DNA from: a virus
DNA length: 33,797 nt
Strand: one strand, 5' to 3'
Virus record (IMG/VR): IMGVR_UViG_3300030108_001246
Location: 1 to 33,797 of that record
Every line of letters begins with the position of its first letter. Positions within the stretch are counted from its first letter, which is position 1. Position numbers and translations under genes: made by a program. Positions 1-33,797 of this stretch are shown in pieces. A model generated the notes under the pieces. That model saw only the letters and a list, made by a program, of their open reading frames with translations. It did no database searches and was not told the origin of the DNA.

Positions 1-136
1 TATTTTCTTCTCGTGCTTCCTTAACTTTTTGTTTTAGTTCAGCAAGTTCTTTTCCTGCGTCACGAACAATTTCGGACATCTTATCGTCATAGACTTTATT
101 GACGATATTGCCCATATTTAGAATGGGATCATTCAT
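1..136 (-). CDS. Unknown protein, N-terminal part only (runs off the left edge)
   Basis: Forty-five codons are visible, beginning MNDPILNMGNIVNK; the 3' end lies outside the window. The ATG overlaps the end of the upstream gene (ATGAATGA) and follows AAGGAAAAGAAG, a usable ribosome site. The visible part ends in a charged Lys/Glu-rich stretch (KELAELKQKVKEAREE) that looks helical or coiled-coil. I do not recognise a family. It is the last visible member of the leftward small-gene series and is translationally coupled to the zinc-ribbon gene before it. Confidence 0.7.
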   Translation of the reverse strand, partial: MNDPILNMGNIVNKVYDDKMSEIVRDAGKELAELKQKVKEAREEN

Positions 137-395
137 CTTCTTTTCCTTTCTTTTTAAATTTAACAGTTGAAAATTTTCCTTTACCCTTTGTGGCTAAAGT
201 TATCTCAGTCATTCTTGCTGGTACAACAATTTTAGCATTACACTCGTTACAACAAGAATTTCTTTCACCTTTTTCATTAGTGATAGGTTCAATAGGTTCA
301 GGATTATTGCCTTCGTACCAGTAAGCATCATTGCCATCATAGTCTTTCCCAAGATATGTTGGCTTAATTGATTCTTGGCAAATGCAACAAACCAT
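129..395 (-). CDS. Small zinc-ribbon-like protein, unknown function
   Basis: An 88-residue protein with two cysteine clusters, CCICQ near the N-terminus and CCNECN about 45 residues later, which suggests a zinc ribbon. Between them is an acidic/aromatic linker with GNDAYWYEGNNPEPIEP, a pattern I associate with small phage proteins of unknown role. The C-terminus is Lys-rich. I prefer the ATG at 395 because the protein then begins MVCCIC and starts just downstream of the previous gene's stop; an in-frame ATG at 428 would add eleven residues overlapping that gene. Neither start has a strong ribosome site. DNA, RNA or protein binding is possible, but no catalytic motif is visible. Confidence 0.7.
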   Translation of the reverse strand: MVCCICQESIKPTYLGKDYDGNDAYWYEGNNPEPIEPITNEKGERNSCCNECNAKIVVPARMTEITLATKGKGKFSTVKFKKKGKEDE

Positions 396-408
396 GATTT
401 TAGTTCTA

Positions 409-636
409 TCAATCACGCCACACTCCATTAGCTTCGTTGTAATTTTCTAAAAAGTCTCTCATTACTTCGGTTGATGAGGTATAGTATGAACCATTTTGGT
501 ATTCCACATTATCTGATATAAAATAGGCTAACCCATCGCCATCAATCTTTCCTTCATCGTATGCCTTAACAATAAACCAAGCGAGATCAATTCCTTCGAG
601 GTCGCCCCATGGTTTATTTTGCGTTTCTGCTGTCAT
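409..636 (-). CDS. Small acidic protein, unknown function
   Basis: 75 residues, acidic, beginning MTAETQNKPWGDLEGIDLAW. The start is set by an excellent ribosome site (GGGAGGT, five bases before the ATG); an in-frame upstream ATG at 684 lacks one. It overlaps the end of the preceding gene by 23 bases. The mostly helical sequence with Trp and Phe (DLAWFIVKAYDEGKID, EVMRDFLENYNEANGVW) suggests a small globular protein. No recognised family and no membrane segment. Confidence 0.7.
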   Translation of the reverse strand: MTAETQNKPWGDLEGIDLAWFIVKAYDEGKIDGDGLAYFISDNVEYQNGSYYTSSTEVMRDFLENYNEANGVWRD

Positions 637-841
637 TTCTACCTCCCATTTTTGCAGATTTTTCTCGTGCTGCACGTATAGCACTTAACTCAATAAGATC
701 AAGTGTACACTTGCCATTATGTATTACTTGTAGTCTACCAAAATCAGCAATAGCATCAGCAACTGTACAATACCAATATTCATTCTCCCCATCTGGAAAA
801 CAAATATGCCAATTATAATGATTAATAAACTTGTCCATCAT
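614..841 (-). CDS. Small protein, unknown function
   Basis: 75 residues. The start ATG overlaps the stop of the upstream gene (TAATG) and is preceded by AAGGAG, so translation is probably coupled. The N-terminal half is aromatic (HYNWHICFPDGENEYWYC) and the C-terminal tail is basic (AIRAAREKSAKMGGRNDSRN). No cysteine cluster or membrane segment. Family not recognised. Confidence 0.65.
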   Translation of the reverse strand: MMDKFINHYNWHICFPDGENEYWYCTVADAIADFGRLQVIHNGKCTLDLIELSAIRAAREKSAKMGGRNDSRNAK

Positions 842-1035
842 TATGCTCCTTTCGTATTTATACCGACAAGATCGGCTCGGTTACTTACAACGATGTAATT
901 AGACTTATGTAATGGTACAACAGTGTGTACTCTTTTCTTTGCCTCAGCCTCGCCACATGGTAAACAAGTACGATAACCAAGAATAAAACGAGCAGGTGGT
1001 ATCAACTGCTCGTTACAAACTTTACAATATTTCAT
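841..1035 (-). CDS. Small zinc-finger-like protein
   Basis: 64 residues with a clear CxxC...CxxC pair (KYCKVCNEQ and RTCLPCGEAEAKKR), spaced by about 18 residues including IPPARFILGYR. This is the layout of a zinc ribbon followed by a basic segment. AAGGTAG precedes the ATG. Proteins of this shape occur among early genes of marine phages and may bind nucleic acid or a host protein; that role is inference. It is the last gene before the palindrome at 1059-1077 and is coupled to the next gene through a TAATG overlap. Confidence 0.75.
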   Translation of the reverse strand: MKYCKVCNEQLIPPARFILGYRTCLPCGEAEAKKRVHTVVPLHKSNYIVVSNRADLVGINTKGA

Positions 1036-1058
1036 AATCTACCTTTCTACTTTTATTA

Positions 1059-1077
1059 TTTATACTTAAAGTATAAA
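1059..1077. promoter_or_regulatory. Perfect 9-bp inverted repeat with 1-nt centre, possible operator
   Basis: The plus strand reads TTTATACTT-A-AAGTATAAA, a 19-base dyad in the 49-bp gap between two leftward genes. Such tight AT-rich dyads are typical protein-binding sites. It lies 24-42 bases upstream of the ATG at 1035, where a promoter would be. It could instead be a chance AT-rich palindrome. Confidence 0.4.
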
Positions 1078-1084
1078 GGAGGAT

Positions 1085-1318
1085 TTAAAGAGAAAATATA
1101 GCATTATTATGTTTTTTATCGTGGCACTCGAAGCGTAATGCATTATTCATCTCTTCTATCTCTACTGAATAAAAGTTTTGGTTGCGAAGATATGAGGACA
1201 ATGATCTTATCCTAGCTTCAGCTTCTTCCCTTGTCTTATATGAACCAATATATGATGAACCAGACTGACCTTTTGTTTTCAGTCTGATTCGATAGTAACC
1301 TTTAGTTGTTAGAATCAT
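1085..1318 (-). CDS. Small protein with AP2-like/integrase-arm-like pattern, unknown function
   Basis: 77 residues beginning MILTTKGYYRIRLKTKGQ. The pattern GYYRIRLKTKGQSGSSYIGSYKTREEAEARI resembles a small three-stranded DNA-binding sheet followed by a helix (AP2-like, or the arm-binding domain of integrases). That likeness is by eye only and unproven. The start overlaps the previous stop (TAATG) and has AAGGGGA upstream. Small DNA-binding protein is the best guess. Confidence 0.6.
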   Translation of the reverse strand: MILTTKGYYRIRLKTKGQSGSSYIGSYKTREEAEARIRSLSSYLRNQNFYSVEIEEMNNALRFECHDKKHNNAIFSL

Positions 1319-1494
1319 TAACGTCCCCTTTCTTCAAAAAGCTTTTCAGCTAAATCACTAACAGCTTCATCGATAACACCATTAGCTTCTTTTATTCTAT
1401 ACTCTTCTAACTTGTTTTGAAAGTCACTTATAGTCATAGAATTAATCTCTGTTAAAATATCACCTATTGCGTGATCGTTTTGGTCACAACTCAT
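1318..1494 (-). CDS. Small acidic protein, unknown function
   Basis: 58 residues beginning MSCDQNDHAIGDILTEINSM. The start is chosen because its ATG overlaps the upstream stop (ATGA) and follows AAAGGAAG; a further in-frame start at 1521 would overlap the previous gene more. Mostly helical and acidic. No recognised family. Confidence 0.65.
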   Translation of the reverse strand: MSCDQNDHAIGDILTEINSMTISDFQNKLEEYRIKEANGVIDEAVSDLAEKLFEERGR

Positions 1495-1886
1495 TTTTTC
1501 TTCCTTTCTGCTTCTTGCCATATGGCTCCTGATAATACTCTTAGCGTAGCACCTCTACCGAACTTTGAATTAGCTTCAGACATTGCTTTTCTTAAACCAA
1601 GAGTAGATGCCATATCTTCTGCTATTCGTATTGCCATAACGCCTTCTAAGTCATTAATTATTTCTCCATCATCATCAGTTATAACTCCCTTACCTGTTAA
1701 GTCAGTATGATCGGTTTGATAGTTATAAATAAACTGATCTACATAATCTTTCGGTAGTCCTAAATCATAAAATGCTGATGGTCGAAATATGGTGTGAGCA
1801 TCAAAAAATACTCCAGCATATTCTTTAATATCCATTTTGTTCAAACAGCTTAGTAATTCTTTTTCTTTCATTTGTATCCTGTTCAT
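1491..1886 (-). CDS. Conserved-looking phage protein of unknown function
   Basis: 131 residues. The ATG at 1886 has AAAGGAA about eight bases upstream; it overlaps the end of the preceding gene by 62 bases, so a shorter start (ATG 1871 or 1835) cannot be excluded. The central region (YDLGLPKDYVDQFIYNY, then GVITDDDGEIINDLEG) is rich in Asp, and the C-terminal half looks helical with a basic end. No membrane segment or known catalytic motif. Function unknown. Confidence 0.65.
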   Translation of the reverse strand: MNRIQMKEKELLSCLNKMDIKEYAGVFFDAHTIFRPSAFYDLGLPKDYVDQFIYNYQTDHTDLTGKGVITDDDGEIINDLEGVMAIRIAEDMASTLGLRKAMSEANSKFGRGATLRVLSGAIWQEAERKKK

Positions 1887-2172
1887 CTGTATATTCCTTT
1901 CTTAAATTAAGTACTGAGGTTAACTCCCATTGGTTATGGGAATAATGATTTTCATCGTGGTACTCGTAGAGTATGTTACCATCGATAATAAACTGCCTAT
2001 CTGATAACTCACATATGCGTGCAGACTTAGTGTTCTCTATGCCAGCATGTGAAAGTAAATCTGATTTAGTTACTCTCCTCCAATCGTTCGATACAATAAA
2101 CTCTAAAAGATTAGATGGATTATATGGGTCAGGAAAATTATTTTTCAAGTTTTTCCTCCACTGGTTCGCCAT
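1825..2172 (-). CDS. Putative small helix-turn-helix-like protein, unknown function
   Basis: Up to 115 residues. The segment WRRVTKSDLLSHAGIENTKSARICEL followed by a beta-rich part (RQFIIDGNILYEYHDE) could be a winged-helix fold; this is a guess from pattern only. The start is uncertain: the ATG at 2172 has no ribosome site, whereas a TTG at 2148 sits six bases after GGAGG and would reduce the overlap with the upstream gene to about ten bases. I consider the TTG start at least as likely. The C-terminus is basic (NERKRITKLFEQNGY). Confidence 0.6.
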   Translation of the reverse strand: MANQWRKNLKNNFPDPYNPSNLLEFIVSNDWRRVTKSDLLSHAGIENTKSARICELSDRQFIIDGNILYEYHDENHYSHNQWELTSVLNLRKEYTDEQDTNERKRITKLFEQNGY

Positions 2173-2431
2173 TTAGAAATATCCCATTTTCGTCAGGGTG
2201 TTTAAAGTCACTGTTGCGTGCTTCTGATACAGGTGAATATTCAACATAGCCCTCACCTTGTCGCCATACAACATAAAGTCTATCATACTTAATCCACCAA
2301 GAATAAGCTTTTTCGATAGGTTCATTTAGTTCCCATCTTGAATAGACTGTATAAGCAACTTCAAGTTCATCTGATTTTTTTGGTATGGTGGTAAAACCAA
2401 ATTTGCTATTATATACTTTAGTTTCTGTCAT
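2138..2431 (-). CDS. Small protein rich in aromatic residues, unknown function
   Basis: 97 residues beginning MTETKVYNSKFGFTTIPKK. The ATG follows AAGGAAGAG. The middle is rich in Trp and Tyr (YSRWELNEPIEKAYSWWIKY, LYVVWRQGEGYVEY), typical of a small beta-rich fold. No known motif. It is the first gene downstream of the non-coding GC-rich island. Confidence 0.65.
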   Translation of the reverse strand: MTETKVYNSKFGFTTIPKKSDELEVAYTVYSRWELNEPIEKAYSWWIKYDRLYVVWRQGEGYVEYSPVSEARNSDFKHPDENGIFLNGEPVEEKLEK

Positions 2432-2456
2432 TACTCTTCCTTTCTAACTAAATTAT

Positions 2457-2640
2457 GGGGGAGTTTCGTTTAAAGTCTTGTAACTCCCACCCCGAAAAAC
2501 CTCGACTGGCAACTTTTAAAGTCCGCAAGTGGACTCGACGTTACAGCTATGTGCTCCTCCATTGTTAGGCTGTCTTTCAACATTGCACTTAAAGGAACAC
2601 ACAACCGTTTCATCTTTACAAGAATAATAGTTAACACGAA
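2457..2640 (-). other. GC-rich structured non-coding island, candidate small RNA (298-bp gap 2432-2729)
   Basis: No ORF with a convincing start fills 2432-2729. Within it, 48 of the 100 bases at 2481-2580 are G or C by my count, against 16 of 100 at 2641-2740, which is a sharp contrast. Visible structure: an inverted repeat GGGAGTT/AACTCCC (2459-2465 and 2482-2488) with a 16-base loop; a small hairpin GTCC/GGAC (2521-2534); and direct repeats TTTAAAGTC (2469-2477 and 2515-2523) and CTCGAC (2501-2506 and 2534-2539). The AT-rich flank at 2641-2729 carries two copies of GATAATAAT on the minus strand and could be a promoter for a leftward RNA. Alternatives are a replication origin or a decayed gene. 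Minus strand is assumed from the flanking genes. Confidence 0.35.
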
Positions 2641-2729
2641 TCTTGATATAGATATTGTGTTATTATTATCTCTTTTATAATATAGTAAATTTTTATACAA
2701 TAAAATAAGATTATTATCTTTTTTATGTA

Positions 2730-2927
2730 TTACTCGTCTATCTTAATGCAGTCACCTAATGCTACATTATGATAGGGTGGTAATTCTTTAGCACGATAAT
2801 AAATCAGTCTTATTTGACATTCTTTCCTCGTTTCAAACTTCCAATCAAACATATGAGTAAAACAGGCTTGTTTTGCTTCACCGTTTGCTATCCAAGCTGA
2901 ACATATCACAGCCACTGCTTTGAACAT
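2730..2927 (-). CDS. Small cysteine-containing protein with hydrophobic N-terminus
   Basis: 65 residues, MFKAVAVICSAWIANGEAKQ at the start and cysteines at 9, 22, 37 and 60. The first 15 residues are hydrophobic after a Lys and look like a short signal or membrane segment, so export to the periplasm is possible. AAAGGAGAG precedes the ATG. The layout (Cys 9 in the hydrophobic stretch, two or three further Cys, basic C-terminal half) resembles the 64-aa protein at 18719-18913, although direct identity is low. Function unknown. Confidence 0.7.
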   Translation of the reverse strand: MFKAVAVICSAWIANGEAKQACFTHMFDWKFETRKECQIRLIYYRAKELPPYHNVALGDCIKIDE

Positions 2928-2937
2928 ATACTCTCCT

Positions 2938-3534
2938 TTATAACCATCTTGTATCTTCTTTAAGAATCTTATTGATCCTATGCTTTAAATACCTCAAACT
3001 CCATACGTTATACTGTCTTTTTTTACGTGCATATTCATCATTAAATATCCAGCTATTCGGATTAGTGTCTTTATTTGTAGAATATGGTTTGATTGAAAAA
3101 CAAACTTCACATTTATAATATGGTGTAAAACAAGAATAAATATAATCTCCAATCGTTCGAGGAGGTAAGTCACACATTAAACATCGTGGTGCTTCAGCTA
3201 ATCCCTCGATATGAGCAAAACAATCTAAATGGAAACCATAATTCACTGCATGAGTTATAGCTTGGTTTTTTGTCATTGCTCTTTCTTGAAGACGAGATGA
3301 TCGAATATATGGTCTAGACTCTCTCTTATATTTCTTTTTATTCTTTTTAGGTTTAGCCCCATGATGCTTACCATCGTCAATTAAATGTTTTGCTCGATAT
3401 TTTAACGGTGGTAGGCTAACAGCACGCATTGAAGGAAGAGATTCTATTTTAATTTCTTCCTTTCTTAACCCATGTATTTCAGCTAACTCATTTAATATGT
3501 CGTCTACTTTATCATGCCGAGTCATCCGAATCAT
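2938..3534 (-). CDS. Basic protein with zinc-ribbon-like C-terminal half
   Basis: 198 residues. The N-terminal third is helical (VDDILNELAEIHGLRKEEI), followed by a strongly basic linker (KPKKNKKKYKRESRP near residue 65) and a part with CLMC (about 118-121) and CEVC (about 138-141) that can chelate zinc. The basic patch and zinc site together suggest nucleic-acid binding; HNH-like endonucleases share this look, but I do not see the His-Asn-His residues. AGGAG lies six bases before the ATG. It overlaps the upstream gene by 23 bases. Confidence 0.65.
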   Translation of the reverse strand: MIRMTRHDKVDDILNELAEIHGLRKEEIKIESLPSMRAVSLPPLKYRAKHLIDDGKHHGAKPKKNKKKYKRESRPYIRSSRLQERAMTKNQAITHAVNYGFHLDCFAHIEGLAEAPRCLMCDLPPRTIGDYIYSCFTPYYKCEVCFSIKPYSTNKDTNPNSWIFNDEYARKKRQYNVWSLRYLKHRINKILKEDTRWL

Positions 3535-3697
3535 CCCTTACTCCTGGTATGCATGCATCTAGCATTTCTTGAGCGTGTTCAGGAGAAGTTAATTTACATA
3601 ACTTTTCAAATGCTTCTTTTTCTTGAATAAATCCTTCTTCATACTCATTACAAATATCATCCATTTTATCTTGCCATAATGCTTTTACTTTACCCAT
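3512..3697 (-). CDS. Small helical protein, unknown function
   Basis: 61 residues, MGKVKALWQDKMDDICNEYE at the start and an acidic end (DDSDDSA). GGAGG is seven bases before the ATG. The start overlaps the end of the preceding gene by eight bases. It appears entirely helical. No recognised family. Confidence 0.65.
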   Translation of the reverse strand: MGKVKALWQDKMDDICNEYEEGFIQEKEAFEKLCKLTSPEHAQEMLDACIPGVRDDSDDSA

Positions 3698-3872
3698 GTA
3701 TTTCCTCCTTATAAGTTATAACATCAGCTTCAATTAAATCTTTTAAGTGTAGTTTTATTTCTTCACGACTTGTATCTGCATGATTAAATTTAAGAGTTAT
3801 GGTAACTGTTTTACCCCACCTTTTATCAGGGTCAAGCCATACACGACGTTCTAACATTTCTTCTTTAGACAT
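3690..3872 (-). CDS. Small protein, unknown function
   Basis: 60 residues beginning MSKEEMLERRVWLDPDKRWG, with alternating beta-like and helical segments (KTVTITLKFNHAD, then REEIKLHLKDLIEAD). AAAGGAGAG lies upstream of the ATG. Function unknown. Confidence 0.65.
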   Translation of the reverse strand: MSKEEMLERRVWLDPDKRWGKTVTITLKFNHADTSREEIKLHLKDLIEADVITYKEEIHG

Positions 3873-3901
3873 ATACTTTCTCTCCTTTCTAGTTTTAAAG
3901 T

Positions 3902-4120
3902 TTAGTGTTTTGTTTCTGGTTCCATTTCGATTACGCCTTCGGTAATTAAATACTCTCGATAAAAATCGATAGTCTCTTCTGGAGTACCAAGGAACTCAAC
4001 ACCCTGTCCAATTAGTGATGCAGCAATTAAGTCTGCTTCTTTAGCATTTACATTATTTAGTGCTTTCCATATAACTAATGCCATCGTTATAGGTATCTTT
4101 ATAGTAGTGTCTTCTGTCAT
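3902..4120 (-). CDS. Small protein downstream of DNA polymerase, unknown function
   Basis: 72 residues, beginning MTEDTTIKIPITMALVIWKA, with an acidic C-terminus. A short AAGGCG precedes the ATG by about ten bases. It is separated from the polymerase gene by 65 bases of AT-rich DNA in which I see no clear signal. Family not recognised. Confidence 0.6.
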   Translation of the reverse strand: MTEDTTIKIPITMALVIWKALNNVNAKEADLIAASLIGQGVEFLGTPEETIDFYREYLITEGVIEMEPETKH

Positions 4121-4185
4121 AATTTTACGCCTTTTATTTTATTTTAAACTAAGACTAAAAAGAATAAAATAAGAAAATACTGGCT

Positions 4186-6141
4186 TTATATTGCTTGCTT
4201 TGTATATTCTGATTCAGACCCTCTAGTCCACCCTCGTACAGATTCAGCGTGTTCTATCACTTTCTCTGCATCTTTTGCTTCGCCCCAATTTGGACCAAGT
4301 TCTACATCAACCTTTATTGGTACTTTTAACTCAACACAAGATTCCATTATATCTTTTATCTTTAGTGCTTGTTCAGGAGACTCGATTGAAAAGTCTAATT
4401 CATCGTGTACTTGAACATGAGGTATGATTCCTTCTTCGTATAAAAGTTGCATTGCTTTTTTAGTCATATCTGCTGCACTACCTTGTATTAATCTATTCAT
4501 AGCTTTATGTGTAAACGCCCTTTTAATAGCATTACCATATTCAGCGTAGGCAGTTTTATGATCCATAATTTTTCTTGTACCGAACTGCATTGGTTCCCAT
4601 TTATCGAAACGACAACGTCTGCCAAGTAATGTTCTTATGTTACCTTGATCTCCAGCACGTCGTACTGCTCTTTCGCTTAACGCTTTTACGAAAGGAACTC
4701 GTTCATGGTAACGACCAAATAATTCTTTACCCTCGTCTAATGTAAGCCCTAAACTATCAGATAGCTTTTGAACACCCATAGAATAAAATAAACCAAGATT
4801 AATATTCTTAGCTTGTTTTCTTGGTATACCTGCCATATCTGCAACGACTTGATGGAAGTCTGCATCGCCTGAACGAAATGCATCGCCTGCATCTTTGGCT
4901 CCTCGAAGTTCCATCATCTCAGCGTAATGAACCACGAGTCTTGGCTCTTGTTGAGAATAATCAAAGGCACCCCACTCACATTTACTTTCTGGGATGAAGA
5001 GGGATCTGATTGCTGTTCCTATCTCAGGATCTCTTGCTGGTACTTGTTGTAAGTTTGGATTACTATAGCTAAAACGACCTGTAACAGTTCCACCATCATC
5101 GGAACGTAAAGGATGAAGTTCTGCGTGTATACGACCTGATTGTTGATTACTCATAAGCATACCGTCAATAAAGGTAGTTCTTGCTTTATTCATCTTCCTT
5201 GCTTTTACAATAAGTTGAGGAAACTCATGTTCATGTTCCTCGAGCCATATCTGTTGAAAAGAAGGCGATCCTTTTTCTGTAAAGTTGTACGGTAAGTTAA
5301 GTTTCTTAAATGCTTTTTCTATAGATGCATTAGCCCATATTTCTACCTCTGAACCTACAAGCTGTTTTATTTTATGTAGGGCTTCCATTTCTTTTGCATG
5401 AAACTTCTTAGACATTTCTTCGGCTCGTTCTAAATCAATACGAACCCCTCTCATTCTCATTTCGATAAGCAAAGGAGTAATGGAAGCTTCTAGATTAAAT
5501 ATAGACCAAAGATCTTGTTTAGATAATTCTGTTTTAAAATGTTTCCATAAACGTAAAGTCAATGCAGCATCTTGCTCTGCATATGGACCAACATACATAG
5601 GTGGTAGCTCAGAAAGCCCTGATTTTGAATCTACATTCCATGCTTCTGCAGCATCGTTTAATAATTCTTCGTTCTTACTTTCTTGTAAGTAATGCCTACC
5701 TAAAGCGTTTAACGAATAACTAAAACGATTCTCATCAATAAGTGGTGCAGCAACCATCGTATCAATTATACGACCTTTAGTTTCAATACCCTCTGCTTTT
5801 AACCACCCTATATCATAAGAAGCATTATGACATATCTTATCTGAGTTAGTTGATAACATTTCTTTTAGCCAACTAAAGACTAACTTTTCATCTAAGTTAC
5901 CACCAGACCTATGTCGAACAGGAAAGTAACCTTGCCAACCCTCAGTAGCTAAAGCAATACCAACAATGTGACCATCCTTTCTCGCCCAACCTGAACCTTT
6001 TTCTTTTAAGTTCGGATCCCATGTTTCTAAGTCTATACATATTTCTTTAGCTTTTGATAAGTCAGGTAAAACTTCTGGTATCATCCAAGAACTGTCAGGT
6101 GTAAACAAAGGTTGCTGAAGAGGATTTTTATATTTTGGCAT
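4186..6141 (-). CDS. Family A DNA polymerase with 3'-5' exonuclease domain
   Basis: 651 residues; replicates the phage genome. The exonuclease domain is intact: Exo I DxE (D37, E39 in CIDLETWD), Exo II (HNASYD, N106, D110) and Exo III YxxxD (Y187, D191). The polymerase domain has motif A (FDYSQQEPRL, D394), motif B/O-helix (RKQAKNINLGLFYSMG, R441, K445, Y453) and motif C (QVHDELDF, H579-D580-E581). The O-helix residue equivalent to E. coli Phe762 is Leu (L449), one of the variants known in viral PolA. There is no 5'-3' exonuclease domain, as usual in phages. The ATG at 6141 follows AAGGGAAG; an upstream in-frame ATG at 6186 has no ribosome site. It sits directly downstream of the putative nucleotide-modification genes. 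Confidence 0.97.
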   Translation of the reverse strand: MPKYKNPLQQPLFTPDSSWMIPEVLPDLSKAKEICIDLETWDPNLKEKGSGWARKDGHIVGIALATEGWQGYFPVRHRSGGNLDEKLVFSWLKEMLSTNSDKICHNASYDIGWLKAEGIETKGRIIDTMVAAPLIDENRFSYSLNALGRHYLQESKNEELLNDAAEAWNVDSKSGLSELPPMYVGPYAEQDAALTLRLWKHFKTELSKQDLWSIFNLEASITPLLIEMRMRGVRIDLERAEEMSKKFHAKEMEALHKIKQLVGSEVEIWANASIEKAFKKLNLPYNFTEKGSPSFQQIWLEEHEHEFPQLIVKARKMNKARTTFIDGMLMSNQQSGRIHAELHPLRSDDGGTVTGRFSYSNPNLQQVPARDPEIGTAIRSLFIPESKCEWGAFDYSQQEPRLVVHYAEMMELRGAKDAGDAFRSGDADFHQVVADMAGIPRKQAKNINLGLFYSMGVQKLSDSLGLTLDEGKELFGRYHERVPFVKALSERAVRRAGDQGNIRTLLGRRCRFDKWEPMQFGTRKIMDHKTAYAEYGNAIKRAFTHKAMNRLIQGSAADMTKKAMQLLYEEGIIPHVQVHDELDFSIESPEQALKIKDIMESCVELKVPIKVDVELGPNWGEAKDAEKVIEHAESVRGWTRGSESEYTKQAI

Positions 6142-6175
6142 GTCTTTCTTCCCTTTCTCTAGGGAAGATTTTACC

Positions 6176-6547
6176 TTATTTACCATTCTTTTGTAAAGTC
6201 ATTTCGGCTTCAACTAAGAGTAGATAACGCCTTAAGTCTCGTATATCGTCTATAAGCCCCTCTTCTCTATTATCCTCTTTTAAAGCTAAGAAAACATCGT
6301 AAGTATAATCTTCTGCTTGCTTTTCTATACGATCCCACTTTCTAGCTAACATCATAAAAGCACCGATACCCCCTCGCTTTTTCCAACTATCACCATAGTC
6401 TTGTTCAGCTAAGTGTAATCCCTCAACATCTTCTATTGCAGCATTATGAACTTGGTTAATTATACGACTATAGTCTTCGCCATGAAGTTCACTCTCTTCT
6501 TGTAGCTTTTCATACTCTTCATCGTTTATTTTTTCCCTTTTTGTCAT
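6176..6547 (-). CDS. Nmad1/DUF1599-like protein (putative nucleotide-modification-associated)
   Basis: 123 residues. The core YGDSWKKRGG (51-60), ARKWDRIE (68-75) and DDIRDLRRYL (100-109) has the layout I associate with DUF1599, the nucleotide modification associated domain 1, a phage family often found beside thymidylate-synthase-like genes. The shape is also reminiscent of all-helical MazG-like nucleotide pyrophosphohydrolases, so hydrolysis of an unwanted dNTP is conceivable. Both assignments are by eye. It overlaps the end of the thymidylate synthase gene by 29 bases and abuts the polymerase gene, which fits a job in nucleotide supply. Confidence 0.6.
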   Translation of the reverse strand: MTKREKINDEEYEKLQEESELHGEDYSRIINQVHNAAIEDVEGLHLAEQDYGDSWKKRGGIGAFMMLARKWDRIEKQAEDYTYDVFLALKEDNREEGLIDDIRDLRRYLLLVEAEMTLQKNGK

Positions 6548-7589
6548 AGCTTTGTTTTCTCCTTTCTAACCATTCTATGCATGCTTTTCTCCAATCAGGT
6601 GCTTGGATAGTAGAGGCTTGGGATATTGCATGATCGAACTCTTTGTTTTTATAGAAGTTCCAAGCCTCCACCATAGGTAAAGCAGTATGTGCAAATGTAT
6701 TTGTATTTGCAAAGTGGTCAGGTGTTATCCACATACCACCCAACTGCTCGTTATTTTCTTTATCAACAATTAAATTAAAAAACCATTTTACATCTTGATC
6801 AAATTTAGAACCATCTTGTACTAAAGGTAATGGTTTTATTTCATTGTTATATTGACTTGGAGCTATACCTATTGGTAGTTTCTTTTCTAACCTTTCCCAT
6901 ATATTTATATACACATGAGCATTGTTACTTACTTGGTGATACCGACCTAATCGTAAACCAGACATTGAAGCAACGTATTCATGTAACATACTAAAATGTA
7001 CAGCGTTTGCACCATAAGCACCCCAGATTAAATCGTTAGACCTACACATGACAGTCATATCAAGAACATCCTCAGTGCTCTTCGGTGTATGGAAAAATGG
7101 TCTAGCTTTAAAATAAATCTGTGTGTTACATGGTACGTCTTTACCATCATAATATAAATCTTTAATAGGATCCCACATAGAAAGAACAATACGTCTATCA
7201 TATGGGTTTTCTTGTAACTTTCTTATTATAGCGTGTAGCTGATCATTAGCAAATTGGTTTCGCCAACGATAACCATACGCCCCATATAACGAGTGTCCAT
7301 CATCAGAATATTCTTCCATACGTTTAACAAATCTTGCTAGAGGTTTTACATCTCTACGACCTGCTAACATCCAAAGTCCTTCTATAAAATGAAAGAAAGG
7401 ATTACAATTCCTTTCTGCCATAAATAAAACTCTTTGATTAGGATATTTATAAGTCGAACAAACTGGATCAGGAAACATAAGTACATCGCCATTTCGACTT
7501 TTTACTTTTACTGTTTCGTTCTTTTCTCTTAGAGACATAAGAGCAATTTGAAAAACTTCTTCTACGTTATTACCTAAAAATGTTTTCAT
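6519..7589 (-). CDS. Thymidylate-synthase-family enzyme (possible dUMP hydroxymethylase)
   Basis: 356 residues. Family landmarks: YGYRWR (105-110), the catalytic Cys in VPCNTQ (C154), CRSNDLIWG (182-190), the pyrimidine-contacting Asn in GANAV (N195) and the phosphate/sugar-binding end NNAHVYIN. Conventional ThyA has His after the catalytic Cys; here it is Asn155. N195 is kept, which points to a uracil rather than a cytosine substrate (T4-type dCMP hydroxymethylase has Asp). The protein is longer than bacterial ThyA (about 264 aa). It could make dTMP, or 5-hydroxymethyl-dUMP as in SPO1-like phages. The ATG overlaps the stop of the helical-domain gene (ATGA), so the two are co-translated. Confidence 0.9.
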   Translation of the reverse strand: MKTFLGNNVEEVFQIALMSLREKNETVKVKSRNGDVLMFPDPVCSTYKYPNQRVLFMAERNCNPFFHFIEGLWMLAGRRDVKPLARFVKRMEEYSDDGHSLYGAYGYRWRNQFANDQLHAIIRKLQENPYDRRIVLSMWDPIKDLYYDGKDVPCNTQIYFKARPFFHTPKSTEDVLDMTVMCRSNDLIWGAYGANAVHFSMLHEYVASMSGLRLGRYHQVSNNAHVYINIWERLEKKLPIGIAPSQYNNEIKPLPLVQDGSKFDQDVKWFFNLIVDKENNEQLGGMWITPDHFANTNTFAHTALPMVEAWNFYKNKEFDHAISQASTIQAPDWRKACIEWLERRKQSYDKKGKNKR

Positions 7590-8416
7590 CTGTATAATCC
7601 CCTCGGTTTACCCTCGCCATTACGAACTCGTTCATATTTATCAAACTCGCATAAGCTATGTTCTATTTCTCGCATCTCCATTTTATGAGCAATTTCATAA
7701 GGAAGATAGTCGTATCTTAATTTATACAAGGCTTTCATCTCTGCATTCCAGTCGTGCTTTTTACTTTTATAATTTAAATCTCTTGCATGAATTCTATTTA
7801 ATCCTCGCATGGCTCCTGGACCAGCATTAGCCCAATGAACAATGTCAAATGATTTATCTAAATAAAAAGTATACCTTAAATCACACACAACTTCATAAGC
7901 CATGAAATGTCCTAGATATGGAAACTGTTGTAAAAGAAGATGAGCCCTCTTTAACGTATTTGTTTCGTGAAGTAATTCTACCATAGTACGGTCTCGTTTT
8001 TTCCATACTTTTTCTATACACCAAATAACACCATCGACTTTATCCATACCATCTGGTGTTTTGATTATATAACCTCCAGTAACATATTTATCTTGCTTTT
8101 TTATTTCTTCTCTAGCAAGTTCAGGATCCCAATCTATATGAAGATTATGTTTTAGTAATGTTTCTCCAGTTTGAATTAAGTTAAACCATCTAAAAATTAT
8201 TGTAGCCATAAATACTTCTTCTCTATTATGAAGAGGCTTTCTCATATTTTCACGAAACCAAACTGTTGTCTTATCGTTTTCACGAAAAGGATTAGTAAAA
8301 CGATAAGTATCTAATATTATATCTGTTGTCCATGGACGAGGAAGACCTTGTTCTTTTTTCTTAAAGATTTCATGTCGTTCCTCTATCCACCAAAAGAAGC
8401 GTCTTTCAGGTGTCAT
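7586..8416 (-). CDS. 5-hmdU DNA kinase-type helical-domain protein (DNA hypermodification)
   Basis: 276 residues matching, by memory of the family, the helical domain (HMUDK_hel) found in 5-hydroxymethyluracil DNA kinases and related aGPT-PPlase-like proteins of base-hypermodifying phages: WWIEERHEIFKKK, PWTTDIIL (28-35), YRFTNPFREND (38-48), FPYLGHFMAYEVVCDL (165-180), WANAGPGAMRGLNRIH (195-210) and a C-terminal CEFDKYERV. There is no P-loop, so the kinase domain of the fused versions is missing; this is the stand-alone form. Its probable role is to act on or recognise 5-hydroxymethyl-thymine in phage DNA. The start is an ATG at 8416; a TTG four codons upstream is in frame. It overlaps the thymidylate-synthase-like gene. 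Confidence 0.8.
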   Translation of the reverse strand: MTPERRFFWWIEERHEIFKKKEQGLPRPWTTDIILDTYRFTNPFRENDKTTVWFRENMRKPLHNREEVFMATIIFRWFNLIQTGETLLKHNLHIDWDPELAREEIKKQDKYVTGGYIIKTPDGMDKVDGVIWCIEKVWKKRDRTMVELLHETNTLKRAHLLLQQFPYLGHFMAYEVVCDLRYTFYLDKSFDIVHWANAGPGAMRGLNRIHARDLNYKSKKHDWNAEMKALYKLRYDYLPYEIAHKMEMREIEHSLCEFDKYERVRNGEGKPRGLYR

Positions 8417-8421
8417 TTTTA

Positions 8422-8634
8422 TTACCAATCATAAGGTTGATCTCGTTCCTCCTCCAAATCAATATCTTCACCTGGATCAGGATCTTTAAAAAACACAACA
8501 ATACAGTCGATATCATGATCCTTCTTTAATTTTTCAAACTGTTTACCTGAGTACGATTCTATATACCCCCAGTTTGTATGACCAAGCATTTGTCCACATA
8601 CATTATCTAGATCATCGCTTTTATATTTTGCCAT
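8422..8634 (-). CDS. Small acidic protein between modification genes
   Basis: 70 residues beginning MAKYKSDDLDNVCGQMLG and ending in an acidic tail (DPDPGEDIDLEEERDQ). The ATG overlaps the stop of the methyltransferase gene (TAATG) and has AAGGAAG upstream, which decides it over an in-frame start at 8658. Unknown family. Its position suggests a role in the same pathway. Confidence 0.65.
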   Translation of the reverse strand: MAKYKSDDLDNVCGQMLGHTNWGYIESYSGKQFEKLKKDHDIDCIVVFFKDPDPGEDIDLEEERDQPYDW

Positions 8635-9482
8635 TATACTTCCTTTCTTAATATCCAAGCACAGTTGTTTGCTGTCTCAGGATAAGCTGTTGCTAATATA
8701 ACTCTAGCCCAATGCTTATCAAACCTAGCTTCTATATCGTCAATCACGTTTTGTGACCATCTCATATTAGCACGATGGTTTTTCTTAAAGTTATTCATCT
8801 GAGTAAACACACCTTTCACATCTTTTATTGTGAAGTAACGACTTAACAACTCTTTTAATTCTTCAAACCCCCACTCGTAAAAGTGGTCTTTAGGTAATTT
8901 ATCATTAGAGCCATCATGGTTAGGTGTTGATATATAAGCTACTGCACCCATTCGCATCTTTTGATATGCACTACGCAACCAATAATCTATTGCATCTGGT
9001 TTCATATGTTCAATAACTTCTGTAGACCAAAACACATCTATGGTTTCGTTAGGAACATCAAACTCTGGATTAGTAGTTAAATCTTGGATATCAATACGAC
9101 TAAAAGGATTATTACCTGTCATCGTTTTAAACCATTGATGTTTTACTACAGACTCACTATCGTTTACCCACCAGTCATCTAAGCAAGCTGGATCAATATC
9201 AACTCCTACATACTGCTTAATTATCTTTTCTTTTTTAGAAACAAAAGCTTTATATAAGTATCGAAGAACCCATAATTCTCCACACCCAGCTTCTAAACAC
9301 TCGACTGGTCTACCAAGACGTTTTGCTTCATCCATAATTATCTGTCCTATCTTACAGAACCGACTTATATGAGCAAGTTCGTCTGGTCTCCAGTTAGCCA
9401 TAACTCCTGCACCTGCAATGTCCATTCTAGTATTCTTAGAATTGTTTTCATTTTGTGCTAACTTTTTTCTAATAGATGCCAT
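8634..9482 (-). CDS. Class I SAM-dependent methyltransferase
   Basis: 282 residues. SAM-binding motif I is LEAGCGELWVL (64-74), motif II is YVGVDID (acidic D95 for the ribose), and the motif IV/post-IV region is FWSTEVIEHM (151-160), followed by GAVAYISTPNH. This is a Rossmann-fold methyltransferase of the methyltransferase 11/23 type. No DNA-methylase NPPY motif is present, so the substrate may be a small molecule, a hypermodified base or a protein. The start at 9482 is set by AGGAG six bases upstream; an in-frame ATG at 9539 would overlap the upstream gene. Its place beside the thymine-modification genes is suggestive but not proof. Confidence 0.85.
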   Translation of the reverse strand: MASIRKKLAQNENNSKNTRMDIAGAGVMANWRPDELAHISRFCKIGQIIMDEAKRLGRPVECLEAGCGELWVLRYLYKAFVSKKEKIIKQYVGVDIDPACLDDWWVNDSESVVKHQWFKTMTGNNPFSRIDIQDLTTNPEFDVPNETIDVFWSTEVIEHMKPDAIDYWLRSAYQKMRMGAVAYISTPNHDGSNDKLPKDHFYEWGFEELKELLSRYFTIKDVKGVFTQMNNFKKNHRANMRWSQNVIDDIEARFDKHWARVILATAYPETANNCAWILRKEV

Positions 9483-9490
9483 ACTTTCTC

Positions 9491-9787
9491 CTATTCTACT
9501 CGCCAGATTCTTATTCCAACTACATCGTCTTTTTCCCACATACGCTGTGTAAAACGAACACCTTCGTTTCTTTTTTGATATGATTGTCTGGCTTGGCTTA
9601 GACGATTAGCCATACGTTTTAAATCGTCACCCTCTTCTAAAGGTAAGAAAAAAGACTGACCTACTTCTAAATCTGATAGTGGGTATTTTCTTTCGACAGC
9701 CCTACGATCAGATCCTGGAGGTACAGGAATATCATCTTCTATTTCTATACCTAACTTCACGGTTGGTTGTTTTAGTTCTTCTGACAT
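9491..9787 (-). CDS. Small conserved phage protein, unknown function
   Basis: 98 residues: an acidic/proline N-terminus (EIEDDIPVPPGSDRRAVERK) and a globular part YPLSDLEVGQSFFLP...RLSQARQSYQKRNEGVRFTQR ending VGIRIWRVE. I have seen this arrangement in small phage proteins near replication genes (DUF7303-like), but the function is unknown. AAAGGATG precedes the ATG. It is the first gene after the 77-bp gap that holds a candidate promoter. Confidence 0.75.
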   Translation of the reverse strand: MSEELKQPTVKLGIEIEDDIPVPPGSDRRAVERKYPLSDLEVGQSFFLPLEEGDDLKRMANRLSQARQSYQKRNEGVRFTQRMWEKDDVVGIRIWRVE

Positions 9788-9820
9788 AAATTCATCCTTT
9801 CTTTAAATAAAAATTTACTA

Positions 9821-9849
9821 TATTAAGATATACGTTTTTTTAAAATCAA
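9821..9849 (-). promoter_or_regulatory. Candidate leftward sigma70-like promoter
   Basis: On the minus strand TTGATT (9849-9844) and TTAATA (9826-9821) are separated by 17 bases, in the only sizeable gap (9788-9864) inside the replication block. It would drive the 98-aa gene, methyltransferase, modification genes and polymerase separately from the helicase. AT-rich DNA gives such matches by chance. Confidence 0.35.
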
Positions 9850-9864
9850 TAAAGTTATTTTTTA

Positions 9865-11367
9865 TCATACCATAAAATATTTATTGGTTGTCGGTTGTAT
9901 AATATGAAGCTTTTGTTTTGCTCTTGTCAACCCTACATAAAATACACGAGTATCATCGTCAGGTTCTTTTTCATACGCTTTCCAAGTTCTATGAGGTATG
10001 TCTGTAAAAAGAATTACATTATCAGCTTCTCCTCCTTTAGCTGAGTGTATAGTTGATAAAGTTATTCTAGGCTTTTTAGTTATCTTTTCACCTTTTCGTA
10101 GCATGGCTAAAATATAACTTCTTTCATGTGGGCTTAACGCTGTAAACATATCATGCCATATTTTTGCTTCAGGTAGTTCTGCTTTTACTGTTACTTCTTT
10201 TAGAGTTAACTTTAACGATGGCTCTAAATCATCAAATACTTTTCGTTTAGCCCCCTTTATATACTGAACAATATCACTAGCTTGATCAGGGAAAACAAAC
10301 TCACCCTTTCTTAACTTCTCCCAGTTTTTTACTGCATCAACTTTTTTCTGTGATATAGAAGGATTATTCTTTCTATCGAAGTAAACACCTAATCCTCTAC
10401 AATGTGCTTCAACTTCATTTAAAAAATAATTAGAACGTGATAGAATTAACCATTCGCCAGAGGTTATATCAACATGCTCGAAATGTGTTTCGGTAACGAC
10501 ATCACCCAAGTCCTCCCTTGGTTGCCAAATTTTATCTGTTCTTGTCTTAACACGCCTTATTACTTGGTTAGCGATATCGAAAATCCTTTTAGGAATTCTA
10601 TAACTCTTTTCCAAGACACGAGCCCCTTGGGATATATCAATAAGAAAATTTACATCTGCCCCTGCCCATCTAAAGATAGCTTGGTCATCGTCACCAGCAA
10701 TATAGACTCTCTTAGAATTCTTTGCGAGGACTCTTATTAACTGCCATTGTAAAGGACTTAAATCTTGAGCTTCGTCTACAAACATAACATCTAGTTTTGG
10801 AGATAGTTGTTTTGTTACACATAAGTCTAGCATATCTGTAAAATCATATAGACCACGAGCCTTTTTAAATTTCTGTAGCCCTAAGGAAAACCTTTCTAAC
10901 ATATGCCAATCAATATCTTCATCGTAGTGGTTTTGCCATTCTTGTCGTAATCCTACACACCGAAGACGTGATAGTCCTTCAACAAATTTTAGTTTATCAT
11001 CTTTCGATAACATAGAAATAGCACCCTCTTCAAGTGTCATCTCACCTGTTAATCGCATTCCCATTATATCGTTAAACTCTCTATAGTTAGAACGTCCCAT
11101 AACAGATTCTCTCGATAAGCCTAACATACGATAGCATAAGGAATGAAGTGTTCTAAAATTAGGTATGTCTTTTCCTGCAAGTCCGAAACGTGACATTGTT
11201 CTTTCTTTACCCTCTTCTGAGGCTTTTTTAGTAAAAGCAAAATATCCTATTCTATCAGGGGGCGTTCCTTTTTCCATTTCCATTTCGATAAGGTTTAAGA
11301 TAGTCGTTGTCTTACCTGTTCCTGGTGGACCAAGTATAATAGACCATGAACTTGTATCCTCGCTCAA
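9865..11367 (-). CDS. SF1 UvrD/Rep-like DNA helicase
   Basis: 500 residues. Walker A GPPGTGKT (13-20), motif II DEAQD (198-202), motif III GDDDQAIFRWAGA (225-237), motif V ITLSTIHSAKGGEADNV (435-451) and motif VI RVFYVGLTRAK (474-484) are all present, so it should be an active ATP-driven helicase of the UvrD/Rep/PcrA group. It may unwind the fork or act in recombination; no DnaB-type helicase is seen in this window. The start is a TTG overlapping the primase stop (TTGA) with AAGGGG eight bases upstream. The accessory 1B/2B domains are shorter than in bacterial UvrD (about 720 aa). Confidence 0.93.
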   Translation of the reverse strand: MSEDTSSWSIILGPPGTGKTTTILNLIEMEMEKGTPPDRIGYFAFTKKASEEGKERTMSRFGLAGKDIPNFRTLHSLCYRMLGLSRESVMGRSNYREFNDIMGMRLTGEMTLEEGAISMLSKDDKLKFVEGLSRLRCVGLRQEWQNHYDEDIDWHMLERFSLGLQKFKKARGLYDFTDMLDLCVTKQLSPKLDVMFVDEAQDLSPLQWQLIRVLAKNSKRVYIAGDDDQAIFRWAGADVNFLIDISQGARVLEKSYRIPKRIFDIANQVIRRVKTRTDKIWQPREDLGDVVTETHFEHVDITSGEWLILSRSNYFLNEVEAHCRGLGVYFDRKNNPSISQKKVDAVKNWEKLRKGEFVFPDQASDIVQYIKGAKRKVFDDLEPSLKLTLKEVTVKAELPEAKIWHDMFTALSPHERSYILAMLRKGEKITKKPRITLSTIHSAKGGEADNVILFTDIPHRTWKAYEKEPDDDTRVFYVGLTRAKQKLHIIQPTTNKYFMV

Positions 11368-12899
11368 AATGGATCCCCTTTCATATCTGGTATTTCATAA
11401 CCCTCTTGTTGACTGCCAAACTCAGGGACATACCAAACTGTTACGCCTTTACCTTTTATATGAAAGAAATGATCCCCACCCCCTAAATCTCTCAAGCGTG
11501 CAGCAATGTGGTTTCTTCCATAGTCTCGAAACTGTTGTCGATTAAAATAGTCTATCAGATCTTTTAATCGAAAGTAAGTCTTTCCTTCTTCTGTCCAAGA
11601 CTTTCCTAATAATATTTCATCCTTTGATAAAGCTTGGGCTCGTTCTGTACAAAACGATTCGAGTAATTCTTTAAACTGCCCTTGTAAAGATACATCTGCT
11701 GGAACTTCTATTATAGAAACACTATCAAGTAATTGTTGAACGACTGTCCTCCAGTTTTGTTGTCGCATAGTTAAAGGCATAAAGTTTAATTCATCCATAC
11801 ATCTTCTTTGAAACTTAGTTTGGTTTTGGAGTTCATCTGTAGTTAGTTCTATTCGATGTCCTTCAACATCTAAAAACCATATTGGTGGTGTAGAATCTTG
11901 TTTTTGTAGGTTACTAAACTGTGGTAAGCCACCAGATGACCCTACACCATATTCACAGGTTCTACAAACTGCTGCATTACAATGTGAAGCGATAGGTTGA
12001 TCATTACATTTGTATTGGTAGTCTTTATTATTTAATGCTTTTATTACTGTTAAAACTTCTGATGCACCGAGTGGTGGCTTCATATATTCAAAGTTCTTTT
12101 GTTCAACCCTCTTTTCCCAGTCGTCTGCAAACTTCTTTCGAAGAAACACACCAATATTAAATAGCCCATTGTTTCGTGTGCCTTGTGGAAACCCCATAGT
12201 ACATAATACTTTTATACAAGGTGGACAGCCATCTAAATCTTCATCATTAAGTTCTTGAGATTTTATTTTTAAACTTTCAAGTTCTGCTTTACTTATAGCT
12301 TGACTCTTTGCATAAGTAATAAATTCTTCTAAATCTGTTATGGCTTCACCTTGTTTATTATGAGCGTATCTAGTCGTTCGACTGCCCCCATAATAAGGCA
12401 TATTTAATACACTACCTCTATCGCCTTTTTCTAAAAGTAATTTAGTTTGTTTAGGAAATATCTCAGCTGTTGCATAGCCAAGCACGGAGGCTATTTCTTT
12501 TAATTTATTTTGTACGATTGCACAGCTTACTCGTTCTTTTAAGAAAAAATAAATGTGTGCACCACCTGACTTTGATCTTGCGATAACTACAGGTAGTTCA
12601 TTTGTTTGTATAAGTCGAGTTACAAGTTCCCCATGATTAAGTGGGTATTGATCAATATCTATTGCACCCCAAGTACAAGTATTATCTTCTTGTATTGGTA
12701 TAATACCTAATGAATTTTTTCCTGCGAGATGCTCTTTCCATAATTCATATAAACGGTCTTCGTCTATATCTTCTGATATAATTCTATATCTACCTTTTTC
12801 TTTTCCAACTCCGTTACCCTCTTCTGGTGAGTAACTACCATATGCCTTTTTTAATCCAGCAAATAAATCAGCAAATTCTTCTTCTATCTTTTTTGTCAT
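11364..12899 (-). CDS. Archaeo-eukaryotic-type primase (AEP)
   Basis: 511 residues. The primase core shows the metal-binding DxD (TWGAIDIDQYP, D81 and D83), the nucleotide-binding SxxGxHxxFF (SKSGGAHIYFF, 109-119) and a following EIFPKQTKL segment, the layout of AEP-family primases of the phage/TOTE type. The central part holds Cys224, Cys227, Cys232 and a C-x8-C-x4-C-x2-C cluster (297, 306, 311, 314), a likely zinc or Fe-S site. The C-terminal 170 residues look helical and may be a PriCT-like or helicase-interaction domain. It makes primers for the polymerase. AAGGTAG precedes the ATG. It is separated from the SSB-like gene by a terminator hairpin. Confidence 0.88.
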   Translation of the reverse strand: MTKKIEEEFADLFAGLKKAYGSYSPEEGNGVGKEKGRYRIISEDIDEDRLYELWKEHLAGKNSLGIIPIQEDNTCTWGAIDIDQYPLNHGELVTRLIQTNELPVVIARSKSGGAHIYFFLKERVSCAIVQNKLKEIASVLGYATAEIFPKQTKLLLEKGDRGSVLNMPYYGGSRTTRYAHNKQGEAITDLEEFITYAKSQAISKAELESLKIKSQELNDEDLDGCPPCIKVLCTMGFPQGTRNNGLFNIGVFLRKKFADDWEKRVEQKNFEYMKPPLGASEVLTVIKALNNKDYQYKCNDQPIASHCNAAVCRTCEYGVGSSGGLPQFSNLQKQDSTPPIWFLDVEGHRIELTTDELQNQTKFQRRCMDELNFMPLTMRQQNWRTVVQQLLDSVSIIEVPADVSLQGQFKELLESFCTERAQALSKDEILLGKSWTEEGKTYFRLKDLIDYFNRQQFRDYGRNHIAARLRDLGGGDHFFHIKGKGVTVWYVPEFGSQQEGYEIPDMKGDPF

Positions 12900-12927
12900 T
12901 CTACCTTTATATCCTCCTGATAAAGAA

Positions 12928-12945
12928 AGGGGGCAAAAGCCCCCT
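12928..12945 (-). terminator. Rho-independent terminator between SSB-like and primase genes
   Basis: On the minus strand AGGGGGC-TTTT-GCCCCCT forms a perfect 7-bp stem with a four-base loop and is followed by TTCTTTA. It begins five bases after the stop of the SSB-like gene. It should cut off part of the transcripts so that the SSB-like protein is made in excess of primase, helicase and polymerase. Confidence 0.8.
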
Positions 12946-12949
12946 GACC

Positions 12950-13744
12950 TTAGAACGGTACTTCGTCTGTATCTTTAGAGTTAGCAGAGTCCTCGTTAGA
13001 ATCTTCTTGCTTAACTTTTACTTCACCAGCACGTACACTTTTTAGAAAACTACTCGCTTCCATTAAAAAGTTTTGGTCTTTTACAGCTTTATCTAAACCT
13101 ATAGACCAACCATACCAACTGCCTAAATCATTAGACTCTGACATAGTTTTAGCTAAGTAACGAAACATGAACATTGGGGCTTCAACTAAATCACCCTTAC
13201 TATTTTTTACACGTCTCTGTTTCATCTGACTTAACCATTTTCTAGCCTTACCAAGCTGTGTAGATGACATACTAATAACTGCTTGTTGCCACTCAGTTTC
13301 TTCTTCATTAGTTACCATCACATAGAACTGTGCTGTTTCGTCAATGTAATTACCGTTTTCTAAAACGAATTTATTTTTTTCGTTTCGTGTACATTGATTA
13401 AGTATAGTCCTTTCATGGTCAGCATTTACTAACCCACCACCAGACTCTCTTGGCTTCCATTCGATGTACTTCTTTTGGTAGTAAACTGGAACAACATATA
13501 TTCCTGACTCGCCCCCAGTAATTTGGTTACTAACAGTATTTATGATATCGCCCTCTTCAGCACCTTTTACATATTTACCATCAGCTTTTTTAGTCTGTGG
13601 ACTACCAGATTGTATAATACGGATAAAAGGAATAGCAAAATCTTCTGATGTTGTATCCTCTAACCCTGTTCCATTTAATAAAAGATCATCATTAATAGTA
13701 ACAATAGATGTATCTTCTTTTGTTGCAACTGCTTTTTCAGCCAT
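12950..13744 (-). CDS. Putative single-stranded DNA-binding protein
   Basis: 264 residues. It is acidic overall with a long acidic tail (QEDSNEDSANSKDTDEVPF) ending in Phe, the hallmark of phage SSBs such as T7 gp2.5, which use the tail to contact the polymerase. The core has beta-rich, aromatic segments (GIYVVPVYYQKKYIEWKPRE, APMFMFRYLAKT). It lies upstream of the primase in the replication operon with a strong AAGGAGGG site and a terminator behind it, which fits a protein needed in quantity. I cannot prove an OB fold by eye. Confidence 0.65.
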   Translation of the reverse strand: MAEKAVATKEDTSIVTINDDLLLNGTGLEDTTSEDFAIPFIRIIQSGSPQTKKADGKYVKGAEEGDIINTVSNQITGGESGIYVVPVYYQKKYIEWKPRESGGGLVNADHERTILNQCTRNEKNKFVLENGNYIDETAQFYVMVTNEEETEWQQAVISMSSTQLGKARKWLSQMKQRRVKNSKGDLVEAPMFMFRYLAKTMSESNDLGSWYGWSIGLDKAVKDQNFLMEASSFLKSVRAGEVKVKQEDSNEDSANSKDTDEVPF

Positions 13745-13754
13745 AATACCCTCC

Positions 13755-14318
13755 TTATTTAGTTATTTTAGTTAAGAATCCACTGTAAAGACCAAATAGT
13801 TGCATAGGAATATCTGTTCCTTTTTCCATCTGTTCTTTAGCAAATGAATTTAAAGTTGCATGGTGAACTGATTCTTTAGTCGTATAAGACTGTCCTAAAT
13901 CGTCAAGCTTATCTTTTAGTTCGACATATTTATTATCGCCTTTATTAAACTTACAGTTCACTTCTCTTTTAATAATGTCACCAAAACCATTATCTTCTAA
14001 CCAAGCGTGTGCTTCTTTTGATCGGTCTTTAGATATGTGAGCCCTAACGAAAGGCTCAACCTTAATCTTAGTGCCATTATCTAACTCAAAACTCGATAAC
14101 CCAACTTCTGCTAAAAAGTCAGGGATCTCTTGTTCGGAGATTTGTCTTATCCTATCTTTAAACGCTTTAATAGAATCTTCTAATTCTTTTACTTCGTTTT
14201 GTTTATGGATAAGTTCGTTTGCCAATCTGCTTAACCTGTTTAACTCATCAGGTGTCGCCTTGACATTAACGGTATTTAATGCCTCACCACTGAGGATATC
14301 GTCAAGATTGTTCATCAT
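13755..14318 (-). CDS. Conserved phage early protein, unknown function (coiled coil)
   Basis: 187 residues. Residues about 35-70 form a coiled coil (LANELIHKQNEVKELEDSIK), followed by a beta segment SSFELDNGTKIKVEPFVRA, which reads like a gp-type replication accessory protein seen in marine phages. The start is the ATG at 14318 (or the next codon, 14315), after GGAG; an in-frame TTG just upstream is less likely. It overlaps the previous gene by 17 bases. A link to DNA replication is inferred from position. Confidence 0.7.
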   Translation of the reverse strand: MMNNLDDILSGEALNTVNVKATPDELNRLSRLANELIHKQNEVKELEDSIKAFKDRIRQISEQEIPDFLAEVGLSSFELDNGTKIKVEPFVRAHISKDRSKEAHAWLEDNGFGDIIKREVNCKFNKGDNKYVELKDKLDDLGQSYTTKESVHHATLNSFAKEQMEKGTDIPMQLFGLYSGFLTKITK

Positions 14319-14649
14319 ACTCTCCAAAGTATTTAAGGTTGATATTGATGGGTAGATATAAAGCTTCTTGTCTATCCCACTTTAACATTTTAAACTTTCC
14401 ACCATTAATGTTTGATGCGATACTACAAGCTATACCGATTGCAGCAGGATCTCCCATTAACAGTAAATAGTCATCGTCTGAAAAACCATTTAAGCCTTCT
14501 CTCAATCGTGAAACGGTTGGGGCAGAACTTAAAACGATTTGTCTATTAGGTGGTAGTAAAACTTTTATTTCACCAAATCTTCTAGCACCAGAGATATTCT
14601 TAGTACCAAAATCTTGCACTACATAAACTGTAGGTTGTTTTTTATCCAT
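14302..14649 (-). CDS. Conserved phage protein, first gene of the replication operon
   Basis: 115 residues beginning MDKKQPTVYVVQDFGTKNIS, with FSDDDYLLLMGDPAAIGIAC and LKWDRQEALYLPININL. This pattern recurs, from memory, in small phage proteins near replication genes, with no known activity. AGGAG lies nine bases before the ATG. It is transcribed first from the leftward promoter of the divergent control region. Confidence 0.75.
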   Translation of the reverse strand: MDKKQPTVYVVQDFGTKNISGARRFGEIKVLLPPNRQIVLSSAPTVSRLREGLNGFSDDDYLLLMGDPAAIGIACSIASNINGGKFKMLKWDRQEALYLPININLKYFGEYDEQS

Positions 14650-14670
14650 TCTACTTTCTCCTAACTAAAT

Positions 14671-14703
14671 TAGTTTATACCTTATTTATATATTAATAAA
14701 CTA
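14671..14703. promoter_or_regulatory. 8-bp inverted repeat (TAGTTTAT/ATAAACTA), candidate operator
   Basis: TAGTTTAT at 14671-14678 and its exact complement ATAAACTA at 14696-14703 are separated by 17 bases that contain the predicted leftward -10 element. A protein bound here would block the replication operon. The XRE-type protein at 16468 is an obvious candidate, by inference only. Confidence 0.45.
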
Positions 14704-14716
14704 TTATTTTATGCAA
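14687..14716 (-). promoter_or_regulatory. Candidate leftward promoter for the replication operon
   Basis: Minus-strand TTGCAT (14716-14711) and TATATA (14692-14687) lie 18 bases apart, about 40 bases upstream of the first leftward gene. The match to sigma70 consensus is moderate; base composition makes false matches easy. Confidence 0.4.
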
Positions 14717-14764
14717 CATTGTCATTCTAAATCGTTTTTAGTGTTACAAGTTTTAAAAGTCTCG

Positions 14765-14788
14765 TCATAATCTCATAATCTCATAATA
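14765..14788 (+). repeat. Three tandem 8-bp repeats (TCATAATC, TCATAATC, TCATAATA)
   Basis: Three head-to-tail octamers, the third differing only in its last base, lie midway between the two divergent transcription units. Iterated short repeats in such a place are typical of initiator- or regulator-binding sites. Confidence 0.75.
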
Positions 14789-14886
14789 GTATACTTAACT
14801 CTTTGTTTTAATTATATAACAATGGTATGACTTTTATTTTTAAGTTATCATAGATAAAGGGTCGTGAAGCACTTTTTATCATAAAT

Positions 14887-14914
14887 TTCTTATATACTGT
14901 TCTAATATTATATA
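14887..14914 (+). promoter_or_regulatory. Candidate rightward promoter for SNF2-HTH-lysozyme
   Basis: TTCTTA (14887-14892) and TATATA (14909-14914) are separated by 16 bases. A start near 14921 would give a leader of about 100 bases that contains the hairpin at 14961-14999 before the TTG start at 15023. Moderate match only. Confidence 0.35.
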
Positions 14915-14960
14915 GTAGACTTTAGTTCTCCTTAATTGAATTGTAGATTTGGGATTAGGT

Positions 14961-14999
14961 GGACTAACTCTAGCATGATTTGCTCTGCTAGAGTTATCC
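14961..14999 (+). promoter_or_regulatory. Strong leader hairpin upstream of the SNF2 gene
   Basis: AACTCTAGC (14966-14974) pairs perfectly with GCTAGAGTT (14987-14995) across a 12-base loop. The pairing continues outward (T14965-A14996, then GGA-TCC) with one bulged C, for 13 bp in all. No T-run follows, so it is not a standard terminator on the plus strand. It could be an RNA regulatory element or a protein-binding dyad. It ends 12 bases before the AAGGA ribosome site of the SNF2 gene. Confidence 0.65.
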
Positions 15000-15022
15000 G
15001 AAAGAAAGTAGAAGGATATATA

Positions 15023-16480
15023 TTGGAATTTAGGTTTAAAACAAAACCCTATAAACATCAACTCGATGCATTAAAAACATCTTGCGAAAAAGACGAGTAT
15101 GCATTGTTAATGGATATGGGAACTGGAAAATCGAAAGTATTAATAGATACTATTGCTTATCTATATGATGCTGGTGAAATTAATTCAGCTTTTATACTTG
15201 CCCCTAAAGGTGTTTACAAAAACTGGGTAGGACAAGAAATACCTACGCATTTGCCAGATCACATTGAATATAAGATAGCTTATTGGAGTTCTCCTCTCAC
15301 AGAAAAAATTAAAAAAGAAATAGAAGCAATATGGGTAGGCACTTTTGACTTACAAATATTTGTAATGAATATTGAAGCTTTATCGACTAAAAAAGGCTTA
15401 GATATAGCCAAGCGATTTATCTTTAATCATAAAAATGGATTACATAACGAAGGAACATTGTTAGCGATAGACGAATCAACCGTAATAAAAAACCACAGAG
15501 CATTAAGAACTAAGAACGCTATTCAGTTAGGTAAGATGGCAAAGTATAAAAGAATACTGACAGGTTCACCAATAACTAAATCACCTTTAGACCTCTACTC
15601 ACAGTTTGCTTTTCTTAGTGAAGAATTACTAGGCTTTCGATCTTATTATTCTTTTTGCAGTCGCTTTGCAGATATGATAAGAAGATCAGCAGGCTCTCAT
15701 CAGTATAATCATATTATTGGTTTTCGTAATTTAGATGAGTTAACGACCTCAATAAAACCCCACTCATACAGAATTACAAAGGAGCAGTGTTTGGATTTAC
15801 CACAAAAGACTTATATAAAAAGAACAATAGAGTTAACTCCAGAACAAAAGAAAATTTATCAAGATATGAAAAAGAACGCAGTATCTTTACTTGACGATAT
15901 GGAACAAGTTACTGCTAATGCAGTTATAACACAAATATTAAGACTACATCAGATAAGTTGTGGTTTTGTAGGAACAGATTCTGGATCGATAGTTGAATTA
16001 AAAAGTAATCGACTTACTGAACTTTTAGAAATATTAGAGGAAGTAAATGGAAAAGCTATTATATGGGCTAACTATAGACATAATATAAAAGCATTAGAAT
16101 CTATATTAAAAGAAAAGTATGGGGAAGAAGCAGTAGAAAGTTACTATGGGGATACTCCTGGAGAAAAAAGACAAGAAATAGTAGAAAGATTCCAAAAAGA
16201 TAAAACTTTAAGATTTTTTATAGGACAGCCAAGAACTGGAGGTTATGGTCTTACACTGACTGCTGCTAATACAGTAATTTATTATAGTAATTCCTATGAT
16301 CTTGAAGTAAGGTTACAATCAGAAGATAGAGTGCATAGAATAAGTCAGACTTCTAAAGTTACTTACATAGACTTAGTTGCAGAAAAAACTGTCGATGAAG
16401 TAATTGTAAAAGCCTTAAGACAAAAAATTAATCTTGCGACTCAGGTATTAGGAGAAGATTGGAAAAAATGGCTAATTTAA
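15023..16480 (+). CDS. SNF2-family (SF2) DNA helicase/translocase
   Basis: 485 residues from a TTG start. Motif I MDMGTGKS (30-37), motif II DEST (150-153), motif III TGSPI (180-184), motif V region PRTGGYGLTLTAAN (402-415) and motif VI QSEDRVHRISQ (432-442) are all intact. ATP-driven DNA translocases of this compact type are common in marine phages and may clear proteins from DNA or serve as the replication helicase. The start is chosen because TTG is followed by EFRFKTKPYKHQ, the usual N-terminus of these proteins, and AAGGA lies seven bases upstream; an ATG at 14975 is inside the leader hairpin. It is the first gene of the only plus-strand operon. Confidence 0.93.
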   Translation: MEFRFKTKPYKHQLDALKTSCEKDEYALLMDMGTGKSKVLIDTIAYLYDAGEINSAFILAPKGVYKNWVGQEIPTHLPDHIEYKIAYWSSPLTEKIKKEIEAIWVGTFDLQIFVMNIEALSTKKGLDIAKRFIFNHKNGLHNEGTLLAIDESTVIKNHRALRTKNAIQLGKMAKYKRILTGSPITKSPLDLYSQFAFLSEELLGFRSYYSFCSRFADMIRRSAGSHQYNHIIGFRNLDELTTSIKPHSYRITKEQCLDLPQKTYIKRTIELTPEQKKIYQDMKKNAVSLLDDMEQVTANAVITQILRLHQISCGFVGTDSGSIVELKSNRLTELLEILEEVNGKAIIWANYRHNIKALESILKEKYGEEAVESYYGDTPGEKRQEIVERFQKDKTLRFFIGQPRTGGYGLTLTAANTVIYYSNSYDLEVRLQSEDRVHRISQTSKVTYIDLVAEKTVDEVIVKALRQKINLATQVLGEDWKKWLI

Positions 16481-16674
16481 TTCATGAGTTTAAAGAACTA
16501 CGAGAAAAGAAACATATGTCACAAAGGCAAGTTTCTAGTAACACAGGTGTAAGCGAAATAACTGTATGGACTTGGGAGGCTGGTAAAAGACAGCCTACCG
16601 TAGAAAATTTTGAAAAAGTATTAAATAACATGGGATATAAACTTAGTATCGAACCTTTAGAAAGAGTAGGCTAG
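16468..16674 (+). CDS. XRE/Cro-CI-type helix-turn-helix protein
   Basis: 68 residues. Residues 17-45 (MSQRQVSSNTGVSEITVWTW followed by EAGKRQPT) form the classic XRE HTH with the recognition helix in SEITVWTWE. There is no C-terminal dimerisation or cleavage domain, so it resembles Cro rather than CI. The ATG lies 13 bases inside the end of the SNF2 gene; a TTG three codons upstream is closer to an AGGAG and also possible. It may control the divergent promoters at 14650-15022 or the lysozyme gene one base downstream. Whether it indicates lysogeny is open; no integrase is seen in this window. Confidence 0.88.
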   Translation: MANLIHEFKELREKKHMSQRQVSSNTGVSEITVWTWEAGKRQPTVENFEKVLNNMGYKLSIEPLERVG

Positions 16675-16675
16675 T

Positions 16676-17116
16676 ATGAACATAGAAAAATTAAGAGAAG
16701 AATTAAAACTAGACGAAGGTGTAAAATACGAAGTCTATTTAGATCACTTAGGTTTACCCACGTGTGGTATTGGACATTTAATAAAAGAAGATGAACCTGA
16801 ACATGGATTAGAAGTAGGCACTAAAATAGGTGAAGAAAGAGTAAATGAACTTTTTGATAAAGATATAAGAATAACTTTAGATGAGTGTGCTTTACTATAT
16901 GAAGATTTTCGTGATCTTCCAGAAGAGGTACAACACATTATTGCAAATATGTTATTTAATATTGGCAGACCTCGTCTCTCTCGATTTCATAAAATGAAGC
17001 AAGCAGTTGATAATCGTGACTGGAAAGAGGCTGCAAATCAGATGATCGATTCAAAATGGTATAAACAAGTACCAAATAGGGCAAATCGCCTAGTAAATAG
17101 GATGAAAGCTATTTAA
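16676..17116 (+). CDS. T4-type lysozyme (GH24 endolysin)
   Basis: 146 residues; cleaves peptidoglycan at lysis. The catalytic triad of T4 lysozyme is in register: E14 (LDEG), D23 (VYLDHLG) and T29 (PTCGIGHL), with the GIGHL loop intact. The length is near that of T4 lysozyme (164 aa). No signal peptide, so release needs a holin; a three-TM holin gene lies just downstream in the opposite direction. The ATG is one base after the HTH gene's stop. Having the lysozyme in one operon with a helicase and a regulator, away from the late block, is unusual. Confidence 0.93.
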   Translation: MNIEKLREELKLDEGVKYEVYLDHLGLPTCGIGHLIKEDEPEHGLEVGTKIGEERVNELFDKDIRITLDECALLYEDFRDLPEEVQHIIANMLFNIGRPRLSRFHKMKQAVDNRDWKEAANQMIDSKWYKQVPNRANRLVNRMKAI

Positions 17117-17155
17117 AGGCGTTTACTTTAGTATATAAAGCTGAAGATATTTTTA

Positions 17156-17169
17156 GGTATAATTATACC
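17156..17169. promoter_or_regulatory. Perfect 14-bp palindrome GGTATAATTATACC
   Basis: A perfect dyad with no spacer in the 115-bp gap between the convergent lysozyme and holin genes. Its half-site end TTATACC also occurs at 14675-14681 beside the leftward promoter. Possible operator or short bidirectional hairpin. Confidence 0.4.
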
Positions 17170-17231
17170 AGACGTACCCTTTGCACCCCCTATACGACGC
17201 TTATATAAAGACTTTTTTTTGAGCTTAGTGT

Positions 17232-17627
17232 TTATTTTGTTAATTTTTTATATTTTTCAAAAGATCTTAATCCACCGAGTCCCAACATGCCAAGTAAAAC
17301 TGTCATAAGTGATTCCATATCAAAAGTAGGCAGTTCTGGAAGTTCTACACCAAAGTAAGCTGAGAAAAATATTATAAAAGGTGCAAGTACAAAGTGCCAT
17401 GCTAGGGCAACTCCACAAGTCCACCCCACAAAAGGTCGCCATCCTGCAACAAAAATATTTCGATGAGAAGCTTCTGCTTTATTTATTTCGAGTTGACCCT
17501 TTGCTAATTCTTGAGCATGACGTTCAGCCATTGTTGCAATCTCATGAGCAAGTTTATTTTTAGTATCTTTGTCTTCGATAAACTTACCAAGTAATTTTGT
17601 AGCAGGTCCAATCAATGCTTGTAACAT
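17232..17627 (-). CDS. Three-TM holin of the GTA-holin type
   Basis: 131 residues. The N-terminal 55 residues are helical and charged; then comes the signature HRNIFVAGWRPFVGWTCGVA (WRP at 63-65), a hydrophobic stretch to about residue 92, and a second one at 106-121 (LMTVLLGMLGLGGL), with a basic end. This matches the holin family used for gene-transfer-agent and marine phage release (GTA_holin_3TM). It would form the inner-membrane lesion that lets the lysozyme out. GAGGGT precedes the ATG, two bases after the stop of the small basic gene. It is the last gene of the late block. Confidence 0.88.
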   Translation of the reverse strand: MLQALIGPATKLLGKFIEDKDTKNKLAHEIATMAERHAQELAKGQLEINKAEASHRNIFVAGWRPFVGWTCGVALAWHFVLAPFIIFFSAYFGVELPELPTFDMESLMTVLLGMLGLGGLRSFEKYKKLTK

Positions 17628-17628
17628 A

Positions 17629-17763
17629 TTACCCTCGCTTTTTTGCTTTCCTTAATTTTTTAAAGTCTGCTCCTGTAATTTTATTTCTTGGTGGTGCCAG
17701 ACTTGCTATCTTCATCTGCTTTCCTGTTAGCTTTTTCTTTTTTCGTTTTCCAGTGGTACTCAT
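17629..17763 (-). CDS. 44-residue highly basic protein, overlapping the 230-aa gene
   Basis: ATG at 17763 with GGAGA six bases upstream; stop TAA one base before the holin start. The protein runs MSTTGKRKKKKLTGKQ, then MKIASLAPPRNKITGADFKK and LRKAKKRG: 19 Lys or Arg in 44 residues. The APPRNKIT-ADFK core resembles very small basic proteins I recall from marine phages. It overlaps the last 83 bases of the preceding gene in another frame. Good ribosome site, precise spacing to the holin and a protein-like composition support it. The role is unknown; DNA binding is plausible. Confidence 0.75.
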   Translation of the reverse strand: MSTTGKRKKKKLTGKQMKIASLAPPRNKITGADFKKLRKAKKRG

Positions 17764-18373
17764 CTGTATCTCCTAATCTAGTGTTGTTACCATTTTCTAC
17801 TTGATACTCTATTGTGCTTACTTTAAAATCTGGTGTAAAGGGTTTTTCTGGTGTTAAAGAATTATCATATATTCTCATTCTATTATTTGGATATAAACAA
17901 TATTGACCATTGTTTAACTGTATTAAGTTAAAAGACTTATGTTCGTCTGGTTGTTCACTTGTACTATAATCAACAGTATCAGCACTACCATGATAATTAT
18001 CTAAAGTACATACATAGATACCTTGTAATGTACCAAAGTCACGAGTGTATATTTCAAAGTCCATTGAACCTATAAACTGTTTTTCTATAGCAGTAACATT
18101 ATAATCCATGCAATTCCAAAACTGGAGATTTGGAAGATCAAGATCAGGATCTGGTGTCTTAGGTTCTCGCAAGAATGCAGATATAGGTAACTTATCATAC
18201 AAAGCACCATACTCAGGAAGAAAGGACTCAAAATAAAATGCTCTTCCAGGAATAGATTTGGCTGAAATCCAAACACCTTTTACAAACTCCCCATACCCTG
18301 ATTCATGATCCATCAAATATTCTTTTCTTATCCATACGTGTTGAGCTGGAAGATTACAAATTAAAGTACTCAT
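17681..18373 (-). CDS. Conserved phage protein of unknown function (230 aa)
   Basis: Begins MSTLICNLPAQHVWIRKEYL, then GEFVKGVWISAKSIPGRAFY and GALYDKLPISAFL, a pattern I associate with a conserved but uncharacterised marine-phage protein found late in the genome. Soluble and acidic, with a lysine-rich C-terminal tail. The ATG overlaps the previous stop (TAATG) and no clear ribosome site is present, so it probably depends on translational coupling. Its 3' end overlaps the 44-aa basic gene. Confidence 0.75.
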   Translation of the reverse strand: MSTLICNLPAQHVWIRKEYLMDHESGYGEFVKGVWISAKSIPGRAFYFESFLPEYGALYDKLPISAFLREPKTPDPDLDLPNLQFWNCMDYNVTAIEKQFIGSMDFEIYTRDFGTLQGIYVCTLDNYHGSADTVDYSTSEQPDEHKSFNLIQLNNGQYCLYPNNRMRIYDNSLTPEKPFTPDFKVSTIEYQVENGNNTRLGDTDEYHWKTKKEKANRKADEDSKSGTTKK

Positions 18374-18675
18374 TATACAGATGTCTTTTTATGTGCTTTT
18401 CTTATTTGTTCTTTACCTTTTTTAAATATACTGGCTACCCTTGTTTTCTTCATTACCTTTGCTCTTTGTTCTCCAACCGTAAGTATTTGTATTTTTCTTG
18501 CATACGGTTTATTAATTTTTTTAACCTTTGCAACCGTTGCTCTAGCGTCTGCCTCTGTAGCAAACTTGATACTAACCGTATCTCTAGGATTTTCATCCGT
18601 ATATAAGCGTCTGCCAGAACCTTTTGGCTTTTTTCCTGTTCCAACTTTTGGATCTTTTTTCTTTTTATTTGTCAT
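18373..18675 (-). CDS. Small highly basic protein
   Basis: 100 residues, beginning MTNKKKKDPKVGTGKKPKGS, with a middle part NPRDTVSIKFATEADARATV that reads like a small alpha/beta fold, and a basic end. The ATG at 18675 follows AAGGTTA; an in-frame GTG at 18711 is less likely. Probably a nucleic-acid-binding or virion-associated protein. Function unknown. Confidence 0.75.
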   Translation of the reverse strand: MTNKKKKDPKVGTGKKPKGSGRRLYTDENPRDTVSIKFATEADARATVAKVKKINKPYARKIQILTVGEQRAKVMKKTRVASIFKKGKEQIRKAHKKTSV

Positions 18676-18718
18676 AGTGTATAACCTTAAGTGTCTAAAT
18701 AAGTCTTGCACTTTTATT

Positions 18719-18913
18719 TCAATATACTCTCATCTTTTCATTTACTTTAACTAATTTACAATAACAACGATAGTCTTTTTGTTCTTCTCCTATGACTATA
18801 GTTTGATCGTTTAAATACTTTTTAAAATAAGCACAATTATTTACACTAGAAAAATGTAACATTCCTGCTGGTTCACCTGCTAGATAACATAATAATACAA
18901 AAGCTGGTTTCAT
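18719..18913 (-). CDS. Small probably exported cysteine protein
   Basis: 64 residues. A short hydrophobic N-terminus (MKPAFVLLCYLAG) looks like a signal or membrane segment, followed by Cys27, Cys50 and Cys52 (YRCYCKLVKV). The ATG overlaps the stop of the EF-hand gene (ATGA) and has AGGAAC upstream. Similar in layout to the 65-aa protein at 2730-2927. It could act in the periplasm, for example at lysis or in superinfection exclusion; that is a guess. Confidence 0.7.
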   Translation of the reverse strand: MKPAFVLLCYLAGEPAGMLHFSSVNNCAYFKKYLNDQTIVIGEEQKDYRCYCKLVKVNEKMRVY

Positions 18914-19230
18914 TTACCGTTCCTATTCATTATGGCTGATGCACCCATGTATGCAGCAACAATGCCACCACCAGTGATATAAAAAAGATTGCTAATATCG
19001 GCAAGTGCTTTAACTCTTTCGAGATCGACAAAAAACATAGCAAGAGTAAAACTACCCATAGCAACCAAACTTGCAGTAGCCATACGCCTTTGAGCCCTTT
19101 GCTTCCTAAGATCATGTTCTAGCTTTTTTATTTCTGCGACATGAGAAAGTTCTTCGTCTGATACAATACCATCACCGTCTTCATCGTACTCAGCATAAAT
19201 AGATTGTTTCTGTAGTTTCTTTTGTGTCAT
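18910..19230 (-). CDS. EF-hand membrane protein
   Basis: 106 residues. A textbook EF-hand loop, YDEDGDGIVSDEEL, has calcium ligands D16, D18, D20 and E27. A charged helix follows (EIKKLEHDLRKQRAQRR), then two hydrophobic segments at about 50-68 and 82-100. It is probably an inner-membrane protein with a calcium-binding cytoplasmic or periplasmic head. From memory this type is frequent in marine phages near the holin; function unknown. The ATG at 19230 overlaps the stop of the tiny TM gene (ATGA). A further in-frame start at 19266 is less likely because it would overlap that gene. Confidence 0.82.
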   Translation of the reverse strand: MTQKKLQKQSIYAEYDEDGDGIVSDEELSHVAEIKKLEHDLRKQRAQRRMATASLVAMGSFTLAMFFVDLERVKALADISNLFYITGGGIVAAYMGASAIMNRNGK

Positions 19231-19307
19231 CCTATTGTAAACCCTAAGATAAACGCAAGAGACCAAATACCTAATGTTAAATATATAAAACTATTATCGT
19301 TCATCAT
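19227..19307 (-). CDS. 26-residue single-TM protein
   Basis: The reading frame MMNDNSFIYLTLGIWSLAF-ILGFTIG starts at 19307, five bases after GGAG, with its ATG overlapping the previous stop (ATGA). Its own stop overlaps the EF-hand ATG in the same way. It is a single hydrophobic helix. Perfect packing between two genes and a ribosome site argue that it is real. Possible roles are holin or antiholin accessory, or a membrane partner of the EF-hand protein. Confidence 0.75.
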   Translation of the reverse strand: MMNDNSFIYLTLGIWSLAFILGFTIG

Positions 19308-19783
19308 CGACTCTCCTTATATAACCAAGCAAGAAAAACAATAAAACCAATCACACTACAAAATAAAAAAGTCCAACCAATATATTCCCATATTTTTCTT
19401 ACAAATTCTTGTCTTTCATAAATTTCTTGTTTTCTACGTTTTCTGATTTCAGCTTCCATGTGTAATATTTCATTCCATGAATTAGCACCATAATGAAAGT
19501 TTATAAATGATTTTAATTCTTGTCGCTGTGCTTCTAGTTTCTTTTTTGCAGTAAATGCTTCGATAGCACTTGCTTCTATTTCTTTACCTTTAAATAGCTT
19601 ACGAAGGGGTGATGCATTTTTTGCAGTTTTTTCTGCGTTATCTATATCAGATACTGCTCCCATCCAGCGACTTAGATCTTTCCCCATAGATTCTATTTCT
19701 CTACCTACTGCGAAACCATTTTTAATTGCTGTAAATGCCTTAGAGGCTGCTGTGATTGCTAGTCCAATACTTGCTGGATCCAT
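19304..19783 (-). CDS. Phage protein with C-terminal membrane segment, probably virion-associated
   Basis: 159 residues: N-terminal MDPASIGLAITAASKAFTAI, helical middle (RWMGAVSDIDNAEKTAKNAS), coiled-coil region with KKKLEAQRQELKSFINFHYG, then a membrane segment near residues 132-154 (WTFLFCSVIGFIVFLAWLY). I recall this layout next to internal virion proteins in podovirus-like marine phages. It starts directly after the 981-aa gene (TAA then ATG). Confidence 0.7.
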   Translation of the reverse strand: MDPASIGLAITAASKAFTAIKNGFAVGREIESMGKDLSRWMGAVSDIDNAEKTAKNASPLRKLFKGKEIEASAIEAFTAKKKLEAQRQELKSFINFHYGANSWNEILHMEAEIRKRRKQEIYERQEFVRKIWEYIGWTFLFCSVIGFIVFLAWLYKESR

Positions 19784-22729
19784 TTATCTACTATTCGCTT
19801 CTATACCATTTAACACTTCTCGTGCAGAAGTAGGTTTAGGTACATCAAATTCTGATTCATTTCTTCCTGCTCTTGTATCCACATCAAAAAATATAAAGTC
19901 TGTCTTTTGATCAAAAATTATTCTTCCTAATGTTTGTATTGCTGCTGAATGAGTAGGCGATAGTTTTGAAGCTTTTGCCATCGCTGCAAGTTTATCAGGA
20001 TCTATTAGTCCTTGTACCATGGCGTCTTGTCTTTGTCGACCTGTTAGCTTGTTAACAAATGTTAAAATTCTTCCTGGACGAGTAAACACACCAACAACAC
20101 TTCTTGCAAAAGTTTCTATTAAATTAGTTTGCTCTTTTGCTCTTTGAGGACTAACGTCTGTTAGTGCTGGTTTTAATGCTGTTAGTGTTGTTTCTAAATT
20201 TTTTACATACTGACTTCCAAATGTAGCAATAAGTTTATCTCTATTTTGTCGTACATAAGGTTGTAATAATTCTATATTAGGGATAGATATATTACCTCTT
20301 TGTATTACACGCTGTTGAGCTGGATCAAACATATCTTTATAAATTAATGCTTTAAAAGTTTTTAATAAACTTGCATTTCCTTTTATATATGGAAAAGCTT
20401 TTAAAAAAGGTGATATCTCATCTGGTTGCCAAATTGTTTTAAATAACTGTTCTGGTTTATCTAATGTTCCTCCAGCTAATCTTAATTCTTTTTCTATAGC
20501 TTTTTTTGCAACATTTTTCTCTGTTTGAATTTTTATTAATTCATTTGCAAAGTTTTCTACAGATCCAGAGTTTAAGACCCTCTTTTGTTCTGTAGTTAAG
20601 TATTCATCGAATACTGTTTTATAATTTTGTAAAAAGTTTTTGTGAGCTTGTTGGTTTATAGTGGTAATTTCACCATCTCTATTTCTTTTTACTACGGTAT
20701 CGAGCCATTCTTTACGAATTCGATCACCAATAAATTCAACCACATCTGCATTTTCTGGTCTATCTTTTAATTCATTTGCAACTTCTAATACTGCTGTTTT
20801 ACCTTTTTTATCTGGTTTAAATAAAACACTAAAAACAGCTTCAGGGTTATCAGATTTTCTTATTTTAGCGATAGCAGAAACTTTTGCGTTTCTATACTTC
20901 GATGCAAAATCAGCAAAATTATCATCTAGTTCTTTTAGTTTTAAAGCAATATCTTCTGGAGCCCCTTTACGATTTAATATTCTTGCACGAGCATCTTCTA
21001 AAGATTTTACTAACTTACTTAAAGTTTCTGGATAAGGAGAATCTACTCCTGATTTTGCTTTTACATAAGCACTTCTTTCTAATCGTCTTAAGTCTCTTAA
21101 GTTTTCATTTAATGTTCTTAACGATATAGTTTTTACACCTATCGCTCCACCTTTTTCACTGGTAACAAAAGAATTATAAATTGTGTCTATTAAATCTTTT
21201 TCTGCTTTATTTACAAAAGGTCTATCTTTAAATGTGTTTCTTAATTTTACAACTTCTTGAGCTAACTCAGATGGTTTTATTGCACCTGTACCTTGAACTA
21301 CAGAATCTAAACTTACACCTGTTTTTGCTGACCATTCTTTATATAAGTTTTCATATCCCTCGTCAAATTGTTTTGCTATAATTTCATATGAGTTATCAAA
21401 CGAACTTTTAACAGCCTCACCGATTTTAGTGCCATCAGCCATACCTTTTGGTAAGTTTACTAGTTCATTTATACTAGTGTCAAGATCAGCTAATTTAGAA
21501 TTAATATTATTGTTTAATGTTGCCATATTAGCTTCAAAAGTTTTTGAGGCTTCTTTTTGAACTTTTTCTCCAAATTCTAATAATGTGTTTTCGCTTATAC
21601 CTTTATTAGTATCAATACCTCGTCCCATTTGCTTTTCTAATAAAGTTTTTGCTGCTAATTGATTCGTAAAACTTGGCTCTAAAATTGCTGAACCTGTTTC
21701 TAAATTAGGTGCTGTAGCAATATTTGCTTCTTCTTTAGCTAATTTTCCTGCAAGGCTTGCCATTTGAGTTTTTTCAAAAAGGTTTAAACTTGGATCATCT
21801 ATTGCTGCTTTTGTTATTTGAGCAGAAGTAGGCACTATTTCTGTTTGATCTGCAAGTTTTGCAGAAGGACTTTTTATGTAACTTTCGTATGCTTTTAAAA
21901 AACTTTCTTCATCTAAATCAAAACGTAACCCTTTTGGTGCTAATCCTAAAACAGATAATATAGGCTTTCCAATTTTATATAAAAGTAAACCCCCTGCACC
22001 TCCTAATGCACTCCATGTTGTAGTATTTAAAGCTGTTTTAAAAAGATCATCATCTGTTACATCAGGTGATACAGCTCCCATTGATCTTGCAGTTTTAAGT
22101 CTTATAAGCTCTGCTACAAACGCAGAGGATGCAGCATAACTTAAATTTCCAATACCAGTTCTTCCTGCTGGTGCAAATCTTGCTGCTAAAATAGATCCTG
22201 CAATTTCTGATGCAATAGTTGGTACATCTCCTGAAAGATCTGATATATCTCCTGAAAGATCTGATAAAACGCCTACTTTATCAATAACATTATATTTACC
22301 TTGTTCTTCAGGATCTTTATATTCTAACCGACCACTTTGTGGACCAATTCTTAATTCGAAATTATAATCATCTGTAATTAATCCTTTTTCTTTATAATAA
22401 TTTTTTAATTGAAAAAGAACATTCTTTTTTTGAGACTCAGGATCAGATACTTGACCAAAACTAATTAAAGAACGTACAATGTCTGGTGCTCCTTTATTTA
22501 ACACTCCAGCGTTTGCCATTAATAGTTCAGTATCGCTACCAGTAGTTAAACCTGTATCTTCTATTATTTCTTGTCCTACTGCACCACCCTGTCCTGGATC
22601 AAGAATTCCTCTTCTTTCTAAGTATGGGGCTGGAGCAGTTGGAAGACCCTCATACGTTTTAAACTGATTACTAGCATTAACTAATCTTGTTTTTTCTGCA
22701 TCTTTAAATAATTCGTCAAGTACGCTCAT
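19784..22729 (-). CDS. Large putative internal virion/ejection protein (981 aa)
   Basis: Mostly helical with long coiled-coil parts (residues about 385-425 and 560-700), a Gly/Ala-rich hydrophobic stretch near 245-275 (WSALGGAGGLLLYKIGKPIL) that could be membrane-active, and no enzymatic motif I recognise; in particular, no lytic transglycosylase Glu motif is obvious. Size, helical content, low cysteine content and position after the tail genes suggest an internal core protein ejected with the DNA, analogous to T7 gp15/gp16 in position. The ATG overlaps the previous stop (TAATG). Contains a 7-residue duplication (SDLSGDI/SDLSGDV). Confidence 0.6.
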   Translation of the reverse strand: MSVLDELFKDAEKTRLVNASNQFKTYEGLPTAPAPYLERRGILDPGQGGAVGQEIIEDTGLTTGSDTELLMANAGVLNKGAPDIVRSLISFGQVSDPESQKKNVLFQLKNYYKEKGLITDDYNFELRIGPQSGRLEYKDPEEQGKYNVIDKVGVLSDLSGDISDLSGDVPTIASEIAGSILAARFAPAGRTGIGNLSYAASSAFVAELIRLKTARSMGAVSPDVTDDDLFKTALNTTTWSALGGAGGLLLYKIGKPILSVLGLAPKGLRFDLDEESFLKAYESYIKSPSAKLADQTEIVPTSAQITKAAIDDPSLNLFEKTQMASLAGKLAKEEANIATAPNLETGSAILEPSFTNQLAAKTLLEKQMGRGIDTNKGISENTLLEFGEKVQKEASKTFEANMATLNNNINSKLADLDTSINELVNLPKGMADGTKIGEAVKSSFDNSYEIIAKQFDEGYENLYKEWSAKTGVSLDSVVQGTGAIKPSELAQEVVKLRNTFKDRPFVNKAEKDLIDTIYNSFVTSEKGGAIGVKTISLRTLNENLRDLRRLERSAYVKAKSGVDSPYPETLSKLVKSLEDARARILNRKGAPEDIALKLKELDDNFADFASKYRNAKVSAIAKIRKSDNPEAVFSVLFKPDKKGKTAVLEVANELKDRPENADVVEFIGDRIRKEWLDTVVKRNRDGEITTINQQAHKNFLQNYKTVFDEYLTTEQKRVLNSGSVENFANELIKIQTEKNVAKKAIEKELRLAGGTLDKPEQLFKTIWQPDEISPFLKAFPYIKGNASLLKTFKALIYKDMFDPAQQRVIQRGNISIPNIELLQPYVRQNRDKLIATFGSQYVKNLETTLTALKPALTDVSPQRAKEQTNLIETFARSVVGVFTRPGRILTFVNKLTGRQRQDAMVQGLIDPDKLAAMAKASKLSPTHSAAIQTLGRIIFDQKTDFIFFDVDTRAGRNESEFDVPKPTSAREVLNGIEANSR
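22226..22266 (-). repeat. 21-bp-period direct repeat inside the 981-aa gene
   Basis: Two identical 20-base copies (22226-22245 and 22247-22266) spaced 21 bases encode the repeated heptad SDLSGD(I/V). The near identity at DNA level suggests a recent slippage duplication that keeps the frame. Confidence 0.85.
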
Positions 22730-25263
22730 TATTCTATTCCTAATATCTCTTTGACTTTTTCTTTATCTTCAGCATTTAAACCGTTTATTAATTCCTTACT
22801 ATCTGTTTTTAATTTTTCTATTGCTTCTATAATTTCTGGGGTTTGAGTTGGTAAACCACTTAAAGCAGAGATTTGTGAGCCTATATTTTTTATTTTATTT
22901 GCAACTGTAGAAATAGCATTAGTGCTACCTATAATAGTGTTTTGATCTCCACCAGCATTAGTATTATTATGCATTTGCTGATACTTATCAAAAGACTGAT
23001 AACTTAGTCCATGATCAGTAAAATCTGTCTTACCTACAAATAATCGTTTATGTAAATTTGGAGAAACACCTTTCATTAAATTTTTAACCAATTTTATCGG
23101 ATCATGAATATATTCACTTTCATTAACATCAGGATTTCTTTTCTTTTCCATAGCAAGTGTTTCATTTAAAGAAGACTGTATTGCAACACCAAGATTATTA
23201 TTTGCTAAATTAATTGCTGCATTTACACCTTTCTTTAATCTATCAGGATTAGTAAAAAATGCATTTTCTGATAGATCTTCACCACCTAATGTTCTTAATG
23301 CAGCAGCAACGTCTTTATCAGTTAATTTTCCTGTTTCACGGCTACCTGCTAATGCATAAGCATAATCCATTACAGCAGACATTAAATTTTGATTTTGTCC
23401 TGCTGCTGTTTTAAGTGCTTTAAAAGTTTCTGCTGTACGACCACTATTAGTACCAATTAAATTATCAATATTTTGTGCTGAATAACGTGCTTGATCATCT
23501 CGAGATATCCCACTAAAATTCCTTATCTGAACACTAAGACCCTCTATTGCATTACCAAATCTTTGAAATAAACCAACTGCTTGTTCTCCTTGTGGTTTTG
23601 CAAGGTTCTGAAGAATTGCGTCACCAATATAAACAGCTCGAACAAAATTAAATTGTCTATTTTTTAAATCTTTAATTTGTTGTTCTTTTTTTAATCCTCC
23701 TAACCCATCTTTTCCTATTGGACCACTATAAAAACTACCGTCTGGTGCAAGATAACTACCCATTGATACTGTTGTAGTAAGCTTACTTATACGCCCCTCT
23801 GTTTCTGCAATTTCTCTATTTATAGTATTTAAATCTCTTCCTGCCTCACCCATTTGAACAGATTTCTTTTCTCTTTTTAATGTATTTAAATTATCTTGTT
23901 CTTTTCTTAAAGCAGTTCTATTATCTGGTTTAGTAACAGAAGTTAATTTTTCTAATCTATTTTCAAAAACTTGTAATTTTGCTTGATCTTCATCACTTAA
24001 TGTACCACCTTTTGTTTTTAGTTTTGTTATTTCGTCTACTAAAATATGAAGTTCTGATTTTGGTTTAGTATCTTCTATTTTTAAATTAGGTGTTCCAGTA
24101 AATAATTCATTGGGTTTTAATTTATTCTTAAACCCTTGCATAGTATATGTTTTACTAGGATCATAGTTACCCCAACCTAATGTAGGATATAAATCTTTAT
24201 ACTGATTAAACTGAGCTTCTGTATTAAATTGTATATCGTTTGTTACTATATCTGCAGCTTTGATACCTGATGCTTCTATTCCATTTTCTTTAGCTAATGC
24301 ATAAATATGTTCTGGTACTCTATCTAAAGGTATTCCTTTAAAATAATTTTGATTTTTTTGCATTGCTACAAACAGATCACTTCTTACATCTTTATCAAAA
24401 GTATTTACTGTTTTTGTAATCATCTCTCCGAAATTTTTCGCTTTTGCTTCATCAAGTTTATCTCTATCTAAAAGGATTTTAGCTAAATCCATTCCTAATT
24501 TAGTTGTATTTTTTACTTTATTTTCTTTATAAGTAGCATATTTAGTTGCCATTGCTTTTCTAGATTTTTCATCTTCTTTATAAAGATTAAAAGCTAATTT
24601 ATTTAAAACAAGGTCTTCGCCACGTTGTTCTTTTTTCTTTGCTTTTGCAGCAACACCTCCTGCAGCAAATGCAGTACCTAATGTTTGTAAAGGTGTTTCT
24701 CCTGCCTTTGGTTGTTTTAATAAAGACGCACCTATTGCAAGTGCAGCATCAGCCCATGCAGGTGTTTTTTCTTCTTTCGCTACTCCAAAAAATTTATTTA
24801 CTTCTGCTTTTGCATCTTCAGGAGTAGTTTTTTCATTTATAAGTTTTTGGTACATTTTATCAGCACCATCGTCTTCTGATAGTTTAGTTAATGCTCCCAT
24901 TATTTTTGAAATATCTCCACTACCATCGTATAAACCTGTTAAATTAGAATCAACTTTTTCTTTATTATCTGTTGCTAAACTCGATACGTCAGGTTTAGTT
25001 TTTGTAAATAGACCTTCTGATATAACAGCCCCACCTATTTTTTTAGCGTCTTCTCGATTAACATCATTAAAAGAAGAATTACCTAAAACATTACGATCTA
25101 TACTCATATTACTAGGTAGATTATTAACATTAGGCTTTACAAAATTATTAGCACTTAAACTCATATTAGTTGGTATGCTTGTAAGACCCCCACCTTGACT
25201 CATGAACCGTGATCCAGGTACTTTAAATAATGGATTTCTTATTCGATTTAAAATATCACTCAT
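22729..25263 (-). CDS. Large putative internal virion protein (844 aa)
   Basis: Long, largely helical, Lys/Asn/Gln-rich. The N-terminal 120 residues are low-complexity (MSQGGGLTSIPTNMSLSANN); a hydrophobic Ala/Gly stretch occurs near 175-210 (ADAALAIGASLLKQ, GTAFAAGGVAAKA); a coiled coil spans about 420-500; and the C-terminal half has conserved-looking segments (AVMDYAYALAGSRETGKLTD). No catalytic motif seen. Position between a tail-adjacent gene and the 981-aa gene suggests an ejected or core virion protein. The ATG overlaps the upstream stop (ATGA). Confidence 0.6.
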   Translation of the reverse strand: MSDILNRIRNPLFKVPGSRFMSQGGGLTSIPTNMSLSANNFVKPNVNNLPSNMSIDRNVLGNSSFNDVNREDAKKIGGAVISEGLFTKTKPDVSSLATDNKEKVDSNLTGLYDGSGDISKIMGALTKLSEDDGADKMYQKLINEKTTPEDAKAEVNKFFGVAKEEKTPAWADAALAIGASLLKQPKAGETPLQTLGTAFAAGGVAAKAKKKEQRGEDLVLNKLAFNLYKEDEKSRKAMATKYATYKENKVKNTTKLGMDLAKILLDRDKLDEAKAKNFGEMITKTVNTFDKDVRSDLFVAMQKNQNYFKGIPLDRVPEHIYALAKENGIEASGIKAADIVTNDIQFNTEAQFNQYKDLYPTLGWGNYDPSKTYTMQGFKNKLKPNELFTGTPNLKIEDTKPKSELHILVDEITKLKTKGGTLSDEDQAKLQVFENRLEKLTSVTKPDNRTALRKEQDNLNTLKREKKSVQMGEAGRDLNTINREIAETEGRISKLTTTVSMGSYLAPDGSFYSGPIGKDGLGGLKKEQQIKDLKNRQFNFVRAVYIGDAILQNLAKPQGEQAVGLFQRFGNAIEGLSVQIRNFSGISRDDQARYSAQNIDNLIGTNSGRTAETFKALKTAAGQNQNLMSAVMDYAYALAGSRETGKLTDKDVAAALRTLGGEDLSENAFFTNPDRLKKGVNAAINLANNNLGVAIQSSLNETLAMEKKRNPDVNESEYIHDPIKLVKNLMKGVSPNLHKRLFVGKTDFTDHGLSYQSFDKYQQMHNNTNAGGDQNTIIGSTNAISTVANKIKNIGSQISALSGLPTQTPEIIEAIEKLKTDSKELINGLNAEDKEKVKEILGIE

Positions 25264-26207
25264 GATTTTACCAATGATTGAAACATATTATTTCCACTAA
25301 ATATTCCAGTATTATTAGTATTATTTGAAAATGGTCTATAACCTAACTGTCCTGCTAATCCTAATCCAGTTGCTGCTACACCACCAATCTGAGAAAGTAA
25401 TGATGGAGTAGGTGCTGTTGTTGCAGTTACTGTTTGGGAAGAACTAGGAACACCTCTTAATAGATCACTAAAGAATCCTAACCTTTGGAAAGGTTCATAC
25501 TGTTGTTGTAAATCTGTTTGTCTTTGTGCATCAAGAGTTGCTTGAGCCATACCTTGTTTTAATGATCCTATACCTAATAGATTAGCTACGTCTTGTTGGT
25601 TTAATTGCTGTGTTAACGCACCTAAACCTGCCTGTTGACCTGCAAGCTGTCCCATTAAACTTTTTTCTCTTATTTGAGCATCAGCTAAATTTCTTGCTTG
25701 TTGTAAAGCTGATTCATATCCTGCTGCTCTTAACTGACCAGATTGTTGACCTATTCTATCAAGCGTATCTCCTGCAAGTAAAGCACTTGTAATACCTGCT
25801 CTTGAACCACCAAACGCACCTGAGCCAACAATATTTCCTGCGAGTTGATTTTGAGCCTGAGCCCCTTGTCTTAATAAATCTTTTTCTGTAGCTTTTATAA
25901 CCTCCTCTGTATAAGGATTCATAAACTGAGAAATTTGATCTGCACTATAAGCTTCAGCTACTCCTGGTTTATCAAACTGAGTGCTAATAGTTGAAGTTGC
26001 TTCATCTAAAAAAGGCTGGAACTTACCAATACCTTCTGATGTCATCTTCATTGCATCTATTTGCTCTGGTGTAAAACCTGCTATTTGAATATCTGGTATA
26101 TCTACTGGTATATCTGCAAGATCATAGCCTGAAGCTAATAGCTTACGAATATAATCCTCCATAAATGGAGCTTGTCGATTTATTACGGTTTGTTCAGTTG
26201 TTGCCAT
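25260..26207 (-). CDS. Putative virion/ejection protein (315 aa), Gln/Ala-rich
   Basis: Begins MATTEQTVINRQAPFMEDYI. Contains IAGFTPEQIDAMKM, QISQFMNPYTEEVIKATEKD and GNIVGSGAFGGSRAGIT, a set of segments that I recall from uncultured marine phage proteins in the tail or core region. Residues 150-230 are rich in Gln and Ala with coiled-coil character. The start overlaps the previous stop, with GAGGAT upstream. No enzymatic motif. Confidence 0.6.
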   Translation of the reverse strand: MATTEQTVINRQAPFMEDYIRKLLASGYDLADIPVDIPDIQIAGFTPEQIDAMKMTSEGIGKFQPFLDEATSTISTQFDKPGVAEAYSADQISQFMNPYTEEVIKATEKDLLRQGAQAQNQLAGNIVGSGAFGGSRAGITSALLAGDTLDRIGQQSGQLRAAGYESALQQARNLADAQIREKSLMGQLAGQQAGLGALTQQLNQQDVANLLGIGSLKQGMAQATLDAQRQTDLQQQYEPFQRLGFFSDLLRGVPSSSQTVTATTAPTPSLLSQIGGVAATGLGLAGQLGYRPFSNNTNNTGIFSGNNMFQSLVKS

Positions 26208-27304
26208 TATGCCATCCTCGCATTTTGATCAGCTCTTCTTTCAAAAGCTCTCATTATTCCTTCCATAACTTTTGCTCCTCGATCAGGATTGTTACCACCT
26301 GTAGGATCAGCACCTGCTACTGCTTTTCCTGTTTGAACAAATTCAGTGTTAGAAAGTAATGTTGGTATTTTATCGTCTCTTGGACCTCCTGGACCAGTGA
26401 TGTACCCACCTGTATTTGCATTTAAAAACATTTTTCTTTGTAAAACATTATTTAATAATGCTTCATAATCTGGATTATAAAGTATATCTTCTTCTGTAGG
26501 ACGTAATTTTGTTCTTTCTATATTTAAAAGAGAATCTTTTGGTGGTCGAACAAGTTCAGGAGGTACGTCTGGGTTTTCTCCTCTTGCTAAAGCAGCATAA
26601 TAATTATCTACTATTTGTTGTTTTGATAAACCCTCTGCCTTTACCTCTGGTGGTTGAGCTAATTTTACGAGTTCTTCACCAAGTAAAGGACTTGCTCCTG
26701 CTACTAGAACTTGTGGTATCGTTGCACCTGCACCTGATAAAGCACCTGCTAATCCTGACGATAAAGTAGATGTTCCTGTTTGAAAAGCAGCAGGTGTAAA
26801 CTGTTGTCCGATACCTGATACTGAACCTAATGTTGGAATCCCTTTTGTAGCTGGATTCGTAAATGCTGCCTCTAATTCAGGTGCAACATACTTTCCACCT
26901 ACATAGGCAAGACCTGCATTTAGTAATGCTTGGTCTACTTTTTGACCTGCTGCTAACGATCCAAGACCAGAGCCTATTGCTCCTCCAATTCCTGGAGCAA
27001 TAATATTACCAACGATTGCACCAATGGTAGGTAAAAACTTTTTTAGTCCTTTAAAGAAAAACTCTGGCTGTCCTGTTACAGGATTTCTAGAGTTTAATTC
27101 ATTACCAACAATATAGCTTTCTGGGTTTTCAATACCTACAGCTTTCATTTGTTTAAATAAATTAGTTTTTAATTTTGGATTAGCATCTAAAACTTCTTTT
27201 GGTATTACTGTTTCGCCCTCTGAAGCGTGAACAATATAATTATCTTCGAAGCGACCTAAACTTGCTAATCCTGTAGCTACATTTTCTAGAGGTGCCATCA
27301 TCAT
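26207..27304 (-). CDS. Putative virion structural protein (365 aa) with Gly-rich hydrophobic segments
   Basis: The N-terminal part carries VHASEGETVIPKEVLDANPK and ESYIVGNELNSRNPVTGQPE, a pattern conserved in minor virion proteins of several marine phages. It is followed by Gly/Ala/Ile-rich stretches (IGAIVGNIIAPGIGGAIGSG) that could insert into a membrane, and a Pro-rich C-terminal half. A repeat of the theme GPGGPRDDKIPTLLSNTEFV lies near 310. Likely a core or ejected protein. AAGGTA precedes three consecutive ATG codons. Confidence 0.6.
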   Translation of the reverse strand: MMMAPLENVATGLASLGRFEDNYIVHASEGETVIPKEVLDANPKLKTNLFKQMKAVGIENPESYIVGNELNSRNPVTGQPEFFFKGLKKFLPTIGAIVGNIIAPGIGGAIGSGLGSLAAGQKVDQALLNAGLAYVGGKYVAPELEAAFTNPATKGIPTLGSVSGIGQQFTPAAFQTGTSTLSSGLAGALSGAGATIPQVLVAGASPLLGEELVKLAQPPEVKAEGLSKQQIVDNYYAALARGENPDVPPELVRPPKDSLLNIERTKLRPTEEDILYNPDYEALLNNVLQRKMFLNANTGGYITGPGGPRDDKIPTLLSNTEFVQTGKAVAGADPTGGNNPDRGAKVMEGIMRAFERRADQNARMA

Positions 27305-27353
27305 ATCAACATACCTTATTTTTTATTTTTTTACAATTCATTTTATCGATCCT

Positions 27354-27734
27354 TTATATTACAGTAGCACTCGTTGTTATTCTTGTTTTAGCAAATTCTT
27401 GTATACTTGCAACAACAGATAATCTATCATCATGTGCTGCTTCAACTTTTAATATTTCATTTTCATTTAATACAAGATCATTTGTTAATAATTCTATGGT
27501 TGTGTTTGCACTAACAGCTTTTGCTTTAAATATAGGTAAAGTATCTATAAGAACATCAATCGTTGAATCACTTCCACTATCATTACAAACAAGAATAGAA
27601 CTAACAACGGAAGCATTAAAATCTGCTGCTGATGGAACAGTATACAAATTTTGTGATCCACTGTTTGCACTAGTCAAATCTATTTTTGCACTTGTAAGAT
27701 TTTGTAAATATTGTGGTATACCGTTTACAAGCAT
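27354..27734 (-). CDS. Small structural protein, unknown function (126 aa)
   Basis: Beta-rich, Ser/Thr/Asn-rich sequence without cysteine clusters (MLVNGIPQYLQNLTSAKIDL, later VLIDTLPIFKAKAVSANTTI). It resembles a small jelly-roll or Ig-like virion protein. Its start overlaps the end of the 752-aa gene (GGGAAAAGATA upstream). Possibly a head-tail or tail decoration protein. Confidence 0.6.
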   Translation of the reverse strand: MLVNGIPQYLQNLTSAKIDLTSANSGSQNLYTVPSAADFNASVVSSILVCNDSGSDSTIDVLIDTLPIFKAKAVSANTTIELLTNDLVLNENEILKVEAAHDDRLSVVASIQEFAKTRITTSATVI

Positions 27735-29992
27735 TATCTTTTCCCATCTGGTCGCATATCAACACGAGGTGTACCTAATCTATATTTTACACCACTACCT
27801 GTTGCATCTATTCTTATTGCAAAAGATCGTCCTCGCACACGATAATTTATTTTATCTGTAAATTGTTCTATTGGTGTCGTTGTGCTTCTTGATGCATCGT
27901 TTGACTCTGTTTGCAAAAAATTACCTCCAGCTGAGTTTTTTGCTTTTAATGTAAAGGACACATTTGGTGTTGGGTTGTCTGACCCATTAAAACTTATATC
28001 TGGTAGCATTTGTTTTATTGATACAAACTTATCTCCATCGCCCATATCCATAGGAGCAGACTCTATAAACGAGGTCATGGGAGACCCATCATCATCATTT
28101 GTTAATTCGTGATTATATAAATAAGCAGAACCTGATGCTATTGGAAATGTTCTTATTCCACGATCTATCCAAGCATCTCTAGTTAATGTCCCATAATACC
28201 AAACTTTTTCTGCATAATTATAAACAACATAACCATTAACTGCTTGACTATCTGTTTTCGGATAAAACCAAATAATTTCACTAAACTCAGAATTTACTCC
28301 GACATGGACTTTATCTCTTTCATCAAAATTAAAATCTAAAAATACTTTGTCTCTTACTGTACATGGTAATTGTTGCGTGTTTCCTGCATAAATATAAAAC
28401 GTATCAACACCCATCCAAAACACAACATCGTCTACTGCTATAGCAGAAGCAGGACTCATAATTGTAATATTCTTAGATAATTCTTGAAGACCGAATGTAA
28501 ACGGTGGACCAATAAATTTCATTGCGTGTAATGTCTTATTTGTAAAAACAAGAATTTGTTGTTTCGTTTCTACTGCTTGCATAAAAGTTGATCCACCACC
28601 AAGTCTTAAATCACCTGCAGTATTTGTTGCTGTAGGAAAAAAGTCAACTGGATTTTCTTGTGAACTAAAACGAATGAGCAATGGGTCTTGTACACCGTCT
28701 CCTTGTTTTGTTGCAGTCTGTGTTGCATTATCCTCTGTAGGTCTTTGACCAAAACCATCGCATCCAAAAACTATAACATGACGATCTTGGTCAGATACTA
28801 AAACTTGTTTTGCAATGGTTGGTACGCTAGTTTCTCCAGAATAAGTTGATGTATCGCTTAATTCTTTTGCACGAACACCAAAACCAGTTGATTTTTTCCA
28901 ATAAAAAATAGCTCCATCACGTGGGTTTAAAATTAAATCTTCTCCAAAATTATCATGTGACCAAGTTCTTATTTGTGCTCCTGGTGTTCTAATAGCAGAG
29001 GGTTTTCCCCAACCTACAAAATCATCTGTCGCTGTGCCATTGCCTTTTGCTAAACGAACAAGCGTTCCATCTGCGTGAGAAGCAGCAACAGAAAAAGAGC
29101 TTGCATTTTGTGTAGAACTAGATGTACCCACTGGGTCAGTATTAGCATTCAAGCCAGTATGTCCACGAACAACGGTTAAATCATTAGTAGAAACACCAGT
29201 AACAAAAAGTAATTCTTTTTCAATTAATATTATGTCACCTGTGGCAATTTGATGTGTGGGATTTGAACTTGCTACCGTTAATGTAGTATCTGAATTAGTA
29301 AATGTACCACCTTCATTTATTGTTGTGGCTACTGCTCCATCGGTTGTACCACCCCATTGACCAGCACTCCAACCTGTACCACCAACAGTTGCGTCAAGAC
29401 CTGTGTTTATTTGAAAGTTTAAAGTAACACTTCCTGAACTTTTTGCTGAACCAGTTGTAGCAGAACTTGCAGTAACACCAACACTTATTCTAAATTGATT
29501 AGAGCTAAGAACTTCAATTATTTGATGTTCTGCATTTAATACTGAAGCTGTTATACCACCAACAGCCGCATCTGCATTAGATATTGTAACAAAATCGTTA
29601 ACATTTGCACCGTGTGCATTTACGTTTACAAGAACTGTTTGAAAAGTACTGTCAGTAGAATCAGATACTGTATTAGTTGTAAAACTTACACCAGTCGTAA
29701 CTGGGTCACCTCTTAAAGGAGTGATATCATTATAGCTACCACCTTCTTCTATATAATACTTTAGATGAGTACCAAGTCCTAAATAATCAGAACCATCAAG
29801 AGCAACCCAGTTGTGTAGCCTTCTTGCTGAACCTAAATAAGTATTTTCATTATGCTTTATCCATCCACCAAACTTTTCTGGGAAGCCATTGCGAAACCTT
29901 ACTTTATCACCATCGACATATCCTCCTTCGTTACTATAAGAAGTAACATCAGCTATAATTCCTGGTCTAAATTTTAAACTTGTATATGCCAT
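27734..29992 (-). CDS. Large tail/nozzle-like structural protein (752 aa)
   Basis: Begins MAYTSLKFRPGIIADVTSYS and continues YVDGDKVRFRNGFPEKFGGW, an N-terminus widespread in phage stabilisation or tail-hub proteins. Residues 251-290 (TGDIILIEKELLFVTG, then DLTVVRGHTGLNANTDPVGT) are the inserted beta domain common in phage tail proteins. The remaining sequence is beta-rich with repeated blade-like segments (VIVFGCDGFG, FWMGVDTFYIYAG, IIWFYPKTDS, MQAVETKQQILVFTNKT), consistent with a beta-propeller as in T7 gp12 or P22 gp10. It would form the tail tube end or close the portal. Not proven by homology here. Confidence 0.7.
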   Translation of the reverse strand: MAYTSLKFRPGIIADVTSYSNEGGYVDGDKVRFRNGFPEKFGGWIKHNENTYLGSARRLHNWVALDGSDYLGLGTHLKYYIEEGGSYNDITPLRGDPVTTGVSFTTNTVSDSTDSTFQTVLVNVNAHGANVNDFVTISNADAAVGGITASVLNAEHQIIEVLSSNQFRISVGVTASSATTGSAKSSGSVTLNFQINTGLDATVGGTGWSAGQWGGTTDGAVATTINEGGTFTNSDTTLTVASSNPTHQIATGDIILIEKELLFVTGVSTNDLTVVRGHTGLNANTDPVGTSSSTQNASSFSVAASHADGTLVRLAKGNGTATDDFVGWGKPSAIRTPGAQIRTWSHDNFGEDLILNPRDGAIFYWKKSTGFGVRAKELSDTSTYSGETSVPTIAKQVLVSDQDRHVIVFGCDGFGQRPTEDNATQTATKQGDGVQDPLLIRFSSQENPVDFFPTATNTAGDLRLGGGSTFMQAVETKQQILVFTNKTLHAMKFIGPPFTFGLQELSKNITIMSPASAIAVDDVVFWMGVDTFYIYAGNTQQLPCTVRDKVFLDFNFDERDKVHVGVNSEFSEIIWFYPKTDSQAVNGYVVYNYAEKVWYYGTLTRDAWIDRGIRTFPIASGSAYLYNHELTNDDDGSPMTSFIESAPMDMGDGDKFVSIKQMLPDISFNGSDNPTPNVSFTLKAKNSAGGNFLQTESNDASRSTTTPIEQFTDKINYRVRGRSFAIRIDATGSGVKYRLGTPRVDMRPDGKR

Positions 29993-31155
29993 TAAAAAGC
30001 CTTTACTGATCTAATTCCTGTGTGGTTAGTTACATCTACAGTTGTTGTAGAAGTTTCATTTAAGCCAAGAGACGATAAAGGAGCACCAGAATTATTCGTC
30101 TCTGGAAATGTTCCAGTGATATTAAATGAACCATCTTGTGAGTCTCTATTTACAACACCAGTTCCACCAGCACTTACAGAAGTGCTTGGATATGGGTCAT
30201 CTCCAGATAGTGTTATTGTATGACTTGTATTATTTGTAAAAGTAAACTGTCTTCCAGTTGATGTTGTAAATACATCTACATTTTTTATTTGATTAAATGC
30301 TCCACGACCACCTATAATTGCCACCAAAGCTGCACCATTAATTTGGTTAACAAATATTTCAATATCAAAATCACCAGAGTTACCATTATTTACGCCAACT
30401 AAAGCATTGTCCCAAAACATATAACGATAACCGTTATATACATCATTTTCAGTTGGTCGCTTTGAAGTACCACCATCGAATGTGCTTGTACCTCCTGTGC
30501 CACCTGGAGTTGCTGGACCAGAAATACGACCACTAATCGGAGTTCCATCTTCCATAAAAGCATGAGTAAAAGACATACCAAAATCTGGACGATCTACATT
30601 GTCTAAATCATTTCCTCCAAATGTATCAGTCAAACTAGTAGAATAGTATGAATCATTTACCATTCGATTTTGATTACCATTAAGTTTTGGATGAAATACA
30701 CTATTAACACCATCACCAAAAGTATTACCCCCACCTGGATTTCTATTTACATCTAATATCTGCTCTGTAAAAGTATGGTTCGTTGTAACACCCAATGTTG
30801 AATTACCAGCAGTAGCGATAGTTGTTGTTCCAGTATTAGCTGTATCAGTTACTTCACTTGTAAAAGTTCTCACCGTAGATTTAACTTCACCATTACCTTT
30901 AAGTTCTACTGGAACTCCAGACGGACAAGCTACGTTAAGAGGTGATCCAGCATCGTTAATTATGTTATTTCCATTTGTATCAATAATAACTTTTTTATGG
31001 TTAGCATTTTCTGTTAATGTTAACTGTCCAGAAATATTATCTGTAAGTTTAAATAATTGAACAGGTAATGCTATCTTACTACCTGCAGCAGTGGTCAAAC
31101 TACCTGCTGAATTTATTTCAGTAAATCCTACATTTGATATTAAAGGTATAGACAT
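29992..31155 (-). CDS. Tail-associated beta-rich structural protein (387 aa)
   Basis: Ser/Thr/Asn/Gly-rich throughout, with few charged residues. N-terminus MSIPLISNVGFTEINSAGSL. A Gly/Thr-rich segment near 210-225 (GPATPGGTGGTSTFDGGTSK) and many short beta-like stretches suggest a fibre or a host-exposed virion protein. AGGTGATTA precedes the ATG. Neighbours on both sides are tail proteins. No specific family recognised. Confidence 0.6.
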   Translation of the reverse strand: MSIPLISNVGFTEINSAGSLTTAAGSKIALPVQLFKLTDNISGQLTLTENANHKKVIIDTNGNNIINDAGSPLNVACPSGVPVELKGNGEVKSTVRTFTSEVTDTANTGTTTIATAGNSTLGVTTNHTFTEQILDVNRNPGGGNTFGDGVNSVFHPKLNGNQNRMVNDSYYSTSLTDTFGGNDLDNVDRPDFGMSFTHAFMEDGTPISGRISGPATPGGTGGTSTFDGGTSKRPTENDVYNGYRYMFWDNALVGVNNGNSGDFDIEIFVNQINGAALVAIIGGRGAFNQIKNVDVFTTSTGRQFTFTNNTSHTITLSGDDPYPSTSVSAGGTGVVNRDSQDGSFNITGTFPETNNSGAPLSSLGLNETSTTTVDVTNHTGIRSVKAF

Positions 31156-31162
31156 TAATCAC

Positions 31163-32110
31163 CTAAAATTTTACTGTTTCTGAAAAAGAAAAATTCGTAC
31201 CATTAAATACTCCAATAGCAAAGTCTACACTATCTCCTAACGAAAGACCTGTTGAAACATCTGCTCCAGATAAAGCTGTAGTTCCATCACCAGCATTCCA
31301 GTTTATTGTTATTTTATTCGCTGAAGTTTTCTTATCAATCATAACATATTGACCAGCTACTAAATTATCAGTTTGTACATTTATTGTTTGAGTACCACTA
31401 GAAACTATAACCTGTTGATATACTGATGTTGCTGCACCTGCAATAACATCTAAAGCACCAGAAATTGTAGCAACAGATTTTACTTCAACTAAATTTTGGT
31501 TAAAGTATGTAGAAAATGTCTGCACTTTTGTTTGCTTCATAGTACCAGCATCATTTGTTACAATACCATCATTATCAGCTATAGCATCTGTTCCTACAGT
31601 AGTACTGCCATCAGTACTTGCATTAAGTTCTGCTACTGTAGAATTTAATTTTGCATCACCAAACGCAATTCCGTCTAACAAATCTACAACATTTGCGTTA
31701 TTTGTTCCTCCTCCATCAGCGTAAACTAATCCTTTAGCTCCATTAGGAATTACTACTTCATTACCACCAGAAGTTCTTTGTATTATTGAAACATCTTGTC
31801 CACACTGATTATCAATAAAATAAAAAGCTTGCCTATCATCAGGTGTAACTTGTAATTTTGCTGCAGCACTTACTCCTCCTCCAGTAGTAAGTTTTAAAAC
31901 TCTTGCGTGTCCATTTGAAGTTTTATCTCCATTAGTCATAGCTATAGCTTGAAAAGGACTTGTAGCACCTGTAACTGCAATAGTTTCTACACCACTTAAA
32001 TTTTTACTTATAATTTCAAGATTATTATTAGTCGTTGTTCCCCAAGTACCTGATTGTTCCCCAACGCCTATTAATTCTATTCCATGTCCTGTTGTATATG
32101 AACTTGCCAT
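31163..32110 (-). CDS. Tail fibre or collar-like protein (315 aa)
   Basis: Begins MASSYTTGHGIELIGVGEQS followed by GTWGTTTNNNLEIISK, an N-terminus I recall as very frequent in marine phage fibre-like proteins. The rest is beta-rich with DAKLNSTVAELNASTDG, typical of fibre shaft repeats, and a C-terminal domain SLGDSVDFAIGVFNGTNFSF. Likely part of the host-contact apparatus. GAGGT precedes the ATG. Confidence 0.72.
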   Translation of the reverse strand: MASSYTTGHGIELIGVGEQSGTWGTTTNNNLEIISKNLSGVETIAVTGATSPFQAIAMTNGDKTSNGHARVLKLTTGGGVSAAAKLQVTPDDRQAFYFIDNQCGQDVSIIQRTSGGNEVVIPNGAKGLVYADGGGTNNANVVDLLDGIAFGDAKLNSTVAELNASTDGSTTVGTDAIADNDGIVTNDAGTMKQTKVQTFSTYFNQNLVEVKSVATISGALDVIAGAATSVYQQVIVSSGTQTINVQTDNLVAGQYVMIDKKTSANKITINWNAGDGTTALSGADVSTGLSLGDSVDFAIGVFNGTNFSFSETVKF

Positions 32111-32117
32111 TTTTACC

Positions 32118-32873
32118 TCATGCTATTATTTCTTCATACGTTGTTGTTCTTGACGGTGTAATTGGTTGATAGCTTTCATTTGCAGGAGGGTTTATTTCTA
32201 TATACGTTGGTACGTTTATAGAACTACGTCTTCTTGCACTAACTATTTCACTGTCCTTACCCTTTACCTCTTCAAATAATAATTCACCAAAAGTTGATTT
32301 TATAAAACTAAACTCTTGATTTGATGTACCTACGCCTATTTTAGTACTATTTGATGTTTGTGTAAACTGTGTACTTTGCTCACTTGAACTTAATCTAATT
32401 CTTGCACCAACAGAAGTCTCTGTAAAATTAGAAGATACTTCTAAAGAAGAAACAGCTATTTTCGTGGGTTCTGTAGTTTGAGTGTTTCCAAAACTCATAT
32501 CAGACACACCAGTAGCGATTTTTGTTGGATCAGTCGTTTTAGTAAAAATTGCACTTTGACTAGATGTTCCAGAAGCAATTTTTATACTACTTGTTGTCTG
32601 TGTTAAACTAAAATTTTGATCTGACGTAGCTAATCTAATTCTTGTAGGTGTTGAAGTTTGAGTAAAATTACTACTTATGTCAGAAATACCTACAAGTATT
32701 CCTACCCCAACAGATGCTTGTGAACCAGCTCCAGATATATCAGCACTACTAACTGCTATCTTTCCACCTGCTGATGTTTGAGTAAAATTAAAAGATTGGG
32801 TTACAGATCCAGTAACAAGCCCACCACCTAAAGAAGCAAATGCAGTTTCTGCAAAGGCGTTAAACCCTAACAT
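32118..32873 (-). CDS. Repeat-containing fibre-like protein (251 aa)
   Basis: Residues 27-186 consist of eight in-register repeats of exactly 20 residues, consensus SxxFTQTSxxTKIxxxSSDQ (for example SAIFTKTTDPTKIATGVSDM), with a degenerate ninth up to about 206. The N-terminus is short and hydrophobic (MLGFNAFAETAFASLGGGLV); the C-terminal 45 residues are charged and Pro-rich (TYIEINPPANESYQPITPSR). A period of 20 with alternating Ser/Thr and hydrophobic residues suggests a beta-solenoid. Possibly a fibre shaft or host-binding protein. Lies between other tail proteins. Confidence 0.7.
   Translation of the reverse strand: MLGFNAFAETAFASLGGGLVTGSVTQSFNFTQTSAGGKIAVSSADISGAGSQASVGVGILVGISDISSNFTQTSTPTRIRLATSDQNFSLTQTTSSIKIASGTSSQSAIFTKTTDPTKIATGVSDMSFGNTQTTEPTKIAVSSLEVSSNFTETSVGARIRLSSSEQSTQFTQTSNSTKIGVGTSNQEFSFIKSTFGELLFEEVKGKDSEIVSARRRSSINVPTYIEINPPANESYQPITPSRTTTYEEIIA
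32316..32795 (-). repeat. Eight 60-bp coding repeats
   Basis: The repeats of the 251-aa protein occupy 480 bases, eight units of 60 bp without a phase change. Copies are diverged at DNA level, so the array is old rather than a recent expansion. Copy number may still vary among relatives. Confidence 0.8.
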
Positions 32874-33428
32874 TTAATTTATTCCATATATTTTTTGTTT
32901 TAGTGCTACAATGTTTCCATTTGTCCAAGCATATCTCATAGCAGTAACTTGTTTACTATGAACGTCAATTCCACTATGTCCATGAAACGCACCAAAATCA
33001 TCAGCACTATCTGAAGTACCACCAAGTTCATGAAACATCATTGGAAACCCATTGTTATTACTAAAATTTACACAGTGGATGTAACCTCCAAATCTTTTCG
33101 TAGGGAGATTTGTTGTAACAAATTCCATATTATCAACATTATTAATATTTCTTCTTGTTCCGTTATCTATAATTTCATTACTTGTCATGTAAGGAGTAGA
33201 TTGACCATCATCTAATGTACCATCCATTTTAAATTTAACATCCCAGTTTTCACCAGTAGAAGTTGAATCACCTTGAAATAAATCAACAATAATTACAAAA
33301 TTATTATAATCATAATCCATTGTAAATTCATATGTAGTAGCATTTGGTGTTACATCTATAGTTGCTAATAATTTCATATTTTGCTGACCAGCCCCTATGA
33401 ATTTTGCTAAGTCTGCTGCTTTACTCAT
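32874..33428 (-). CDS. Tail-associated protein (184 aa), unknown function
   Basis: Starts MSKAADLAKFIGAGQQNMKL, an N-terminus shared with fibre-like proteins of marine phages. The body looks like a single beta-sandwich (TTYEFTMDYDYNNFVIIVDL, WDVKFKMDGTLDDG, FGGYIHCVNFSNNN). Its length suits a one-domain receptor-binding or fibre accessory protein. The ATG overlaps the upstream stop (ATGA) and follows GGAGACTTAGC. Confidence 0.65.
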   Translation of the reverse strand: MSKAADLAKFIGAGQQNMKLLATIDVTPNATTYEFTMDYDYNNFVIIVDLFQGDSTSTGENWDVKFKMDGTLDDGQSTPYMTSNEIIDNGTRRNINNVDNMEFVTTNLPTKRFGGYIHCVNFSNNNGFPMMFHELGGTSDSADDFGAFHGHSGIDVHSKQVTAMRYAWTNGNIVALKQKIYGIN

Positions 33429-33797
33429 GCTAAGTCTCCATGTATAGTAGTTCCAACATATGAAGTGTCAGCTGAAGCATTATTAGTAGGTCTTATATTA
33501 TTTATTTCCACTGACCCTGCTGCTAAATCGTGATACATATGAACAGTATAAGAATCAGCTGTTCCTGCATGGTCATAGCCACTACCACTAACAACATAAT
33601 CTGTACTGTTCATATCAGCATTTATATCTATTCGATAATCACCTGTATTATTATCAACAATTGCACTTATATTAAAACTATCTCTTACTCCTGTTAAATC
33701 TGCAGTGCCATCTACAACAGTGCCATCAAAATTTACCCATGCTTTAGCACTACCTTCTGCTACTGTACTCGTAGCAATACTGTTATTGCCATTCGCA
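33425..33797 (-). CDS. Tail fibre protein, C-terminal part (runs off the right edge)
   Basis: Open without a stop to the window edge (first full codon at 33796), with no need for the internal ATG at 33613. The visible 123 residues include KAWVNFDGTVVDGTADLTGV, then RDSFNISAIVDNNTGDY and SYTVHMYHD, the C-terminal KAWVNF-type domain seen in many phage tail fibre proteins. It probably carries the receptor-binding tip or trimerisation head. The 5' part lies outside the window. The stop overlaps the next ATG. Confidence 0.8.
   Translation of the reverse strand, partial: ANGNNSIATSTVAEGSAKAWVNFDGTVVDGTADLTGVRDSFNISAIVDNNTGDYRIDINADMNSTDYVVSGSGYDHAGTADSYTVHMYHDLAAGSVEINNIRPTNNASADTSYVGTTIHGDLA

Follow-up and report, generated by a model that had tools for sequence, protein, structure and literature searches.

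The window analyzed here, that is, the whole stretch of 33,797 nucleotides of viral DNA, encodes a compact cassette consisting of a SAM-dependent methyltransferase (MT), a PF18723-type protein (HEL), and a thymidylate synthase homologue (TS), located upstream of the DNA polymerase A gene (PolA). Thymine modification based on 5-hmdU very probably occurs in the phages carrying this cassette, a conclusion that is well supported. In known phages, a kinase and an amino-acid transferase derivatize thymine in DNA. New in this study are the MT, its fixed place upstream of HEL, TS, and PolA, and its exclusion of other decorating enzymes.

The block extends on the minus strand from position 9482 to 6176 and comprises MT, a 70-aa ORF, HEL, TS, and a 123-aa protein, followed by PolA:

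9865–11367, minus strand: UvrD-like helicase, upstream flank of the cassette (profile match)
8634–9482, minus strand: MT, SAM-dependent methyltransferase, 282 aa (PF13489, 1.1e-11)
8422–8634, minus strand: 70-aa ORF, accessory, outside the conserved cassette (no family above the cut-off in profile searches)
7586–8428, minus strand: HEL, PF18723 HMUDK_hel / aGPT-PPlase1 homologue (PF18723, E = 1.2e-48)
6519–7589, minus strand: TS homologue, predicted dUMP 5-hydroxymethylase (PF00303, 4.7e-23; phrog_5131, 2e-102)
6176–6547, minus strand: 123-aa conserved protein with the motif YGDSWKKRGG...ARKWDR...DDIRDLRRYLLL (no Pfam match)
4186–6186, minus strand: PolA, DNA polymerase A, directly downstream of the cassette (PF00476, 2.9e-65)

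An earlier note on this DNA had described a putative thymine modification cassette of a marine phage in which a methyltransferase replaces the kinase and PLP enzymes. This core of the reading was retained: the ORF coordinates agree with the gene order, the tight packing, and the position upstream of PolA, and the profile matches confirmed the proteins at 6519 and 8634 as a thymidylate synthase homologue and a class I SAM methyltransferase, respectively. However, the 'Nmad1-like' label of the protein at 6176–6547 had to be given up, as had the inclusion of the 70-aa ORF in the cassette. In 11 relatives of the 123-aa protein, no match to an Nmad family or DUF1599 was obtained in Pfam (E-values up to 5), the best E-value being 0.08 to unrelated families, and the Nmad1 identity was rejected because it has no profile support. 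The 123-aa protein is strongly conserved, adjoins TS or PolA in most relatives, and shares a short motif with the C-terminal extension of the TS of phage LuckyBarnes. The 70-aa ORF, for which an alternative TTG start at position 8658 would give 78 aa, separates MT from HEL in no contigs other than the window and two near-identical ones (L003 and L004). The order MT, HEL, TS, and PolA is kept although TS identity drops to 39%, and the arrangement is therefore far beyond chance.

Within the TS homologue, the catalytic Cys154 (PCN), the RSND motif (RSxD), and Asn195 (GAN) are conserved, and alignment with M6, Ab18, and CMP hydroxymethylase identified Asn195 as the uracil-type residue. By its Cys, its RSxD motif, and Asn in place of Asp, the protein belongs to the uracil-type (dUMP) branch of thymidylate synthases. 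It falls into phrog_5131, which is the phrog of M6-type enzymes, and is 42–48% identical to the M6 TS; the grouping with M6-type enzymes suggests that it acts as a dUMP 5-hydroxymethylase.

The protein at 7586 had been considered a helical-domain protein of the 5-hmdU-DNA-kinase type. The helical domain was clearly recovered, PF18723 being matched over nearly the full length of HEL (166.4 bits against a curated cut-off of 25; positions 6–278 of 281; probable start at the ATG at 8416), but PF18723 is not itself a kinase. The AF2 model of HEL (pLDDT 96) features an all-helical, HhH-GPD-like predicted fold with moderate matches (Z about 11, all-helical) to OGG (Z 11.0) and the PUGT gp46 of PaMx11 (Z 10.9, 210 residues), and no solved relative was found by sequence search. 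Judging from the model, PF18723 represents a helical protein in its own right, for which an HhH-GPD/PUGT-like fold is predicted and which also accompanies glycosyltransferases. Invariant residues in the alignment of HEL relatives suggest an active site. HEL was also identified in M6 (gp055), phiW-14 (gp72), a ViI-like Kuttervirus, and PaMx11, all being phages with measured thymine hypermodification or close relatives of such phages; the closest cultured group is Abidjanvirus PaMx11/Ab18, with about 42–43% identity.

The MT features HEN1-type motifs (E155-V-I-E158-H159, S-T-P-N188, and D199-H200-x-Y-E-W), and ExxEH, STPN, and DHxxEW are present in all 54 aligned sequences. These motifs correspond to the HEN1 residues E796/E799/H800, T826/N828, and H860 (PMC1397878), and a profile of the MT aligned them to the bacterial Hen1 structures 3jwg and 3jwi, with weak E-values of 0.35–0.48. 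Fold matches of the AF2 model (pLDDT 81) include the RNA methyltransferases CmoM, METTL6, and HEN1, the similarity to HEN1 reaching Z 15.9 at 21% identity, with many methyltransferases scoring alike. Compared to the HEN1 RNA 2'-O-methyltransferases, which it resembles in motifs and fold, the MT differs in its phage context, its presumed DNA base substrate, the absence of RNA-binding domains, and the weak sequence E-value. An xxEH motif is also found in small-molecule methyltransferases. The ATG start of the MT is common to its relatives; an upstream GTG would lengthen the gene to position 9539. No close MT relative was found in the cultured-phage collection.

In total, the MT was found to be encoded in 157 viral contigs. 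Outside the first set, 53 intact MT loci were examined; in every one of them, the MT closely precedes HEL, with at most one small ORF in between, and HEL is followed by TS and PolA. The same applies to the clade of the window. Among 129 HEL loci, the MT was present at 72, a kinase at 12, and a TAGT glycosyltransferase at 11, with zero overlap. HEL-TS loci of the non-MT type carry a kinase, an amino-acid:DNA transferase (ADDT), or a glycosyltransferase, the MT never being among them. The slot immediately upstream of HEL that is occupied by the MT is the kinase position in M6 and Ab18. The absence of a P-loop 5-hmdU kinase from the window, as proposed in the earlier note, was corroborated by a search of the window record, the controls being positive. 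Searches for the HMUDK kinase (PF18748 and the Ab18 kinase, the latter query covering part of the contigs), with M6 and Ab18 as positive controls, gave no match in the window record or in a further 46 MT-bearing contigs of up to 68 kb, which are possibly incomplete. ADDT (PF18724) was likewise not found in the window record or the MT-bearing contigs searched, which are possibly incomplete, its positive controls having matched. On the basis of the negative PF18748, PF18724, and Ab18 kinase searches of MT-bearing contigs, a kinase hidden elsewhere in the genome was rejected. In two contigs of about 60 kb each that were listed gene by gene, no ORF of 120 aa or more apart from the UvrD-like helicase has a Walker-A motif. 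Furthermore, neither the MT loci nor the whole contigs G002, G006, G012, and G020 contained glycosyltransferase, FkbM, or radical SAM decorators, twelve purpose-built profiles giving hits elsewhere but none in MT contigs; the PF13692 glycosyltransferase profile was silent in MT contigs, but also in contigs with known glycosyltransferases. Terminal repeats were not found in G002, G006, and G020, and contig completeness is not proven.

Protein identities place the window phage in the HTVC023P-type pelagiphage lineage. Its PolA is 50–57% identical to that of HTVC023P-type pelagiphages, the terminase of its relative G002 is 54–60% identical to 023P-type records, and HTVC023P and HTVC027P are among the top four records for core genes, together with 023Pt_psg01 and DSL-LC04. 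HTVC023P, HTVC027P, and 023Pt_psg01 are devoid of MT, HEL, TS, and the 123-aa protein together, the entire block being absent from cultured relatives. Carriers of the cassette are widespread uncultured ocean phages related to SAR11-infecting viruses. For HTVC023P-type pelagiphages, and thus for the lineage of the window phage, TS and aG/PT-PPlase1 near PolA were reported earlier in clades V, VIII, and IX (Wittmers et al. 2022, PMC9599517). The main text of that study does not mention a methyltransferase, nor does the study describe that a kinase, ADDT, and glycosyltransferases are excluded where the MT is present. A literature search found no paper that names both methoxymethyl and hydroxymethyluracil together with bacteriophage DNA, which is weak evidence of novelty.

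Among known systems, Pseudomonas phage M6 (Yuavirus, 5-NedU pathway) matches the window in having a dUMP-type TS and a PF18723 protein, identically ordered, upstream of PolA, but encodes an HMUDK kinase, ADDT, a radical SAM enzyme, a PLP enzyme, and Nmad5, whereas the window has the MT instead. In PaMx11/Ab18 (Abidjanvirus, N-alpha-GlyT/5-NmdU pathway), TS also directly follows HEL; unlike in the window, a kinase, ADDT, and an FAD oxidoreductase are present there and an MT is not. Brevibacterium phage LuckyBarnes and marine TAGT HEL-TS loci likewise combine TS and PF18723 without kinase or ADDT, but their decorator is a glycosyltransferase (PF20691). Distant MT homologues in AXL3 and MW202510 adjoin TS homologues with the cytosine-type Asp. 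The Stenotrophomonas phage AXL3 (gp31–gp28) resembles the window in clustering an MT homologue (28%) with a TS homologue, but no PF18723 neighbour was found there. AXL3 DNA resists 35 of 37 restriction enzymes, being cut only by two with A/T-only sites (PMC7504290).

In the proposed pathway, TS would convert dUMP to 5-hydroxymethyl-dUMP, a step well supported by homology, and the product would be incorporated, replacing some or all thymidine. HEL, with its base-flipping-type HhH-GPD/PUGT fold class, would then present 5-hmdU in DNA, and the MT, acting as a class I O-methyltransferase whose active site is of the HEN1 type, would methylate the hydroxymethyl oxygen, yielding 5-methoxymethyl-deoxyuridine without phosphorylation or amino-acid transfer. 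A methylated hydroxymethyl-thymine, already suggested in the earlier note, is the best-supported product, and we tentatively infer 5-methoxymethyl-deoxyuridine as the final base. With greater reserve, it may be proposed that widespread HTVC023P-type (SAR11) phages carry this base through a HEN1-like MT, with PF18723 as the DNA-presenting partner and as a general 5-hmdU-handling partner of kinases, glycosyltransferases, or methyltransferases.

The resemblance of the HEL model to the PaMx11 5-PmdU glycinyltransferase, its invariant residues, and the many loci with HEL but no kinase would also be consistent with an aGPT-PPlase/ADDT-class transferase that needs no separate kinase to attach a small group to 5-hmdU, the MT then methylating the appended group (e.g., methyl ester or N-methyl). 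Because M6, Ab18, and other phages have HEL alongside a separate ADDT and kinase, HEL is probably not the amino-acid transferase in those phages; moreover, an unphosphorylated hydroxyl is, by chemical reasoning, a poor leaving group, and this explanation appears unlikely. The MT could also act on a nucleotide or on some other group. Methylation of 5-hydroxymethyl-dUMP (or the triphosphate) prior to replication, with a separate DNA-level role of HEL, is in line with an MT fold common to many small-molecule methyltransferases and with the nucleotide pyrophosphohydrolase and kinase genes adjoining the distant homologues of AXL3 and MW202510, but is considered quite unlikely in view of the invariant adjacency of MT and HEL and the RNA methyltransferases among the best structural matches.

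These RNA methyltransferase matches would in turn fit an unrelated task of the MT, such as RNA methylation, in virions whose DNA holds plain 5-hmdU, and plain 5-hmdU is known from other phages (PMC7653180). However, the MT is gained and lost together with HEL and TS and excludes other decorators, which renders this explanation decidedly improbable. Finally, other marine phages possess TS genes presumed to serve thymidylate synthesis only (PMC9599517), and the TS of the window might similarly be an ordinary enzyme for nucleotide supply, with HEL and MT leaving the DNA unmodified; its M6-type grouping and identity and its tie to PF18723 make this highly improbable.

Since the enzymes of the favored O-methylation pathway are few and small, it should be amenable to in vitro rebuilding, with the product being readable by LC-MS. 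The finding that PF18723 can accompany a kinase, a glycosyltransferase, or a methyltransferase also helps to narrow down its role. If true, 5-methoxymethyl-deoxyuridine would represent a DNA base undescribed so far, and phage thymine hypermodification would gain a kinase-free, methylation-based branch, located in viruses of SAR11, which is among the ocean's most abundant bacterial groups.

The cassette lies on the minus strand of the window and is tightly packed, with the DNA polymerase gene at its end, as the earlier note had placed its five open reading frames:
8634-9482, minus strand, SAM-dependent methyltransferase (MT), starting with the ATG at 9482
8422-8634, minus strand, 70-aa ORF
7586-8428, minus strand, homologue of PF18723, HMUDK_hel / aGPT-PPlase1 (HEL)
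6519-7589, minus strand, thymidylate-synthase homologue (TS)
6176-6547, minus strand, 123-aa protein (p123)
4186-6186, minus strand, DNA polymerase A (PolA), at the end of the cassette

Profile searches confirmed the labels previously given to TS, HEL (PF18723, E 1.2e-48) and MT, the latter being a class I enzyme, while the family label of p123 was not retained, since neither p123 nor the 70-aa ORF gave a convincing family. In the relatives, MT begins at MASIR. The slot directly upstream of MT is occupied by a DUF7303 protein (9491-9787); in most close relatives (L005-L024), a 128-174-aa protein with the conserved C-terminus KHPERGxxQMMVILDxL...KHYLREMVDNGYI is found there instead.

The window shares the order UvrD, small ORF(s), MT, HEL, TS, p123, PolA with 23 close relatives, to the extent that each contig covers it. 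A search with the MT alignment detected relatives in 157 contigs, the best 80 of which were retained; one contig of the MT set stops inside MT. In 53 of 53 intact loci examined beyond the first set, HEL lies within one small ORF of MT, followed by TS and PolA, and this order is kept despite identities down to 39% (TS) and 46% (HEL). A sister group carries a conserved 73-aa ORF (LLEEYGDxVDIYYTQFLEVAFFLKV) between HEL and TS (L170:1881-2099, L199:9746-9967 and similar).

The 36.7-kb IMG/VR record from which the window (positions 1-33797) is taken has a short run of undefined bases within a structural ORF just past the window end (record ~33797-33810). The window is near-identical to the 59-kb contig G002. 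Since its PolA and the G002 terminase are closest to 023Pt_psg01, DSL-LC04, HTVC023P and HTVC027P, the phage is a member of the HTVC023P-type pelagiphage lineage or of a group close to it. In HTVC023P, HTVC027P and 023Pt_psg01, just tiny ORFs separate UvrD and PolA, and MT, HEL, TS and p123 are jointly missing from this site. In clades V, VIII and IX of this lineage, Wittmers et al. had already described TS and aG/PT-PPlase1 close to PolA and proposed thymidine hypermodification (PMC9599517); a word search of the main text did not return methyltransferase. A ferredoxin-annotated protein (17681-18373; phrog_3704, E 7e-109), also present in G002, is possibly an auxiliary gene.

In phages M6 and Ab18, the P-loop kinase sits directly upstream of PF18723, after which come TS (in M6 preceded by Nmad5) and, at a greater distance, PolA; ADDT (amino acid:DNA transferase) is encoded upstream. 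The window shares the TS and PF18723 core with the M6/ViI pathway, but shows neither of the features that define it, kinase and ADDT. The absence of the kinase noted earlier for the window was extended: HMUDK kinase (5-hmdU DNA P-loop kinase) and ADDT profiles, which detected both positive controls (M6 and Ab18), gave no match in the window record or the tested MT-bearing contigs (up to 68 kb). Among the ORFs of 120 aa or more listed for two ~60 kb contigs, both holding a terminase and a full run of structural genes, UvrD alone has a Walker-A motif. Likewise, twelve profiles derived from decorators that accompany HEL elsewhere (TAGT and GT-B glycosyltransferases, FkbM methyltransferase, radical SAM, cytidylyltransferase) matched neither four whole MT contigs nor the MT loci. 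Homology and synteny give good support to a 5-hmdU-based thymine modification.

The predicted MT model (pLDDT 81) matches many class I enzymes, among them CmoM (Z 17.7), METTL6 (17.5) and HEN1 (15.9, 21% identity). HEN1 methylates a hydroxyl group via a bound metal ion held by residues of the ExxEH and STPN...DHxxEW motifs. Both motifs are present in 54 of 54 MT sequences. They correspond to conserved positions surrounding the active site of HEN1 (PMC1397878), and the MT profile aligns their residues to those of bacterial Hen1 structures, with weak E-values. DNA has no 2'-OH, and therefore the hydroxymethyl group of 5-hmdU would be the obvious alternative alcohol on which MT may act. 5-Methoxymethyl-dU, a methylated hydroxymethyl-thymine of the kind suggested by the earlier note, is the leading candidate for the product. 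The MT N-terminus (residues 1-40, 9363-9482) shows low predicted confidence and the invariant residues SIR..L..N.N.SKNTRMD, possibly representing a lid or a partner/DNA-binding segment.

In the alignment, TS retains both the catalytic Cys and the Asn typical of uracil-type enzymes. The C-terminal extension of the TS of Brevibacterium phage LuckyBarnes (L049:3825-5378) shares a YGxSWxxRG...RKxDR motif with p123 (hhalign E 4.6e-05, 27 columns), suggesting that p123 works with TS. Distant MT homologues (24-28%) in Stenotrophomonas phage AXL3 and MW202510 adjoin NTP-pyrophosphohydrolase, kinase-like and TS genes, the last encoding Asp at the base-recognition position, like CMP/dCMP enzymes. Such an MT homologue next to an Asp-type TS homologue lies at L214:5845-8987 (AXL3) and at L212:7372-10168. 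Of 37 restriction enzymes, 35 fail to cut AXL3 DNA, and the two that do cut it have A/T-only sites (PMC7504290); this fits modified cytosine rather than the thymidylate synthesis that had been proposed. These neighbourhoods suggest that the MT family accompanies pyrimidine hydroxymethylases in general.

Scanning with an alignment of diverse HEL sequences yielded 566 relatives, and 80 loci were retained. Of the 129 HEL loci compared, which include at least one contig twice and, being related in sequence, are not independent events, 72 carried MT, 12 the kinase (10 also ADDT) and 11 a TAGT-type glycosyltransferase, and none combined two of these three. Divergent GT-B, FkbM or radical SAM enzymes were present at further loci. 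LuckyBarnes encodes TS, two TAGT enzymes and HEL with no kinase nearby. Although its Pfam name points to the kinase, PF18723 is therefore not restricted to loci that carry it. The HEL model (pLDDT 96, high confidence) resembles 8-oxoguanine glycosylases (Z 11.0) and the PaMx11 5-PmdU glycinyltransferase gp46 (Z 10.9, 210 residues, 3.6 A). Since Foldseek gave no significant E-values and background Z runs high for all-helical models, these matches support a base-flipping-type fold moderately. In marine loci, HEL and TS are accompanied by other putative decorators (L069-L080, L101-L105, L121-L127): TAGT and GT-B glycosyltransferases, an FkbM methyltransferase, a SPASM radical SAM enzyme and a cytidylyltransferase-cupin fusion. 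These loci predict more, as yet undescribed, thymine derivatives.
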